This document shows, one piece after another, positions 1 to 64,000 of a DNA stretch of 64,000 nt. The stretch's first letter is position 1; each line of letters starts with the position of its first letter. The stretch spans positions 2,733,001 to 2,797,000 of the forward strand of contig NZ_CP060436.1 of assembly GCF_003590145.2 (NCBI RefSeq), written 5' to 3'. The notes under the pieces are model-generated. The model was not told the DNA's origin. It ran no database searches and saw only the letters and a list, made by a program, of their open reading frames with translations. The stretch is from Pseudooceanicola algae (lineage in GTDB: Bacteria > Pseudomonadota > Alphaproteobacteria > Rhodobacterales > Rhodobacteraceae). A program made the translations under genes and the position numbers.

Positions 1-190
1 CGCGGGTCACGGGCGGTACGTTCGGATCGCCCTTCAGCCCCAGCCACTGGAACGGCCAGCCCAGAACACGGGCGGCGACCCGCAGCACCGGCGGAGCGTC
101 ATAGGCATCCAGGATGACCTTCATGGCGCCGGTGCGTTCAAAGGTGGCGCCGGTGGCGATCAAACGCCAGAGGTTATGGGGTCCGCGCAT
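1..190 (-). CDS. ubiB: UbiB, N-terminal part (cut by window edge)
   Basis: Only the first 63 codons are in the window. The reverse strand reads from an ATG at 190 as MRGPHNLWRLIATGATFERT and continues to position 1, matching the N-terminus of the alphaproteobacterial UbiB/ABC1 atypical kinase needed for ubiquinone biosynthesis. The start lies 3 bases after the ubiE stop, so the two ubiquinone genes are probably co-transcribed. The kinase-like core is outside the window, so the assignment rests on this N-terminal segment and on the conserved ubiE-ubiB order. Confidence 0.85.
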   Translation of the reverse strand, partial: MRGPHNLWRLIATGATFERTGAMKVILDAYDAPPVLRVAARVLGWPFQWLGLKGDPNVPPVTR

Positions 191-193
191 GGA

Positions 194-937
194 TCAGATC
201 TTCCACCCGGAATGCAGCGCGGCGATGCCGAGGCTGAGGTTGCGGTATTTCGCGTTTTCGAACCCGGCGTCGCGGATCATCCCGAGGAAGGTCTCCTGAT
301 CGGGGAAGCGGCGTATGGATTCGACGAGGTACTGGTAGCTGTCGCGATCCCCGGCAATCAGCTGACCCATCGGCGGGATGCAGTTGAAGCTGTAGCGATC
401 ATAGGCCCATTGCAGGGCCGGCGTCGGGATCTGGCTGAATTCCAGCACCATGAGGCGGCCGCCGGGTTTCAGCACCCGGTAGGCTTCGGTAAGGGCTTCT
501 TGCGGCCGGGTGACGTTCCGGATCCCGAAGGAGATCGTGTAGGTGTCAAAGGTATTGTCGGCAAAGGGCAGCGCCATTGCATCGCCAACGACCCAGTCGA
601 GACTGTCGGCCATGGAAGTCGCCTCGGCCCGTTGCCGCCCCGCCACCAGCATCGGTTCGGTCAGGTCGAGAACCGTGGCATGGCCATGTCCGGCGCGTTT
701 CAGGAAACGGAAGGAGATATCCCCGGTGCCACCCGCAACGTCGAGCAGTCTTTGCCCGGCGCGCGGTGCGAGCCAGTCCATCATCGCGTCTTTCCAGATG
801 CGGTGGATGCCGAGGCTCATCGCGTCGTTCATCACGTCGTATTTCGAGGCGACCGAACCGAAGATGCCCTGCACGCGGCCGGCCTTTTCCGCTTCGGGAA
901 TCTCGGTGAAACCGAAATGGGTGGTTTTCTCGTTCAT
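194..937 (-). CDS. ubiE: Ubiquinone/menaquinone C-methyltransferase UbiE
   Basis: A 247-residue class I SAM methyltransferase that C-methylates the benzoquinol ring in ubiquinone synthesis. The N-terminal block around residues 20-45 ([20 protein letters not shown]) and the SAM-binding loop [13 protein letters not shown] near residue 64 are classic UbiE signatures. The late motif [20 protein letters not shown] and the C-terminal [13 protein letters not shown] are also typical. Length is normal for the family. It is followed after 3 bases by ubiB and is divergent from mutM. The intergenic region to mutM carries a copy of a dispersed repeat (1035-1110). Confidence 0.97.
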
Positions 938-1034
938 GGGATGCCTCCGGCGCTGCGGCTTTTGTCCTGCTCTTCCTTATAGGGCGCACGGGCGGGGCTG
1001 CAATGCGACGCTTGGGGATCTGGACCCGCGCGCA

Positions 1035-1110
1035 GGGGGGCGCTGCCCCCCGCCGAGCTGGAAGCTCGACTCCCCCCGGGATATTTGAAACAGGGAAACA
1101 TGCAGATGAG
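1035..1110 (+). repeat. Dispersed intergenic repeat, copy A
   Basis: Three parts are visible. A 7-bp hairpin GGGGGGC-GCT-GCCCCCC lies at 1035-1051. A 6-bp hairpin CGAGCT-GGA-AGCTCG lies at 1054-1068. A conserved tail from 1078 (GGGATATTT, then AACAGGGAAACATG) follows. The tail recurs at 8081-8105 with two mismatches in 25 positions. The first hairpin core recurs identically, in inverted orientation, at 61361-61375. It sits just upstream of mutM; the ATG at its end is not in frame with mutM. Similar GC-rich boxes are, to my knowledge, common between Rhodobacterales genes; function unknown. Confidence 0.65.
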
Positions 1111-1122
1111 AGGGGCCCCTGT

Positions 1123-1974
1123 ATGCCTGAATTACCGGAAGTGGAGACCGTTCGGACCGGGTTGGCGCCGGCGATGGAAGGATCGGTGATCCTGAAGGCG
1201 GACATCAACCGGCCGGATCTGCGCTGGCCTTTCCCCGAGCGGATGGCCGCGCGCCTGGAAGGGCAGCGGGTGTTGCGGCTGCGACGGCGGTCGAAATATA
1301 TCCTTGCGGATCTGGAGAGCGGCGAGAGCCTTCTGGTGCATTTGGGCATGTCCGGGCGAATGGTCGTGTCGGGAGATCCGTTGGGACGATTTCACCATGA
1401 GCATCCTGCAGCCCTGAAACATGATCACGTGGTGCTGCATCTGTCGAACGGAGCCCGCGTGACTTTCAACGATCCGCGGCGTTTTGGAGCCATGGATCTA
1501 TTGGAGACGGCGCAGGCCGAGGCGCATCCGCTGCTGGCCTCGATCGGGCCGGAGCCATTGGGCAACGGGTTTTCAGGCGACTACCTGGCCGGCATTCTGA
1601 AGGCCAAACGATCGCCGATCAAGTCTGCGCTGCTGGATCAGCGCGTCGTGGCAGGGCTTGGCAATATCTATGTCTGCGAAACGCTTTACCGGGCACGGAT
1701 TTCGCCAGCGCGGCGCTGTGACCGGATTGCGACGACCCGGCTGGCGGCGCTGGTGCCGGTGATACGGGATGTGCTGACCGAGGCAATTGCCGCCGGCGGC
1801 TCGACCCTGAAGGATTTTCGGCGGGCGGATGGGGAGCTTGGATATTTCCAGCATGTCTTTGACGTCTACGACCGCGAAGGCCAGCCCTGCCGGACCGAAG
1901 GGTGCCATGCGCATGTGCAGAGGATCGTGCAATCGGGCCGGTCGAGCTTTTACTGCCCGACTTGTCAGCGTTGA
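1123..1974 (+). CDS. mutM: Formamidopyrimidine-DNA glycosylase MutM/Fpg
   Basis: A 283-residue base-excision repair glycosylase/AP lyase that removes 8-oxoguanine and formamidopyrimidines. The start at 1123 gives [14 protein letters not shown], whose Pro2 becomes the catalytic N-terminal proline after Met removal. An earlier in-frame start would bury this residue, so it was rejected. Glu3 and Lys58 (RRRSKYI) match the family's catalytic residues. The C-terminal zinc finger is present with cysteines near 256, 261, 278 and 281 (CPTC). Length is standard. It is divergent from ubiE and followed after 84 bases by an enoyl-CoA hydratase gene. Confidence 0.97.
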
Positions 1975-2058
1975 CCGGATCCGGGCCAAAGATGACTTGA
2001 ACCGAAGGGGCAAGATGGTAGGGAATCGACTCTGAAGCAACCGGAGGGATCCGTCGCC

Positions 2059-2835
2059 ATGGCCTTTGAGACGATCATCGTCGAGACAGATGACCACATC
2101 GCACTGGTAAAGCTGAACCGGCCCGATGCGATGAATGCGCTGAACGATCAGCTGCTGAGCGAGTTGGCCGAGGCGCTGAGCGGGGCGCAGAAGGACCCGA
2201 AGGTCCGGTGCATCGTCCTGACCGGCAGCGAGAAGTTCTTTGCCGCCGGGGCCGATGTGCGGCAGATGGCCGACAAGAGCTTTACCGATGTCTTTGCCGG
2301 CGAGATGTTCGGCGAAGAAGTCGCCGCCATCGCGCGGGTGCGCAAGCCGGTGATCGCCGCCGTATCGGGCTACGCGCTTGGCGGGGGATGCGAGCTGGCG
2401 ATGATGTGCGATTTCATCATTGCCGCTGACACTGCCAAATTCGGGCAGCCCGAAATCAACCTGGGCGTCATGGCCGGGCTTGGTGGCACACAGCGCCTGA
2501 CCCGCGCCGTGGGCAAGGCCAAGGCCATGGACATGAACCTGACCGGGCGCTTCATGGATGCCGAAGAGGCCGAGCGCGCCGGGTTGGTCAGCCGTGTCGT
2601 CCCCACCAAGAAGCTGATGGACGAGGCCATGGCCGCCGCCGGCAAGATCGCCGAGAAAAGCATGATCTCGGTCATGGCGGTGAAGGAAGCTGTCAATCGC
2701 GCCGGGGAAACGACCCTGGCCGAGGGCATGTTGTTCGAACGCCGCATGTTCTTTTCGCTGTTCGCCACCGAGGATCAGAAGGAAGGCATGACCGCCTTTC
2801 TTGAAAAGCGGGAACCCCAGTTCCGCGACCGTTGA
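2059..2835 (+). CDS. Enoyl-CoA hydratase
   Basis: A 258-residue crotonase-family protein that hydrates trans-2-enoyl-CoA to 3-hydroxyacyl-CoA. The oxyanion-hole segment [12 protein letters not shown] (near residues 58-69) is present. So is the catalytic stretch [16 protein letters not shown], with one catalytic Glu, and the block [18 protein letters not shown] contains the second. Both glutamates and the C-terminal phenylalanine-rich helix are typical of true hydratases rather than isomerases or dehalogenases. A GGAGG ribosome-binding site is at 2043-2047. No beta-oxidation partner is adjacent, so a general fatty-acid or phenylacetate-type role cannot be distinguished. Confidence 0.92.
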
Positions 2836-2871
2836 GGCAGGCGCCAGCGCGGCACCTGAACCGCCTGCGAT

Positions 2872-4059
2872 CTAATCTGCCGGTCTTTGTGGCGACGCCC
2901 GTGCCTTGGGCGTTTTCTGCATATCGGTCATCGTGGTGACGATATCGGGCTCGCGCAGCGCGGGATCGGTAACGCCCGGCCGACTGGGCGAGAACCAGGC
3001 CGGGTCGATGCCGGGCATTTCCGGGGCCTCGCCACGGATCATCGACGCCGCAAGTCCGGCCAGCGCGGGCGAGCATTGGATGCCGACGCCCCCCTGCCCG
3101 ACCAGCCAGAAGAACCCTTCGACTTGCGGGTCGAAACCGCAGACCGGCACGCCGTCGGCAACGAAGCTGCGCAAGCCCGCCCAGGATCGGACGGGTGTGA
3201 TTCCCGGCAGGTCAAAGGCGGCGCGGACACGGTCGGTGCCAAGCGCCACATCCATCGGTTCGGGTCTGGCGTCGCAGGGTGGGCTGGGGGTCAGATCCGC
3301 CGGCGTGGCCATCATGCCGCCATTCTCGGGCTTCACGTAGAATTCGCCTTCGGCATCCACCATCATAGGCAGGGTTGCGGGATCGACCCCGGGCGGCAGA
3401 TTGAAGAACAGGCCGGTCCGTCGACAGGGTTGCAGGCCCAGATCGCGCGCGCCAGCCAGGGAACCGACCTGTTCGGCCCAGGCGCCCGAGGCGTTGATCA
3501 CCACCGGGGCGGCGTACCACCCCGTCGATGTCTCGACCTGCCAGGTGCCGCCGAGGCGGCGCATCGACAGGACCTCGGTATCGCAGAGCAGCGAGGCACC
3601 GTCCCCTGCAAGCTTCCGCCGGTGCAGATTTTGCAACGCCATGATGTCGATATCGCGCGCATCTGCCTCGTACATCCCCAGGGCCGCATAGCCCGACCGT
3701 ACCAGCGGCATGCGCAAGGCGATTTCCTCGGCGTTGATCGGCACGACGATCCCGGCCGCCGCAATATCGCGGGTGCGGGCCAGCAGCGTTTCGCACTGAT
3801 CATCCCGCGCCATCAGGATCATGCCCCGCGGGCTGAGGAGCGGTGCCTCATCTATCAGCGCATGAGGGGCCGCAAGGAAATCCTGCGAGGCCAGGGTAAG
3901 TGCCCGGATCCGCGCCGGTCCGATGCACATCAGGGAAATCGCCGCCGACCGACCGGTGGCGTGGTAGCCGGGCAGGGTTTCACGTTCCAGCACGGCCACA
4001 TTTGCGTCTGCGGACAGGGCGCTGGCCACGGAAAGTCCCGAGATCCCTGCTCCGACCAC
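2872..4059 (-). CDS. FAD-dependent oxidoreductase (DAO family)
   Basis: About 395 residues of a D-amino-acid/glycine-oxidase type flavoprotein (DadA-like). It begins almost at the dinucleotide loop VGAGISGLSVASAL, has the Rossmann acidic residue in VAVLERE, and has the C-terminal FAD motif VGQGGVGIQCSPALAG. It likely oxidises an amine or amino acid; the substrate cannot be told. The start is odd. The GTG at 4059 is the only conventional start codon in frame, but the reading frame continues upstream as RSFDIIV, as expected of a complete beta strand. A good AGGAGG lies at about 4088-4093, too far from the GTG. It is convergent with the enoyl-CoA hydratase gene. Confidence 0.8.
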   Translation of the reverse strand: MVGAGISGLSVASALSADANVAVLERETLPGYHATGRSAAISLMCIGPARIRALTLASQDFLAAPHALIDEAPLLSPRGMILMARDDQCETLLARTRDIAAAGIVVPINAEEIALRMPLVRSGYAALGMYEADARDIDIMALQNLHRRKLAGDGASLLCDTEVLSMRRLGGTWQVETSTGWYAAPVVINASGAWAEQVGSLAGARDLGLQPCRRTGLFFNLPPGVDPATLPMMVDAEGEFYVKPENGGMMATPADLTPSPPCDARPEPMDVALGTDRVRAAFDLPGITPVRSWAGLRSFVADGVPVCGFDPQVEGFFWLVGQGGVGIQCSPALAGLAASMIRGEAPEMPGIDPAWFSPSRPGVTDPALREPDIVTTMTDMQKTPKARASPQRPAD

Positions 4060-4344
4060 GATAATGTCGAAACTACGCGACGTCCTTCCTCCTGCCGAAT
4101 TACCCGCTGCCGCTTTCCTGCCCTGTTCGGTTGTCGTCGGCGGGAATCGCTTTTGACAAGACTAGCATCGCAGAATGATGCGTAAACATATGTGAACGTG
4201 CAATCTGTGTCATGGCGAAAATCAGCCACTGGCCGAATGGCGCCTTTTCGGCTCGCAGGTTCGGGGGGTCCGCCGGATCATCGCTGTTGATTCAGAAAAA
4301 TCACCTTTGCATCCCGCGACGGAGCAAAGAATCCTCCGGGGCTG

Positions 4345-4373
4345 TTGACTTGGTCGCGAGTCGGGCCTAAAGA
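4345..4373 (+). promoter_or_regulatory. Sigma-70-type promoter of rpsT
   Basis: TTGACT at 4345-4350, a 17-base spacer, and TAAAGA at 4368-4373. The spacing is optimal and the -35 box has five of six consensus bases. It lies 47 bases upstream of the rpsT start, which suits a highly expressed ribosomal-protein gene. Confidence 0.65.
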
Positions 4374-4420
4374 CGCGTCTTCAAGAATGCACCGAACCCA
4401 AAACATGGGACGAAACGAAT

Positions 4421-4684
4421 ATGGCTAACTCGCCTCAGTCGAAAAAACGCGCCCGTCAGGCAGATGTCCGTCTGACCGTCAACAAGGCGCGCCGTTCGCG
4501 TATCCGCACCTTCATCCGCAAGGTGGAAGAGGCGATCGCAACGGGTGATAAAACAGCCGCTCAGTCGGCGCTGCATACAGCTCAACCCGAGCTGATGCGC
4601 GGCGTCACCAAGGGCGTCTATCACAAGAACACCGCTGCCCGGAAAATGTCCCGCCTCTCGGCGCGGGTCAACGCCATCGGCTAA
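4421..4684 (+). CDS. rpsT: 30S ribosomal protein S20
   Basis: An 87-residue, Lys/Arg-rich protein starting [17 protein letters not shown] and containing the family motif [18 protein letters not shown]20 binds 16S rRNA in the small subunit. It is monocistronic here, with its own promoter (4345-4373) and a textbook intrinsic terminator (4707-4736). The rpsT-dnaA order fits Rhodobacterales as I know them. Confidence 0.98.
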
Positions 4685-4706
4685 TTCCGGACAAGCTGTT
4701 GATGCT

Positions 4707-4736
4707 AAAGGCGCTGCATTCGCGGCGCCTTTTTTC
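4707..4736 (+). terminator. Intrinsic terminator of rpsT
   Basis: The stem AAAGGCGCTGC pairs with GCGGCGCCTTT around an ATTC loop (one T-G pair), 11 bp in all. Its 3' arm runs into six T residues at 4730-4735. It begins 23 bases after the rpsT stop codon. Confidence 0.9.
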
Positions 4737-5164
4737 ATGCGCGGGCAACCGCACAACCGGAATGCGATTCCTTTGCGGGACCATCTGAGTCAAGCGCTTT
4801 GAGTTGTTGTATCGACTGCGAGAAGATTGCTAGCTTCGGACCTGCGAGTCACTTCGCCTTGGGGGGGACATCGCGGCACCATCCGGTACCGCAAGCCACT
4901 ACCAGCGATGGCCTTCAGGCCAGCGCCCGGTATTGATGTTCATGATGTCCAGGCACATAGGTTGATAGCAACAGATATAACTGGCGTCGCACACGTCGGT
5001 CCGCTGCTGTCTTTCCGTTCACGACGCCCGGTTTTCCGGTAATGTCGACGCCCGGTCATCTGGCCGGGTGACGGTTCCTTTGTCTTCCAAGGTCTGGTGG
5101 CGTGCACCCTTGCTGGGGGGCTAGGGCATGGCTGTAGATGTATTCGAGGGGCAGTGAGAATCTG
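4737..5164. other. Long dnaA upstream region, no gene seen
   Basis: About 430 bases without a convincing gene on either strand. The region should hold the dnaA promoter and a long leader, but I see no strong -35/-10 pair. I also find no DnaA box (TTATNCACA or its complement) and no AT-rich unwinding element. Despite the dnaA neighbourhood there is therefore no sequence support for an origin of replication here. A GC-rich inverted segment around 5035-5070 (repeated CGACGCCCGG, GGCCGG) could form structure in the dnaA leader. Confidence 0.5.
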
Positions 5165-6607
5165 ATGGACACGGACTTTTGGGGCGAGCTGAAAAACAAC
5201 CTGCGCAAAGCAGTCGGAGAGCACAATTTCACGGCCTGGATTGCGCCGCTTGAGCTTGACCGGGTCAAGGACGGGGTTGCCACGCTGACCGTTCCGACCA
5301 ACTACGCCGGCATCTATGTCGAGCGGAACTTCGGCGACCAGATCCTGAACGAATTCGGCGCCCTGCGCGGCAATGTCCGCCGCCTCGTCTTTTCGGTATC
5401 GAAACCGAAAGCGGCCCCGGTGCAGATCTCCCGGTCCGAAGCCGGTGACAACGCTCAGGCTGGAGTCGCATCGCCGGTCGCCCCGCGCCAGAGCCTGCCG
5501 CAATCCGCCCCGCGCCATGGCGCTTCCGGAGGCGATCAGGACATGCGCGCCAAGCTGGAACGGATGCTCCAGCCCGCCCCGCTGGATCCCAATTCGACCT
5601 TCGACAGCTTCGTGGTCGGCAAGCCCAACGAACTGGCCCATGCGGCCGCCCGCCGTGTCGCCCGTGGCGGCAAGCCCGAATTCAATCCGCTGTTCTTCTA
5701 TGGCGGCGTCGGCCTCGGCAAGACCCACCTGATGCACGCCATCGCCTGGGAACTGCAATCGGCGAACCCTGACCTGAATATCGTCTACCTGTCGGCGGAA
5801 CAGTTCATGTACCGTTTCGTGCAGGCCCTGCGCGACAAGAAGATGATGGATTTCAAATCCCTCTTCCGCAATGTCGACGTGCTGATGGTCGATGACGTGC
5901 AGTTCATTGCCGGCAAGGATTCCACCCAAGAGGAATTCTTCCACACGTTCAACGCCCTGATCGAACACAACAAGCAGATCATCCTGTCGGGCGAATGCGC
6001 CCCGAACGAGATCAAGAACCTGCCGGTGCGGATCTCGTCCCGGCTGTCCTCGGGCCTCGTCGTCGACCTCCACCCCACAGACTACGAACTGCGCCTCGGC
6101 ATCCTGCAATCCAAGGTCGACACCTTCCGTGCCAAGCACCCGGATCTCGAAGTCGCCGATGGGGTGCTGGAATTCCTCGCCCACCGGATCTCGACCAACG
6201 TGCGTGTTCTCGAAGGGGCGCTGACGCGTCTGTTCGCCTTTGCCTCGCTGGTCGGGCGTCAGATCACCATGGAGCTGACCCAGGATTGCCTGGCCGATGT
6301 GCTGCGGGCCTCGGATCGCAAGATCTCGATCGAGGAAATCCAGCGTTGCGTGGCTGAGCACTACAACATCCGGCTCAGCGACATGATCGGCCCGAAGCGC
6401 GTGCGCAGCTTTGCCCGCCCGCGCCAGATCGCGATGTACCTGTGCAAGAAGATGACCTCGCGCTCCCTGCCGGAGATCGGCAAACGCTTCGGCGGGCGCG
6501 ACCACACCACGGTCATGCATGCGGTGAAACGCGTCGATGAACTGATGGTGCAGGACGCCCAGATCGCGGATGATCTGGAATTGCTGCGCCGCGCGCTGGA
6601 AGCCTAG
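5165..6607 (+). CDS. dnaA: Chromosomal replication initiator DnaA
   Basis: A 480-residue initiator ATPase. Domain I occupies roughly residues 1-85 (MDTDFWGELKNNLRKAVGEH). A Pro/Ser/Ala-rich linker follows. The AAA+ domain has Walker A GGVGLGKTHLMHA near 180 and Walker B VLMVDDVQF near 239. Domain IV carries the DnaA-box-binding signature GGRDHTTVMHAVKRVDEL near 443. The ATG at 5165 was chosen because it gives the normal domain I start; an alternative start nine codons upstream has no better ribosome-binding site. dnaN follows after 331 bases and is probably separately transcribed. Confidence 0.97.
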   Translation: MDTDFWGELKNNLRKAVGEHNFTAWIAPLELDRVKDGVATLTVPTNYAGIYVERNFGDQILNEFGALRGNVRRLVFSVSKPKAAPVQISRSEAGDNAQAGVASPVAPRQSLPQSAPRHGASGGDQDMRAKLERMLQPAPLDPNSTFDSFVVGKPNELAHAAARRVARGGKPEFNPLFFYGGVGLGKTHLMHAIAWELQSANPDLNIVYLSAEQFMYRFVQALRDKKMMDFKSLFRNVDVLMVDDVQFIAGKDSTQEEFFHTFNALIEHNKQIILSGECAPNEIKNLPVRISSRLSSGLVVDLHPTDYELRLGILQSKVDTFRAKHPDLEVADGVLEFLAHRISTNVRVLEGALTRLFAFASLVGRQITMELTQDCLADVLRASDRKISIEEIQRCVAEHYNIRLSDMIGPKRVRSFARPRQIAMYLCKKMTSRSLPEIGKRFGGRDHTTVMHAVKRVDELMVQDAQIADDLELLRRALEA

Positions 6608-6627
6608 GCTTTCGGCCCTGCCCGAAA

Positions 6628-6658
6628 CGCCCGGCCGCCCCTTTTCGGGCGCCGGGCG
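6628..6658 (+). terminator. GC-rich hairpin downstream of dnaA
   Basis: The outer stem CGCCCGGC (6628-6635) pairs with GCCGGGCG (6651-6658). The inner stem GCCC pairs with GGGC around a CTTTTC loop. It starts 20 bases after the dnaA stop. No T-run follows, so it may be a weak or Rho-assisted terminator or a 3'-end stabiliser. Confidence 0.5.
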
Positions 6659-6679
6659 CCCTGCTCCCCCTTTCATTCT

Positions 6680-6706
6680 GTCAGATATACTCCCAGCCGG
6701 AGGCAT
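6680..6706 (-). repeat. Dispersed intergenic repeat, short copy D
   Basis: Read on the minus strand this is GCCTCCGGC, two bases, then GGGAGTATATCTGA. It resembles the core of copy B (8070-8105: GCCTCCGGC followed by GGGGATATTT). It lies in the 331-base dnaA-dnaN gap, which otherwise holds only the dnaA hairpin and, presumably, the dnaN promoter. No gene is visible in that gap. Confidence 0.4.
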
Positions 6707-6938
6707 CCGTTCCGCCAGCCCGTGATTCGCTTTGTCGCTCTGCGCGCGCCGTGAGTGCAGCGCGAAACCCGGCAGCCGCCCGCCGATTGTTGTATCCACG
6801 CAGCGGTCCCGCCAAGGCTCCGCCAAACTGCAAAAACCCATTGTATCGCGGTCAGAAACCGGTAGCTTTCCGGTCCCGGAGGTTGCCTTTTCGGGACCCG
6901 GCGAAATTCGGAACCGTATCGAAACAGGGAAGAGTGTC

Positions 6939-8057
6939 ATGAAAATCAGCATCGAACGCGCGGCCCTTCTGAAGGCGGTTTCACAAGCCCAATCCGTGGT
7001 CGAGCGCCGCAACACGATCCCGATTCTGGCCAATGTCCTGATCGAGGCTGAAGGCAGCGACGTGATGTTCCGCGCCACCGACCTGGATATCGAGGTGGTC
7101 GACAAGGCCCCCGCCATGGTGGAGCGCGCCGGATCAACCACGGTCTCGGCCGTGGTCCTGCATGAAATCGTGCGCAAGCTGCCCGATGGCGCCATGGTCA
7201 CACTGTCCGAAGACGGCGCCGCGGGGCGTCTGACGGTGCAGGCAGGCCGGTCGAACTTCAACCTGGCGACGCTGCCGAAAGAAGACTTCCCGGTCATGGC
7301 CAGCTCGGAATACGCATCGAATTTTTCGGCCCCCGCGCCGGTGCTGCGGCGGCTGTTCGACAAGTCGAAATTCGCGATCTCGACCGAAGAGACCCGCTAT
7401 TATCTGAACGGCGTCTACATGCATGTCGCCGAAGGTGAAGGCGGCCGGGTGCTGCGCTGCGTGGCGACCGATGGCCACCGGCTGGCGCGAATCGACGCGG
7501 ATCTGCCCGAAGGCGCCGAGGCGATGCCCGGCGTGATCGTGCCCCGCAAGACCGTGGGTGAGCTGCGCAAGTTGCTGGATGACGATGACCTGGTGGTCGC
7601 GGTATCGGTGTCCGAAACCAAGGTGCGCTTCGCGACGCCGCAGATCACCCTGACCTCCAAGGTCATCGACGGGACCTTCCCGGATTATTCGCGCGTCATT
7701 CCGACCAACAACACCCGCCGCATGGAAGTCGACGCGGCCGAGTTCGCCAAGGCCGTCGACCGTGTGGCCACCGTATCGTCCGAGCGGTCGCGCGCCGTGA
7801 AGCTGAGCCTGGATGAGGATCGTCTGATCCTGTCGGTCAACGCCCCCGACAGCGGTGCGGCCGAAGAAGAACTGGCAGTGGCCTATGGCGACGAGCGGCT
7901 GGAGATTGGCTTCAACGCCAAGTACCTGCTGGAGATCGCCAGCCAGGTCGATCGCGAGAATGCGGTCTTCCTGTTCAATTCCTCCGGCGACCCGACCCTG
8001 ATGCGTGAAGGCAATGACCTGAGCGCGGTTTACGTGGTCATGCCGATGCGCGTCTGA
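6939..8057 (+). CDS. dnaN: DNA polymerase III beta subunit (sliding clamp)
   Basis: A 372-residue clamp that tethers Pol III to DNA. The ATG at 6939 gives the standard N-terminus MKISIERAALLKAVSQAQSV and is preceded by AGGGAAGAG. Clamp-family stretches include NTIPILANVLIEA, YYLNGVYMHV and the C-terminal YVVMPMRV. Length is exactly that expected. An in-frame extension upstream is open but has no clamp homology. recF follows after a short gap holding a repeat unit. Confidence 0.98.
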   Translation: MKISIERAALLKAVSQAQSVVERRNTIPILANVLIEAEGSDVMFRATDLDIEVVDKAPAMVERAGSTTVSAVVLHEIVRKLPDGAMVTLSEDGAAGRLTVQAGRSNFNLATLPKEDFPVMASSEYASNFSAPAPVLRRLFDKSKFAISTEETRYYLNGVYMHVAEGEGGRVLRCVATDGHRLARIDADLPEGAEAMPGVIVPRKTVGELRKLLDDDDLVVAVSVSETKVRFATPQITLTSKVIDGTFPDYSRVIPTNNTRRMEVDAAEFAKAVDRVATVSSERSRAVKLSLDEDRLILSVNAPDSGAAEEELAVAYGDERLEIGFNAKYLLEIASQVDRENAVFLFNSSGDPTLMREGNDLSAVYVVMPMRV

Positions 8058-8069
8058 GATCTTCGGATC

Positions 8070-8105
8070 GGCCTCCGGCGGGGATATTTACAACAGGGAA
8101 ACATG
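8070..8105 (+). repeat. Dispersed intergenic repeat, copy B
   Basis: GCCTCCGGCG then GGGATATTT and AACAGGGAAACATG. Positions 8081-8105 match 1078-1102 (in front of mutM) at 23 of 25 bases. It ends 17 bases before the recF start. The AGGGAAACATG at its end looks like a ribosome-binding site plus ATG, but that ATG is out of frame with recF. Confidence 0.65.
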
Positions 8106-8121
8106 GGGGACGGTCTTGGGG

Positions 8122-9228
8122 ATGCTATGTCTGACCCGGCTGGACCTGAGCCATTTCCGGTCCTGGCGGCGTGGCACGATCCATGCCGACGGGCGACCCG
8201 TGGCGATTCATGGGCCGAACGGGGCCGGCAAGACCAATATTCTGGAAGCCGTGTCGCTGTTTTCGCCCGGTCGCGGTTTGCGCCGGGCGGCTGCCGAGGA
8301 TATGGCGCGGCGGCCAGAGGTGCTGGGCTGGAAATTGTCCGGGGTTCTGCGCAGCCTGCATCAAGTCCATGAAATCGAGATGCAGGCGGAGCCGGGCCAG
8401 GCCCGCAGCCTGCGGATCGATGACAAGGCTGCGGCTCAGGTCGCATTGGGCCGCGTCGCACGGGTTCTGTGGCTGGTGCCCTCGATGGACCGGCTCTGGA
8501 TCGAGGCGGCCGAGGGGCGACGAAGATTTCTGGACCGCATGGTGCTGAGCTTTTTCCCCGCCCATGCCGAGGCGACGCTGGCCTATGACAAGGCGATGCG
8601 CGAACGCAACCGGCTGCTGAAGGACCAGGTGCAGGACCGCCATTGGTACGTCGCGCTGGAACGTCAGATGGCCGAGGCCGGGGCGCAGATCGGGGCCAAT
8701 CGTGCCGCAGCCCTGGCGCTGATCGGTGCGGCGACCGAGGCGGCAGAAACCGCCTTTCCCGCGCCGGAGTTGTCGCTGATCCATTCCGAAGGCCCCTTGC
8801 CCGAAGACAGTGCGGGCCTGCTGGATGCCTTGCAGGAAGGTCGGCGGCGCGACATGGTCGCCGGGCGCACCCTGATCGGACCGCATCGCATCGACATGGA
8901 AGCCTTCTGGAGCGCCAAGGGGATTGCGGCGCGCGCAGCCTCGACCGGGGAACAGAAGGCGCTGCTGATTTCGCTGATATTGGCCAATGCACGCGGGTTG
9001 GCGCGGGATTTCGGGGCGCCGCCGATCCTGTTGCTGGACGAGGTTTCCGCCCATCTTGACACCACACGGCGCGGCGCCCTTTATGACGAGGTTTGCGCCC
9101 TTGGGGCACAGGCCTGGATGACCGGCACAGGCCCCGAGATGTTCGCCGAACTGGGCCAGCGGGCACAGATCCTGGAAGTTACCGAGCAATCCGGCGAAAG
9201 CATCGTCGAGGAAAGGACCCTGCCATGA
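8122..9228 (+). CDS. recF: DNA replication/repair protein RecF
   Basis: A 368-residue SMC-like ATPase that loads RecA at gaps through RecFOR. Walker A GPNGAGKTN is near residues 31-39, the ABC signature STGEQKALLISLILA near 274, and Walker B PILLLDEVSAHLD near 302. The ATG at 8122 gives the family-typical LTRLDLSHFRSW start; a TTG two codons earlier is possible. Its stop overlaps the ATG of the next gene (ATGA at 9225-9228), implying translational coupling. Confidence 0.96.
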   Translation: MLCLTRLDLSHFRSWRRGTIHADGRPVAIHGPNGAGKTNILEAVSLFSPGRGLRRAAAEDMARRPEVLGWKLSGVLRSLHQVHEIEMQAEPGQARSLRIDDKAAAQVALGRVARVLWLVPSMDRLWIEAAEGRRRFLDRMVLSFFPAHAEATLAYDKAMRERNRLLKDQVQDRHWYVALERQMAEAGAQIGANRAAALALIGAATEAAETAFPAPELSLIHSEGPLPEDSAGLLDALQEGRRRDMVAGRTLIGPHRIDMEAFWSAKGIAARAASTGEQKALLISLILANARGLARDFGAPPILLLDEVSAHLDTTRRGALYDEVCALGAQAWMTGTGPEMFAELGQRAQILEVTEQSGESIVEERTLP

Positions 9229-9653
9229 CCCCGCAACGGGTAACGCTTGTCACGCTAGGGGTCGAGGATCTGGACCGGTCCCGGACTTTCTACACCGACC
9301 TCGGCTGGACGCCGGTCGAGGAACAGGCCGGCGTGGTCTTTTACCAGATGGACGGCATGGCGCTTGGCCTTTTCGGGCTGGACAACCTGGCCGAGGATCA
9401 GGGCCGCCCCGGTGCAGATCTCGGCACGGGGGCGATGACCCTGGCACAGAACTTTGCGGATCGGGCTTCGGTCGATGCCGCCTTTCAGATGGCGCTGGTT
9501 GCCGGGGCCGAACCGCTGAAAGTCCCCGAGGAAGTCTTTTGGGGCGGTTATTCGGGGTATTTCGCCGATCCCGATGGCCATGTCTGGGAGCTGGCCCATA
9601 ACCCCTTCTGGGAACTGGACGCTTCGGGGCGCCTGACCATCCCCGAAACCTGA
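9225..9653 (+). CDS. VOC/glyoxalase-superfamily protein
   Basis: A 142-residue single-domain vicinal-oxygen-chelate protein. The beta-alpha-beta start VTLVTLGVEDLDRSRTFYTD and the second module ending GYFADPDGHVWELAHNP are characteristic of glyoxalase/bleomycin-resistance/dioxygenase proteins. Candidate metal ligands lie in the PDGHVWE segment, but the substrate is unknown. It is translationally coupled to recF by a 4-base overlap and sits 27 bases before the LysE-type exporter, so it travels with the recF transcript. Confidence 0.85.
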   Translation: MTPQRVTLVTLGVEDLDRSRTFYTDLGWTPVEEQAGVVFYQMDGMALGLFGLDNLAEDQGRPGADLGTGAMTLAQNFADRASVDAAFQMALVAGAEPLKVPEEVFWGGYSGYFADPDGHVWELAHNPFWELDASGRLTIPET

Positions 9654-9680
9654 CCCCCGCTGTCGCCCGGAAAGGCCAAG

Positions 9681-12867
<3,187 letters not shown>

Positions 12868-12872
12868 CAAGG

Positions 12873-12894
12873 GCCGGGGGGCCATCCCCCCGGC
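12873..12894 (+). terminator. Perfect GC hairpin after gyrB
   Basis: GCCGGGGGG pairs with CCCCCCGGC around a CCAT loop, nine perfect pairs, starting 5 bases after the gyrB stop. There is no T-run. It separates gyrB from the convergent flavin reductase gene (ends at 12898). A related hairpin occurs at 16021-16039. Confidence 0.6.
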
Positions 12895-12897
12895 ACA

Positions 12898-13554
12898 TTA
12901 TCCGTTGCTTGCCGCGTTCTTGTGCGGGGCCAGCACGTCTTCGGCAGAGGGTGTCGGCCAGTCGAAGTAATCCATGGTGCCGGCATAGCCATTGCCGCCC
13001 ATGCGCCCGATGGCATCCAGCTTTTCATGGTCGGAATAGCAGGTCTTCGGGTCGATGATGTCTTGGCGGATATGGGCCATGACGATCCGGCCGAGGATGA
13101 TTTCACGGGCCGAGCTGACCTCTATCCCCAGATATCGTTCACATTCGAACGACACCGGCGCCTCGGCAATGCGCGGGCAAGCCACCTTGACGCCCGGCGC
13201 CGTGGTCAGCCCGGCCAGCGCGACCTCGTCCACTTCGGGGCCGACGCCGGCGGCAGTGACCGACATGGCCTCGACATTGGCGCGGTCGACGATGTTCACG
13301 GTGAAACATTCCGTCATCCGGATGTTATAGGCCGTGTCCTTGAAGCTGCGATCCGCCTTGTTTTCCACACCAAGCGCCAGGATGGGCGGATCGGCCGAAA
13401 GGCAGTTGAAAAAGGAATAGGGCGCGGCGTTCACCACCCCGTCGGGTGACACAGTGGTGACCCAGGCGATGGGACGCGGCACAATGGTGCCGATCATGAC
13501 CTTGTAGGCTTCGCGCGGGGTGAGATCGGAAAAGTTCATCGCATGATGGGTCAC
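12898..13554 (-). CDS. Flavin reductase-like FMN-binding split-barrel protein
   Basis: About 218 residues. The core MNFSDLTPREAYKVMIGTIV and RPIAWVTTVSPDGVVNAAPYSFFN is the flavin-reductase-like split barrel (DIM6/NTAB-type COG1853), with the FMN-phosphate segment VNAAPYSFFNCLS. Such proteins supply reduced FMN or act on small oxidised substrates. The GTG at 13554 is chosen: it overlaps the regulator's stop (GTGA) and has AAGGAG eight bases upstream. The ATG 15 bases on has no ribosome-binding site. Its coupling to the GntR gene suggests a role in the pathway that regulator controls. Confidence 0.85.
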   Translation of the reverse strand: MTHHAMNFSDLTPREAYKVMIGTIVPRPIAWVTTVSPDGVVNAAPYSFFNCLSADPPILALGVENKADRSFKDTAYNIRMTECFTVNIVDRANVEAMSVTAAGVGPEVDEVALAGLTTAPGVKVACPRIAEAPVSFECERYLGIEVSSAREIILGRIVMAHIRQDIIDPKTCYSDHEKLDAIGRMGGNGYAGTMDYFDWPTPSAEDVLAPHKNAASNG

Positions 13555-14240
13555 TGGGCCAACTCCTTGCCGTAGTGGGACAGGATGGATTGGATGCTTT
13601 CGGGTTTCGGCGCCAGTTCGGCCCGCCCCGCAACCGCACCAAGGTGATGCCCCATGATGTCGATGGCGCGGTCCTCGTCCCCGTTGCGGATCGCGTCGAT
13701 GATCTGGGAATGCTCGTCGACCGCGCAATCCGACGAATGATTCCGCGCATAAAGCGACATGATCAACGAACAGCGCAGAACCACCTCGCAAACATAGCGG
13801 GCCAATACGTCGTTGCCGGTCAGTTCGGCCAGCAGGACGTGAAACTCGCCCGCCAGGCGAATCGATACGGGTCCGTCCTTGCCGCGCACGCTTTGCTCGC
13901 TATGCACATGCGCCTCCAGCCGATCGTATCCACTTCCGGGCATTCGGTCACAGAGGATTCGGATTACCTCGTTCTCGAGACAGCGACGCACCTCGAAGAC
14001 ATGCTGCGCCTCTTCGCGTGTGGGTTCCGCGACAAAGGCACCGCGATTGCGCCGCGTGACCACCAGCCCTTCGTTTTCCAGTCGCACAAGGGCATGGCGT
14101 ACAATGGTCCGGCTGACGCCAAACTGTTCCCCCACTGTATCTTCGGGAAGACGCATGCCCGGTTTCAGGGCCTGTTCGATGATCGCCCTGCGCAACAGGT
14201 CATGCACCGCATTGGTCAGGGTATTCTTGCTGTCACTCAT
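13551..14240 (-). CDS. GntR-family (FadR/FCD subfamily) regulator
   Basis: A 229-residue repressor-type protein. The winged helix is at about residues 10-75, with the recognition segment GEQFGVSRTIVRHALVRLEN. The C-terminal all-helical FCD domain binds a small ligand; its metal-ligand histidines are represented by EFHVLLAELTG and the later EHSQIIDAI / MGHHLGAV segments. It is divergent from the peptide-type ABC operon. The 165-base gap contains several GGATAC-based operator-like elements (14276-14360), so it probably controls that operon and itself. Confidence 0.92.
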   Translation of the reverse strand: MSDSKNTLTNAVHDLLRRAIIEQALKPGMRLPEDTVGEQFGVSRTIVRHALVRLENEGLVVTRRNRGAFVAEPTREEAQHVFEVRRCLENEVIRILCDRMPGSGYDRLEAHVHSEQSVRGKDGPVSIRLAGEFHVLLAELTGNDVLARYVCEVVLRCSLIMSLYARNHSSDCAVDEHSQIIDAIRNGDEDRAIDIMGHHLGAVAGRAELAPKPESIQSILSHYGKELAQ

Positions 14241-14275
14241 TTTGGTCCATGCCCATCAATTCTGCACCCGTCATA

Positions 14276-14360
14276 TCGCATACGATTTTTCCAGTCAATT
14301 GGATACAATTTACTTGCCATGACGTATCCGCTCGGGCATCAATGAGAAATCGTATCCAAT
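14276..14360. promoter_or_regulatory. Operator-like GGATAC repeat array
   Basis: The best site, 14297-14310, is AATTGGATACAATT, a perfect inverted repeat AATTG-GATA-CAATT. The same 14-mer with two changes, GATTGGATACGATT, lies on the opposite strand at 14347-14360. A partial copy, GCATACGATT, is at 14279-14288. A fourth GGATAC core is on the minus strand at 14323-14328. They sit between the divergent GntR and substrate-binding-protein genes, where a FadR-type regulator would bind. Confidence 0.6.
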
Positions 14361-14405
14361 CTTGACGATTCTTAAATACAATCTTCTCGAACAGGGACCA
14401 AAATC

Positions 14406-15983
14406 ATGCAACTTAAACATCTTCTGCTTGCGACCGCCGCAATGGCCGGTCTTGCAGGCGCCGCCCATGCGGAGAATGTGCTGAAATGGGGCGCGAACCG
14501 GGACATCGGGTCTCTCGATCCCTATTCCTACGGCGACAGCTTCACCATCAACGTGCTGAACCACGTCTACGAGGGGCTGGTGCGCTACAACAAGGACCTC
14601 AAGATCGAACCGGCGCTGGCCGAAAGCTGGGAGATCCTCGACGATCAGATCACCTGGCGGTTCAAGCTGCGTCAGGGCGTGACCTTCCACAACGGCAACC
14701 CCTTTACCGCTGATGATGTCGTGGCCTCGCTGACCCGCGTCAGCGACGAGACATCGCCGCTGAAGGGCAACCTGCCGGCCTATGTCAGCTCGGCCGTGGT
14801 CGATGACTACACAGTCGACATCACGCTGAACGGCACCTACCCGCTACTGCTGAACGACCTGACCAACATCCATATGTTCGACAAGGAATGGATGACCGAA
14901 CATGATTCCCTGCTGCCGACCGACATCGGCGCGGGCACCGAAGGCTATGCCACCTACAACGCCAACGGCACCGGCCCCTTCGTCGTGGAAAGCCGCCAGC
15001 CCGACGCCAAGACCGTCTTCGTGGTGAACCCCGACTGGTGGGATGAACCGCAACACAACATCGACCGGATCGAGCTGACGCCGGTCAACTCCGCCGCCAC
15101 CCGTGTGGCCGCCCTGCTCTCGGGCGAAATCAACTTTACCAATGACGCGCCGGTGCAGGATCTGCCGCGCCTTGAGGCCGCGCCCGCTGTCGACGTGCTG
15201 GAAGGCGTCGACCTGCGCACCGTCATGATCGGCTTCCCGTTCCGCGAGACGCTGACCACGGGCGAGGCCAATCCCTTTACCGACATCAAGGTCCGCGAAG
15301 CGCTCTACAAGGCCATCGATCTTGACCTGATCCACCAGAAGGTCATGCGCGGCAAGTCCCGCGTCGCCGGGGCCACGGTCGCCCCGCCGATCCCCGGTTA
15401 TACCGAGGCGCTGGACGATCTGCCCGGCTACGACCCCGCTGCCTCGCGTGCCCTGCTGGCCGAGGCCGGCGTACCCGAAGGTCTGGAGTTCGAATTCAAC
15501 TGCCTGTCCGACGGGTTGGTGAACGAGGAACAATTCTGTCAGGCCATCGCATCGATGTGGAGCCGGATCGGCCTGTCGCCGAAGCTGGATGTCGCGCCCC
15601 GCGCGGTGCAATCGCCCAAGCGGACCAATGGCACGACCGACATCTACACCCTTGGCTGGGCGACGCTGCCCCTGCTGGACAGCTATTCGCCGCTGCTGCA
15701 GATCTTCCATTCCAAGGTCGGCAATGCGGGCGTGTTCAACTGGGGCGGCTGGTCCTACCCCGAACTTGACGGTCTGATCGACGCGGCCGGCAGCGAACTG
15801 GACCTCGACAAGCGTCTGGCGCTGCAGACCGAGGCGCTGGAACTGGTCAAGGACGAGATGATCATGATCCCGCTGCACCAGCAGCCGATGGCCTGGGCCG
15901 TGACCGACGACGTGGTCGACATGCCCTTGTTCCCGGACAACAAGCCCCGGCTCTGGTTCGCCCGGATCGCCCCGGCGTCCTGA
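14406..15983 (+). CDS. ABC transporter periplasmic binding protein (SBP family 5)
   Basis: A 525-residue DppA/OppA-type solute-binding protein. It has a Sec signal peptide (MQLKHLLLATAAMAG, cleavage after AHA near residue 22). The family-5 signature region follows: LNHVYEGLVRYNKDLKIEPA, ALAESWEI and FRLRQGVTFHNG-like FKLRQGVTFHNGNPF. Members bind peptides, opines, glycosides or other solutes, so the family does not fix the substrate. It heads an eight-gene operon that also encodes two amidohydrolases and a deaminase, suggesting a nitrogenous, non-peptide ligand. It probably responds to the divergent GntR regulator. Confidence 0.93.
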   Translation: MQLKHLLLATAAMAGLAGAAHAENVLKWGANRDIGSLDPYSYGDSFTINVLNHVYEGLVRYNKDLKIEPALAESWEILDDQITWRFKLRQGVTFHNGNPFTADDVVASLTRVSDETSPLKGNLPAYVSSAVVDDYTVDITLNGTYPLLLNDLTNIHMFDKEWMTEHDSLLPTDIGAGTEGYATYNANGTGPFVVESRQPDAKTVFVVNPDWWDEPQHNIDRIELTPVNSAATRVAALLSGEINFTNDAPVQDLPRLEAAPAVDVLEGVDLRTVMIGFPFRETLTTGEANPFTDIKVREALYKAIDLDLIHQKVMRGKSRVAGATVAPPIPGYTEALDDLPGYDPAASRALLAEAGVPEGLEFEFNCLSDGLVNEEQFCQAIASMWSRIGLSPKLDVAPRAVQSPKRTNGTTDIYTLGWATLPLLDSYSPLLQIFHSKVGNAGVFNWGGWSYPELDGLIDAAGSELDLDKRLALQTEALELVKDEMIMIPLHQQPMAWAVTDDVVDMPLFPDNKPRLWFARIAPAS

Positions 15984-16020
15984 GGGCGGAACCGGGATCG
16001 CCCTCGGCGGTCCCACCGGT

Positions 16021-16039
16021 CGGGGGGCCATGTCCCCCG
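16021..16039 (+). repeat. GC hairpin between binding protein and permease genes
   Basis: CGGGGG (16021-16026) pairs with CCCCCG (16034-16039) around GCCATGT. It closely resembles the hairpin after gyrB (core CGGGGGGCCAT). It lies in the 143-base gap after the binding-protein gene. It may attenuate read-through or protect the upstream mRNA so that the binding protein is made in excess. Confidence 0.5.
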
Positions 16040-16126
16040 GCCCCTTCGACGGATCTTCCCACCGGAATATCGCTCGTTTGACAGGGGGTGCCCGCCCCCT
16101 TTGCACAGGCAGGATCGGACCCCGCG

Positions 16127-17119
16127 ATGATCGCATTTCTACTCAAACGAATGGCCAATGCGGCCTTTGTCATGCTGGCGGTTGCCCTGCTTGCCTTTGT
16201 CATCTTCCGGTTCTTTGGTGATCCGGTCGAGATGATGGTGAACGAACAGGCGACCCAGGCCGACCGTATCGAACTGCGCGAACGGCTGGGGCTGAATGAC
16301 AGTTTCGTCACACAGTACACCCGCTTCGTGACCAATGCCGTTCAGGGCGATTTCGGGATTTCCTACCGAAATCAACAGGATGTCATGGTGCTGATCAAGG
16401 ACCGATTCCCGGCGACCTTCGAACTGGTGCTGGTGGCGACACTGATTTCGCTGGTCGTCGGCATCCCCATGGGGGTGATCACGGCGGTCTACCGCAATTC
16501 GAGGCTGGCCAATGCGCTGCAGCTTGGCTCGATCATCGGGGTGTCGCTGCCCAGCTTCGTGGTCGGCATCCTGCTGATCCTGGCCTTCTCGGTCTCGCTC
16601 GGCTGGCTGCCCGCCTTCGGGCGTGGCGAGACGGTGGATATCGGCTGGTGGTCGACGGGCCTGCTGACCCCATCGGGGCGCGCGGCACTGGTGCTGCCCT
16701 CGATCTCTCTTTCCACGTTTCAGGTGACGCTGGTCATGCGCCTTGTGCGGGCCGAGATGCTGGAAACCCTGCGCGCCGATTACATCAAGTTCGCCCGCGC
16801 CCGAGGCGTACCGACCGCCCGCGTCCAATGGCGCCACGCGCTGCGCAATTGCCTGATGCCGGTCATCACCCTGACGGGGATGCAGATCGGCAATCTGATC
16901 GCCTTCGCCCTTGTGACGGAAACGGTGTTCCAGTGGCCCGGCATGGGGATGCTGTTCATCCAGGCCGTGACCTTCGTCGATATCCCGGTGATGGCGGCCT
17001 ATCTGATCATCGTCTCCTTCATTTTCGTCGCCCTGAACACGCTCGTCGACATCACCTACGCCTGGGTCGACCCGCGCCTGCGCGATGACACCGCCCGCGC
17101 CGGTGGCGCAAATGGCTGA
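16127..17119 (+). CDS. ABC transporter permease (DppB/OppB type)
   Basis: A 330-residue inner-membrane permease with about six helices. It starts MIAFLLKRMANAAFVML and contains the OppB-type N-terminal block FFGDPVEMMVNEQATQADRI. The EAA loop, which contacts the ATPase, is RADYIKFARARGVPTARVQW. The ATG at 16127 was chosen from the typical N-terminus. The next gene's possible starts overlap its 3' end, so the two permeases are coupled. Confidence 0.93.
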   Translation: MIAFLLKRMANAAFVMLAVALLAFVIFRFFGDPVEMMVNEQATQADRIELRERLGLNDSFVTQYTRFVTNAVQGDFGISYRNQQDVMVLIKDRFPATFELVLVATLISLVVGIPMGVITAVYRNSRLANALQLGSIIGVSLPSFVVGILLILAFSVSLGWLPAFGRGETVDIGWWSTGLLTPSGRAALVLPSISLSTFQVTLVMRLVRAEMLETLRADYIKFARARGVPTARVQWRHALRNCLMPVITLTGMQIGNLIAFALVTETVFQWPGMGMLFIQAVTFVDIPVMAAYLIIVSFIFVALNTLVDITYAWVDPRLRDDTARAGGANG

Positions 17120-17132
17120 ACCGGAGGACCCC

Positions 17133-18101
17133 ATGGACACCAATGTGAACGCCCCCGCCGCCGTCGCGGCTTCGCAGCCCCCGGCCAGGCCATCGCGGCT
17201 GACCCGCCTGAAGGAAAGCGACCTGTGGTATTCCTTTCGCGCGCATCCTTCGGCGATCTTTGCCGCCGGGTTGCTGGCGCTGGTCGCGCTGACCGCCTTC
17301 CTGGCGCCGCTGATCACGCCGCAGAACCCCTATGACCTTGCCGCGCTTGAGCTTTGGAATTCCGAGATCCCGCCGATCTGGAACGCCAATGGCCAGATGC
17401 CCTATCTGTTGGGCACCGACACGCAGGGGCGCGATATCCTGTCGGCGATCCTCTACGGCTCGCGGATCTCGCTGATCATCGGCTTTGCCTCGGTCCTGCT
17501 GGCACTGAGCGTCGGCCTGACCCTTGGGCTGATCGCGGGCTATTTCGGCGGCTGGATCGACAATGTGATCATGCGGGTGGGCGATGTGCTGCTGTCCATG
17601 CCCTTCATCCTGATCGCCATCCTGATCACCGCCATCGCCAGCGCATCCCTGCCCACGGGGCTGAAGGACGTGCTGGCCGCGCCGATCCTGATCTTTGCCA
17701 TCGCCGTGCCGTCCTGGGTGCAATATGCCCGCACGGTTCGCGCCTCGGCCATGGTCGAAGCGCGCAAGGAATACGTTCAGGCGGCCCGGCTGATCCGGGT
17801 CAAGGCCTGGCGCATCATGCTGAACCATATCCTGCCCAACTGCCTGACCCCGATCATGGTCGCCGCAACGCTGAACTTCGGCCTTGCGATCCTGTCCGAG
17901 GCCACGCTGTCCTTCCTTGGCGTCGGCATGCCGCCCGATCAGCCCAGCCTCGGCACGCTGATCCGGATCGGCAATCAATACCTGTTCTCGGGCCTCTGGT
18001 GGATCGTGGTCTTCCCGTCGATCCAGCTGTGCCTGATCGTCCTGTCGGTCAACATGATCGGCGACTGGCTGCGCGACGCGCTCAATCCCAAGCTTCGGTG
18101 A
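17133..18101 (+). CDS. ABC transporter permease (DppC/OppC type)
   Basis: A 322-residue partner permease. The start at 17133 has GGAGG five bases upstream. The N-terminal cytoplasmic stretch precedes the first helix AIFAAGLLALVALTAFLAPL. The conserved HLLGTDxxGRD-like segment is YLLGTDTQGRDILS, and the EAA loop is RKEYVQAARLIRVKAWRIM. The C-terminus NMIGDWLRDALNPKLR is typical of DppC/OppC. The amidohydrolase start follows within 6 bases. Confidence 0.93.
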   Translation: MDTNVNAPAAVAASQPPARPSRLTRLKESDLWYSFRAHPSAIFAAGLLALVALTAFLAPLITPQNPYDLAALELWNSEIPPIWNANGQMPYLLGTDTQGRDILSAILYGSRISLIIGFASVLLALSVGLTLGLIAGYFGGWIDNVIMRVGDVLLSMPFILIAILITAIASASLPTGLKDVLAAPILIFAIAVPSWVQYARTVRASAMVEARKEYVQAARLIRVKAWRIMLNHILPNCLTPIMVAATLNFGLAILSEATLSFLGVGMPPDQPSLGTLIRIGNQYLFSGLWWIVVFPSIQLCLIVLSVNMIGDWLRDALNPKLR

Positions 18102-18106
18102 CCGAA

Positions 18107-19288
18107 ATGACTGCAACCACCCTGAAGAACGTCCGCCCCATGGCCGGACCCGCCACCGATCTGCATATCGTGGACGGCAAATTCGCCGCCGCCGCGCCTG
18201 CGGGCGCCGAGGTCATCGACGGCGGCGGCCGCATCCTGATCCCCGGCCTGGTCGAGGCGCATACCCATCTGGACAAGTCCCTGCTGGGTCTGCCCTGGTA
18301 CCGGAACGAGGTCGGCCCCCGCCTGATCGACAAGATCACCAATGAACGCGAGGTGAAAGTGTCGCTTGGCCTCGACCCGCAGGTGCAAAGCGAACGTCAC
18401 GCCATCCTCGCCATGTCGCATGGCTGCACCCACATCCGGTCGCATGTCGATGTGGACACCCATCACGGGCTGGCCGGGGTCGAAGGCGTCATGGCCACCC
18501 GCGAAAAGCTGGCCGGGATGATCGACATCGAGATCGTCGCCTTCCCCCAGTCGGGCATGATGACCCGCCCCGGCACCGCCGACATGATGGACGAAGCCCT
18601 GTCGCTGGGGGCCGATCTTGTCGGCGGCATCGACCCCTGCGGGATGGAACATGACCCGAAGGGCCACCTCGATACGGTCTTTGCCCTGGCGGAAAAGCAC
18701 GGCAAGCCGATCGACATCCACCTGCATGAACGCGATGCGCTCGGCTGGTTCTCGATGGAAGAGATCATCGACCGGACCGTCGCGCATGGCATGCAGGGCA
18801 AGGTCTCGATCAGCCATGCCTTCTGCCTGGGGGCGGTGGACCGTGCCTATGTCGCCGGGTTGCATGAAAAGCTGGCTGAAAACCGCATTCACATCCTGAC
18901 CACCGCGCCCGCATCGGCCCCGGTGCCCGTGGTCAAGGAACTGGCCGCCTATGGCATCCTGACCGGCGCGGGCTGTGATGGCATCCGCGACACCTGGGGC
19001 CCCTACGGCAATTCCGACATGCTGGAACGCGCCATGTTCATCGGCATGCGCAACAACCTGCGCCGCGATGACGAGGTCGCCCTGGCGCTGGAGATCTGCA
19101 CCAGCGGCGGCGCGGCGATCCTTGGGCTGGACGCCTATGGGCTGACGCCCGGCTGCGACGCGGATTGCCTGCTGGTCGAAGGCGAAACCCTGGCCGAAGC
19201 AGTCGCCACCCATGCCCCCCGCAAGCTGGTGCTGAAGCGCGGCCAGGTCACCGCCCGCGACGGCGCCTGCGTGATCGAGGCGCCGTGA
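18107..19288 (+). CDS. Cytosine-deaminase-type amidohydrolase
   Basis: A 393-residue metal-dependent hydrolase of the CodA/COG0402 type. The metal motif HTHLDKS (His about 51 and 53) is intact. Further ligands or catalytic residues appear in DIHLHERDA (about 203), SISHAFCLG (about 236) and GCDGIRDTW (Asp about 290). This is the pattern of cytosine deaminase and related heterocycle deaminases, so a cytoplasmic deamination of an imported ring compound is likely. A GTG at 18098, overlapping the permease stop, is an alternative start. Its own stop overlaps the next gene's ATG by one base. Confidence 0.85.
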   Translation: MTATTLKNVRPMAGPATDLHIVDGKFAAAAPAGAEVIDGGGRILIPGLVEAHTHLDKSLLGLPWYRNEVGPRLIDKITNEREVKVSLGLDPQVQSERHAILAMSHGCTHIRSHVDVDTHHGLAGVEGVMATREKLAGMIDIEIVAFPQSGMMTRPGTADMMDEALSLGADLVGGIDPCGMEHDPKGHLDTVFALAEKHGKPIDIHLHERDALGWFSMEEIIDRTVAHGMQGKVSISHAFCLGAVDRAYVAGLHEKLAENRIHILTTAPASAPVPVVKELAAYGILTGAGCDGIRDTWGPYGNSDMLERAMFIGMRNNLRRDDEVALALEICTSGGAAILGLDAYGLTPGCDADCLLVEGETLAEAVATHAPRKLVLKRGQVTARDGACVIEAP

Positions 19289-20724
19289 TGCCGCCCCGCA
19301 CCCTTCTGACCGCCCGCTGGGTGATCGGCCACCGCGAGGGCCGCCATGTAGTTCACGAGAACGGCGTGGTGGTGATCCAGGGCGATGCGATCCTGCATGT
19401 CGGCGGGGATTTCGAAGGGGATGTGGACCGGCGGATCGACTACGGACAGGCGGTGATTTCGCCGGGGTTCATCGACCTCGATGCCCTGTCCGATCTCGAC
19501 ACCACCATCCTTGGCTACGACAATGGCCCAGCCTGGAAAAAGGGCCGCGTCTGGCCCGAAAGCTATATCGCCCGCGGCCCCTACGAGATGTATGCCCCCG
19601 ACGAGCTCGCCTTTCAGAAGCGCCACGCCTTCGCGCAGCTGATCCGCAACGGGATCACCACGGCGCTGCCGATTGCCTCGCTTTTCTACCGGGAATGGGG
19701 CGAAACGATTGCCGAATTCGACGCCGCCGCGGCCGCGGCAGAGGATCTGGGCCTGCGCGTCTACCTCGGCCCGGCCTATCGCAGTGGCGGGCAGGTGACC
19801 GATGAAGCAGGCACTATCCGCGCCATCTTCGATGAGGCGCGCGGATTGGCCGGGCTGGAACAGGCCGCCACTTTTGCCGCCCGGATCGACGGGATCGCGG
19901 GCGGACGCATCCGCGCCATGTTCGCTCCCGACCGGATAGAGACTTCGACCGAGGCGCTGTTGCAACGCACCGCCGCCCTGGCGGCAGAAATGAACGCCCC
20001 CGTGCGCCAGCATTGCTGCCAGTCACCGGTTGAACTGCGGCTGGTGCGGGATCAGCATGGCTGTGCCCCGATCCAATGGCTGGACCGGATCGGGGTTCTG
20101 GGCCGCAACTGGCTGCTGCCCCACGGCACCCAGGCGACCCCGGCGGAATTCGCCTTGATGGCCGAGGCCGGCGCGACGCTGGTGCATTGCCCGCTGGTTT
20201 CGGCCCGCCACGGCAGCCTGCTGGACAGTTTCGCCAAATGTCACGCCATGGGGATCAACATCGGGCTCGGCACGGATACCTTCCCCGCCGACATGATCCT
20301 GAACATGCAGATCGGCATGATGACCGCGCGGCTTTGCGATGGCATGGGGGCTGTCCGCGCCGAAGCCATGTTCGATGCCGCGACCTTGGGCGGCGCGCAG
20401 GCGCTGAACCGGCCCGATCTGGGGCGACTTGCGCCGGGGGCGAAGGCCGATATCACGGTCATCGACCTGTCCCGCGGCCTGCAGGGCACCGATCCGGTGC
20501 AAAGCCTGATGACCTCGGCCTCGGGGCGGGAGGTCAGCGATGTCTGGATCGACGGGCGGTGCGTCATGCAGGCGGGCGTCATCCCCGGTGTCGATGAACA
20601 GGCCGATGCCGCCCGCGCGCAAGCACAATTCGACCGCCTGATCGCCCGGTATCCCGACCGCACGGCGGGCCATCCGCCCGTGCAGCAGATCTTCACCCCC
20701 AGCTATGAAAGAATCGCGCCATGA
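19288..20724 (+). CDS. Chlorohydrolase/amidohydrolase-like protein lacking the HxH motif
   Basis: A 478-residue protein with the overall layout of AtzA/TrzN/guanine-deaminase-type amidohydrolases (COG0402). At the place where these have GxxDxHxH, it reads SPGFIDLDALSDLD (about residues 58-71), so both first-shell histidines are replaced by acidic or small residues. The other positions look conserved: a His in VRQHCCQS (about 240), PHGTQAT (about 278) and GTDTFP (about 328). It may use a single metal differently or be a non-hydrolytic paralogue. It is TGATG-coupled to the previous amidohydrolase and ATGA-coupled to the ATPase gene. Confidence 0.8.
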   Translation: MPPRTLLTARWVIGHREGRHVVHENGVVVIQGDAILHVGGDFEGDVDRRIDYGQAVISPGFIDLDALSDLDTTILGYDNGPAWKKGRVWPESYIARGPYEMYAPDELAFQKRHAFAQLIRNGITTALPIASLFYREWGETIAEFDAAAAAAEDLGLRVYLGPAYRSGGQVTDEAGTIRAIFDEARGLAGLEQAATFAARIDGIAGGRIRAMFAPDRIETSTEALLQRTAALAAEMNAPVRQHCCQSPVELRLVRDQHGCAPIQWLDRIGVLGRNWLLPHGTQATPAEFALMAEAGATLVHCPLVSARHGSLLDSFAKCHAMGINIGLGTDTFPADMILNMQIGMMTARLCDGMGAVRAEAMFDAATLGGAQALNRPDLGRLAPGAKADITVIDLSRGLQGTDPVQSLMTSASGREVSDVWIDGRCVMQAGVIPGVDEQADAARAQAQFDRLIARYPDRTAGHPPVQQIFTPSYERIAP

Positions 20725-21698
20725 GTGACATCGTTCTGGACGTGCAGGGCCTGCGCGTCGAATTCCCCACGCGAAAGGGCGTCCTGACGGCGGTGGATGA
20801 CATCTCGCTTCAGATCCGACGCGGAGAGATCCTTGGCGTGGTCGGTGAATCCGGCGCCGGGAAATCCATGACCGGCATGGCCATCCTCGGGCTGCTGGAG
20901 CCCCCCGGGCGCATCGCTGCCGGGCAGATCCGCCTGTCGGGAGACCGCATCGACAACCTCGACGACCGCGCCATGCAGGGCGTCCGGGGCCGCCGGATCG
21001 GGGCGATCTTTCAGGATCCGCTGACCTCGCTCAACCCGTTGTTCAAGGTTGGCGATCAGCTTGTCGAAACCATCCGCCTGCATACCGATCTGACCAAGTC
21101 TCAGTCCCGCGACAGGGCGCGGGAACTGATGCGCGAAGTCGGCATTCCGGCCGTCGAGGAACGGATCGACAATTATCCGCACCAGTTTTCCGGCGGGATG
21201 CGACAGCGGATCGTCATCGCCCTTGCGCTTTGCGCCGAACCCGAACTGATCGTGGCGGATGAACCGACCACCGCGCTCGACGTGTCTATCCAGGCGCAGA
21301 TCACCGCCCTGTTGAAACGGCTGTGCCGGGAACGGGGCACGGCGGTGATGCTGGTCACCCACGACATGGGGGTTATCGCCGAAACCGCTGATCGGGTCGC
21401 AGTCATGTATGCCGGTCGCCTCGCCGAAATCGGCGCGGTCGAGGACGTCGTGCGACGCCCCAGCCATCCCTATACGACCGGACTGATGGGCTCGATCCCG
21501 TCGCTGCGCAAGGATGTCGAGGAATTGCAGATGATACCCGGCTCCATGCCGCGTCTCGACGCGATCCCGCAGGGCTGCGCCTTCAACCCGCGCTGCGCCC
21601 ATGCCGGACCGAAATGCCGGGCCGAAGTGCCCCGCATCCCCGGCAGCACCACGACCGGCGCCGCCTGCTGGCTTGCCATGGAAGGAGCCACCGCATGA
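20721..21698 (+). CDS. ABC transporter ATPase (DppD/OppD type)
   Basis: A 325-residue nucleotide-binding subunit. Walker A is GESGAGKSMTG (about 43), the signature FSGGMRQRIVIALAL, Walker B LIVADEPTTALDV, and the H-loop VTHDMG. The C-terminal extension with a cysteine cluster (GCAFNPRCAHAGPKC) is the hallmark of the oligopeptide/dipeptide ATPases, in which it binds an Fe-S cluster in some members. It overlaps its neighbours by ATGA on both sides. Confidence 0.94.
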   Translation: MSDIVLDVQGLRVEFPTRKGVLTAVDDISLQIRRGEILGVVGESGAGKSMTGMAILGLLEPPGRIAAGQIRLSGDRIDNLDDRAMQGVRGRRIGAIFQDPLTSLNPLFKVGDQLVETIRLHTDLTKSQSRDRARELMREVGIPAVEERIDNYPHQFSGGMRQRIVIALALCAEPELIVADEPTTALDVSIQAQITALLKRLCRERGTAVMLVTHDMGVIAETADRVAVMYAGRLAEIGAVEDVVRRPSHPYTTGLMGSIPSLRKDVEELQMIPGSMPRLDAIPQGCAFNPRCAHAGPKCRAEVPRIPGSTTTGAACWLAMEGATA

Positions 21699-22669
21699 AT
21701 ATCCGTCCCAATGCCATCCTCGAGGTCGACGCGCTGGAACGCCGCTTCGACGTCTCTGCCCCCTGGCTGAACCGTGTGATCGAACGCAAGCCGCGCCGCA
21801 CCCTGCGCGCCGTGGACGGCGTCGATTTCGTCATCCAGCGCGGTCAGACCCTGGCGTTGGTCGGGGAATCCGGCTGCGGCAAGAGCACGATCGCCAAGCT
21901 GGTGACGGGCCTGCATCCGCCCTCGGGCGGCAAGATCAACTTTCACGGCGACCGCGACCGGTTGCAGATGATCTTTCAGGACCCCTACGCCAGCCTGAAC
22001 CCCCGCTGGAGGGTCGGTCGGATCATCGCCGAACCGCTGCGCACCCTGCACCCCGAAACACCCGAAGCCCAGGTGCTGGCGCGCGTCGACGAATTGCTGC
22101 GCATCGTCGGCCTGGCCCCGGCGGACGGTATCAAGTTCCCGCATGAATTTTCCGGCGGCCAGCGTCAGCGGATCTCGATCGCCCGCGCCCTGGCCGGAGA
22201 GCCGGAATTCCTGGTCTGCGATGAACCGACTTCGGCGCTTGATGTCTCGGTCCAGGCGCAGGTGCTGAACCTGATGAAGCGGCTTCAGAAGGACATGGGA
22301 CTGACCTATCTCTTCATCTCCCACGACCTCAGCGTGGTGCGTCACATGGCCGATGTGATCGCGGTGATGTACCTGGGCCGCATCGTCGAGATCCAGCCGA
22401 CCGCCGATCTGTTCGCCAATCCGCTGCACCCCTACACGCGGCTGCTGCTGGAAACGATCCCCGACCTCGAGGCCCCGCAGCGCGACCGCATTCCGATGGG
22501 CGGAGAGGTCCCCTCTCCGGTTTCGCCCCCTTCGGGGTGCAGCTTTCATCCGCGCTGCCCGCTGGTGCATGATCGCTGTCGGCAGGAACGTCCGCAGCGT
22601 CGGCCCGATGTGCACGACCGCCGCGTCGCCTGCTTTGCCGCCGAAACAAAAGGATCGGCCCATGTATGA
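21695..22669 (+). CDS. ABC transporter ATPase (DppF/OppF type)
   Basis: A 324-residue second nucleotide-binding subunit. Walker A is GESGCGKSTIAKLVTGL, the Q-loop MIFQDPYASLNPRW, the signature FSGGQRQRISIARAL, Walker B FLVCDEPTSALDVS, and the H-loop ISHDLS. The C-terminal cysteines SGCSFHPRCPL match the family. The start at 21695 overlaps the upstream stop. An insertion LNRVIERKPRRTLRAVDG before Walker A is usual for OppF. Confidence 0.94.
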   Translation: MNIRPNAILEVDALERRFDVSAPWLNRVIERKPRRTLRAVDGVDFVIQRGQTLALVGESGCGKSTIAKLVTGLHPPSGGKINFHGDRDRLQMIFQDPYASLNPRWRVGRIIAEPLRTLHPETPEAQVLARVDELLRIVGLAPADGIKFPHEFSGGQRQRISIARALAGEPEFLVCDEPTSALDVSVQAQVLNLMKRLQKDMGLTYLFISHDLSVVRHMADVIAVMYLGRIVEIQPTADLFANPLHPYTRLLLETIPDLEAPQRDRIPMGGEVPSPVSPPSGCSFHPRCPLVHDRCRQERPQRRPDVHDRRVACFAAETKGSAHV

Positions 22670-23150
22670 AGAAACCTACTTGCGCCGCGCCATCGAAATC
22701 TCGGCCGAGGCGCTGACCACACCGGGCACCGAGCCCTTTGGCGCAGTCATCGTCCGCGATGGCAAGATCATCGGTGAAGGCATCAACCGGTCGGTGATGA
22801 ACCACGACCCCACCTCGCATGGCGAAACCGAGGCGATCCGGGACGCCTGTCGCAACCTCGGCACCGTCGATCTGCGCGGGGCGGTCCTGTATTCCAGCTG
22901 CGAACCCTGCGCGCTATGCGTGGCGGCGATGAATATCGCCGGGATCACCGCGCTCTATTACGCCGCCGACATGGGTCAGGCCGGGGCGGTGCTGGGCAAC
23001 CTTCCCGAGACCGCGCGCTTTCCGGTCGACGTCGACCGGCTGACCAGTGAATGCGGCCATGCGGTTGGCGACAGGTTGATGCCGGCGCAGCAGCATCTGG
23101 ACGCCGAGGCGACGGCGATCCTGAAGGATTGGGCAGGCGCGCGATCCTGA
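22662..23150 (+). CDS. Nucleoside/guanine-deaminase-like protein (CDA superfamily)
   Basis: A 162-residue zinc deaminase of the tRNA-adenosine/guanine/cytosine deaminase type. The zinc and catalytic motif HGETEAI (His-x-Glu) and SSCEPCALCVAAM (PCxxC) are both complete. The position-55-like region EPFGAVIVRDGKIIGEG is also conserved. Its size fits free-base deaminases rather than riboflavin-type fusions. It ends the plus-strand operon and overlaps the ATPase stop. With two amidohydrolases in the same unit, a multi-step deamination of a heterocycle is plausible; the substrate is not identifiable. Confidence 0.88.
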   Translation: MYEETYLRRAIEISAEALTTPGTEPFGAVIVRDGKIIGEGINRSVMNHDPTSHGETEAIRDACRNLGTVDLRGAVLYSSCEPCALCVAAMNIAGITALYYAADMGQAGAVLGNLPETARFPVDVDRLTSECGHAVGDRLMPAQQHLDAEATAILKDWAGARS

Positions 23151-23171
23151 ACATGCCGCGCGCCCGGCCCC

Positions 23172-24131
23172 TCAACCGGCGGGTACGGGCGCCGGTTTCA
23201 GACGCTGATCCAGCGGCGGCAGGAACCCGCGATCAAAGATCCGCCCGACCGGGGCCGCCGGCAGGGATTTGCACGCGGTGATCAGCGCGATGGCCGCAGA
23301 GATCCGGTCGTCATCCACATCGCCGAGGCCAAGGCGGTCGGTCTCTGCATGACCCATTTCAAGGGCGATGGTGCCCAACAGACGGGCTTCGTTGGCGGCG
23401 CGGTCGATCTGCGGATTGCGGCGGACGACGGCCTCGACCCCGGCCTGCGGATCCGACAACACATCCCGCACGCCGCGATTGACCGCGCGGACCAGCCCCG
23501 CCACCGCGTCGGGATGATCCCGGCGGAACCGATCCGACACCATCAGGGCGCCGCCATAAAGCGGCGGCACATGGTCCAGCCATTCGAAATGGCGCAGCAC
23601 CGCTGCCGGATCCAGCCCGGCTTCGATGCTTTGGGCGGCGATCGTATTGACGAAGCCGAACATCCCGTCCCACTCCCCGGCCAGCAGGCGCGGCACCAGA
23701 TCCCTGTGCGGCAGCTCGGAGACCTCGATCGTGACGCTGTCGGCCTCCAGTCCGGTGGCGCGACAGAATTCCGGGAACAGACGCCAGGCCGCATCATTGG
23801 GGTGGGTGACAAGACGCCGTCCGGTCAGATCCGTCGGACCCTTCATGGCCCCGTCCCGCGCCACGGCAATCGTGTAGGGAGGCCGGTTGTGCACCGCATA
23901 GACCGCCACAGGCGCACCGGGGGCGCCAGCGGTCTCGATCAGCGCATTCATGTCCCCGTAGCCGGCATCGAATGCGTCCCGCGCCAGCCTGGGCACGGCG
24001 TTGGCCAGGGTATCGCCTTCATGAAAGGTGATCGTCAGTCCCTCGTCGGCGAAATAGCCCCGGTCATCGGCCAGAAAGAACCAGGCTTGCGGGCCGGAGA
24101 TGAAGGTATTGAGGATAAAGTCGATCTGCAT
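23172..24131 (-). CDS. THI5/NMT1-type substrate-binding protein without signal peptide
   Basis: A 319-residue NMT1/ThiY-like protein starting MQIDFILNTFISGPQAWFFL, immediately in the mature fold, followed by DDRGYFADEGLTITFHEGD. Relatives bind pyrimidine precursors of thiamine or other small aromatics. There is no N-terminal signal or lipobox, so it is either cytoplasmic (as some ThiY/THI5 relatives) or exported by a non-Sec route. AGGGGAC lies five bases before the start. It is the last gene of the minus-strand tct operon and is convergent with the deaminase gene, 21 bases away. Confidence 0.78.
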   Translation of the reverse strand: MQIDFILNTFISGPQAWFFLADDRGYFADEGLTITFHEGDTLANAVPRLARDAFDAGYGDMNALIETAGAPGAPVAVYAVHNRPPYTIAVARDGAMKGPTDLTGRRLVTHPNDAAWRLFPEFCRATGLEADSVTIEVSELPHRDLVPRLLAGEWDGMFGFVNTIAAQSIEAGLDPAAVLRHFEWLDHVPPLYGGALMVSDRFRRDHPDAVAGLVRAVNRGVRDVLSDPQAGVEAVVRRNPQIDRAANEARLLGTIALEMGHAETDRLGLGDVDDDRISAAIALITACKSLPAAPVGRIFDRGFLPPLDQRLKPAPVPAG

Positions 24132-24197
24132 GGAAGTCCCCTGGACATGGTGCGGCGGAAAGATGCGGGCAGACGCGCAGCGCCTGCCCGTCGGGCG

Positions 24198-25163
24198 TCA
24201 CTTGCCCTTCAGGCCCGCGGCTTCGATCAGCGGTGCCCAGGTGGCGATGGAGCCTTCGACGAAGTCGGTATATTCGGCGCTGCTCATGTCGGTGCCGCTG
24301 ATGCCGAAATCCCCAAGGGCTGCAGTGACCTCTGGCAGGGCAAGCACGGCGGTCACGGTTTCGCGGATCTGTTCCGTCAGCGCCGGGTCGAGGCCTGCCG
24401 GGCCGGTCAGCCCGACCCAGTTTTCGATCACGATGTCATGGCCCTGCTCGCGAAACGTGGGCACATCCGGCATGCCGGGGAACCGCTCGGGCGATGCGAT
24501 GGCGATGGCGACCGCTTCACCGTCCTCGATCATCTCGGAATTCTGGGCGACCATGTCGTAGAAGGTGTCCAGAACTCCGGCGCGGAAATCCTGAATGGCC
24601 GGGGCGCTGCCCTGATAGGGCACGTGGATCGTCTCGATCCCGAGGCTGGCATCGACCGCTTCGCCAAGGATATGGCTGATCGACCCGACACCGGAGGAAC
24701 CGTAGGTCACCGGAATCTCGGTCGAGGCGGCGATGAAGCCGTCGACATCCGTGATGCCGCTGTCGGGCTTCACGAAGAGGCCCGGAGACGAGGCCCCGAT
24801 ATAGGCAACATGGGTGAAATCGCCCATCGGATCATAGGGCAGGGTTTCAAACTGCGTCGGCGCGATGGTGAAGGGGGCATTGTTCGCGATCAGCAGGGTG
24901 GTCCCATCCGGGTCCTGCTGGGCAACATAATCCGCCGCCACGGTCCCGGCGGCACCGGGGCGGTTGTCGACCACGGCCTTCTGACCGAAATCGGCATCCA
25001 GATGCTTGGCAAGCAGCCGCGCCACCAGATCCGAGGTCCCGCCCGGCGGGAAGGTGACGACGATCCGCACCGGCGCGTCGGACCAGGCGCCGGGTTCGGC
25101 ATTGGCAAGGCCTGCGCTCAGGGCGACGGCGCTGGTGGCAAGGGCAAAGAAGGCATGTTTCAC
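24198..25163 (-). CDS. tctC: TctC-type periplasmic binding protein
   Basis: A 321-residue Bug-family receptor of the tripartite tricarboxylate transporter. The signal peptide reads KHAFFALATSAVALSAGLANA. The Bug hallmarks are APVRIVVTFPPGGTSDLVAR and VVDNRPGAAGTVAADYVAQQ. The GTG at 25163 is preferred because AAAGGA lies about ten bases upstream. An ATG at 25187, overlapping the TctA stop (ATGA), would add eight residues and is a real alternative. The ligand is unknown: Bug proteins bind diverse carboxylates and related compounds, not only citrate. Confidence 0.9.
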   Translation of the reverse strand: MKHAFFALATSAVALSAGLANAEPGAWSDAPVRIVVTFPPGGTSDLVARLLAKHLDADFGQKAVVDNRPGAAGTVAADYVAQQDPDGTTLLIANNAPFTIAPTQFETLPYDPMGDFTHVAYIGASSPGLFVKPDSGITDVDGFIAASTEIPVTYGSSGVGSISHILGEAVDASLGIETIHVPYQGSAPAIQDFRAGVLDTFYDMVAQNSEMIEDGEAVAIAIASPERFPGMPDVPTFREQGHDIVIENWVGLTGPAGLDPALTEQIRETVTAVLALPEVTAALGDFGISGTDMSSAEYTDFVEGSIATWAPLIEAAGLKGK

Positions 25164-25183
25164 GGGACAGGGTTCCTTTCGGT

Positions 25184-26710
25184 TCATTCGGACATCGAGG
25201 CGTTGGAAAGTTCGGCAAGCCGACGGCGGCGGCGGGTATGGAACGTCGACCAGAGGCCATAGGCCAGGATGCCGGCGGTGACCGCCAGCAGCGTGGCGCT
25301 GATCGGACGGGTGACGAAGACCATCGGGTCCCCGCGGGACAGAAGCAGGGCGCGGCGCAGTTGTTCTTCCATCATCGGGCCAAGCACGAAGCCGATCAGC
25401 AGCGGGGCGGGTTCGAAGCGGAACAGCCGCATCAGGTAGCCCGCGATGCCGAAGGCCAGCGTCAGCCAGATGTCGAAGACATTGTTGTTCAGGGAATAGA
25501 CGCCGATGCAGATCAGGATGATGATCGTCGGGTACATGTACTTGTAGGGGATGTTCAGCAGCCGCACCCAAAGCCCGATCAGCGGGATGTTCAGGACCAG
25601 CAGCATGACGTTGCCGACCAGGAAACTGGCCACCAGTCCCCAGAACAGATCCGCATGTTCGACCAGCAGGCGCGGACCCGGCGTGATGCCGTGGATCATC
25701 AGCGCCCCGATCACCATCGCCATGGAGGCCGATCCCGGCACCCCCAGCGTCAGCGTCGGGATGAACGCGGTCTGGGTGGCCGAGTTGTTGGCGGATTCCG
25801 GCACCGCCACCCCTTCGACCGCGCCCTTGCCGAACATGGCCCGGTTGCGCGACACCTTCTTTTCGACCGCATAGCCAACGGCCGAGGCAACGGTCTGCCC
25901 GGTCCCCGGCAGCGCCCCGAAGAACGAACCGATCGCTCCGCCGCGCCAGATCGGTCCCACCAGGGCCTTCCATTCGGCGCGGGTGGGGTAGAATTGCTTC
26001 CAGTCGATGTTCTGACGGCCTTCGCCCCGGCTGTTGGCCTTGATCGAGGCAATCAGTTCTCCGACCCCGAAAAGCCCCATGGCGACGATTACCAGGTTCA
26101 CCCCGTCGCGCAGTTCGGGAATGCCCATGGTAAAGCGCAGGTCGCCGGTGGTCAGGTCGATGCCCACGGTGGCCAGCATCAGCCCTGCGATCACCATGGC
26201 GATCCCCTTCAGCGCGCCGCCGTTGGACACCGCCGAGGCCGCGATCAGCCCCAGCAGGATGACCGAGAAATACTCGGCCGGGCCAAAGCGCAGCGCCAGG
26301 GTGGCCAGCATCGGGGCCAGGACGGCCATGACCACCATGCCGATGATCCCCCCTCCGAAGGAGGCGATGGCCGACACGAACAGCGCGATGCCGGCCCGGC
26401 CGTTGCGGGCCATGGGATAGCCGTCGATACAGGTGATCGAAGAGGATGGCGTGCCGGGGATGTTCATCAGGATCGAGGCAATCGAGCCGCCGTATTCGGC
26501 CCCGTAATAGACCCCCGCGATCATGATGATCGCAGCCGATGGTTCAAGGTAGAAGGACAGCGGCAGGATCATCGCGATGGCGGCCATCGACCCGATGCCC
26601 GGCAGCACCCCGATGAAGGTGCCGAGGAAGACACCGATGAAACAGTACAGCAGGTTCTCGGGCTGCATGACCACGCCGAGACCGGCGGCGAAACTGGACA
26701 GGATTTCCAT
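25184..26710 (-). CDS. tctA: TctA-type large transporter subunit
   Basis: A 508-residue integral membrane protein with about 10-12 helices. Family signatures include LYCFIGVFLGTFIGVLPGIG, the loop GVYYGAEYGGSIASILMNIP and its inverted repeat GALPGTGQTVASAVGYAVEK with GVPESANN-like VPESANNSATQ. These two GxLPG-type loops are the symmetry-related substrate region of TctA. It starts 3 bases after tctB and overlaps the downstream tctC region. The C-terminus is a basic tail (TRRRRRLAE). Confidence 0.95.
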   Translation of the reverse strand: MEILSSFAAGLGVVMQPENLLYCFIGVFLGTFIGVLPGIGSMAAIAMILPLSFYLEPSAAIIMIAGVYYGAEYGGSIASILMNIPGTPSSSITCIDGYPMARNGRAGIALFVSAIASFGGGIIGMVVMAVLAPMLATLALRFGPAEYFSVILLGLIAASAVSNGGALKGIAMVIAGLMLATVGIDLTTGDLRFTMGIPELRDGVNLVIVAMGLFGVGELIASIKANSRGEGRQNIDWKQFYPTRAEWKALVGPIWRGGAIGSFFGALPGTGQTVASAVGYAVEKKVSRNRAMFGKGAVEGVAVPESANNSATQTAFIPTLTLGVPGSASMAMVIGALMIHGITPGPRLLVEHADLFWGLVASFLVGNVMLLVLNIPLIGLWVRLLNIPYKYMYPTIIILICIGVYSLNNNVFDIWLTLAFGIAGYLMRLFRFEPAPLLIGFVLGPMMEEQLRRALLLSRGDPMVFVTRPISATLLAVTAGILAYGLWSTFHTRRRRRLAELSNASMSE

Positions 26711-26713
26711 GGC

Positions 26714-27184
26714 TCAAAGCCCCCTGACGGCGTGGAAGGGCAGCCCGAGGGCCGCGATGAAAAGACCCCAGGCAGCCACTGCCAGGATCGCCCCCAGCAA
26801 CGCCTTGCCGGGCAGCGACAGGGACCGGTCCGGGATCGACGCCGTGATCGTGGCAACAAAGACCGCAGGCATCAGCCCGGCCCGGTCGGCCAGCAGCGCA
26901 AAGACCGCCAGCGCCGCCGAGATCGCGGCGAAGGACACCCAATCGGGCCGCTCGGCCAGGCCATCGCGACCCAGATCCTGCAAGACGATCCCGACGCCGA
27001 GCACGATCAGCAGCAGCCCGGTGAAGAACGGAAAGGCTCCGGTGCCGGGCCGGAACACAGACCCAAGGCCCAGGGCAAGCCCGCCCCACATGAAATAGAC
27101 GCTGAGGCCGATCAGCGCCGCGCCGCCGGCCGCCCCCCACCAGGCCCTGGGGCGCTCATTCTGGTCTCGTTCCCCTGTGGTCAT
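26714..27184 (-). CDS. tctB: TctB-type small transporter subunit
   Basis: A 156-residue, four-helix membrane protein of the TctB family, the small partner of TctA. The segment GLGSVFRPGTGAFPFFTGLL is the characteristic R-xGPGxFP-like motif. The ATG at 27184 is favoured: GGGGGG lies eight bases upstream. A GTG at 27190 would overlap the upstream stop but is too near that ribosome-binding site. TctB proteins are poorly conserved; context with tctA and tctC makes the call firm. Confidence 0.88.
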   Translation of the reverse strand: MTTGERDQNERPRAWWGAAGGAALIGLSVYFMWGGLALGLGSVFRPGTGAFPFFTGLLLIVLGVGIVLQDLGRDGLAERPDWVSFAAISAALAVFALLADRAGLMPAVFVATITASIPDRSLSLPGKALLGAILAVAAWGLFIAALGLPFHAVRGL

Positions 27185-27186
27185 GC

Positions 27187-27555
27187 TCACAGCCCCCCTC
27201 GGAACAGGGAATATCCCCAGGCGGTGAACTTCAGCGGCAGGTGGTAATGCTGCGCCGGATCCGACAGGATGAAGGGAAAGACCGCGACATCCAGAAATCC
27301 TACTGCAGCTTCAGTTGTTGCGTTCGAACTCGTGGCAATGAAATCCCCGATGAAGAACTCTGCCACGTAGCGCCCGGCGATGATCCCCGCGCCCTCGACG
27401 CTCGGGTCCTCGAACAGGCCGCTCTTGCCGCAATGCCCCTCGGCGATCAGCACCCGGTCCGCTGCCGTTTCACGCGACAGACGGACCCGCAGCCCTTCGG
27501 CCGGGCGCCCGGTCGCGACGTTGACGGCATGGATCGAAATGCCACCCGCGCTCAT
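27187..27555 (-). CDS. 5-hydroxyisourate-hydrolase-like (transthyretin-related) protein
   Basis: A 122-residue transthyretin-fold protein. Conserved HIUase features are the N-terminal SIHAVNVATGRPAEGL (His9) and the HYHLPL block (residues 103-108). Two active-site signatures differ. The loop that normally carries DGR reads HCGKSG, with Lys44 in place of Arg. The usual C-terminal YRGS reads YSLFRGGL, losing the final Ser. A true hydroxyisourate hydrolase is therefore uncertain; a related activity on another ring compound is possible. It heads the minus-strand operon with tctBAC, divergent from a LysR gene. Confidence 0.75.
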   Translation of the reverse strand: MSAGGISIHAVNVATGRPAEGLRVRLSRETAADRVLIAEGHCGKSGLFEDPSVEGAGIIAGRYVAEFFIGDFIATSSNATTEAAVGFLDVAVFPFILSDPAQHYHLPLKFTAWGYSLFRGGL

Positions 27556-27702
27556 GGGTGCGCCCGCCGGTCCGGGGTGGTCGCGGCGACCGGCAGATGC
27601 ACCGGCGCCGGAATTCGAAGATCAGGGAGGGAAGCCATTGCGCGGTCCTTTCCGGTCGGGTCACAGAAAGGGTAACAGCAAGACTGTGTTGCCATCTATG
27701 TC

Positions 27703-27735
27703 AGAATAGGTAATGTTGCATTCTCAAAACGAGAA
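27703..27735. promoter_or_regulatory. LysR-type operator region
   Basis: TTCTC-AAAAC-GAGAA at 27721-27735 is a perfect 5-bp inverted repeat ending ten bases before the LysR start. It overlaps a second, wider dyad AGAAT (27703-27707) / ATTCT (27720-27724). The position between lysR and the divergent HIUase-like/tct operon fits a LysR recognition and activation region. Confidence 0.5.
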
Positions 27736-27744
27736 CGATTAGAA

Positions 27745-28698
27745 ATGTCGCTTCACCTGCTGCCCCGCGCCCTGCGCTATGTCCTTGCCGTTGCGGAACA
27801 CGGATCGGTCCAGGCCGCTTCGCGGGCCATCGGCATCGCTGCCTCGGCCATCGACCGGCAGATCCATGCGCTGGAAGAGGCCGGGCAATCGCCCCTTTTC
27901 GAACGCCAGCCGCGCGGGATGCGCCTGACCCCTGCCGGAGAGGCCCTTGTGGTGCTGGCCCGTCGCTGGCAGGCGGATGCGGACCGGATGGACACCCACC
28001 TGACCGAAATGCGGGGCCAGGAACATGGTGTGGTGCGGGTCGCCGCCATGGACAGTCTGGCGAACAGCCTGCTGCCGGACCTTGTCACCTGGGTCCACCA
28101 GACCCATCCGCGCATCCATCTCGCGGCCGAGATCATGACACCAGCCGAGGCCTCCGAGGCGCTGGAACAGGGCACAACCGACGTCACAATCGCCTTCAAC
28201 CTGCCCCAGCACCGCTACCAGCACCGCCTGTGGAGCGCGCCGCTGCCCTTGGGCTGCGCCATGTCCCCGACCCATCCTCTTGCCCGCGAGGCAGAGCTCG
28301 ATTTCGCCGCATTGGATGGCTATCCCAGCGTTTCGCAGAACGAAAGCCTGCCGGTTCGGCAGCGGCTGGAGCATCAGTATTCCTGGTTCTTCAAGGACAA
28401 CGCCCCGGTTCTGACCACCAATTCCCTGCAATTGCTGAAGCGCAGCATCGCGCAGTCCGACATGATCCTGATCACCTCGGAACTGGATGTGCTGGCCGAA
28501 GTCGAGGCCGGAGATCTGGTCTTTGTGCCGCTGCGCGGACGTGGGCTGCGCCCCCAGACGATCGCGATCGCCATCGACACCCGGCGCACCCTGTTGCGCG
28601 CCACGCGGGTGGTGACCGAACATCTTGCGGCCAGCGCCGCGGCCCGCCTGGACGGTATCCGCCAGGTACGCGGCGCGGCCGATTCATCCCCGGATTGA
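27745..28698 (+). CDS. LysR-family transcriptional regulator
   Basis: A 317-residue LTTR. The N-terminal helix-turn-helix is RYVLAVAEHGSVQAASRAIG plus SAIDRQIHALEEAGQSPLF, followed by the LysR-typical RMRLTPAGEALV-like GMRLTPAGEALVV. The remainder (about 90-300) is a periplasmic-binding-protein-like effector domain. It is divergent from the HIUase-like/tctBAC/NMT1 operon, which it probably activates in response to the operon's substrate. Dyad sites lie directly in front of it. Confidence 0.93.
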   Translation: MSLHLLPRALRYVLAVAEHGSVQAASRAIGIAASAIDRQIHALEEAGQSPLFERQPRGMRLTPAGEALVVLARRWQADADRMDTHLTEMRGQEHGVVRVAAMDSLANSLLPDLVTWVHQTHPRIHLAAEIMTPAEASEALEQGTTDVTIAFNLPQHRYQHRLWSAPLPLGCAMSPTHPLAREAELDFAALDGYPSVSQNESLPVRQRLEHQYSWFFKDNAPVLTTNSLQLLKRSIAQSDMILITSELDVLAEVEAGDLVFVPLRGRGLRPQTIAIAIDTRRTLLRATRVVTEHLAASAAARLDGIRQVRGAADSSPD

Positions 28699-28832
28699 TG
28701 AACGCCCGGTTGCGGCCTGCGGCGGAAATTCGCGCGTGGGCTGGTGCAAGCACTGGACAGCGCCCGCCGGTTTCGCCTTTGATCGTCCCCGCCCCTTTTG
28801 ATTGCGACCCAACCAGAAAGCCGGAAAGACCC

Positions 28833-29666
28833 ATGTCAGACGCCTCTTCCACCCGCCGTTTCGGTCCTTGCACCCGGTTCATCGCCGGGGGACTTGCCCT
28901 GCTGGTGGCGGCCTGCGGTACGACCTATGCGGTGCCCCGCGTCTCGAGCCAGAGCACCGAAGTTGCCAATGCGATCTTTGCCGAGGAACAGCGCACCGGG
29001 TCGACCAGCAGCACTTCGCAGCAACCCGATGCTGCGGATATGGCGCGCTTTACCCGTGTCGTCGCCAGGGTCGAGCCCGTGGCCGAGTCCGTCTGCCGCC
29101 GCGAAACCGCCGGCAGCGGGCGGACCTGCGACATCCGGGTCATCATTGATCAGGACATGTCCCAGCCCAACGCCTACCAGACCTACGACAGCTCCGGCCG
29201 CCCGATCGTCGCCTTCTCGCGCCCGATGCTGGCCGAGGTGCGCAACGACGACGAACTGGCCTTCATCCTGGGTCACGAGATGGGCCACCATATCGGCGCC
29301 CATACGGACAAGCTGCAATCCCAGGCCATCACCGGTGCCCTGGTCGGTGGTATCCTTGTGGCGACCCTTGGCGGCGATGCGAATGACGCGGTGCTGGGCG
29401 CCTATGCCGGCACAGCCGTCGGGTCGATGGCCTATTCGCAAACCTACGAGCTGGAAAGCGACGTGGTCGCGACCTACATCACCGAACAGGCCGGATATAA
29501 CCCGGTCACAGGCGCACGTTTCTTCGCCCGGCCGAAGCCGCAGCAGACCAGCGGCGGCCTCAGCTTCTGGGGCAGTCACCCGCCGGATCGCAAGCGTCTT
29601 GCTACGGTTCTGGAAACCGTCGATCAGCTTTCAGCCAACAGCGGCGAATTGATCCTGGCGCGATAG
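28833..29666 (+). CDS. M48-family zinc metalloprotease lipoprotein
   Basis: A 277-residue protein with a lipoprotein signal ending LLVAACGTT (lipobox Cys about residue 30), so it is probably anchored in the periplasm. The zinc motif HEMGHH (residues 148-153) lies in the typical FILGHEMGHHIGAHTDK context. The third ligand is in ELESDVVATYITEQAGY. This is the Ste24/LoiP/BepA-like M48 group implicated in envelope protein quality control. GGAAAGA precedes the start. No TPR domain is present. A longer in-frame extension upstream overlaps the lysR gene and was rejected. Confidence 0.9.
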   Translation: MSDASSTRRFGPCTRFIAGGLALLVAACGTTYAVPRVSSQSTEVANAIFAEEQRTGSTSSTSQQPDAADMARFTRVVARVEPVAESVCRRETAGSGRTCDIRVIIDQDMSQPNAYQTYDSSGRPIVAFSRPMLAEVRNDDELAFILGHEMGHHIGAHTDKLQSQAITGALVGGILVATLGGDANDAVLGAYAGTAVGSMAYSQTYELESDVVATYITEQAGYNPVTGARFFARPKPQQTSGGLSFWGSHPPDRKRLATVLETVDQLSANSGELILAR

Positions 29667-29673
29667 GCCTCGC

Positions 29674-30768
29674 TCAGGCTGGGGCCACCCCCGGCACGGT
29701 CAAAGGATGAGGACCCGCACGCTGATAGGCCTGTTCGATCTCCAGCAGCCGCTGTTTGCGCCACAGCCCGCCACCATAACCGGTCAGCGCCCCGTCGGCG
29801 CCGATCACCCGGTGGCAGGGAATGACCAGGGCAATCTGGTTGGCGCCGTTGGCCCGCGCCACGGCCCGCACGGCATCCGGGCGGCCGATTTGCGCGGCAA
29901 GGCCGGAATAGCTGCGGGTTTCACCCGGCGGGATCGCGGCCAGTGCCTGCCAGACCAGCCGGGCAAAGGCGCTGCCATGCAGGGCCAGCGGCGTTTCGAA
30001 CCCCGCCCCCTGCCCGGCAAAGTACCGCTGCAGTTCGGCGCGGATCTGGGCGCCGGGCGGGTGGCTGCCGATGCCGAGGGACCCCTTGGCATGACGGCTC
30101 AGCCTCTGGACCTCGGTCTTCAGCGCCTTGCGGTCGGCAAATTCCAGCAAGTGCAAGTGGCTGGCGCTGCTGATGGCGATCATGTCCCCCAGCGGCGTCG
30201 TGATCCATTCCGCCCGCAGCAGCGCATCGCGCGGCAGGCGGCCCGGCGCGCACCCCATCAGCCGGGCGAAAGCCGCCCGAAAGGCGCTGGAAGACGCAAA
30301 TCCCGCGTCCAACTGCGCCTCGATCACCTTGCCGCCATCGCCAAGTGTGGTGAAGCCTTCGCGCAGCCGCCGCTGGCGCGCCATTTCAAGGAACGTCATG
30401 CCGTAGTGCCGTTTGAAGACCCGCCGCAGAGTCGAAAGATCATGCCCCCGCGCCACCAGATCACCTTCGGTCCACCGGTAGCCGGGATCAGCATCAAGCG
30501 CCGTCAGCAGGTTGGCAATTGCAGGATCTGCCCCGGCTTCTGGGGCCAGCGGATGGCATCGCTTGCAAGGCCGATAACCGGCCTCGATACAGTGTCCGGC
30601 GGTGGCGTGGAACGCGCAGTTCTTTGCCAGCGGCTTGCGCGCCGGGCAGGTCAGGCGACAGAAGATACCGGTGGTCCGCACGCAAACATAGGCCCGACCG
30701 TCCCAACCGGGATCACGGGCCAGCAGCGCGGCGTAAAGAATGTCGGGGGGAGGCAGATCGAACATCAT
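29674..30768 (-). CDS. ada: Ada: bifunctional alkylation-response regulator/methyltransferase
   Basis: A 364-residue protein. N-Ada has the zinc/methyl-acceptor cysteines Cys37, Cys41, Cys68 and Cys71 (FCRLTCPARKP, PCKRC), with Cys37 the phosphotriester methyl acceptor. An AraC-type DNA-binding domain follows (about 85-180: LRRVFKRHYGMTFLEMARQR). The C-terminal O6-methylguanine methyltransferase has IPCHRV with active Cys about 318. All elements for methylation-triggered activation are intact. It lies downstream of the pirin gene on the same strand (82-base gap). Confidence 0.96.
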   Translation of the reverse strand: MMFDLPPPDILYAALLARDPGWDGRAYVCVRTTGIFCRLTCPARKPLAKNCAFHATAGHCIEAGYRPCKRCHPLAPEAGADPAIANLLTALDADPGYRWTEGDLVARGHDLSTLRRVFKRHYGMTFLEMARQRRLREGFTTLGDGGKVIEAQLDAGFASSSAFRAAFARLMGCAPGRLPRDALLRAEWITTPLGDMIAISSASHLHLLEFADRKALKTEVQRLSRHAKGSLGIGSHPPGAQIRAELQRYFAGQGAGFETPLALHGSAFARLVWQALAAIPPGETRSYSGLAAQIGRPDAVRAVARANGANQIALVIPCHRVIGADGALTGYGGGLWRKQRLLEIEQAYQRAGPHPLTVPGVAPA

Positions 30769-30850
30769 GGGACCGGTTTACCCGATCCCGCACCTGCCGC
30801 CGCCGAAAATCAGGCATGGATGTCGGAAAGCTACGCCCGTTTGCCCCGGT

Positions 30851-31831
30851 TCAGCGCCGCCCCCTTGGCCCGGCCCGCATCGGGGTCATCCGCCCGCCCC
30901 GGTCTTCGGGCAGCGGGATGAACTCACCCCTGTCATCGGGCGGCAGGTCGAACTGCCCCCGCCCCCAGTCCGCCGTCTTCCAGGCGATCTTGGCCGCCGC
31001 GATCCGTTCGGGTGTCGAGGCCACGAAATTCCACCAGATATAACGCGGCCCGTTCAGCGTCGCCCCGCCAAGTGCCAGCAACCGGGCCCCCTGCGGCCCG
31101 GCCCGAAGGCTGATCCGGTCACCGGGGCGGAAGACCAGCACCTGCCCGGCAGGGTAACTTTGCCCGGCGACCGTAACCTCTCCGCAAGAGACATGGACCG
31201 CGCGGTCCTCGTGATCGTCCGGCAGCGGCAGCGCGGCACCGGGGACAAGGGTCACATCCAGGTAAAAGGCTTCCGAGAACAGCCGGGCGGGGGCGGTTTC
31301 CCCAAAGGCGGTGCCAAGGATGAGGCGGGCAGTGATTCCCTCTGCCTCCAGCAGCGGCAGGGCGGGCTGGGCGAAATGCTGAAAGAAGGGCGCCGTTTCC
31401 TCTTCGTCCTCGGGCAGGGCGACCCAGGTCTGGATACCGTATAGCCGCCCGGCCCCGCCGCCTTCGGGGCTGCGTTCGGAATGGCTGACCCCACGCCCGG
31501 CGACCATCCAGTTGACCTCTCCCGGACGGATCACCTGATCGCTGCCGACCGAATCGCGGTGCTGCACCGCGCCGTCATACAGATAGGTCACCGTGCCGAG
31601 GCCGATATGGGGATGCGGACGCACGTCGAGGCGGTCTCCGGTGACCAGGTCCGCCGGGCCCATCTGATCAAAGAAGATGAAGGGGCCGACCATCTGGCGA
31701 CGCGGTGACGGCAGGGCGCGGCGCACCTCGAATCCGCCGATATCGCGACTGCGCGGCACGATCACCGTTTCAATGGCGTCGCGGGCAATGGCATCGGGAT
31801 CTGTCAGATCGACCAGGGGATTCCAGCTCAT
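30851..31831 (-). CDS. Pirin-family bicupin
   Basis: A 326-residue pirin. The N-terminal cupin holds the metal-site motifs RPHPHIGLGTVTYLYDG (two His) and QHRDSVGSDQVIRPGEVNWM, plus GRGVSHSER. The C-terminal cupin (about 190-290) ends in WWNFVAS. Bacterial pirins include quercetinase-type dioxygenases and redox-sensing partners of metabolic enzymes; the role here is unknown. The start at 31831 is preceded by GAGGAGG, an excellent ribosome-binding site; the longer in-frame reading was rejected. It is divergent from nasT. Confidence 0.92.
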   Translation of the reverse strand: MSWNPLVDLTDPDAIARDAIETVIVPRSRDIGGFEVRRALPSPRRQMVGPFIFFDQMGPADLVTGDRLDVRPHPHIGLGTVTYLYDGAVQHRDSVGSDQVIRPGEVNWMVAGRGVSHSERSPEGGGAGRLYGIQTWVALPEDEEETAPFFQHFAQPALPLLEAEGITARLILGTAFGETAPARLFSEAFYLDVTLVPGAALPLPDDHEDRAVHVSCGEVTVAGQSYPAGQVLVFRPGDRISLRAGPQGARLLALGGATLNGPRYIWWNFVASTPERIAAAKIAWKTADWGRGQFDLPPDDRGEFIPLPEDRGGRMTPMRAGPRGRR

Positions 31832-32130
31832 GATTCGCCTCCTCGGCTCGGGGAAATGTAGGCTGACCGGTTCCGCCTGACCTCCGGCATTTGCGCACAA
31901 GGGCTGTGAGGCAAGGGATGGCCCGACAGCCAGACCCACGGCGGCCGGTTCATCCCGCTTGACTGAATGATACCGACGCATGTCGAGCACGCCCCCAACC
32001 ACGCCGCCCGCAAGGATGGCACGCCGGCCCGGCAGGGCGCGCGCCGGTTTATTGTGCGACCGCCGGGATTTTCGGCACCGGCAAGCGCATGAACGTTTAC
32101 AAGCGCCCGGCTTCCGGCTCACGTCAGGCC
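31832..32130. other. Divergent pirin/nasT intergenic region
   Basis: About 300 bases with no convincing gene. It should hold both promoters. A perfect sigma-54 -24 half (TGGCACG, 32017-32023) is present, but no TTGC follows at the right distance, so I do not call a promoter. TTGACT at 31964 has no matching -10 box. An ATG at 32089 would extend nasT by 14 codons without family support. Confidence 0.4.
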
Positions 32131-32715
32131 ATGACGGACAAGCTTTCCATTATCGTTGTCGAACCCGACCGGGACCGCGCGCTGCTGATCGTCGACAGCC
32201 TGCGCGAGGCCGGGGAATACGATATTCACGTCATTTCGGAACCCACGGGCATTGCCCGATCGATCCAGTCCCATAACCCCGACATGGTGCTGATCGACAT
32301 CGCCGACCCGACCCGCGACATGCTGGAGGAACTGACCCTGGCGACCGGCCCGCTGGACCGCCCCGTGGCGATGTTCGTGGACCAGTCGGACGACGGCATG
32401 ACCCGCGCGGCGATCGAAGCCGGTGTGTCCGCCTATGTCGTCGCCGGGCTGAAGGCCGAGCGGGTGAAACCCATCCTCGATGCCGCCGTCGCCCGGTTCA
32501 ACATGTTCCAGCGGATGCGCACCGAATTGGCCGCCACCAAGAAGGCGCTGGAGGAACGCAAGGTCATCGACCGCGCCAAGGGTCTGTTGATGAAGGCCCG
32601 TGGCATCGATGAAGACCAGGCCTATGCGATGCTGCGCAAGGCGGCGATGGACCAGAACCGGCGCATGGCCGATGTGGCCCAGGCCCTCGTCACCGCGGCA
32701 GGGCTGCTGGGATGA
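32131..32715 (+). CDS. nasT: NasT, ANTAR-domain antitermination regulator
   Basis: A 194-residue response-regulator-like protein. The receiver-like domain begins KLSIIVVEPDRDRALLIVD and has the phospho-acceptor-like region MVLIDIADPT. The C-terminal ANTAR RNA-binding domain (about 130-190) includes ALEERKVIDRAKGLLMKARG and DEDQAYAMLRKAAMDQNRRM. In the families studied, NasT promotes read-through of a leader terminator when nitrate or nitrite releases it from NasS. It overlaps nasS by ATGA. Its predicted RNA target lies at 34039-34115, just upstream of nrtA. Confidence 0.93.
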   Translation: MTDKLSIIVVEPDRDRALLIVDSLREAGEYDIHVISEPTGIARSIQSHNPDMVLIDIADPTRDMLEELTLATGPLDRPVAMFVDQSDDGMTRAAIEAGVSAYVVAGLKAERVKPILDAAVARFNMFQRMRTELAATKKALEERKVIDRAKGLLMKARGIDEDQAYAMLRKAAMDQNRRMADVAQALVTAAGLLG

Positions 32716-33893
32716 AGGCCGCAACCCTGTCCGTGGGCTTCATTGCCCTGACCGATGCCGCGCCGCTGATCGCCGCCCAGGAAATGGGATTTGCCGCCGA
32801 GGAAGGGATCGAGCTTGACCTGATCCGCGCGCCCTCCTGGTCCAGCCTGCGCGACATGCTGGTCTTTGGCCGGATCGAGGCGGCGCATATGCTGTCGCCG
32901 GTTCCGGTTGCCTCGGCCATGGGTCTGGGTGGCACCGGCGCGCCGATCTCCGCCGTGGCGGTCCTGTCGGTCAATGGCACCGTCATCGGGGTCAGTAACG
33001 AGATGGCCGCGCGGCTGGCCGGTGTCGGCCATGATTTCGCCTTCAACGATGCCCGCGCCGCCGGCGCCGCGCTGATCGCGGCCAAGGACCCGGCCCGCCC
33101 GCTGCGTATCGGCGTGCCGTTCCCATTTTCGATGCATGCGGAACTGCTGTATTACTGGCTGTCCGCCCTTGGCCTGCCCGCTCCACAAAGCGTGTCGATC
33201 CATACAGTCCCCCCGCCCCTGATGGCCCAGGCCATCGCGGCGGGGGAAATCGATGCCTTCTGCGTCGGCGAACCCTGGGGGTCGATCACCGTGGAAAACG
33301 GCGCCGGAGCCTTGCTGCTGCCGGGCAAGGCGATCTGGCAATTCGCGCCGGAAAAGGTGCTGGCCGTGCGCACCGACTGGGCCGAAAACGAAGACGCCCT
33401 GCTGGGCCGCCTGATCCGCGCGCTCTGGCGGGCCGGACGCTGGCTGGCGCAGCCCGCCTCGCGCAGCCTCGCCGCCGAGATCCTGTCGGCGCCCGATTAC
33501 CTGAACCTGCCCGCCGAAGTGCTGGACCGCGCGCTGACGGGGCGGCTGACGATTTCGTCCCGTGGCGAAATGCGTGACGTGCCCGGCTTCATCGGCTTTC
33601 ACAGGGGCACCGCGAATTTCCCCTGGCGCAGTCAGGCCGAATGGATCGCCCTGCAACTGGCCGCCCGCACCGGGCTGGATCGCGACCGGGCCATTCGCGC
33701 CGGACGGACGGCATTCCGCAGCGATCTTTACCGCACTGCGCTGGCCGGAACCGAAGCCGACATGCCCGGTGCCTCGTTGAAGGTAGAAGGCGGAGTGCAG
33801 ACCGAAACCTCCATCGCCTCCGAAGCGGGGCGGCTGTCACTGCTGCCCGATCAGTTCTTTGATGGCCGTATTTTTGAGCCGTACACTCCCTGA
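32712..33893 (+). CDS. nasS: NasS, cytoplasmic nitrate/nitrite sensor
   Basis: A 393-residue NrtA-like binding-fold protein with no signal peptide: it begins directly TLSVGFIALTDAAPLIAAQE. It aligns with NrtA (34169) through GFIxLTDxAPL, [26 protein letters not shown] and GEPWGSITVENGAG, but stays in the cytosol, where it can bind NasT. Translational coupling with nasT supports a one-to-one complex. In the established model, NasS sequesters NasT until it binds nitrate or nitrite. A small intrinsic terminator follows (33912-33936). Confidence 0.92.
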   Translation: MKAATLSVGFIALTDAAPLIAAQEMGFAAEEGIELDLIRAPSWSSLRDMLVFGRIEAAHMLSPVPVASAMGLGGTGAPISAVAVLSVNGTVIGVSNEMAARLAGVGHDFAFNDARAAGAALIAAKDPARPLRIGVPFPFSMHAELLYYWLSALGLPAPQSVSIHTVPPPLMAQAIAAGEIDAFCVGEPWGSITVENGAGALLLPGKAIWQFAPEKVLAVRTDWAENEDALLGRLIRALWRAGRWLAQPASRSLAAEILSAPDYLNLPAEVLDRALTGRLTISSRGEMRDVPGFIGFHRGTANFPWRSQAEWIALQLAARTGLDRDRAIRAGRTAFRSDLYRTALAGTEADMPGASLKVEGGVQTETSIASEAGRLSLLPDQFFDGRIFEPYTP

Positions 33894-33911
33894 AGCCCAT
33901 TTTGGGGGCGA

Positions 33912-33936
33912 TTTGGGGGCTCATCTCCCCAATTTT
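33912..33936 (+). terminator. Intrinsic terminator after nasTS
   Basis: TTGGGG (33913-33918) pairs with CCCCAA (33927-33932) around an eight-base loop, followed directly by TTTT. It lies 18 bases after the nasS stop and would separate the regulatory pair from the nitrate operon. Confidence 0.65.
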
Positions 33937-33957
33937 CGGCTTTTTCCCCGCCAGGCC

Positions 33958-33973
33958 TGACAGAACATTTGCA
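33958..33973 (+). promoter_or_regulatory. Weak sigma-54-like site before the nas leader
   Basis: TGACAG, five bases, then TTGCA. The -12 half is perfect and the spacing is canonical, but the -24 half has GA instead of the invariant GG. The position would start transcription near 33985 and give a leader of about 180 bases containing the antiterminator. Nitrogen-control promoters are expected here, so it is listed with low confidence. Confidence 0.3.
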
Positions 33974-34038
33974 ACGAATGCGCGAATCCGGCTTTTAGTC
34001 TGGTCAAGGCAGGCAATGGCGCCCACCTGAAGAATTCT

Positions 34039-34072
34039 CCCACCGATTGGGTTCGACTGAGCAAAGCCGCTC
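34039..34072 (+). promoter_or_regulatory. ANTAR (NasT) antiterminator RNA element
   Basis: P2 is clear: GAGC (34059-34062), hexaloop AAAGCC (34063-34068), GCTC (34069-34072). Loop positions 1 (A) and 4 (G) match the ANTAR-target consensus. An upstream P1 candidate, CCCA-CCGAT-TGGG at 34039-34051, contains ACCGAT, again with A and G at positions 1 and 4, though its closing pairs are imperfect. The 3' half of P2 (GCTC plus loop) is also the 5' arm of the terminator at 34063-34115, so the two folds exclude each other. Confidence 0.75.
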
Positions 34073-34115
34073 GACTCTCCGTTCATCTTGAACGGGGTCA
34101 GTCAGAGCGGCTTTT
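34063..34115 (+). terminator. Leader terminator controlled by NasT
   Basis: AAAGCCGCTC (34063-34072) pairs with GAGCGGCTTT (34105-34114). The stem continues with GACT/AGTC and CCGTTC/GAACGG around an ATCTT loop, giving over 20 pairs. It ends in TTTT at 34112-34115, 53 bases before the nrtA start. It shares its 5' arm with the ANTAR P2 hairpin. Confidence 0.85.
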
Positions 34116-34168
34116 CACGTTTGGCCCGGTAGGACACGAAATCCCCGGGCGCAACTACGGGGTAAATC

Positions 34169-35536
34169 ATGAAACGACTACTCGCTTCTTTCGCCATCAC
34201 GACCGCCATCGTCGCACCGGCCTCTGCCGAAATGCTTGACCTGGAAAAGGACGTGCTGACCTTCGGGTTCATCAAGCTGACCGACATGGCGCCGCTGGCC
34301 GTCGCCTATGAGCAGGGGTTCTTCGACGACGAAGGCCTGTTCGTGACGCTGGAAGCCCAGGCCAACTGGAAGGTCCTGCTGGATGGCGTGATCTCCGGAA
34401 CGCTGGACGGCGCGCATATGCTGGCCGGGCAACCGCTGGCCGCCACCATCGGTTACGGCACCGAGGCGCATATCATCACCCCCTTCTCGATGGACCTGAA
34501 CGGCAACGGCATCACCGTCAGCAACGAGGTCTGGGAGATGATGAAACCGACCCTGCCGGTCGGTGACGACGGCCTGGTAGAGCACCCGATTTCCGCCTCG
34601 GCGCTGAAACCGGTGATCGAGGACTTCAACGGTCGCGGCAAACCCTTCAACATGGGCATGGTCTTTCCGGTTTCGACCCACAACTACGAACTGCGCTACT
34701 GGCTGGCCGCCGGCGGGATCGAGCCGGGCTATTATTCCCCCGAAAACGTCACCGGCCAGATCGCGGCCGAGGCATTCCTCTCCGTGACCCCGCCGCCGCA
34801 GATGCCCGCGACCCTCGAGGCGGGCACGATCTCGGGCTATAGCGTCGGCGAGCCGTGGAACCAGCAGGCGGTCTTCAAGGGCATCGGCGTGCCGGTGATC
34901 ACCGATTACGAGCTGTGGAAGAACAACCCCGAAAAGGTCTTCGGCATCTCGGCCTCCTTCGCCGAGGAAAACCCCAATACCACCCTCGCCGTGGTCAAGG
35001 CGCTGATCCGCGCCGCGCAATGGCTGGACGAGAACGACAATGCCAACCGCGAAGAGGCAGTCGATATCCTGTCGCGCCCGGAATATGTGGGCGCGGACCG
35101 CGAAGTCATCGCCAACTCGATGACCGGCACCTTCGAATATGAGAAGGGCGACACCCGCGACGTTCCCGATTTCAACGTCTTCTTCCGCTACTACGCCACC
35201 CAGCCGTTCTATTCCGACGCGGTCTGGTACCTGACCCAGATGCGCCGCTGGGGCCAGATTGCCGAAGCCAAGCCCGACAGCTGGTACGACGAGGTCGCGA
35301 AATCCGTCTACAAGCCCGCGATCTACCTCGAAGCCGCGCGGATGCTGGTCGACGAAGGTCTGGTCGACGAGGCCGATTTCGCCTGGGACAGCGATGGCTA
35401 CAAGGAACCGACCCCGGCGGGCGATATCATCGACGGCATCGGCTACGACGGCCGCGCCCCGAACGCCTACCTGGAAAGCCTGCCGATCGGGCTGAAGGGC
35501 GACCAGATCGTCGTCGGCAACGAGATCCAGGGCTGA
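34169..35536 (+). CDS. nrtA: Nitrate ABC transporter binding protein NrtA
   Basis: A 455-residue solute-binding protein. The Sec signal [15 protein letters not shown] is cleaved after ASA near residue 20. The NrtA/CmpA fold follows: [50 protein letters not shown] and [19 protein letters not shown]. It shares these with cytosolic NasS, showing a common ancestry. The neighbouring nasA and nirBD make nitrate or nitrite the probable ligand. It is the first gene after the NasT-controlled terminator. A strong hairpin (35543-35602) follows. Confidence 0.93.
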
Positions 35537-35542
35537 GCTTGC

Positions 35543-35602
35543 GGTGCGTGCAGGCACGCATCCTGCGGATCCGCTTCGCAGGGTGTGCGTCCTGCACGCA
35601 CC
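35543..35602 (+). repeat. Long intercistronic hairpin between nrtA and nrtB
   Basis: GGTGCGTGCAGG (35543-35554) pairs perfectly with CCTGCACGCACC (35591-35602). Further pairing inside (ACGCA/TGCGT, then TGCG/CGCA) gives an imperfect stem of over 20 pairs around GATCCGCTT. No T-run follows. Such hairpins after binding-protein genes commonly protect the upstream mRNA and lower permease expression; that role is inferred. Confidence 0.75.
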
Positions 35603-35659
35603 ACGTCCGACACATGAGATTTTGCAACGGGTTCTGCCCGTCAGATCAAGGACATGACC

Positions 35660-36742
35660 ATGACAACCGTCGATCCCGAATTTGCACGCGCAGAGGCCCG
35701 CGAAGCCCGTCGTGCGCGGCTGTTCAGCCGCATCACCACCGCCGACAAGTGGTTCCAGGTGCTGGGCCTCGCCTGGATCACACCGATCCTGCGCGCCGGC
35801 GCCGGGGACAATCCCAAGGCCCAGGTCAAGGAGATCTGGCGCCTGCTGATCGTCCCGATCCTGGCCATCGCCGTCTTCATCGGCCTTTGGGCCACGCTGG
35901 CCCCCACGGTCCAGACATCGCTTGGCGCCATCCCCGGCCCGGCCCAGGTCTGGGACGAAGCGGTCGCCCTGAACCAGGCCGCGATCGAGACCGCGTCGGA
36001 AAAGCGCGACTTTCAGGACCGGGTCGATGCCCGCAACCAGCGATTCATCGACAATGGCCAGCCCGAGAAGGTCAAGCAGATCCCCTATACCGGCGCGCCC
36101 AGCTACTACGCGCAGATCTGGACCTCGATCAAGACGGTGTTCTTCGGTTTCCTCGTCGCCTCGGCAGTGGCCATTCCGGTCGGCATCGCTGCTGGGCTTT
36201 CGGCCACGGCCAATGCCGCCGTCAACCCGATCATCCAGATCTTCAAACCGGTTTCGCCGCTGGCCTGGCTGCCCATCGTGACGATGATCGTCTCGGCCGT
36301 CTACACCACCAATGACGGCATGTTTTCCAAGTCATTTCTCGTCTCGGCCATCACCGTGACGCTCTGTTCGCTCTGGCCGACGCTGATCAATACCTCGCTC
36401 GGGGTCGCCTCGATCGACAAGGACCTGATCTCGGTCTCCAAGGTGCTGAAAATGGGCACATGGCAGAAAATCACCCAGCTGGTGCTGCCCTCGGCGCTGC
36501 CGCTGATCTTCACCGGCCTGCGGCTTAGCCTGGGCGTCGGATGGATGGTCCTGATCGCGGCGGAAATGCTGGCGCAGAACCCCGGCCTCGGGAAATTCGT
36601 CTGGGATGAATTCCAGAATGGCAGCTCCTCCAGCCTCGCCAAGATCATGGTCGCGGTCTTCACCATCGGGATCATCGGCTTCCTGCTGGATCGGGTGATG
36701 TTCGCGCTGCAGTCCCTCTTCACCTTCTCGAACAATCGGTGA
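35660..36742 (+). CDS. nrtB: Nitrate ABC transporter permease NrtB
   Basis: A 360-residue inner-membrane permease of the SsuC/NrtB type, longer than usual. Helix 1 (about 58-78) is IVPILAIAVFIGLWATLAPT. A long periplasmic segment (about 80-150) follows. The core permease domain has the EAA-like loop DKDLISVSKVLKMGTWQKIT and then LPLIFTGLRLSLGVGWMVLI. The ATG at 35660 is favoured because AAGGA lies seven bases upstream; an ATG two codons earlier is too close. It overlaps the possible GTG start of the ATPase gene. Confidence 0.92.
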   Translation: MTTVDPEFARAEAREARRARLFSRITTADKWFQVLGLAWITPILRAGAGDNPKAQVKEIWRLLIVPILAIAVFIGLWATLAPTVQTSLGAIPGPAQVWDEAVALNQAAIETASEKRDFQDRVDARNQRFIDNGQPEKVKQIPYTGAPSYYAQIWTSIKTVFFGFLVASAVAIPVGIAAGLSATANAAVNPIIQIFKPVSPLAWLPIVTMIVSAVYTTNDGMFSKSFLVSAITVTLCSLWPTLINTSLGVASIDKDLISVSKVLKMGTWQKITQLVLPSALPLIFTGLRLSLGVGWMVLIAAEMLAQNPGLGKFVWDEFQNGSSSSLAKIMVAVFTIGIIGFLLDRVMFALQSLFTFSNNR

Positions 36743-36747
36743 TCGGC

Positions 36748-38445
36748 ATGAGCATTCTCAAATTCGCCAACGTCTCGAAAAGCTTCGGGGAAGGCATCTC
36801 GAAAGCCGAGGTTCTGAAGAACATCAACCTCGAGGTGAAGGAAGGTGAATTCCTGGTTCTGCTCGGCTTTTCGGGCACCGGCAAGACGACGCTGATCAAC
36901 CTGATGGCGGGGCTGGAAAGCCCGACCAGGGGGGCGGTGACCTTCAAGGGCCAGCCGATCACCGGCCCCGGCCCGGAACGCGGCGTGATCTTCCAGAACT
37001 ATTCGCTGATGCCCTGGCTGACGGTCGCCGGGAACGTGCAACTGGCGCTGGATTCCGTCTTCCCGAAGATGTCGAAGGCCGAAAAGGCCGAACGCGTCGC
37101 CCATTACGTCGACATGGTCGGCCTGCCCCATGCCGCCAGCCGCCGCCCGGCGGAACTGTCCGGGGGGATGCGCCAGCGGGTCAACGTGGCCCGCGCCCTG
37201 GCCATGTCGCCCGAGGTGCTGCTGCTGGACGAACCGCTTTCGGCGCTCGACGCGCTGACCCGCGCCAACCTGGCGGACGAGATCGAACATATCTGGGACG
37301 CCGACAAGAAGACCTGCGTGCTGATCACCAACGACGTGGACGAAGCGATCATCCTTGCCGACCGCATCATCGCGCTGAATCCCGATGGCACCCTGGGCGA
37401 GGAATTCTCCGTCTCCATCCCGCGCCCGCGTGACCGGTCCGCGATGAACCACGACGCCGGTTTCAAGGCCCTGCGCGCCCGCGTCACCAACTACCTGATG
37501 GATGTCGGCATCCAGGCCAAGGCCGAGGAAACCCGCCACCTGCCCGACATCAAGCCCAACCATTCGGTCCCCACTGCCGTGGTCGACGCCCAGAAGAACC
37601 TTCTGGAACAGCGCTACCTGTCGTTCGAAGGGCTGCACAAGATCTATCCCACGCCCAAGGGCCCGCTGACCGTGGTCGAGGATTTCAACCTCAAGCTCAA
37701 CCGCGGGGAATTCATTTCGCTGATCGGGCATTCGGGCTGCGGCAAGTCCACGGTGCTGACCATGACCGCCGGGCTGAACGCGATCTCGAAGGGGGTCATC
37801 AAGCTGGATGGTTACGACGTGAAAGGCGCGGACCCGGAACGCGCCGTGGTCTTCCAGTCGCCGAACCTGTTCCCCTGGCTCTCGGCCAAGGAAAACGTCG
37901 CCATCGGGGTCGAACGTGTCTACCCCAAGGCCAGCATGGCCGAACGCCGCGACGTGATCGAATATTACCTTGAACGCGTCGGCCTTGGCGATGCGATGGA
38001 CCGCCCGGCGCATTCCATGTCCAACGGCATGAAACAGCGCGTCGGCATCGCCCGCGCCTTCGCCCTGTCACCCAAGCTGCTGCTGCTGGACGAGCCCTTC
38101 GGGATGCTCGACAGCCTGACCCGCTGGGAGTTGCAGGAAGTCCTGATGGAGGTCTGGTCGCGCACCAAGGTCACCGCGATCTGCGTCACCCATGACGTCG
38201 ACGAAGCCATCCTTCTGGCCGACCGCGTGGTCATGATGACCAACGGCCCGCAGGCCACCATCGGCAAGATTACCGACGTGAAACTGCCCCGCCCCCGCAC
38301 CCGCAAGGCGCTGCTGGAGCACCCGGATTACTATCTTTACCGCGAGCAGGTGCTGAGCTTCCTCGAGGAATATGAACATGGCGCCAAGGGCAAGACCGCC
38401 CAGAAGGCCGACGCCGCCAAACCGGACAGCCAGGAGGCCGCATGA
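36748..38445 (+). CDS. Fused double ABC ATPase of the nitrate transporter (NrtC/NrtD type)
   Basis: A 565-residue protein with two nucleotide-binding domains. NBD1 (about 1-250) has Walker A GFSGTGKTT (40-48), signature LSGGMRQR (about 136), LLLDEPLSALD, but TNDVDEA where the H-loop His should be (Asn195). NBD2 (about 285-540) has GHSGCGKST (about 328), LLLDEPFGMLD and a normal THDVDEA (His482), but a changed signature MSNGMKQR (424). The two changes fall in the same composite ATP site, so one site is predicted degenerate. The usual NrtC binding-protein-like tail is absent. A GTG at 36739, overlapping the nrtB stop, is an alternative start. Confidence 0.9.
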   Translation: MSILKFANVSKSFGEGISKAEVLKNINLEVKEGEFLVLLGFSGTGKTTLINLMAGLESPTRGAVTFKGQPITGPGPERGVIFQNYSLMPWLTVAGNVQLALDSVFPKMSKAEKAERVAHYVDMVGLPHAASRRPAELSGGMRQRVNVARALAMSPEVLLLDEPLSALDALTRANLADEIEHIWDADKKTCVLITNDVDEAIILADRIIALNPDGTLGEEFSVSIPRPRDRSAMNHDAGFKALRARVTNYLMDVGIQAKAEETRHLPDIKPNHSVPTAVVDAQKNLLEQRYLSFEGLHKIYPTPKGPLTVVEDFNLKLNRGEFISLIGHSGCGKSTVLTMTAGLNAISKGVIKLDGYDVKGADPERAVVFQSPNLFPWLSAKENVAIGVERVYPKASMAERRDVIEYYLERVGLGDAMDRPAHSMSNGMKQRVGIARAFALSPKLLLLDEPFGMLDSLTRWELQEVLMEVWSRTKVTAICVTHDVDEAILLADRVVMMTNGPQATIGKITDVKLPRPRTRKALLEHPDYYLYREQVLSFLEEYEHGAKGKTAQKADAAKPDSQEAA

Positions 38446-39386
38446 TGGACACCGCAATCGACACGACCGCAAGGACCTTCATCGAGGTCGCAGAAATCTG
38501 GGTGCCGGAAGGCGACCGGCTGGTGCTGGGCGAAGGCCACTACGGCGCGCTCGACACCTTCGCCGAAGCCTCGCGGCGCGAAAGCTTTGCGAAGGGCGAA
38601 GGCCTGCCGGGCAAGGCCTGGGCCGAAGGCCGCCCGGTGGTGCTGAAGGCATTCGACGGCTCTTATTTCAAGCGCACCGAGGCCGCGAAAGAGGCCGGTC
38701 TGACCGCCGCCGTCGCCGTGCCGGTGTTCTCCGGCAAGACGCTCAAGGCCGTTCTGGTGGTCTTCTGCGCCGATGACGAGGTCCGCACCGGCGCCATCGA
38801 GGTCTGGAAGGACGACGACGGCGTGCTGGTGCTGGACGATGGCTACTACGGCGCCGCAAAGCATTTTGAATGGGTGTCCCAGCACACGCAATTCCCGCGC
38901 GGTCAGGGCTTGCCAGGGGGTGTCTGGGCGTCGAAAACCCCGATCCTGATGCGCGATCTCGGTTCCGGCTACCGCTTTATCCGCGCCGAAAGCGCGGGCA
39001 AGGCCGGGCTGACCACGGGCATCGGCATGCCGATCCCGGTGCCGGGCGGAGAAACCTATGTGCTGGCGCTGCTGTCGGCCCTGGGCACCCCCATCGCCCG
39101 CCGGTTCGAGCTGTGGGATGCCCGCTCGGCCCGCGTCGGCAAGGGCGAACCCGCTGCCGTGCTGGTCGACGGGATCTGCGCCCGCGAAGGCAAGCTCTGG
39201 GTCGGGGAAACCGAAGACCCGCGCCGTGTCACCGCCTGGCAGGGGGTCATCGGCCGCGTGCTGGGCACCGGCCTGCCGGTTGTCGAGGCGGGCACGCCCG
39301 GCCTGACCGCCGGCTACGACACCCTGATCGCCCTGCCCATCCACATGGACGGTGAGCTTGCGCACATCGTCGCCTGGTATTGCTGA
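38442..39386 (+). CDS. Triple GAF-like repeat protein in the nitrate operon
   Basis: A 314-residue protein I cannot name. Three repeats of roughly 100 residues are visible. Repeat 1 has EVAEIWVPEG, FAKGEGLPGKAWAEGRPV and AGLTAAVAVPVFSG. Repeat 2 has EVWKDDDGVL, FPRGQGLPGGVWASKTPI and AGLTTGIGMPIPVPGG. Repeat 3 has FELWDARSA, WQGVIGRVLGTGLPVVEAGT and ALPIHMDGELAHIVAWYC. The GEGLPGxxW and AVPV elements resemble GAF domains. No signal peptide, enzyme motif or DNA-binding domain is seen, so a cytosolic sensor or assembly partner is possible. It overlaps the ATPase stop (ATGA) and precedes nirB by 15 bases. Confidence 0.7.
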   Translation: MMDTAIDTTARTFIEVAEIWVPEGDRLVLGEGHYGALDTFAEASRRESFAKGEGLPGKAWAEGRPVVLKAFDGSYFKRTEAAKEAGLTAAVAVPVFSGKTLKAVLVVFCADDEVRTGAIEVWKDDDGVLVLDDGYYGAAKHFEWVSQHTQFPRGQGLPGGVWASKTPILMRDLGSGYRFIRAESAGKAGLTTGIGMPIPVPGGETYVLALLSALGTPIARRFELWDARSARVGKGEPAAVLVDGICAREGKLWVGETEDPRRVTAWQGVIGRVLGTGLPVVEAGTPGLTAGYDTLIALPIHMDGELAHIVAWYC

Positions 39387-39401
39387 GAGGAGCCTGAAAT
39401 C

Positions 39402-41834
39402 ATGCAGAAACTGGTCGTCATCGGTGCCGGCATGGCCTCTGGCCGTGTCCTCGAGCACCTGAGGGACAACGCGCCCGAAGCTTTCGACATCACCCTTTTC
39501 AACGCCGAACCGCGCGGCAACTACAACCGCATCATGCTGTCGCCGGTCCTGTCGGGTGAAAAGACCTACGCCGAAATCGTCACCCATGATGACGATTGGT
39601 ACGGGCAGAACGCCGTCACCTGCCGCTTCGGCGAAAAGGTGATCTCGGTCGACCGCGCCCGCAAGGTCGTCATCGGCGAGAAGGGCGAAGTGCCCTATGA
39701 CAAGCTGATCTTCGGCACCGGGTCGTCGCCCTTCATCATCCCGCTGCCGGGGCACGACAAGAAAGGCGTCGTCGCCTACCGCGATCTCGAAGATACCAAT
39801 GCCATGATCGAGGCCGGCGCCCGGCCCGGCGCCAGCGCCGTGGTCATCGGCGGTGGCCTTCTGGGGCTGGAAGCCGCCGCGGGCCTGCGCCTGCGCGGGA
39901 TGGAGGTGACGGTGCTGCACATCGCCACCCACCTGATGGAGCGCCAGCTGGACGAAGCCGCCGGCTACCTGCTGCGCAAGGATCTGGAAAAGCGCGGGAT
40001 CAACGTGATCCTGCAGGCCTCGACCCAGGAAATCACCGGCGGCGACCGTGCCGAGGCCGTACATCTGGCCGATGGCACCGTGTTGCCCTGCGATATCGTC
40101 GTCATGGCCGTGGGCATCCGCCCCGCCGTGCAACTGGCCAAGGATTGCGGGCTGACCGTCAACCGCGCCATCGAGGTCGACGCGCAGATGCAGACCTCGG
40201 ATCCGGATGTCTTCGCGGTTGGCGAATGCGTCGAATACATGGGCAATGTCTTCGGCCTTGTCGCGCCGCTATACGATCAGGCCAAGGTGCTGGCGAAGAC
40301 CCTGCTCGGCGAAGCCGATGTCTTCAGGATGAAGGAACTGTCCACCAAGCTGAAGGTCACCGGCTGCGACCTGTTCAGCGCCGGTGATTTTGCCGAAGGC
40401 GAGGGGCGCGAGGACATCGTGTTCCGGGATCCGGGTCGCGGCGTCTACAAGCGCCTGGTGATCGAGGACGACCAGCTGATCGGCGCCGTCATGTATGGTG
40501 ACACGGCGGACGGCAACTGGTTCTTCGGGCTGATCAAGGACGGCACCGACGTGTCGGAGATGCGCGACAACCTTATCTTCGGACCGGCCTTCCAGGGGGG
40601 TGCCCAGGCGGACCCTATGGCGGCCGTTGCAGCCTTACCGCCTGAGGCGGAAATCTGTGGCTGCAACGGCGTATGCAAGGGCGATATCGTGGCGGCCATC
40701 GAGGCGGGCGCAGGCGATCTGGGCGCAATCCGCGCCACCACCAAGGCCAGTGCGTCCTGCGGGACCTGCACCGGGCTGGTGGAACAGGTGCTTTCGGTCA
40801 CGCTTGGCGACGACTTCGTCCTGCCGACCGCACAGCCCGTCTGCGGCTGCACCGACCTGACCCACGAAGACGTCCGCCGCCTGATCAAGGCGCAGGAGCT
40901 GAAATCCCAGCCCGCCGTCTGGCAGGAGCTGGGCTGGAAAACCCCCAACGGCTGTCACACCTGCCGCCCGGCGGTGAACTACTACCTGCTGGCCGACTGG
41001 CCGTTGGAGTACCAGGACGACCTGCAATCGCGCTTCGTGAACGAACGCAACCACGCCAACATCCAGAAGGACGGGACCTTTTCCGTCATGCCGCGCATGT
41101 GGGGCGGGATCACCACCCCGGACGAGCTGCGCGCCATCGCCGATGCCGCCGACAAGTTCAAGGTGCCCACCGTCAAGGTCACCGGCGGCCAGCGGATCGA
41201 TCTTCTGGGCGTGAAGAAGCAGGACCTGACCGCGATCTGGTACGATCTGAACCAGGCCGGGATGGTGTCGGGCCACGCCTATTCCAAGGGGTTGCGCACG
41301 GTGAAGACCTGCGTCGGCACGGATCACTGCCGCTTCGGCACGCAGGACAGTACCGGCCTTGGCATCAAGCTTGAGAAAAAGCTCTGGGGGTCCTGGACGC
41401 CGCACAAGGTCAAGCTGGCCGTGTCGGGTTGCCCGCGGAACTGCGCCGAGGCGACCTGCAAGGATGTCGGCATCATCTGCGTCGACAGCGGCTATCAGGT
41501 CGGCGTCGGCGGCGCGGCGGGCATGGATCTGAAGGAAACCGAACCGCTGGTCGCCGTGCCGACCGAAGACGAGGCGATCGAATGGACCACCGCCTTCATC
41601 CAGCTTTACCGCGAACACGGCAAGTACCTCGACCGGCCCTATAAGTGGGTTGCCAGGGTCGGGCTGGACTGGGTCAAGGAAACGCTTGCCGATCCGGCGA
41701 TGCGCAAGGCCCTGAACGAACGCTTCGAAATCTCGCAATCCGTTTATCGCAAGGACCCCTGGGCCGATCACGCCGAAAAGCGCGCGGATTACTACCAGCC
41801 CCTTGCAGACCTGACCCAGGAGGCCGCGGAATGA
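39402..41834 (+). CDS. nirB: Assimilatory nitrite reductase large subunit NirB
   Basis: An 810-residue NAD(P)H-dependent enzyme reducing nitrite to ammonium. The N-terminal FAD/NAD part has VVIGAGMASGRVLEHL and VVIGGGLLGLEAAAGLRLRG. BFD-type [2Fe-2S] segments follow (CGCNGVCKGDI with SCGTCTGLV at about 419-460, then CGCTDL with NGCHTCRPA). The C-terminal sulfite/nitrite reductase domain binds siroheme-[4Fe-4S] through CVGTDHCRFG (about 637) and SGCPRNCAEATC (about 675). All cofactor ligands are intact. It overlaps nirD by ATGA. Siroheme synthesis genes are not in this window. Confidence 0.96.
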   Translation: MQKLVVIGAGMASGRVLEHLRDNAPEAFDITLFNAEPRGNYNRIMLSPVLSGEKTYAEIVTHDDDWYGQNAVTCRFGEKVISVDRARKVVIGEKGEVPYDKLIFGTGSSPFIIPLPGHDKKGVVAYRDLEDTNAMIEAGARPGASAVVIGGGLLGLEAAAGLRLRGMEVTVLHIATHLMERQLDEAAGYLLRKDLEKRGINVILQASTQEITGGDRAEAVHLADGTVLPCDIVVMAVGIRPAVQLAKDCGLTVNRAIEVDAQMQTSDPDVFAVGECVEYMGNVFGLVAPLYDQAKVLAKTLLGEADVFRMKELSTKLKVTGCDLFSAGDFAEGEGREDIVFRDPGRGVYKRLVIEDDQLIGAVMYGDTADGNWFFGLIKDGTDVSEMRDNLIFGPAFQGGAQADPMAAVAALPPEAEICGCNGVCKGDIVAAIEAGAGDLGAIRATTKASASCGTCTGLVEQVLSVTLGDDFVLPTAQPVCGCTDLTHEDVRRLIKAQELKSQPAVWQELGWKTPNGCHTCRPAVNYYLLADWPLEYQDDLQSRFVNERNHANIQKDGTFSVMPRMWGGITTPDELRAIADAADKFKVPTVKVTGGQRIDLLGVKKQDLTAIWYDLNQAGMVSGHAYSKGLRTVKTCVGTDHCRFGTQDSTGLGIKLEKKLWGSWTPHKVKLAVSGCPRNCAEATCKDVGIICVDSGYQVGVGGAAGMDLKETEPLVAVPTEDEAIEWTTAFIQLYREHGKYLDRPYKWVARVGLDWVKETLADPAMRKALNERFEISQSVYRKDPWADHAEKRADYYQPLADLTQEAAE

Positions 41835-42163
41835 ACTGGATCGACATCGGACATATCGAAGACATCCCCTTGCGTGGCGCGCGGGTGGTAAAGACCCCGG
41901 CAGGCTGCGTGGCGGTCTTCCGCACCGGCCCGGATCAGGTCTATGCGGTCTCGGACACCTGCCCACACAAGGGCGGGCCGCTGTCGGACGGGATCGTGCA
42001 TGACCGCAAGATCACCTGCCCGCTGCACAACATGGTCTTCGATCTGGAAACCGGCCTGTCTCAGGGCATCGAAAAGGAACAGATCGCAACCTACCCGATC
42101 CGGGTCGAGGACGGCCGCCTGATGCTGAACGGTGAAAGCGTCGGCAAGCGGAGCGCGGCCTGA
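41831..42163 (+). CDS. nirD: Nitrite reductase small subunit NirD (Rieske-type)
   Basis: A 110-residue Rieske-fold protein. The [2Fe-2S] ligands CPHKG and CPLHN are both complete, so it can carry a cluster, unlike the cluster-less NirD of E. coli. It partners NirB in electron delivery to nitrite. The start overlaps the nirB stop (ATGA) and its stop overlaps the nasA ATG (TGATG). Confidence 0.95.
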   Translation: MNWIDIGHIEDIPLRGARVVKTPAGCVAVFRTGPDQVYAVSDTCPHKGGPLSDGIVHDRKITCPLHNMVFDLETGLSQGIEKEQIATYPIRVEDGRLMLNGESVGKRSAA

Positions 42164-44811
42164 TGGACGGCACCGGTCTGCCCGACCCCGCCGGGGATGA
42201 AATCCGCTCGACCTGCGCCTATTGCGGCGTGGGCTGCGGCGTGCTTCTGCGCCCTGACGGCACGGGCGGGCTGGCGGTCCGGGGCGACCCGGACCACCCG
42301 GCGAACTTCGGGCGGCTCTGTTCCAAGGGCACCAACCTTGGCGAGACCGTGGATCTGGACGACCGCCTGCTGCACCCGGTGCTGAACGGCGAACAGGTCG
42401 GCTGGGACACCGCGATGGAGACCCTGGCGACGAAGTTTCGCGATGCCATCGCGGCACACGGGCCGGATTCCGTGGCCTTTTACGTCTCGGGCCAATTGCT
42501 GACCGAGGATTACTACCTGGCCAACAAGCTGATGAAAGGCTTCATCGGGTCCGCGAATATCGACACGAATTCAAGGCTTTGCATGGCATCCACCGTGGCG
42601 GGGCACAAACGCGCCTTCGGCACCGATACCGTGCCCGGCACCTACGAGGACCTGGAAGAGGCCGATCTGGTGGTCCTGACCGGCTCCAACCTGGCCTGGT
42701 GTCACCCGGTGCTTTACCAACGCATCGCCGCGGCCAAGCAGGCCCGGCCCAAGATGCGCATCATCGTCATCGACCCGCGCCGCACCGCCACCTGCGACCT
42801 TGCGGACATGCACCTGCCGCTGAAGCCGGGATCGGATGTCGCGCTGTTCAACGGGTTGCTGGCCGCGATCGGCGAAACCGGCACCTGCGATGGCGCCTTC
42901 CTCGACAATGTCGATGGCTACGACGAGGCCCTGGCACAGGCGCAGGCCAGCGACCTCGGCCTGACCGGTCTCGACCCGGCGCTGCTGCACGAATTCTTCC
43001 ACGCCTGGATCAGCACCGAAAAGGTCGTCACCGTCTTCAGCCAGGGGGTGAACCAGTCCAGTTCCGGGTCCGACAAGGTCAATGCGATCATCAACTGCCA
43101 CCTTGCCACGGGCCGCATCGGGAAACCCGGCATGGGGCCCTTCAGCGTCACCGGGCAGCCCAATGCCATGGGCGGACGCGAGGTCGGCGGGCTGGCCAAT
43201 ACCCTTGCCTGCCACATGGATATCACCAACCCCGATCACCGCCAGGCCGTGCGCCAGTTCTGGGATGCCGAGGCGATGCCGCAGGACCACGGGCTGAAAG
43301 CGGTCGAAATGTTCCAGGCCGTCGGTCGCGGAGAGATCAAGGCGATCTGGATCATCCACACCAACCCGGCCGTATCGATGCCCGACGCCGATGCGGTCAA
43401 GGCCGCACTGGCGGGCTGCGAATTCGTCGCCGTGTCGGATGTGACCGCGCAGACCGATACCGCGCGGCTGGCGCATCTGCTGCTGCCCGCCACTGCATGG
43501 GCCGAAAAATCCGGCACCGTCACCAATTCCGATCGCACCATCAGCCGCCAGCGCGCCGTGCTGCCCGAACCCGGCGAGGCCCGCCCCGATTGGTGGGCAC
43601 TGGCCGAGTTCGGCCGCCGCATGGGCTGGGCGCAGGCCTTCGATTTCACCGGTCCGGCGGAGATCTTTCGCGAACATGCGGCCCTGTCGGGAATCGCGGG
43701 GGGCTTCGGGCTCGATTTCGACATCTCGGGGATGCAGGATCTGTCCGATGCTGCCTACGACCAGATGACCCCGGTGCGCTGGCCGATGACAGGCGCGCGT
43801 CAGGGGGGGCGGTTCTTTGGCGATGGCCGGTTCTTCACGGCCTCGGGCAAGGCCAACATGCTGGCGCTGACCCCGCGCACGCCAGTGGCCCGGACCGAGC
43901 CGCGCTACCCCTTCCGGTTGAACACCGGGCGTATTCGCGACCAATGGCACACGATGACCCGCACCGGAAAATCGCCCCGGCTGTCGTCGCATCTGGCGGA
44001 ACCTTTCCTTGAAATCCACCCCGAGGACGCCGCCCGGCTGGGCATTTCCGCCGCCGGTCTGGTGCAGGTCACCTCGCCGCACGGGCGCGGCATCCTGCGG
44101 GCGCTGATCACCGACCGGGTACGGCCGGGCGACATCTTTGCCCCGATGCACTGGACCGGGGAAACCGCGCCCTCGGCCCGGATCGACAGCCTTGTGGCCC
44201 CGGTCACCGACCCGGTGTCGGGGCAGCCCGAAAGCAAGGCCTCGGTCGCGGCCATCGCGCCCTATGACGCGGCCTTCCATGCCTTTGCGGTGGCGGCAGA
44301 CCGCTTTACCCCCGCCACGGAATACTGGGCGCGGGCGCGCACCGCGACCGGCTGGCGCGCGGAAATCGCCGGAAGCACTTTACCCGCCGACTGGACGGCC
44401 TATGCTCTGGATCTGTTCCAGACGGAGCCCGGTAGCATGCAGATTGTCAGCGACCCCAAACGCGGCACCTTTCGCGCGGCCTTCCACGATGGCGGGCGGC
44501 TGACGGCGGCCCTGTTCGTCGCCCCCACCCCGGTGGCGGTGATGCGCGACTACCTGTCGGGCCTTGCGGGAACCGCGGCCCCCATGGCCCTGGCCGGGCG
44601 CCTTGGCGCCGATCAGCCGGACCCCGGCCCGACGATCTGTTCCTGTTTCGGCGTCGGCGTGAACACCATCCTGTCCGCGATCGAGGCCCAGGCGCTGATC
44701 AGCGTCGAGGCCATCGGCGCCGCCCTTCAGGCCGGGACGAACTGCGGCTCCTGCCGCCCGGAACTGGCGCAATTGCTGACCCGCACCCCAACCAGAGAAG
44801 CCGCCGAATGA
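42163..44811 (+). CDS. nasA: Assimilatory nitrate reductase catalytic subunit NasA
   Basis: An 882-residue cytoplasmic molybdoenzyme. The N-terminal [4Fe-4S] site is STCAYCGVGCGV with GRLCSKG. Bis-MGD and nitrate-site regions include NTNSRLCMASTV, GKPGMGPFSVTGQPNAMGGR and NTGRIRDQWHTMTRTGK. A C-terminal BFD-like [2Fe-2S] domain (ICSCFGVGVNTI, NCGSCRPELAQLL) is typical of the NasA/NarB group that receives electrons from NAD(P)H or a small iron-sulfur donor. No separate NADH reductase subunit is present, so NirB or NirD may supply electrons; that is inference. It overlaps its neighbours at both ends. Confidence 0.95.
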   Translation: MDGTGLPDPAGDEIRSTCAYCGVGCGVLLRPDGTGGLAVRGDPDHPANFGRLCSKGTNLGETVDLDDRLLHPVLNGEQVGWDTAMETLATKFRDAIAAHGPDSVAFYVSGQLLTEDYYLANKLMKGFIGSANIDTNSRLCMASTVAGHKRAFGTDTVPGTYEDLEEADLVVLTGSNLAWCHPVLYQRIAAAKQARPKMRIIVIDPRRTATCDLADMHLPLKPGSDVALFNGLLAAIGETGTCDGAFLDNVDGYDEALAQAQASDLGLTGLDPALLHEFFHAWISTEKVVTVFSQGVNQSSSGSDKVNAIINCHLATGRIGKPGMGPFSVTGQPNAMGGREVGGLANTLACHMDITNPDHRQAVRQFWDAEAMPQDHGLKAVEMFQAVGRGEIKAIWIIHTNPAVSMPDADAVKAALAGCEFVAVSDVTAQTDTARLAHLLLPATAWAEKSGTVTNSDRTISRQRAVLPEPGEARPDWWALAEFGRRMGWAQAFDFTGPAEIFREHAALSGIAGGFGLDFDISGMQDLSDAAYDQMTPVRWPMTGARQGGRFFGDGRFFTASGKANMLALTPRTPVARTEPRYPFRLNTGRIRDQWHTMTRTGKSPRLSSHLAEPFLEIHPEDAARLGISAAGLVQVTSPHGRGILRALITDRVRPGDIFAPMHWTGETAPSARIDSLVAPVTDPVSGQPESKASVAAIAPYDAAFHAFAVAADRFTPATEYWARARTATGWRAEIAGSTLPADWTAYALDLFQTEPGSMQIVSDPKRGTFRAAFHDGGRLTAALFVAPTPVAVMRDYLSGLAGTAAPMALAGRLGADQPDPGPTICSCFGVGVNTILSAIEAQALISVEAIGAALQAGTNCGSCRPELAQLLTRTPTREAAE

Positions 44812-45782
44812 CCATCGCGCCCTATGTCCGTCACCTGGGGCGCGGGCCGGGGCGATCCCGGTCTCTGACCCAGGACGAAGCCTTCGACGCCATGCGCCTG
44901 ATGCTGGCCGGCGAGGCCGCACCGGAATCCATCGGGGCGCTGTTGATGCTGATGCGGATGAAGGGCGAAATCCCCGAGGAAATCGCCGGTTTCGCCGCCT
45001 CCGCCCGTGCCACCCTGCCCCAGATCCCGGCCCCCGCGCTCGACTGGCCGTCCTATGCCGCCGGGCGCACGCGCGGGTTGCCCTTCTTCCTGCTGTCGGC
45101 GCGACTGGTCGCCCAAGGCGGCTATCCGGTGCTGCTGCATGGCTGGAATTCGGCCGCCCATATGAACGAGATCGCCTCGATCCGGGGCTGCCTGCCCCAT
45201 GCGGGGATCACCGCCGCGACCTCTGTCGAACATGCCGGAGAGCTTCTGGACCGGCACCGCATCGCCTATCTGCCGCTGGAATCTTTCCAGCCGGGATTGC
45301 TGCATCTGCTGCGCCTGCGGGAAAAGTTCAACCTGCGGTCCTGCGTGAACACCGTGTTGCGGGTGCTGAACCCGGCGCGGGCCCCGGCCTCGGTCCAGGG
45401 GGTGTTTCATCCGCCGTACCTGGAATTACAGGCCGATGCGGGGCTGCTTCTGGGGCAGGAAAACCTGACCGTGATCAAGGGTGGCGGCGGTGAATTCGAA
45501 CGCAACCCGGCCAAGGGCGTGTCGCTGTTCGGCCTGCGCGCGGGCGCGCCCTTCACCGGCACCCTGCCCGCGATCCTTGATGAACACGGCAAGCTTAATC
45601 AGGGCTGGGAGGATCAGACCCTGCTGGCGCAACTGTGGCGGGGCGACTGGCAGGATCCCTTTGCCGAAGCCGTGGTGACCGGCACGGCGGAACTGGCGCT
45701 GGCGACCCTTGGGGATGCGACCCCGGGCGATACCGCCCGCCGCCTCTGGACGGAACGCGATACCTCGATGGCGCTCGACTGA
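44808..45782 (+). CDS. TrpD2/YbiB-like protein (anthranilate-phosphoribosyltransferase fold)
   Basis: A 324-residue protein related to TrpD. It keeps the helical N-terminal domain (LTQDEAFDAMRLMLAGEAAP, GALLMLMRMKGEIPEEIAGF) and the later KFNLRSCVNTVLRVLNPA. It lacks the TrpD catalytic GTGGD motif; the corresponding stretch is GLPFFLLSARLVAQGGYPV. This is the YbiB/TrpD2 pattern, whose E. coli member binds nucleic acid rather than making phosphoribosyl-anthranilate. Its stop-start overlap with nasA (ATGA) makes it the last gene of the nitrate operon. The link with nitrogen metabolism is unexplained. Confidence 0.8.
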   Translation: MTIAPYVRHLGRGPGRSRSLTQDEAFDAMRLMLAGEAAPESIGALLMLMRMKGEIPEEIAGFAASARATLPQIPAPALDWPSYAAGRTRGLPFFLLSARLVAQGGYPVLLHGWNSAAHMNEIASIRGCLPHAGITAATSVEHAGELLDRHRIAYLPLESFQPGLLHLLRLREKFNLRSCVNTVLRVLNPARAPASVQGVFHPPYLELQADAGLLLGQENLTVIKGGGGEFERNPAKGVSLFGLRAGAPFTGTLPAILDEHGKLNQGWEDQTLLAQLWRGDWQDPFAEAVVTGTAELALATLGDATPGDTARRLWTERDTSMALD

Positions 45783-45800
45783 CAGGCGTCAGAGGCCCGG

Positions 45801-47141
45801 TCAGGCGGCGACTTCGACCGCCTCAACGATGCGTTGCAGGACACCGTCCAGCAGGTCCATATCTTCTGCCTCGCCCATGACGCGAATCAGCGGCTCTGTC
45901 CCGGATTTGCGGATCAGCAGCCGCCCCGCACCGCCAAGCCGCCCTTCGCCATCCGCGATCGCGGCCTGAACCGCGTCGCTTTCCAGCGGTGTGCGCCCTT
46001 CTGCATAGCGGACATTCACAAGCTTTTGCGGAACCGGTTCGAAGACCGTGCTGAGGCGGCTGGCGGGCTCGCCCGTCTCGACCATCGCGGCCAGGAACTG
46101 CAGCGCCGCCAACAGGCCATCGCCGGTGGTGGCATGGTCGGTCATCACGATATGGCCGGATTGTTCACCGCCAAGGTTGAACCCCCCCGCCAGCATCCGT
46201 TCCACAACGTAGCGATCCCCGACCGAGGTCCGCTCCAGCGCGACGCCCATATCGTTCAGATAGCGTTCCAGCCCGAGGTTGGACATCACCGTTGCCACAA
46301 GCGTGTCATTGGCCAGCCGCCCTTCGGCCTTCCAGCGCCCGGCGATCAGCCCCATGATCTGATCGCCATCCGCCACGCGGCCGTTTTCGTCGATCAGGAT
46401 CAGCCGGTCGGCATCCCCGTCCAGACAGATCCCGACATCGGCGCGGACCTGGCGGACCATCTCGGCAGCGGCTTCCGGATGGGTCGAGCCGCAATCCTGG
46501 TTGATGTTGTAGCCGTTCGGCTCCACGCCCATGGTTACGACCTCGGCGCCCAACTCCCACAGCACGGCGGGGGCGGTGCGGTAGGCGGCCCCATTGGCGC
46601 AATCCAGCACGATGCGCAGCCCATCCAGCCGGGTGCTGCGCGGGACCGAGCCCTTGGCGTATTCGACATAGCGGCCCTTGGCATCGTCATAGCGCCGCGC
46701 GCGGCCGATGTTCTGCGGCTGCGCGGGCGGGACACCTTCGTTCAGCAGGCGTTCGATTTCCGCTTCGGCGTCATCGGACAGCTTGAACCCATCGGGGCCG
46801 AAGAACTTGATCCCATTGTCTTCCGCCGGGTTGTGGCTGGCCGAGATCATCACCCCGACATCCGCCCGCAGGCTATGGGTCAGGTAGCCGATCGCCGGGG
46901 TCGGCACCGGGCCGAGCAGAAAGACATTCATCCCGGTCGAGGTGAAGCCGGCGGTCAGCGCGTTTTCCAGCATGTAGCCCGACAGACGGGTATCCTTGCC
47001 GATGACCACCCGGTGTTCCTGGCTGTCGCTGCGGAAATAGCGCCCTGCCGCAGCGGCCAGCCGCATCGCCACATCGGCAGTCATCGGCCATTTGTTGGCC
47101 TGGCCGCGCACCCCGTCGGTGCCGAACAATTTCTCTGCCAT
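45801..47141 (-). CDS. glmM: Phosphoglucosamine mutase GlmM
   Basis: A 446-residue enzyme converting glucosamine-6-P to glucosamine-1-P for peptidoglycan and LPS synthesis. It starts [16 protein letters not shown]. The phosphoserine loop is [20 protein letters not shown], the metal loop [13 protein letters not shown], the sugar loop [10 protein letters not shown] and the phosphate loop [12 protein letters not shown]. Length is standard. A longer in-frame reading upstream has no homology and overlaps the divergent mutase gene. It is convergent with the TrpD2-like gene. Confidence 0.97.
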
Positions 47142-47400
47142 AAGCTGAGCCCCGATCCTGTGACGACCAGCGCAGAAGGCGCTGTATCTGGTCGTATAGG
47201 GCCTGTGCCGGCTGCTGTCCAACGCGGCCTGACAGGGCTGAAACTTTGCCCGTTTGTCCGGCGCGCACCCTCCCGTGGCGCCAAGCCGATGGCAATTTCG
47301 TGCAGACCCTCCGGGCGGCGAATTGATCCGGCCACGCAAGGCCGCTACCACTTGCCCGGCACGAACACTCGTTTTAGCAATTTTGACTGGACGCCTTGGC

Positions 47401-48897
47401 ATGACAAAACCCATTTCCGACGTCACCCCGAATACCTGGGAATTTCTCCGCGACCCGATGATCAAACCCACGGGTTTCCGCGAATATGACGCGCGCTGGA
47501 AATACCCCGATGAAATCAACCTGCCGGGCATGACCGCCCTTGGCCTCGGCATCGGGACCCAGATGCACAAGCGCGGGATCGAGCCCGTGATGGCCGTCGG
47601 CAACGATTATCGCGACTATTCGCTGGCAATCAAGAATGCCCTGGTGCTGGGCCTGATCCAGGCCGGCGTGACGGTCAAGGACATCGGCCCCTGCATCACC
47701 CCGATGGCCTATTTCAGCAGCTTCCACCTGGGCGTGCCCGGCGTGGCCATGGTCACCGCCTCGCATAACCCGAACGGCTGGACCGGGGTGAAGATGGGCT
47801 TTGCCATGCCGCTGACCCATGGTCCGGACGAGATGTCCGAGCTGAAGGAGATCGTTCTGGAAGGCAAGGGCGAGGCCCGCGCCGGTGGCAGCTACGAATT
47901 CGTCGAGGGCGTCTTCGAGGCGTACATGGACGATCTGGTTGGCGATTTCAAAATGTCGCGCAAGCTGAAGGTTGTCTGCGCGTCGGGCAACGGCACCGCG
48001 GGCGCCTATGGCCCCGAGGTGCTGAGACGCATCGGCATCGAGGTGGTCGAAAGCCACAGCACGCTCGACTACACCTTCCCGCATTACAACCCGAACCCCG
48101 AAGCCATGGAAATGCTCCATGACATGTCCGACACGCTGAAGGCAGCCGGTGCGGATCTGGCGCTTGGCTTTGACGGCGACGGCGACCGTTGCGGCGTTGT
48201 GGATGACGAAGGCGAAGAGATCTTTGCCGACAAGGTCGGTGTCATCATGGCCCGTGACCTGATCAAGCTCTACCCCGGTTCGACCTTCGTGGCGGATGTG
48301 AAATCCACCGGCCTGTTCGCCAGCGATCCCGCGCTGATCGAAGGCGGCGCCAAGGCCGATTACTGGAAAACCGGTCACAGCCACATGAAGCGTCGTGTCC
48401 ATGAACTGGGCGCTCTGGCAGGTTTCGAGAAATCCGGCCACTACTTCCTGGCCGAGCCGATCGGCAAGGGCTACGACGACGGCATGCGCGTTGCGGTCGA
48501 GATCTGCAAGCTGATGGATCGCAACCCGGACATGCAGATGTCGGACCTGCGCAAGGCCCTGCCCAAGACTTATTCGACGCCGACCATGTCGCCCTATGCT
48601 TCCGACGAAGAGAAGTACGGCATCCTGGATCGCATCGTCGCCCGCCTGGTCGCCGATACCCAGGCCAGCGGCAGCTTTGCCGGCAAACCCGTCAAGGAAG
48701 TCGTCACCGTGAACGGCGCACGCGTCATTCTGGAAAACGGCTCCTGGGGGCTGGTGCGGGCCTCTTCGAACACGCCGAACCTGGTGGTGGTCTGCGAAAG
48801 CTCGGAAAGCGAAGAGGAACTGCGGGCGATCTTCAAGGCGCTGGATGAAACGATCCGCACCGAGCCCGGTGTCGGGGACTACGACCAGACCTTCTGA
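47401..48897 (+). CDS. Phosphomannomutase/phosphoglucomutase
   Basis: A 498-residue alpha-D-phosphohexomutase (ManB/AlgC type). The phosphoserine loop is [18 protein letters not shown], the metal loop [17 protein letters not shown], the sugar-binding loop [13 protein letters not shown]. The C-terminal phosphate loop is [14 protein letters not shown]. It supplies mannose-1-P or glucose-1-P for nucleotide sugars, which fits the polysaccharide genes at 55-58.5 kb. Start at 47401 chosen by homology; upstream in-frame codons lack it. A strong terminator follows. Confidence 0.92.
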
Positions 48898-48945
48898 AGC
48901 GGCCCTGCCCCGTTCCCTTCGGGGCGCATGACCGGATCAATTTCG

Positions 48946-48981
48946 AAAGCCGACGGATCGACAGGATCCGCCGGCTTTTTT
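48946..48981 (+). terminator. Strong intrinsic terminator after the mutase
   Basis: AAAGCCG-A-CGGATC pairs with GATCCG-C-CGGCTTT (13 pairs, one A-C mismatch), followed by a run of six T. It lies between the mutase stop and the end of flgI on the other strand. The A-rich 5' side means it could also work for the minus strand. Confidence 0.9.
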
Positions 48982-48995
48982 ATGGGCGCGCCGCG

Positions 48996-50096
48996 TCAGC
49001 GGACGATGAAATCGGCATGCAGCGCGCCGGCCGCCTTGATGCTTTTCAGGATGTCGATCATGTCACGCGGCGCCACGCCAAGGGCGTTGAGGCCGGCCAC
49101 CACTTCGGACAGGGTGGTGCCACCGTCAACCTCAGCCAGGCCGATACCGGGTTCCTCGATGATGTCGGCCTGGGTGCGTGGGACCACGACGGTCTGACCT
49201 TCGGCAAAGGGATTTGGCTGCACGACCAGCGGTTCTTCCTGGATGCGCAGCGTCAGGTTGCCTTGCGACACCGCCACCCGGCTGATCCGCACGTCCTGAC
49301 CCATGACGATGGTGCCGGAGCGTTGGTCGACCACGACCGTCGCCCGCGTTTCCGGTTCGACCCGGATGTTCTCGATCCGGCCAAGCGCATGGGCAGGAGA
49401 CGGCATCCTGGTCTGCGCGATATCCAGTTGCACGGTGCCTGAATCCAGCATCACGGCGACTCCACGGCCGAAATCGCGGTTGATCGCCTGTTCGATCCGC
49501 CCGGCCGTGGTGAAATCGGGATTGCGCAGCGCCAGCCGCAGGCTGGTTAACGATGACAGCTGAAAGGCGACCTCGCGTTCGACCCGGGCGCCCGAGGGGA
49601 TCACCCCGGCAGTCGGCACGCCCTGGATAACCTGCGCGCCATCCCCTTCGGCAGAGGCGCCTCCGGCGATGATCGTGCCCTGGGACACCGCGTAGATCTC
49701 TCCGTCTGCCGCGTTCAGCGGCGTCATGATCAACGTCCCGCCCAGCAGGCTGCTGGCGTCCCCGATGGCCGAGACCGTCACGTCGATCGTGCCCCCGGCG
49801 CGGGCAAAGGGCGGCAGGGTCGCCGTGACGAAAACAGCGGCCACATTCTTGGGGCGGAATTGTTCGCCGGTCACGTTGACGCCGAGCCGCTCCAGCACAT
49901 TGCTCATGATCTCTTCGGTGAAGGGCGCATTGCGCAGCCCGTCGCCCGTGCCATTCAGCCCGACGACCAGACCGTAGCCGACAAGGTCATTGCCGCGCAC
50001 CCCGTCGAATTCGACCAGATCCTTGATCCGGATCGGCGCGGCATGGCCCAGCTGAGGCAAGACCAGGAGAAGACACAGAAGCAGGCGATGCAACAT
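48996..50096 (-). CDS. flgI: Flagellar P-ring protein FlgI
   Basis: A 366-residue periplasmic P-ring protein. The signal peptide MLHRLLLCLLLVLPQLGHA precedes IRIKDLVEFDGVRGNDLVGY. Conserved FlgI stretches include GLVVGLNGTGDGLRNAPFTE, NVAAVFVTATLPPFARAGGT and the C-terminal LSEVVAGLNALGVAPRDMID. Its ATG overlaps the flgL stop (TGATG), so it is coupled in the flgEKLI operon. Confidence 0.97.
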   Translation of the reverse strand: MLHRLLLCLLLVLPQLGHAAPIRIKDLVEFDGVRGNDLVGYGLVVGLNGTGDGLRNAPFTEEIMSNVLERLGVNVTGEQFRPKNVAAVFVTATLPPFARAGGTIDVTVSAIGDASSLLGGTLIMTPLNAADGEIYAVSQGTIIAGGASAEGDGAQVIQGVPTAGVIPSGARVEREVAFQLSSLTSLRLALRNPDFTTAGRIEQAINRDFGRGVAVMLDSGTVQLDIAQTRMPSPAHALGRIENIRVEPETRATVVVDQRSGTIVMGQDVRISRVAVSQGNLTLRIQEEPLVVQPNPFAEGQTVVVPRTQADIIEEPGIGLAEVDGGTTLSEVVAGLNALGVAPRDMIDILKSIKAAGALHADFIVR

Positions 50097-51103
50097 CAGA
50101 GATAATCCGTCAGGGACAGGCGAGACAGCTTGACCGTCACCGCGTAGAGGCTTTCCAGCTGGAACTGGACGTCTTCCAGCCGGGTCGCGGTTTCGTAGGG
50201 ATCGACCTCGAGCAGGTTGGTCCGGGCCATCAGGAAACTGGTCCGTTCCGCGGAAATCCTGACCATCCCCTCTTCGGCGCGCGACTGGGTGTAGCCGAGA
50301 TCGGCGCGGATCCGCACCAGGGATTGCTGTTCAAAGGACATGCCCTCGCCCGCGGCGCCCAGCATTTCCTTCTGCAGCGCATCCGGGAATCCAAGCGCGC
50401 CGTCCCCGGCGAGTGCCGCCATGGCCGCATGTTTCAGCAGCACCCGGATCGCCGGATCATCGGCGCGCAAGTCCAGGTCCACGGTTTCCCCGGCCCCCAG
50501 TTGGAAGGGCGACAGCGACGTGGTTGCGCCCAGATAGGCGGTGGTTTCGTATCCGCCGCCCGTATCTTCGAACCAGGCATCAAGCTGGGCCTGAATGCCG
50601 GTCAGGGTGGTTTCCCCGGCGACGAGGACGCGCAATTCATCTAGTATCTCATCTGCGCTGATCAGGGCCGCCGTATCGGTATCGACACCCGAGAACATCG
50701 ACCGCCCCGCGATATCGGTGTTGAGCGCGCTGACCATGACCCGCATGTCCTGCACAGCCCGGTCCGACACATTGCCGACCACGGACGAGAGGCCGGCATT
50801 TGAGGCGCTCATCGCGGCAAGCCCCAGATCCGACACCAGGTCCTGGAACTTGCCCAGCACGTTCTGCATGCCGTCGGTGAACAGGATCGCTTCGCCCGTC
50901 GCGTCTTCATAGGCGTCCAGCAGGGTCAGGTTGCGGTCGACATCGGCCAGGTAGGAATAGCTGCCCGACAGATGCCGGCCTATATCCGAGGTCTTGCCGC
51001 TGGACAGTTCCTCGACAAGCGAGCCCATCCGCGTCTTGAGATCGACATTCTGCTGACGCAGCATGAAGCTCTGTGCCAGGTCGCCTATGGAATTTATGGA
51101 CAT
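50096..51103 (-). CDS. flgL: Flagellar hook-filament junction protein FlgL
   Basis: A 335-residue HAP3-type protein. The N-terminal flagellin-like coiled coil (SFMLRQQNVDLKTRMGSLVE) and the C-terminal heptad helix (ISAERTSFLMARTNLLEVDP, LEDVQFQLESLYAVTVKLSR) match FlgL. The middle is variable, as usual. It lies 3 bases after flgK and overlaps flgI. It is exported by the flagellar type III system and has no cleavable signal. Confidence 0.9.
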   Translation of the reverse strand: MSINSIGDLAQSFMLRQQNVDLKTRMGSLVEELSSGKTSDIGRHLSGSYSYLADVDRNLTLLDAYEDATGEAILFTDGMQNVLGKFQDLVSDLGLAAMSASNAGLSSVVGNVSDRAVQDMRVMVSALNTDIAGRSMFSGVDTDTAALISADEILDELRVLVAGETTLTGIQAQLDAWFEDTGGGYETTAYLGATTSLSPFQLGAGETVDLDLRADDPAIRVLLKHAAMAALAGDGALGFPDALQKEMLGAAGEGMSFEQQSLVRIRADLGYTQSRAEEGMVRISAERTSFLMARTNLLEVDPYETATRLEDVQFQLESLYAVTVKLSRLSLTDYL

Positions 51104-51106
51104 GAC

Positions 51107-52564
51107 TTAGATCCCCATCAGAATATCGAGCATTTCCTCGATCGTTTGAACAAGCCGCGCATTGGCGGAATAAGTCTGTTCGACAAGCAGCATTCTCTGC
51201 ATTTCGGCATCGGTATCGACCCCGTCCGTCAGCAGCCGCTCCTTAAGCTCTGCCGTCCGGGTATTGGCAAAGGCCAGGTCCTGATCTGCTGTATTTCGAT
51301 CGCTAGAGACAATGGACATGAAACTGGAGCCGAGCGAGGTGGCCGACAGCGCCTCGGTCCCGAAAACGGCCGAGGTGGGCGTGCGCCGGGTGTTCAGCGC
51401 ATCCTTCATGTCATAGATCAGGCTTGCGTCGCTGGCGCTGCCGGCGACAGTCGCGCCCAGCCCGTCGCGCAGGTGCCAGGTCGCCCCGCCCTGGTCGGGA
51501 TCGACGATGGCATTGACCGCGATCCGCGCCGATACCCCGATCTCATCCGCTGAATCAAAGACCAAACCGCCATCGGTGAACAGACCCGCATCGCCCGCCG
51601 CGCGGGTCGTATCCACCCCGGCATCCTGGAACCGTTCGATCATGTCACGGGCTGCCGTGTCGAGATTGGCCTGCGCTTCGACCGCAAAGACATCGCGGAT
51701 CTCGAACAGGGCCGACAGTCGGGCGCCGCCGATGGGATCGTTGATCGTATCGGTTTCCACTGCAATCCCGTTGATCGTAAGCCCCGACAGGAACCCGCTG
51801 TCCCGCGTCAGATGCGGGGTGATCGTATTGGTGCGGGTGAAATCCAGCGTCGCGGGCGAGCCGTCGATCAGGATTGCCCCGCCCGGCGTGTAAAGCGCGA
51901 CAGATCCGTCGCCGCGATCCGCTTCGAGCACCGGGATGATTTCGGACAACTCATCGATCACCGACTGGCGATGGTCCCGCAGGGAATTGGCATCGTCCCC
52001 AAGGTTGATCGCCTTGCGGATCGAGACGTTCTGCGTATGGACCTGCTCCAGCAGCACATTTGTCCGATCCACGGTCGCATCGATTTCGGCATCGGCCTCT
52101 TCGCGGATCGTCTGGATACCGTCGGAAATGTCCTGGAACGTGTCTGCCAGGTCCGTGGCCGCATTCAGCACCCCCGTCAGACGTTCGGGCAGATCGGGCC
52201 GTGCGGCGGCCGAGATCAGGCTGGTTTCAAAGCCGGCCAGCCGGGAGACCAGCGAATCGGCGTCCTCCGGCGTACCAGTCAGCCCCTCCATCCTGGTCTG
52301 GTAGGTCGCGCTGGTCTCGGCATAGGCATTGCCGGACCCGGCCATCCGCCATTCGCTGACCAGCTTGTTGTCCATATGCCGGACAACGCCGTCGATCCTG
52401 ACGCCGCCATAGCTGCCGACGCCACGGCTGGAAACTTCCAGTTCGCGGCGGCCATAGCCATCGTTCAGCGCGTTGGCGACATTCGACGATACGACAGAGG
52501 CCGCGCGTTGCGACATCGTCAGCCCGGAAAGGGCATTTGACAGGGCTCCGGACAAGCTCATCAC
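51107..52564 (-). CDS. flgK: Flagellar hook-associated protein FlgK
   Basis: A 485-residue HAP1 protein. It begins SLSGALSNALSGLTMSQRAA with the rod/hook-family N-terminal signature ASVVSSNVANALNDGYGRRE. It ends in the family C-terminal coiled coil LLVEQTYSANARLVQTIEEM. It caps the hook and joins it to the filament through FlgL. It is somewhat short for the family, as alphaproteobacterial FlgKs often are. A gap of 55 bases separates it from flgE. Confidence 0.92.
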   Translation of the reverse strand: MMSLSGALSNALSGLTMSQRAASVVSSNVANALNDGYGRRELEVSSRGVGSYGGVRIDGVVRHMDNKLVSEWRMAGSGNAYAETSATYQTRMEGLTGTPEDADSLVSRLAGFETSLISAAARPDLPERLTGVLNAATDLADTFQDISDGIQTIREEADAEIDATVDRTNVLLEQVHTQNVSIRKAINLGDDANSLRDHRQSVIDELSEIIPVLEADRGDGSVALYTPGGAILIDGSPATLDFTRTNTITPHLTRDSGFLSGLTINGIAVETDTINDPIGGARLSALFEIRDVFAVEAQANLDTAARDMIERFQDAGVDTTRAAGDAGLFTDGGLVFDSADEIGVSARIAVNAIVDPDQGGATWHLRDGLGATVAGSASDASLIYDMKDALNTRRTPTSAVFGTEALSATSLGSSFMSIVSSDRNTADQDLAFANTRTAELKERLLTDGVDTDAEMQRMLLVEQTYSANARLVQTIEEMLDILMGI

Positions 52565-52619
52565 TCAGGCCTTTCTGCTAGAGAGGAAAGGGCTGGCGCC
52601 GGTCAGGCGCCAACCGGAC

Positions 52620-53921
52620 TTATCGTTTGATATTCGTGGTTTCCTGCAGCATCTCGTCCACGGTCTGGAAGACCTTGGCGTTGGAGGAATAGGCGCGCTG
52701 CGTACGGATCATGTCGGTCAGTTCGCCCGCCACATCGGTGCCCGATTCCTCGCGCGCATAAGACACGATATCCCCGGTCGGGCCGTCACCGGCATCCCAG
52801 AGGTAATAGGGTCCGCTGTCGGTCGTGGCGATATAGGTCTGGTAATCCATCGATTGCATGCCGTTCGGGTTCGAGACATCCGCCAGCGGCACCTGATAGA
52901 GGATCTGGACGTCACCGTTGTCGAAATTGGCCCGGACATAGCCGGTTGCATCCACCTCGACCCCGGTCAGCGTGCCGACCTCGGCCCCATCCTTGGAGAT
53001 GCCTGTCGGGGCGAAGGTATCGGACAATTGGGTCAGACCATCGGTTGTGCCGAGCAGGCCCAGGTCGATCTCGATCGGGCCCCCGGCGACGGTGACCACG
53101 ACCGTTCCGGTGGTCGTGTCATAGGCGGCACCGGCGGAGCCGAGCGTGACGCTTGCCAACGTGCCGCCGCCTGTCCGGGTATCGTTGAAGGTCAGGTCGT
53201 AGTCACCGACCAGCGTGCCATCGACCTCGTCCGTAATCTCCATCGTCCAGGCGTTGGAGGCGGTCGTTCCGGACACATCCGGCGTGAAGACGATGGTCAA
53301 CGACTGCGCCTTGCCGAGATTGTCGAAATATTCGATCGACAATTGCGCGGGGTCGCCCGATGCGGTCGGCTCCGTCTCGGTCGCGGGCAGGTTCACGCCC
53401 AGCCCGATTTCGGTTGTGGGGTTGCCGGAGAAGGAGCTGGCGTCGATCTGGATCGGCTCCAGCCCCGTGTCCGTTTCACGCGACACGGCAGGGAAGCTGC
53501 CATCCGCCGAGGCCGGCCAGCCGAGCAGCATCAGCCCGCTGGCCGTGCGCAGATAGCCTTCTTCGTCCATTCGGAAAGATCCGGTCGTGGTCAGCATCAT
53601 CTGGCTGAAGGTGCCGGTTGCCTCGACCTCGGTCGCGCTGGCGACGGGCAGCATGCCCCGTTCCCGCACCGCGAGGTCGGTCGCATTGTCAGTAGGCACG
53701 ATGGATCGCCGTTGGTCGATAATGCGCATCGTTGACGCCCGGACGCCCCCGGCGGTATAGCCCGCGCCGCTTTCCCCCAGCACGAGCGAGTGGAAGTCGG
53801 TCTGCACCTTCTTGTAGCCATAGGTAGAGGAGTTCGCGATATTGTCTGCGATCGCGGCAAGGCGGGTCGCATTGCTTTGAAGGCCTGCGACACCCGCATT
53901 GAGGGATGAGGAAATAGTCAT
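52620..53921 (-). CDS. flgE: Flagellar hook protein FlgE
   Basis: A 433-residue hook monomer. The N-terminal signature AGVAGLQSNATRLAAIADNI (with NSSTYGYKKVQTDF next) and the C-terminal ELTDMIRTQRAYSSNAKVFQ with TVDEMLQETTNIKR are diagnostic. The middle (about 130-330) is a variable beta domain exposed on the hook surface. It heads flgE-flgK-flgL-flgI and has a CtrA-like box about 60-75 bases upstream (53981-53996). Confidence 0.95.
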   Translation of the reverse strand: MTISSSLNAGVAGLQSNATRLAAIADNIANSSTYGYKKVQTDFHSLVLGESGAGYTAGGVRASTMRIIDQRRSIVPTDNATDLAVRERGMLPVASATEVEATGTFSQMMLTTTGSFRMDEEGYLRTASGLMLLGWPASADGSFPAVSRETDTGLEPIQIDASSFSGNPTTEIGLGVNLPATETEPTASGDPAQLSIEYFDNLGKAQSLTIVFTPDVSGTTASNAWTMEITDEVDGTLVGDYDLTFNDTRTGGGTLASVTLGSAGAAYDTTTGTVVVTVAGGPIEIDLGLLGTTDGLTQLSDTFAPTGISKDGAEVGTLTGVEVDATGYVRANFDNGDVQILYQVPLADVSNPNGMQSMDYQTYIATTDSGPYYLWDAGDGPTGDIVSYAREESGTDVAGELTDMIRTQRAYSSNAKVFQTVDEMLQETTNIKR

Positions 53922-53980
53922 GGATACGCCTTTCTGCTGCGTCGACCTTTTCGTCTCGCAACAGAGCTAAGCGCGCTGCA

Positions 53981-53996
53981 TTAAGATGCAGCTAAC
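53981..53996 (-). promoter_or_regulatory. CtrA-type box upstream of flgE
   Basis: The plus strand reads TTAAGATGCAGCTAAC, i.e. TTAA, seven bases, CTAAC, one mismatch from the CtrA consensus TTAA-N7-TTAAC. It overlaps a perfect dyad GCTGCAT-TAAG-ATGCAGC (53975-53992). CtrA drives flagellar genes in several Rhodobacterales, so this may be the activator site for the hook operon. Confidence 0.5.
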
Positions 53997-54046
53997 AACT
54001 AAAATCCTCGCTACTTCAGCCCAGCCAGGCCTGGGGCCAACCACAG

Positions 54047-54877
54047 TCAGCCGTTGTCGCGCAGGAGGATGATTTCCAGCCGATTATTCCTGGGGGACAT
54101 GGGGTTACGAACCGCGATCTCGCGGTCCGCATGGCCGGTAACGCGCACGATGCGATCGTAATCAAGACCGCTGCCGGTCATCAACTGGCGCATCGCCTCG
54201 GCCCGGTCAGAGGACAGGGTCCATACCGGATTATCGTTCAGGACCAGCGGGCGCGCATGGACGTGGCCTTCGACGGCGATCTTGTTGTCCACCAGCGCCG
54301 AGACCCGCACCAGCATGCCAGCCAGTTGCACCAGAAGGTTGCGCGGTACGGTGGTTTCCTCGACGAAAAGGGTCGCATCCTCGTTGTCGAACAATTCGAT
54401 CACCAGGCCTTCGTCCGTGACCCGCGTCACGATATGCTTGAGGATTTCGGGGTGCACATCGCTTTCCCCGGCCTTGCCGACCAACATTTCCTCGACCTGG
54501 CGCAATTCGGCGGTTTCCTCATCGAATTCCCGGTCATTCCGGCCGCTTGCCTGGGCTTCCTGCGTCGGATTGGCCGACGTCGCGCCAGTGCCGACCTGAG
54601 GAGTCGCGATCTCTGAAAAGACGCTTTCGCCGCCGAAGGCACCATCGCCACCCCCGGACACCGGACTGATTGCAATCGTCGGAGCGAAGTAATCCGCGAG
54701 TCCCTTGCGTTGTTGTTCCGTCGTCGCGTTCAACAGCCACATCAGAAGGAAGAAAGCCATCATAGCCGTCACGAAGTCGGCATAGGCCACCTTCCAGGCG
54801 CCGCCGTGGTGACCACCGCCGCTGACCTTTTTTACCTTCTTGATGATAACTGGCGCGACATTACCTTGCCCAGCCAT
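54047..54877 (-). CDS. motB: Flagellar stator protein MotB
   Basis: A 276-residue stator subunit. The single transmembrane helix carries the proton-path aspartate in AYADFVTAMMAFFLLMWLL (about 30-50). The C-terminal OmpA-like peptidoglycan-binding domain contains VEGHVHARP, LSSDRAEAMRQLM, TGHADREI and NNRLEIILL. The ATG at 54877 was chosen: AGGTGG lies about five bases upstream and it gives the usual MAGQGN start. A GTG eight codons earlier falls inside a ribosome-binding-like GGAGG. motA is not adjacent. The 125-base gap to flgE holds the CtrA-like box. Confidence 0.93.
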   Translation of the reverse strand: MAGQGNVAPVIIKKVKKVSGGGHHGGAWKVAYADFVTAMMAFFLLMWLLNATTEQQRKGLADYFAPTIAISPVSGGGDGAFGGESVFSEIATPQVGTGATSANPTQEAQASGRNDREFDEETAELRQVEEMLVGKAGESDVHPEILKHIVTRVTDEGLVIELFDNEDATLFVEETTVPRNLLVQLAGMLVRVSALVDNKIAVEGHVHARPLVLNDNPVWTLSSDRAEAMRQLMTGSGLDYDRIVRVTGHADREIAVRNPMSPRNNRLEIILLRDNG

Positions 54878-55030
54878 ATCCACCACCTGTAGTTCACCCA
54901 CCTCCAGACCTAGCCGAGGCGCATTGCAGAGAGCTTAACAGCCGCAATTTTCCCTATTTGGCAGGACCCCGGCTTCGCGAAGATCCGAAGGAACCGTTCC
55001 TTAACCAAGCCTGCCCTAGCTGGGCGGATC

Positions 55031-55900
55031 ATGATTGAAACCACTCTGGACGACTCATGCGATATCCTTGTCCTCGGCAGTCGGGGACGGGCGGGGCGTT
55101 TGCTACGGTGCCTTTGCCCCCACCCGACACCGGGCGATCCCCTCCGCCTGCGTTGGCAAAGCCGCCGGGGCGGGGACGGATACCTTGCCTGGCAGCCAGG
55201 TCTGCCCCCGCCGCAGGGGCTGCGGGCGAAAACGATCCTGGCGCTCTGGGGTGTGACGTCGGGCTGCGATGCGGCGCTGCGGGTCAATAGTGAACTGGCT
55301 TGCGCAGCTCTGGAACTGGCGGGGCAGATCGGGGCCGAGCGTGTCCTGCACCTGTCCAGCGCCGCGGTCTATGGCGCTGGACAGGTGCATCCTGCTCGGG
55401 AAGACGGTGAAACCCGCCCCCTGTCGCCTTATGGCGCCGCGAAGCTGGGGATGGAGGCTGCAATCGCGGCCTGGCACAGGAATACCCCTCGGGCGCCGGT
55501 TGCCAGTGTCATCCTGCGGCTCGCCAATCTGGCGGGGGCGGACATGCTGTTCGGCAACCTCGGAAAGGGCGGCGGCATGGTTCTGGATCGCTTTGCCGAT
55601 GGGCAGGGGCCAAGTCGCAGCTATCTTGCCCCGCGCGACATGCTTGCCGTGGTTGCCGCCTTGCACCGCCACAAGGGCGCCCTGCCGCCGGTGCTGAACG
55701 TCGCCGGACACCACGCCGTACCGATGGCGGATATCCTGAGCGCGGCCGGCTGCGCCTTCGGCTGGCGTGCCGCACCAGAAGGGGCGCTGCAATGCCTCGA
55801 GATGGAGAGCGCCTTGCTGGACGGATTGACAGGGCCGCTGTCTGACAGCAGCGATGCCCGATGCCTGGTCGCACAATGGCGCGAAGGGCAACAGCCGTGA
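55031..55900 (+). CDS. NAD-dependent epimerase/dehydratase-like (SDR) protein
   Basis: A 289-residue extended SDR relative. The N-terminal nucleotide loop is DILVLGSRGRAGRLL (glycine pattern altered from GxxGxxG), the catalytic Ser lies in LHLSSAAVYG, and the YxxxK motif in SPYGAAKLGME is intact. It probably modifies a nucleotide sugar. A 17-bp perfect inverted repeat lies inside the SSAAVYG coding region (55347-55389). Its stop overlaps the sugar-transferase start (GTGA). Confidence 0.8.
   Translation: MIETTLDDSCDILVLGSRGRAGRLLRCLCPHPTPGDPLRLRWQSRRGGDGYLAWQPGLPPPQGLRAKTILALWGVTSGCDAALRVNSELACAALELAGQIGAERVLHLSSAAVYGAGQVHPAREDGETRPLSPYGAAKLGMEAAIAAWHRNTPRAPVASVILRLANLAGADMLFGNLGKGGGMVLDRFADGQGPSRSYLAPRDMLAVVAALHRHKGALPPVLNVAGHHAVPMADILSAAGCAFGWRAAPEGALQCLEMESALLDGLTGPLSDSSDARCLVAQWREGQQP
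55347..55389 (+). repeat. 17-bp perfect inverted repeat inside the SDR gene
   Basis: TGCACCTGTCCAGCGCC (55347-55363) is exactly complementary to GGCGCTGGACAGGTGCA (55373-55389), with a nine-base loop GCGGTCTAT. It falls in the codons for the catalytic segment LHLSSAAVYGAGQVH. A perfect 17-bp stem in coding DNA is far longer than expected by chance and could stall polymerase or ribosomes. Confidence 0.85.
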
Positions 55901-56514
55901 CCCCGTGGAAACGTCTTCTGGACCTGACGGGGGCACTGCTGGTGCTGGCGCTGCTCTGGCCCGTGATACTGACCGTGGCGGCCGTGATCCTGTGGCGCGA
56001 TGGCAGGCCGGTCCTGCATATCTCGGAACGGATGCGCGCGCCCGGCCGGGCCTTCAGGCTGATCAAGTTCCGCACCATGCAGCCCAGCGCCGGGGATCGC
56101 GGTGTGTCGGGCGGTGACAAGGCCGGGCGCATAACCCGCACCGGAGCCTTGCTGCGCCGCTACCGGCTCGATGAATTGCCTCAGGTCTGGAATGTGCTGC
56201 GCGGCGACATGAGCCTGGTCGGCCCCCGCCCGCCCCTGCGCCAATATGTCGAGGCCTTCCCGGATATCTACGGAGCTGTCCTGGCCTGCCGCCCCGGCCT
56301 GACCGGCCTTGCCAGCCTTGAATTCCACGCCCGCGAAGAAGCGCTTTTGTACCCCTGCCGCAGCCCCGAGGAAACCGAGCATGTCTATGTGCACCGCTGC
56401 ATCCCCGCCAAGGCGCGGCTGGACATGATCTATTGCCGACGCCGGTCTCTGGCGCTCGATCTGACCCTGTTGGGGAGGACCTTTTTGCGGCTGCTACCCC
56501 GACGTGGGCCGTAA
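55897..56514 (+). CDS. Undecaprenyl-phosphate sugar phosphotransferase
   Basis: A 205-residue bacterial sugar transferase (WcaJ/PssY/ExoY C-terminal domain type). One membrane helix (RLLDLTGALLVLALLWPVIL) is followed by the catalytic core: LIKFRTM, TRTGALLRRYRLDELPQVWN and LRGDMSLVGPRPPLRQYVE. It transfers a sugar-1-phosphate to undecaprenyl phosphate to start a repeat unit. The GTG at 55897 overlaps the previous stop and has AAGGGC nine bases upstream. It is the minimal, monotopic form. Confidence 0.9.
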   Translation: MTPWKRLLDLTGALLVLALLWPVILTVAAVILWRDGRPVLHISERMRAPGRAFRLIKFRTMQPSAGDRGVSGGDKAGRITRTGALLRRYRLDELPQVWNVLRGDMSLVGPRPPLRQYVEAFPDIYGAVLACRPGLTGLASLEFHAREEALLYPCRSPEETEHVYVHRCIPAKARLDMIYCRRRSLALDLTLLGRTFLRLLPRRGP

Positions 56515-56622
56515 AACGGCGCGCGTTATCGGAATGGTTACCGCTTTGGACCACATCCTGGGGGACCGGATCGAAGACGGATGGCCGGCACCGGGAAGGC
56601 CGAAAGGGAACAGACTGCAGCA

Positions 56623-58512
56623 ATGAACATGCGTTTCGTCACAAGGCTCGGACGCTCTGAAAAGGCGGTGATCCTGCTGCTGCTGGACGGCCTGACGGCG
56701 CTCGCCGCGCTTGCCTTGTCCGCAGGTGTGCTCGCCCCCGGCGCCCCCGGCCCGCTGGCCGCGCCCCGCTTTGCGGTTGCGGTGCTGCTGGCCGCGGTTC
56801 TGGTCAGCCGCTACCTCGGGCTGCACCGGATGCAGCTTCTGGCCTATGAAAAGCACGGGATGGTCGAAACCTGTATCGTGGCGGCCGGGCTTTCGGCTGC
56901 CTGCGCCCTGGCCAATTCATTGCCCGGCCCACGGTTGGACCCCGTGCAGATCCTGCTGGTCGGTCTGCTGTTCCTTGCGCTGTCCTTTGCCGCACGGCTG
57001 GGGCTGCTGCGCGTGACGGCGCTGCTCTACCGCCTTGCGCGGACCCGAAAGCGGCTGCTGATCTATGGCGCGGGGCGCACCGGTCGGCAACTGGCCGCGG
57101 CGCTGGACGCCGATGACAGTTTCCGCCCCGTCGCCTTCATCGACGACAACCCCCGCCTACAAAGCCTGACGATCGCCGGATTGCAGGTGTTTTCGCCGCT
57201 GCGTCTCGCCAACCTGGTGCAGCGGCTCGATATCGACGCCATCGTTCTGGCACTTCCCCCCGATGCCCGCCGTCACAAGACGCAGGCCCTTGCGGCCTCG
57301 GAATGTGACGTGCTGTCCCTGCCGTCCGTCTCGGACCTGCTGAACGGACGGGCCGAGGTCCGGCACAATTGCAACCTGCCCCTGCAGGATCTTCTGGGGC
57401 GCAAGAACCTCGATGACGAGATCCCCGAGGCTGGCGACATCTATCGTGGCAAGGTGGTGCTGGTCACCGGCGCGGGGGGCTCCATCGGGTCGGAACTATG
57501 CCGCCAGATCGCCGCGCTCGGCCCGGCGCGGCTGATCCTGCTCGATCATTCGGAACTGGCGCTCTACACGATTGCGCGCGAGTTGACCGAAACCTGGCCT
57601 GCGCTGCCGCTGACCCAGACGCTCGGCTCCATCTGCGAAGCCAGGCTGGTGCAAGACCTGCTGCCGGGGGTCGAGGTGGTGCTGCATGCAGCCGCCTATA
57701 AACACGTCCCACTGGTGCAGCAGAACATGCTGGAAGGGCTGCGCAACAACGTGCTGGGCACCCGCGTTCTGGCCAGGGCCGCCGCCGACGCCGGTGTCGA
57801 CCGGTTCCTCCTTGTATCCTCGGACAAGGCCGTGCGCCCTACGGGCGTCATGGGCGCGACCAAGCGCCTTTGCGAGGAAATCGTTCAGGACCTGGCCGCA
57901 CGGCGCAGGGGCACGCAATTCGCCATGGTGCGTTTCGGCAATGTCATGGGTTCCTCCGGGTCTGTCATTCCCCTGTTCGAGAACCAGATCGCCCGTGGCG
58001 GCCCCGTCACGGTCACCCATCCCGAGGTGACCCGCTATTTCATGACCGTGACCGAGGCCGTCCGGCTGGTCCTGATCGCCGGTTCCTTCAGCCGGGGCGG
58101 CGATGTTTTCGCGCTGGACATGGGTGCGCCGGTCCGCATCCTTCAGGTCGCGCGGCAGATGATCCTCGGCACAGGCCTGACGATCCGCGACCCCGCCACC
58201 CAGCGCGGCGATATCGAGATCCGCATCACCGGGTTGCGCGACGGCGAGAAATTACACGAGGAACTCTTTATCGGCTCGGATATGCTGCCGACCCCCCATG
58301 TCCGGATCCTGCGCGCGCAGGAAGACCACCTGTCCCAGACCGAGGTCGCCGCTGCCCTCGCTGATCTGTCCCGCGCCATCGAGACCCGCGATGAAGATCT
58401 GGCAAATGCCACCCTTCACAAATGGGTCTACGCGCCCCCCGGTCCGTCACCCCGGACCGAGCTTTCACATCGCGCCGGACGCAGAACCCCGGGGCGCAAA
58501 CTCAGGCTCTGA
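56623..58512 (+). CDS. WbpM/CapD-type UDP-sugar 4,6-dehydratase
   Basis: A 629-residue membrane-anchored protein. Four N-terminal helices (about 15-135) precede a first Rossmann domain (RLLIYGAGRTGRQLAAAL). The catalytic SDR domain has KVVLVTGAGGSIGSELCRQI. Its active-site motif is MxxxK in place of YxxxK (SSDKAVRPTGVMGATKRLCE), as in WbpM/FlaA1/PglF dehydratases that make 4-keto-6-deoxy-HexNAc. It likely supplies a sugar for polysaccharide or flagellin glycans. The start is uncertain: ATGs at 56581 and 56629 are alternatives. Confidence 0.92.
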   Translation: MNMRFVTRLGRSEKAVILLLLDGLTALAALALSAGVLAPGAPGPLAAPRFAVAVLLAAVLVSRYLGLHRMQLLAYEKHGMVETCIVAAGLSAACALANSLPGPRLDPVQILLVGLLFLALSFAARLGLLRVTALLYRLARTRKRLLIYGAGRTGRQLAAALDADDSFRPVAFIDDNPRLQSLTIAGLQVFSPLRLANLVQRLDIDAIVLALPPDARRHKTQALAASECDVLSLPSVSDLLNGRAEVRHNCNLPLQDLLGRKNLDDEIPEAGDIYRGKVVLVTGAGGSIGSELCRQIAALGPARLILLDHSELALYTIARELTETWPALPLTQTLGSICEARLVQDLLPGVEVVLHAAAYKHVPLVQQNMLEGLRNNVLGTRVLARAAADAGVDRFLLVSSDKAVRPTGVMGATKRLCEEIVQDLAARRRGTQFAMVRFGNVMGSSGSVIPLFENQIARGGPVTVTHPEVTRYFMTVTEAVRLVLIAGSFSRGGDVFALDMGAPVRILQVARQMILGTGLTIRDPATQRGDIEIRITGLRDGEKLHEELFIGSDMLPTPHVRILRAQEDHLSQTEVAAALADLSRAIETRDEDLANATLHKWVYAPPGPSPRTELSHRAGRRTPGRKLRL

Positions 58513-58577
58513 AAGGCAGCAAACGCTCGGGCTCAGGCCTCGAAGCTGAAAGCCCGCGCCGGTGGCGGCGGGCTGCG

Positions 58578-59050
58578 TCAGTCGAAATGCACGGTCTTGT
58601 CCGCCATGCCCCGCACCCAATAGCCCGCGCTTTTTCTCCAGCCAGCGGATGATCCCTGGCGGTGAACCGGGCACGGACAGCCTTGGCAACAGAGGCTTCG
58701 GCGGCGATCCAGAGGAACCTGGGCGCGGCAAGATCGAGCGCCCGCACGGCGGCCGGCAACACCTCGGGGTCGGCGCTTTGCTGATCCGGCTGTTTGGACG
58801 GGTCGCGCACGGCGGCAATCCTCTGCGCGCTATCGCCCCCCCGGGCTTTCTCTGTGAAACGGCCCATGGCGGGCAGCGCAGTTTCACCCCCGATCAACAG
58901 CCAGTTGTGGACCCCCGAGACCTCGCGGGACCCGCGCGAACCACCGGCGGTCAAGCTGTCCCCCACAGCGACATTCTGCGCCCCTTCGGTCGCCCGCCCC
59001 GCAGCATGGACAGCGAAATCCAAAACCAGTTCGCAGGCTTCACTGTCCTA
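58578..59050 (-). pseudogene. Truncated, frameshifted siderophore-interacting protein gene
   Basis: The minus strand reads SEACELVLDFAVHAAG, GDSLTAGGSRGS, WLLIGGETALPAMGRFTE and FLWIAAEASVAKAVRARF in one frame. It then needs a shift near 58631-58635 to read GYWVRGMADKTVHFD and a TGA at 58578. These are the NAD(P)H-domain signatures of ViuB/SIP ferric-siderophore reductases. The shift sits at a run of five A (minus strand); a sixth A would restore the frame. The 5' third, with the FAD-binding RxYT region, is missing, with an in-frame TAG just upstream. Gene decay is likelier than programmed frameshifting. Confidence 0.75.
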
Positions 59051-59306
59051 CCGGCGCCCTGAGCATTTTTGGGAATTCGAAGTGGGAACACCCATGGCCG
59101 GACCTACCCCTTCTGATCCTTTTGATCAAAGAGACGCCCACCCAGCCGTGTCGCCTTTCGGATGCGCTTTCCGAAATTTCGCAATGGCGCGTGTGGCCCC
59201 CGGCGACGGCCTGCGTCGGGCCCACCCGCGAAAGCGTCGGCCCCGAGCCTTTCCAAGACCCGCCGCCTGTGTTTGAAAGAACCAAATTCCAACAGAGGTC
59301 TCCCAC

Positions 59307-60416
59307 ATGAAAACCCGCGCAGCCGTTGCCTTCGAGGCGAAGAAACCCCTTGAGATCGTCGAGCTTGACCTGGAAGGTCCCAAAGCGGGCGAAGTTCTGG
59401 TCGAGATCATGGCAACCGGCATCTGCCACACCGACGCCTACACCCTTGACGGCCTCGACAGCGAAGGCCTGTTCCCTTCGGTCCTCGGCCACGAAGGCGC
59501 CGGCATCATCCGTGCCGTCGGCCCCGGCGTGACCAGCGTCAAGCAGGACGATCACGTCATCCCGCTTTACACACCCGAATGCCGCCAGTGCAAAAGCTGC
59601 CTGTCGGGCAAGACCAACCTCTGCACCGCCATCCGCGCCACCCAGGGCAAGGGCCTGATGCCCGACGGCACCTCGCGCTTCAGCTACAAGGGCGAGACGA
59701 TCTATCATTACATGGGTTGCTCGACCTTCTCGAACTTCACCGTGCTGCCTGAAATCGCCGTGGCGAAGATCCGCGAAGACGCGCCCTTCAACACGTCCTG
59801 CTACATCGGCTGCGGCGTCACCACCGGCGTCGGCGCGGTGACCAACACGGCCAAGGTCACGCCCGGCTCCAACGTGGTGGTCTTCGGTCTGGGCGGCATC
59901 GGGCTGAACGTCCTGCAGGCCGCCCGCATGGTCGGCGCCGACAAGATCATCGGCGTGGACATCAACGACAGCAAGGAAGACTGGGGTCGCAAGTTCGGCA
60001 TGACCCACTTCGTGAACCCCACCAGGATCGACGACGATATCGTATCCGAACTGGTCAAGCTGACCGATGGCGGCGCCGATTACACCTTTGACTGCACCGG
60101 CAACACCACCGTGATGCGCCAGGCGCTCGAGGCCTGCCACCGCGGTTGGGGCGTCTCCACCGTGATCGGCGTGGCCGAAGCGGGCAAGGAAATCTCCACC
60201 CGTCCCTTCCAGCTTGTCACGGGCCGCGTCTGGCAGGGTTCGGCCTTCGGCGGCGCCAAGGGGCGCACCGACGTGCCGAAGATCGTCGACTGGTACATGA
60301 ACGGCAAGATCGAGATCGACTCGATGATCACCCACCAGCTGACCCTGGAAGAGATCAACAAGGGCTTCGACCTGATGCACGCCGGGGAATCGATCCGTTC
60401 CGTGGTGGTCTACTGA
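59307..60416 (+). CDS. frmA: S-(hydroxymethyl)glutathione dehydrogenase (class III ADH)
   Basis: A 369-residue zinc alcohol dehydrogenase oxidising the formaldehyde-glutathione adduct to S-formylglutathione. The catalytic zinc site is [10 protein letters not shown] with GHEGAG, the structural zinc loop is [16 protein letters not shown], and the NAD loop [13 protein letters not shown]. Class III features include the GTSRFSYKG and [17 protein letters not shown] segments. The 250 bases upstream hold no gene and presumably its promoter. Its stop overlaps the fghA start (TGATG), so the two formaldehyde enzymes are coupled. Confidence 0.96.
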
Positions 60417-61255
60417 TGAAGACCGTCAGCACCAACAAGACCTTCGGCGGCAGCCAGGGGGTCTATACCCATGCATCGACGGAAACGGGGACAGAGATGA
60501 CATTCTCCGTTTTCGTCCCCGACCATGCACCGGGAGAGAACCTGCCGGTGGTCTGGTATCTGTCCGGACTGACCTGCACCCACGCCAATGTCACCGAAAA
60601 GGGCGATTTTCGCGCCCATTGCGCCCGCCATCGGCTGATCTTCGTCGCGCCGGATACCTCTCCGCGCGGCGAAGGCGTGCCGGACGACGGCGACGCGGCC
60701 TATGACTTCGGTCTCGGAGCCGGGTTCTACGTCAATGCGACGCAGGGCCCCTTTGCCGCCAACTACCGCATGCGGGCCTATGTCGAAGACGAGCTTCCGG
60801 CCCTGATCGCCGCCGAATTCCCATCTGACATGACGCGCCAGGGGATCATGGGCCACTCCATGGGCGGTCACGGCGCTCTGACCATCGCCTTGCGCAACCC
60901 GGACCGCTACAAGGCGGTTTCCGCCTTCGCGCCCATCGTCTCGCCGCTGAACTGCCCCTGGGGCGAAAAGGCCCTGACCGGCTATATCGGCGCAGACCGG
61001 GACCAATGGCGCGCCTATGACGCCTGCGCGCTGATCAAGGACGGCGCCCGCCTGCCCGACTTGCTTGTCGACCAGGGCACCGCGGATGGCTTCCTTGAGG
61101 ACCAGCTGAAACCGGAACTACTGGTCGCGACCTGCACCGCTGCGGATCAGCCCCTGACCCTGCGGATGCAGGAAGGCTACGATCACAGCTACTACTTCAT
61201 CTCGACCTTCATGGGCGACCACCTCGACTGGCACGCTGCCCGGCTCAAGGCCTGA
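60416..61255 (+). CDS. fghA: S-formylglutathione hydrolase
   Basis: A 279-residue esterase-D-type hydrolase releasing formate and glutathione from S-formylglutathione. The oxyanion/N-terminal block is VVWYLSGLTCTHANVTEKGD. The nucleophile elbow is GHSMGGHGALTIAL. The acid and base are in LLVDQGTADGFL and GYDHSYYFISTFM. It completes glutathione-dependent formaldehyde oxidation with frmA. A GC hairpin (61264-61285) follows. Confidence 0.96.
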   Translation: MKTVSTNKTFGGSQGVYTHASTETGTEMTFSVFVPDHAPGENLPVVWYLSGLTCTHANVTEKGDFRAHCARHRLIFVAPDTSPRGEGVPDDGDAAYDFGLGAGFYVNATQGPFAANYRMRAYVEDELPALIAAEFPSDMTRQGIMGHSMGGHGALTIALRNPDRYKAVSAFAPIVSPLNCPWGEKALTGYIGADRDQWRAYDACALIKDGARLPDLLVDQGTADGFLEDQLKPELLVATCTAADQPLTLRMQEGYDHSYYFISTFMGDHLDWHAARLKA

Positions 61256-61263
61256 CGACCTGC

Positions 61264-61285
61264 GCCCGGACCCTTCAGTCCGGGC
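61264..61285 (+). terminator. Hairpin after fghA
   Basis: GCCCGGAC pairs perfectly with GTCCGGGC around CCTTCA, beginning 8 bases after the fghA stop. No T-run follows. It separates fghA from the convergent purU unit. Confidence 0.55.
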
Positions 61286-61308
61286 CGGGCCCCCGACGAC
61301 CGCTCTTC

Positions 61309-61382
61309 ATCATCTGGCCGAAAATACTCCCGGGGTGAATTGAGCCCCAGGGGCTCAAGAGGGGGCAGCGCCCCCTCCCTCC
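61309..61382 (-). repeat. Dispersed intergenic repeat, copy C (inverted)
   Basis: On the minus strand this is a GGGGGCGCTGCCCCC hairpin (61361-61375), then TTGAGCCCC-T-GGGGCTCAA (61340-61358), then CCCCGGGAGTATTTTCGG. The order and the first 15-mer are the same as in copy A (1036-1050). It fills the gap between the convergent fghA and purU genes. Confidence 0.6.
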
Positions 61383-61386
61383 AGCC

Positions 61387-62271
61387 TCAGCCCATCCGTT
61401 CGGAAGCATAGGACCCCGGGCTCGCCGGGAAGACCACGGTCTTGTTGCCGTTCAGGAACACCCGGTGGTGGATATGCGCGTGGATCGCGCGCGCCAGCAC
61501 CTGGCTTTCGACGTCCCGTCCCAGCGACACGTAATCGGGCGCAGATTGCGCATGGGTCACCCGCACCGTGTCCTGTTCGATGATCGGACCCTCGTCGAGG
61601 TCGGCGGTCACGTAATGCGAGGTCGCCCCGATCAGCTTCACACCGCGCTCATAGGCCTGCTTGTAGGGGTTGGCGCCCTTGAAGCTGGGCAGGAACGAGT
61701 GGTGGATATTGATGATCCGGCCTGACATCTTCTGGCACATCTCGTCCGAAAGGATCTGCATGTAGCGCGCCAGCACGATCAGCTCGGCCCCGGTGTCGCG
61801 CACCACGTCCATGATCGCGGCCTCGGCCTGGGGCTTGTTCTCCTTTGTCACGCGGATCTGGTGGAACGGCAGGTCATGGTTCACCACGACCTTCTGGTAA
61901 TCGAAATGGTTGCTGATGACGCCGACGATCTCGATCGGCAGCGCACCGATCCGCCAGCGGTACAGCAGGTCGTTCAGGCAATGCCCGAAGCGCGACACCA
62001 TCAGGATGACCTTCATCTTGTGATCCGGGTCGTGGATCGCCCAGTCCATGCCGAAATCCTCGGCAATCGCGGCGTACCCTTCGCGCAGCCCCTCCAGCGT
62101 CGCGCCGGTCTCGCTGACGAAGGTGACACGGGCAAAGAACATGCCCGTCTCGGTATCGTCGAACTGCGCGAGGTCCCGGATATTGCAACCCGTCTCGGCA
62201 AGGAAACCCGAGATCCGGGCAACGATGCCCCGCCGCGTCGGGCAGGTGACGGTCAGGATGAATTCGCTCAT
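61387..62271 (-). CDS. purU: Formyltetrahydrofolate deformylase
   Basis: A 294-residue enzyme hydrolysing 10-formyl-THF to formate and THF. The N-terminal ACT domain (TVTCPTRRGIVARISGFLAE, GCNIRDLAQFDD) is followed by a GART-like catalytic domain. That domain has VSRFGHCLNDLLYRWRIG, the catalytic NIHHSFLPSFKGANPY and SHYVTADLDEGPIIEQDTVR. AAGGAC lies nine bases before the ATG. It is 32 bases downstream of folD on the same strand, so the two folate enzymes form an operon. Confidence 0.96.
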   Translation of the reverse strand: MSEFILTVTCPTRRGIVARISGFLAETGCNIRDLAQFDDTETGMFFARVTFVSETGATLEGLREGYAAIAEDFGMDWAIHDPDHKMKVILMVSRFGHCLNDLLYRWRIGALPIEIVGVISNHFDYQKVVVNHDLPFHQIRVTKENKPQAEAAIMDVVRDTGAELIVLARYMQILSDEMCQKMSGRIINIHHSFLPSFKGANPYKQAYERGVKLIGATSHYVTADLDEGPIIEQDTVRVTHAQSAPDYVSLGRDVESQVLARAIHAHIHHRVFLNGNKTVVFPASPGSYASERMG

Positions 62272-62303
62272 TGAAGGTCGTCCTTGTCAGGAGGGGAAAG
62301 GGG

Positions 62304-63206
62304 TCAGGCGGTCAGGCCTTCGGGTTCGGGCAACCCATTGGCACGGCAACAGGCGGTAAGGGTATTGGCCAGCAGGCAGGCGATGGTCATCGGACCGACG
62401 CCGCCGGGCACGGGTGTGATCGCGCCGGCAACCTCGACAGCGCTGTCGAAGTCCACGTCGCCGACAAGCCGCGTCTTGCCTTCGCCCTTCTCGGGCGCCG
62501 GAATGCGGTTGATGCCCACGTCGATGACGGTGGCGCCGGGCTTGATCCAGTCGCCGGGCACCATCTGCGCGCGCCCCACGGCGGCCACCAGGATATCGGC
62601 ACGCCGGCAGACCTCGGCCAGGTCCTTCGTGCGGCTGTGCGCGATGGTCACGGTGCAGCTGTCGCCCAGCAGAAGCTGCGCCATCGGCTTGCCGACGATG
62701 TTGGACCGGCCCACGACGACGGCGGTCTTGCCGCTCAGATCGCCAAGGTGATCGCGCAGCATCATCAGGCAGCCAAGCGGCGTGCAGGGCACCATGGCCT
62801 TCTGCCCGGTCCCCAGCAGCCCAACGTTCAGCACGTGGAACCCGTCCACGTCCTTCGCCGGATCGATGGCCGCCAGCACCTTGGCCTCGTCGACATGCTT
62901 GGGCAGCGGCAATTGCACGAGGATCCCATGCACCGCCGGATCGGCGTTCAGCTTTTCGACCAGCGCCAGCAAGTCGGCCTCGGGCGTGGTGTCGTCCAGC
63001 TTGTGCTCGTAAGAGTTCATCCCCGCCTCGACGGTCTGCTTGCCCTTCGAGCGGACATAGACCTGGCTCGCCGGGTCTTCCCCGACCAGCACGACCGCCA
63101 GACCCGGCGTGATGCCATGGGCGTCCTTCAGGGCAGCCACCCCGGTGGCGACATCGGCACGGACGCGGGCGGCGAAAGCTTTGCCATCAATCAGTGTAGC
63201 AGTCAT
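62304..63206 (-). CDS. folD: Bifunctional methylene-THF dehydrogenase/cyclohydrolase
   Basis: A 300-residue FolD interconverting 5,10-methylene-THF and 10-formyl-THF. The catalytic Tyr/Lys region is [20 protein letters not shown]. Other signatures are [33 protein letters not shown] and the C-terminal [20 protein letters not shown]. The start at 63206 follows GAGGA by about five bases. With purU it links the one-carbon pool to formate, matching the formaldehyde-to-formate genes converging from the other side. Confidence 0.97.
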
Positions 63207-63397
63207 CTTGTCCTCGGCATTTCGTTGCAACAGGCCGCCTCGCCGTACCGGAAATTCCTCCGAAGCAACAGGGCAGGCTAAGTCAGGCCCGACCTGTTTG
63301 AGGTCAAGACCGTCGCCTGGCGACCTCCTGCGTCCTCTACGGGGAAAAAGTTTCCGAAATGCGTCCGCGAAAGCCGAGGGTGCGCCGAAGTCAGGGT

Positions 63398-64000
63398 CTA
63401 CTGCCCGTCAAAGCGCCACTTGCCGGCACCCAGGACGGGCCCGGCCCGGTCCAGCTTCAGATCACTACGGGAAAAAACGATCGGGCTGCGGATCCCGGCG
63501 ATGCCTTCCGGGGCGATCTGCATGCCCCGCGCGGCCACCTGGGGATCGGACAGGGCCTCGGAAACCGAATTGATCGGCCCACCGGGCACGCCCGCCCCTT
63601 CCAGTCCCGCGATCAGCTCTGCCTTGCTGCGGGCAGCGGTGCGCTCTGCCAGCAAGGGCGTCAGCACATCGCGATGCGCCACCCGTGCGGGGTTTGTCGC
63701 GAACCGCGGATCCCCGGCCAATTCCTCCAGCCCCAGCAGACCGCAAAGCGCGCCGAACTGCCGGTCGTTGCCACAGGCGATGATCAGGTGCCCGTCCGAG
63801 GTCGGAAAGACCTGGTAGGGCACGATATTGGGATGCGCATTGCCCAGCCGCGTCGGATCCTGCCCGCCTAGCAGGAAATTCATTGCCTGGTTGGCCAGCA
63901 CCCCGACGCCGCTGTCCAGCAGCGACAGGTCGACCTGCTGGCCCTTGCCCGACCGCGCCCGCTCGGCCAGGGCCGCCTGCACGCCGATCACCCCGTAAAG
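63398..64000 (-). CDS. CaiB/BaiF-type CoA-transferase, C-terminal part (cut by window edge)
   Basis: About 200 C-terminal residues of a class III CoA-transferase; the N-terminus is beyond the window. The visible frame runs [20 protein letters not shown], then [39 protein letters not shown] and [20 protein letters not shown]. These are the middle and C-terminal parts of the formyl-CoA/succinyl-CoA transferase family. The catalytic Asp lies in the missing part. The acyl substrate cannot be told. It ends 191 bases upstream of folD, a gap in which I see no gene. Confidence 0.88.

Follow-up and report, generated by a model that had tools for sequence, protein, structure and literature searches.

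A predicted three-hairpin leader of the NasT antitermination type before the nitrate operon of Pseudooceanicola algae, with related leaders before cysG

The question raised by the DNA between nasS and nrtA in Pseudooceanicola algae is whether it holds an RNA switch through which NasT could govern the nitrate genes and, if so, how that switch is built. The window, as we call the whole stretch of 64,000 nucleotides that was analysed, had been given a first-pass annotation which described a leader with two ANTAR-type hairpins, the second of them overlapping an intrinsic terminator. That description missed a hairpin at the upstream end, H1, and the leader has three (Table 1). Judged from the sequences, it is a real NasT-type antitermination leader of a known kind; what is new is the three-hairpin anatomy and the presence of such leaders before cysG. 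In our judgement the leader is likely to be a nitrate-responsive NasS-NasT antitermination switch of the three-hairpin kind. Published work is cited by PMC number, from parts of the texts.

Table 1. Regulators, leader elements and first structural gene of the nitrate locus in the window
Feature	Position	Strand	Description	Basis
nasT	32131-32715	+	response-regulator-like domain and C-terminal ANTAR RNA-binding domain	Pfam ANTAR, 79.6 bits
nasS	32712-33893	+	NrtA-like nitrate/nitrite sensor	Pfam NMT1_2, 230 bits; translation
Putative promoter-like pair (weak)	33969-33996	+	TTGCAA-N16-GCTTTT; predicted transcript start ~34003, at the foot of H1	
H1	34007-34028	+	C:G-closed hexaloop AATGGC (34015-34020); 6 pairs with a 2x2 internal mismatch	fold
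H2	34039-34051	+	CCC-ACCGATT-GGG; A1/G4, 7-base loop in the window	fold
H3, antiterminator hairpin	34058-34073	+	C:G-closed hexaloop AAAGCC (34063-34068)	
Intrinsic terminator	34063-34115	+	23 pairs, 3' end TTTT; 5' arm is the loop and 3' arm of H3	fold
nrtA	34169-35536	+	first structural gene of nrtA-nrtB-nrtC-GAF-nirB	

The earlier statement that nasT and nasS lie directly upstream is borne out by their Pfam matches. The start of nasT was read from the open reading frame, and the searches were run with 32134-32712; inspection of the NasS translation by eye gave no evident signal peptide. On the other side of the leader, the genes follow in the order nrtA, nrtB, nrtC (fused, with two ABC parts), a gene for a GAF-domain protein, and nirB. 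An adjacent nasT-nasS pair and nitrate assimilation genes downstream are the setting of a NasT-controlled nitrate leader, and both are found here. The GAF-domain protein (38442-39383, between the fused nrtC and nirB) matches Pfam GAF_2 and has no NCBIfam match at E<=0.001.

NasT is the only match to PF03861 (ANTAR) in the 4.09 Mb genome at E<=0.001, and it is found at 95% in Pseudooceanicola sp. HF7. Aligned to EutV (6wsh), it keeps R142, K143, K149, E160, Y164, M172 and R177, and is changed at K147 (to R), E146 (to D), N173 (to D) and R175 (to N). R142, K149, E160 and Y164 have been described as the contacts to G4, the fourth base of the hexaloop, and M172 as a plug (PMC8934654); the offset of 2 between the chain index and the numbering of that paper was worked out by us. 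The G4-contact residues and M172 are thus identical in NasT, and some residues that contact the backbone differ. Two of the three residues of a binding-dead EutV triple mutant also differ (D173 and N175 in NasT), and at these two positions NasR (4akk) carries the same D and N. An ANTAR protein with its RNA-contact residues, as belongs with an ANTAR-target RNA, is therefore encoded in the genome.

The last hairpin had been placed at 34059-34072, with A1 and G4 in its loop, and these coordinates are right; the stem pairs GAGC (34059-34062) with GCTC (34069-34072), and a U-G pair, 34058/34073, extends it by one. Equally sound was the claim that its loop and 3' arm form the 5' arm of a terminator of more than 20 pairs. 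For the segment 34030-34120 the computed folding energy is -38.9 kcal/mol, where dinucleotide shuffles average -24.1 (z -4.79) and 0 of 200 are as stable. The terminator by itself was computed at -33.5 kcal/mol and H3 at -5.5 kcal/mol, so that, unaided, the terminator would win; and since the same bases serve in H3 and in the terminator 5' arm, the terminator cannot form together with H3. The mutual exclusion proposed for a NasT-type ANTAR leader is supported in this way at the level of sequence. The T run has four T only, and a strict terminator scan of the window did not list this terminator. No Rfam family matched at its gathering score in the window, and none at E<=10 in the region 33850-34200.

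The smaller hairpins are a different matter. The hairpin with ACCGAT that had been proposed upstream exists and has A1 and G4, but its loop is of 7 bases: it can be drawn with three C-G pairs and a 7-base loop or with four pairs and a 5-base loop, and neither gives a closed hexaloop. It had been called an imperfect P1, and it does have a degenerate loop in the window and a near-canonical spacing to H3, but it is the middle hairpin of the leader. Folding, which had been suggested as a check, sets the terminator above all 200 shuffles, but leaves H2 and H3 alone at chance stability in the window sequence (z -0.03); across 57 related leaders, the H1-H3 linkers are likewise not above shuffles (mean z -0.6; p<=0.05 in 6 of 57). 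Folding of H2-H3 or of the H1-H3 linker in a single sequence was therefore rejected as proof. Only the terminator exceeds chance in a single sequence, and the case for the hairpins is a comparative one. H1 and H3 in the window are two hexaloops with A1, G4 and a C:G closing pair, as expected of an ANTAR-target RNA.

For the comparison, loci around nasT relatives were collected (80 from one search and 30 from a search of the family, the window included) and the stretches after nasS were taken. Such a stretch was obtained at 111 loci (L001 and L082 are the window); 74 passed a pattern for H3, 64 of them distinct, a 93% identity filter reduced these to 60, and three (L058, L064, L066) were moved to a second group. 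The resulting alignment, A1, holds 57 non-redundant nrtA-type leaders, each running from a point 66 bases upstream of the H3 loop as far as the end of the H3 stem. The selecting pattern required A1/G4 and a 4-pair stem in H3, so the H3 letters (57/57) are there by construction and prove nothing; H1 and H2 lay outside the selection. The second group (alignment A3) consists of 23 hand-chosen leaders from Paracoccus, Rhodobacter, Pseudotabrizicola, Tabrizicola-type and similar genomes, most of them picked from hits for which A1/G4 had been a condition, which makes the group's H1 and H3 letters largely a matter of construction; H2 was no criterion. Seventeen loci are in neither alignment (L039, L060, L067, L068, L070-L073, L075, L077, L078, L080, L081, L093, L104 and the cut loci L046 and L051), and among these, by eye, some third hairpins start with G or are absent.

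Covariation had been named as the other check, and in the 57 leaders H1 shows it clearly, H3 and the terminator base slightly, and H2 not at all. Counted over the whole structure, double-change cells number 119, of which 115 fall in H1; column shuffles give 47 and none of 500 reaches 119, a contrast that is inflated by the relatedness of the sequences. When, as a control that retains the relatedness, the partners are shifted by 1-3 columns, the count is 15-35. All of these counts are of non-independent events. Both sides have changed in six of the seven aligned H1 pairs, one of which is GC in 22 leaders, CG in 13, AU in 7 and UA in 4, and in the H1 loop A1 is found in 56/57 leaders and G4 in 57/57. 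By these comparisons H1 is the best-supported hairpin of the leader, with its strongest covariation and its most conserved unselected loop. The H3 stem is paired in 94.7% of cells, with 4 double-change cells. At the terminator base, six of the seven basal pairs are kept in 54-57 of the 57 leaders and the seventh in 47, and the outermost pair shows five AU-to-GC double changes.

What H2 does is harder to read, and it is here that the most serious alternative arises. Possibly, though we think it rather unlikely, only H1 and H3 are NasT sites, making up the canonical pair, with H2 a spacer that shortens the distance between them by folding and touches no protein. The near-invariant A1/G4 of H1 would suit such a division of labour, as would the looser H2 (closing C in 55 of the 57 leaders, a purine at loop position 1 in 52 with A in 40, G4 in 52), its three pairs and 7-base loop in the window, and a stem in which no double change is seen among the 57. 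Loop letters, however, are needless in a spacer, yet a C:G-closed H2 with a purine at position 1, G4 and a loop of 6 or 7 bases is present in 39/57 leaders (18 fail) against 2.1 expected when the linker letters are shuffled, and the same test restricted to A at position 1 gives 30 against 1.2. In the second group H2 is moreover canonical: its loop has six bases, with A1 in 22/23 and G4 in 23/23, and four pairs of its stem are invariant (a possible fifth pair has 8 double changes and is unpaired in 10/23), so that these leaders carry three ANTAR-type hexaloops.

The spacing also tells against a spacer. The linkers in the window are 10 nt between H1 and H2 and 6 nt between H2 and H3, both within the 5-12 bases of the eut leaders of Enterococcus faecalis, where linkers of 3 or 14 bases, or 20 extra bases, impair EutV antitermination (PMC3369931, PMC8934654). 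The 29 nt from H1 to H3 do not fit, and are also above the 2-25 nt allowed in PMC8164766, so it is improbable that H1 and H3 make up a standard pair by themselves. H2, which the two short linkers flank, is no strict hexaloop in the window genome. In the alignment, the distance from loop to loop is 27-29 bases for H1-H2 in 41/57 leaders and 20-22 for H2-H3 in 48/57.

A quite improbable variant is the two-hairpin model in which H2 is P1, H3 is P2 and H1 is irrelevant. It would draw on the H2-H3 spacing of 21, which is near the 17-20 bases that separate two adjacent C:G-closed hexaloops, with a purine at position 1 and G4, at 13 other alphaproteobacterial nasTS-linked loci (L125, L127, L146-L150, L153, L154, L156, L158, L159 and L161, from the distant loci L112-L166; L148, L153 and L161 have a further candidate upstream). 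H1, however, exceeds the other hairpins in covariation, no other unselected loop is as well conserved, and it recurs before cysG. By spacing, H2-H3 resembles the usual pair with H1 as the addition, the opposite polarity of pair and addition being the alternative. Three such hexaloops are listed at L116, L123, L130 and L165; a strict scanner for P1, P2 and terminator was positive at 9 of the 55 distant loci, and looser listings of hexaloops were read instead. In other alphaproteobacterial families, L138 and L128 each have, near nasT, a T run preceded by three strict A1/G4 hexaloops that are differently spaced.

Upstream of H1 the leaders carry a promoter-like sequence. The best-scoring -10 ends 13-18 bases 5' of the H1 loop in 46/57 leaders (range searched 9-40), and the mean score of the pair is 11.2 as against 9.7 in 50 shuffles, whose maximum is 10.1; a strict sigma-70 consensus scan of the window found no promoter. 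With the promoter-like pair at this distance, H1 would be the first hairpin to emerge as RNA. The inverted repeat adjoins the predicted -10 and might for that reason be taken for a DNA operator dyad at the promoter rather than an RNA hairpin, which we regard as very improbable, since its stem letters exchange freely among GC, CG, AU and UA while its loop letters stay fixed, unlike an operator. Least probable of all is that the terminator, sitting as it does between nasS and nrtA, only ends the nasTS transcript while nrtA starts separately below, given that its basal stem is common to terminator and H3 in nearly all 57 leaders, that promoter-like sequence stands above H1, that the arrangement recurs before cysG, and that a separate terminator-like hairpin already follows nasS. 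The latter (33913-33932, TTGGGGG-CTCATC-TCCCCAA, then TTTTC) was not flagged by the terminator scan and is possibly the nasTS terminator.

We would therefore return to the antitermination switch, which would operate as follows. Without nitrate, NasS would hold NasT, the long terminator would form, and transcription would stop 5' of nrtA. With nitrate or nitrite, NasT would be freed and loaded onto H1 and H2 as these leave RNA polymerase, and would then pass to H3 or stabilise it; with the bases of the terminator 5' arm occupied by H3, the terminator would be blocked and nrtABC-nirB transcribed. That this NasT acts on this leader, with H1 and H2 as recruitment sites, is what we infer, while its release, its binding to the leader and the order of recruitment before antitermination are carried over by analogy from the Paracoccus and EutV literature. 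The least certain step is the contact of NasT with H2 in the window genome, which is doubtful because of the three pairs and 7-base loop there.

In Paracoccus denitrificans, NasS-NasT dissociates on nitrate, and NasT, then an oligomer broadly consistent with a hexamer, binds the nasA leader (PMC3795266); mutation of the hairpin HI, 137 bp upstream of nasA, severely cuts the activity of a nasA promoter fusion (PMC5424462). For EutV, dimers have been proposed to touch one hexaloop at a time, first the recruitment hairpin and then the antitermination hairpin (PMC8934654). ANTAR antitermination is a two-hairpin system in the cited literature, and the passage of the dimer from the first to the second hexaloop is still a model there; by analogy, the anatomy found here fits the EutV order with one extra recruitment site. 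A more tentative extension, which we hold as possible, is a three-site relay of Rhodobacteraceae in which oligomeric NasT would be caught by H1 at the start, move along H2 and reach H3 in time, and in which a second copy of the leader before cysG would co-induce siroheme synthesis with nitrite reductase. A natural family of three-hairpin leaders, with the middle site canonical or degenerate, would be a set of variants for testing hairpin-to-hairpin transfer and the role of the NasT oligomer.

The P. denitrificans nasA leader shares with ours the regulators, the gene order and hairpins between nasS and the structural genes; it is unlike in operon content, and in that one paper describes two hairpins, HI and HII, and the other an unspecified series, with no mention of three hexaloops in the parts of the texts cited (PMC3795266, PMC5424462). 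In a P. denitrificans strain in our set, L077, the leader is, by eye, without a clear T run; relative to the next start codon, its hexaloops AACGGC, AATGAT and GACGAT lie at -155, -130 and -107, and the published HI (PMC5424462), going by its coordinates, would coincide with the last two of these. Several Paracoccus leaders (L068, L070-L073, L077) show by eye no clear T run after the competing stem, and termination in them may not be classical intrinsic.

The eut leaders of E. faecalis have A1/G4 hexaloops, a last hairpin inside an intrinsic terminator and the same ANTAR contact residues (PMC3369931, PMC8934654), but two hairpins with their 5-12-base linker, to which the window leader adds a third upstream. 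The nasF leader of Klebsiella oxytoca is likewise an ANTAR antitermination leader of a nitrate operon, responsive to nitrate and with C:G-closed A1/G4 loops, but its NasR is a one-component NIT-ANTAR sensor acting on a two-hairpin RNA, in contrast to the separate NasS and three hairpins of the window (PMC7496416). In Bradyrhizobium diazoefficiens, NasT antitermination extends beyond the nas operon, to nosR among others, but the targets are denitrification and other genes, and cysG is not named in the parts cited (PMC6759348). Our search of the literature, which covered parts of main texts outside subscription and no supplements (notably that of PMC3369931), found no three-hairpin ANTAR leader and no NasT leader before cysG.

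A covariance model built from the 57 leaders, R1, scores the window leader at 67.9 bits (E 4.4e-13 within its own genome); the next match, at E 0.02 (G000:C1:98514), was dropped, since by eye it is no convincing leader. In the family, R1 matches at E<=0.001 in 92 of 295 genomes, and 92/92 have NasT at E<=7e-30, while 28 further genomes with NasT have no R1 match by the model search; the leader search covered 295 genomes under stricter filters and the NasT search 394, the two sets being matched by us through common handles. Among the 22 genomes of the genus, 19/19 nasT carriers match at E<0.001, and the three without NasT reach at best E 0.28-0.48. A sample of 270 genomes of the class, under stricter filters, gave matches at E<=0.01 in only four, two of them outside the family, and the R1 form of the leader is therefore mostly one of Rhodobacteraceae. 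A second model, R2, with three canonical hairpins, was set aside, being weak outside its own group (window E 0.53).

The third R1 match in the window genome (G000:C1:281893-281966, or L169:1501-1574; E 0.12) ends about 60 bases 5' of cysG, the siroheme synthase gene (512 bits to NCBIfam NF007922, whose cut-off is 400). Seventeen of the 22 genomes of the genus match cysG at E<=1e-100, and in 16 of these R1 matches at a distance of 53-71 bases 5' of the gene (E is <0.001 in 11, 0.0016 in one and 0.12-0.93 in four; the places were compared by us); the exception, G961, has a partial cysG match. By eye, H1, a middle hairpin, H3 and a terminator are present in most of these sequences, and a rough scanner finds the H1-H3 pair in 11/16 and a strict H2 in six. 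Outside the genus, similar leaders stand before cysG-like starts in five genomes of the family (L204, L206-L209) and before a uroporphyrinogen methyltransferase-like start in G088 (L205), all read from translations. In the family sample an R1 match is upstream in only three of 30 cysG loci (L215-L217), so that such a leader before cysG is frequent within the genus but seldom seen outside it. With these leaders, the NasT regulon as predicted would take in not only the nitrate operon but also the nitrite reductase cofactor. We also considered that cysG might acquire a separate leader only where it is not linked to the operon, but gave this up: in G957, G958 and G192, cysG and the nrt leader share a contig and cysG has a leader all the same. 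In the cysG leader of the window genome, by comparison with L274, the H3 arm is broken and the T run interrupted, and this copy, to judge from its letters, may have escaped control.

Two arrangements of the nitrate locus itself may be added. In L212 (G192, also of this genus) the operon is divergent from nasT, its nrt leader being on the opposite strand and upstream of that gene. At L038:8458-8908 the matches to nrtB (residues 3-80) and nrtC (471-559) are truncated and merge just 5' of nirB, as if most of the transporter had been lost, with the leader retained.
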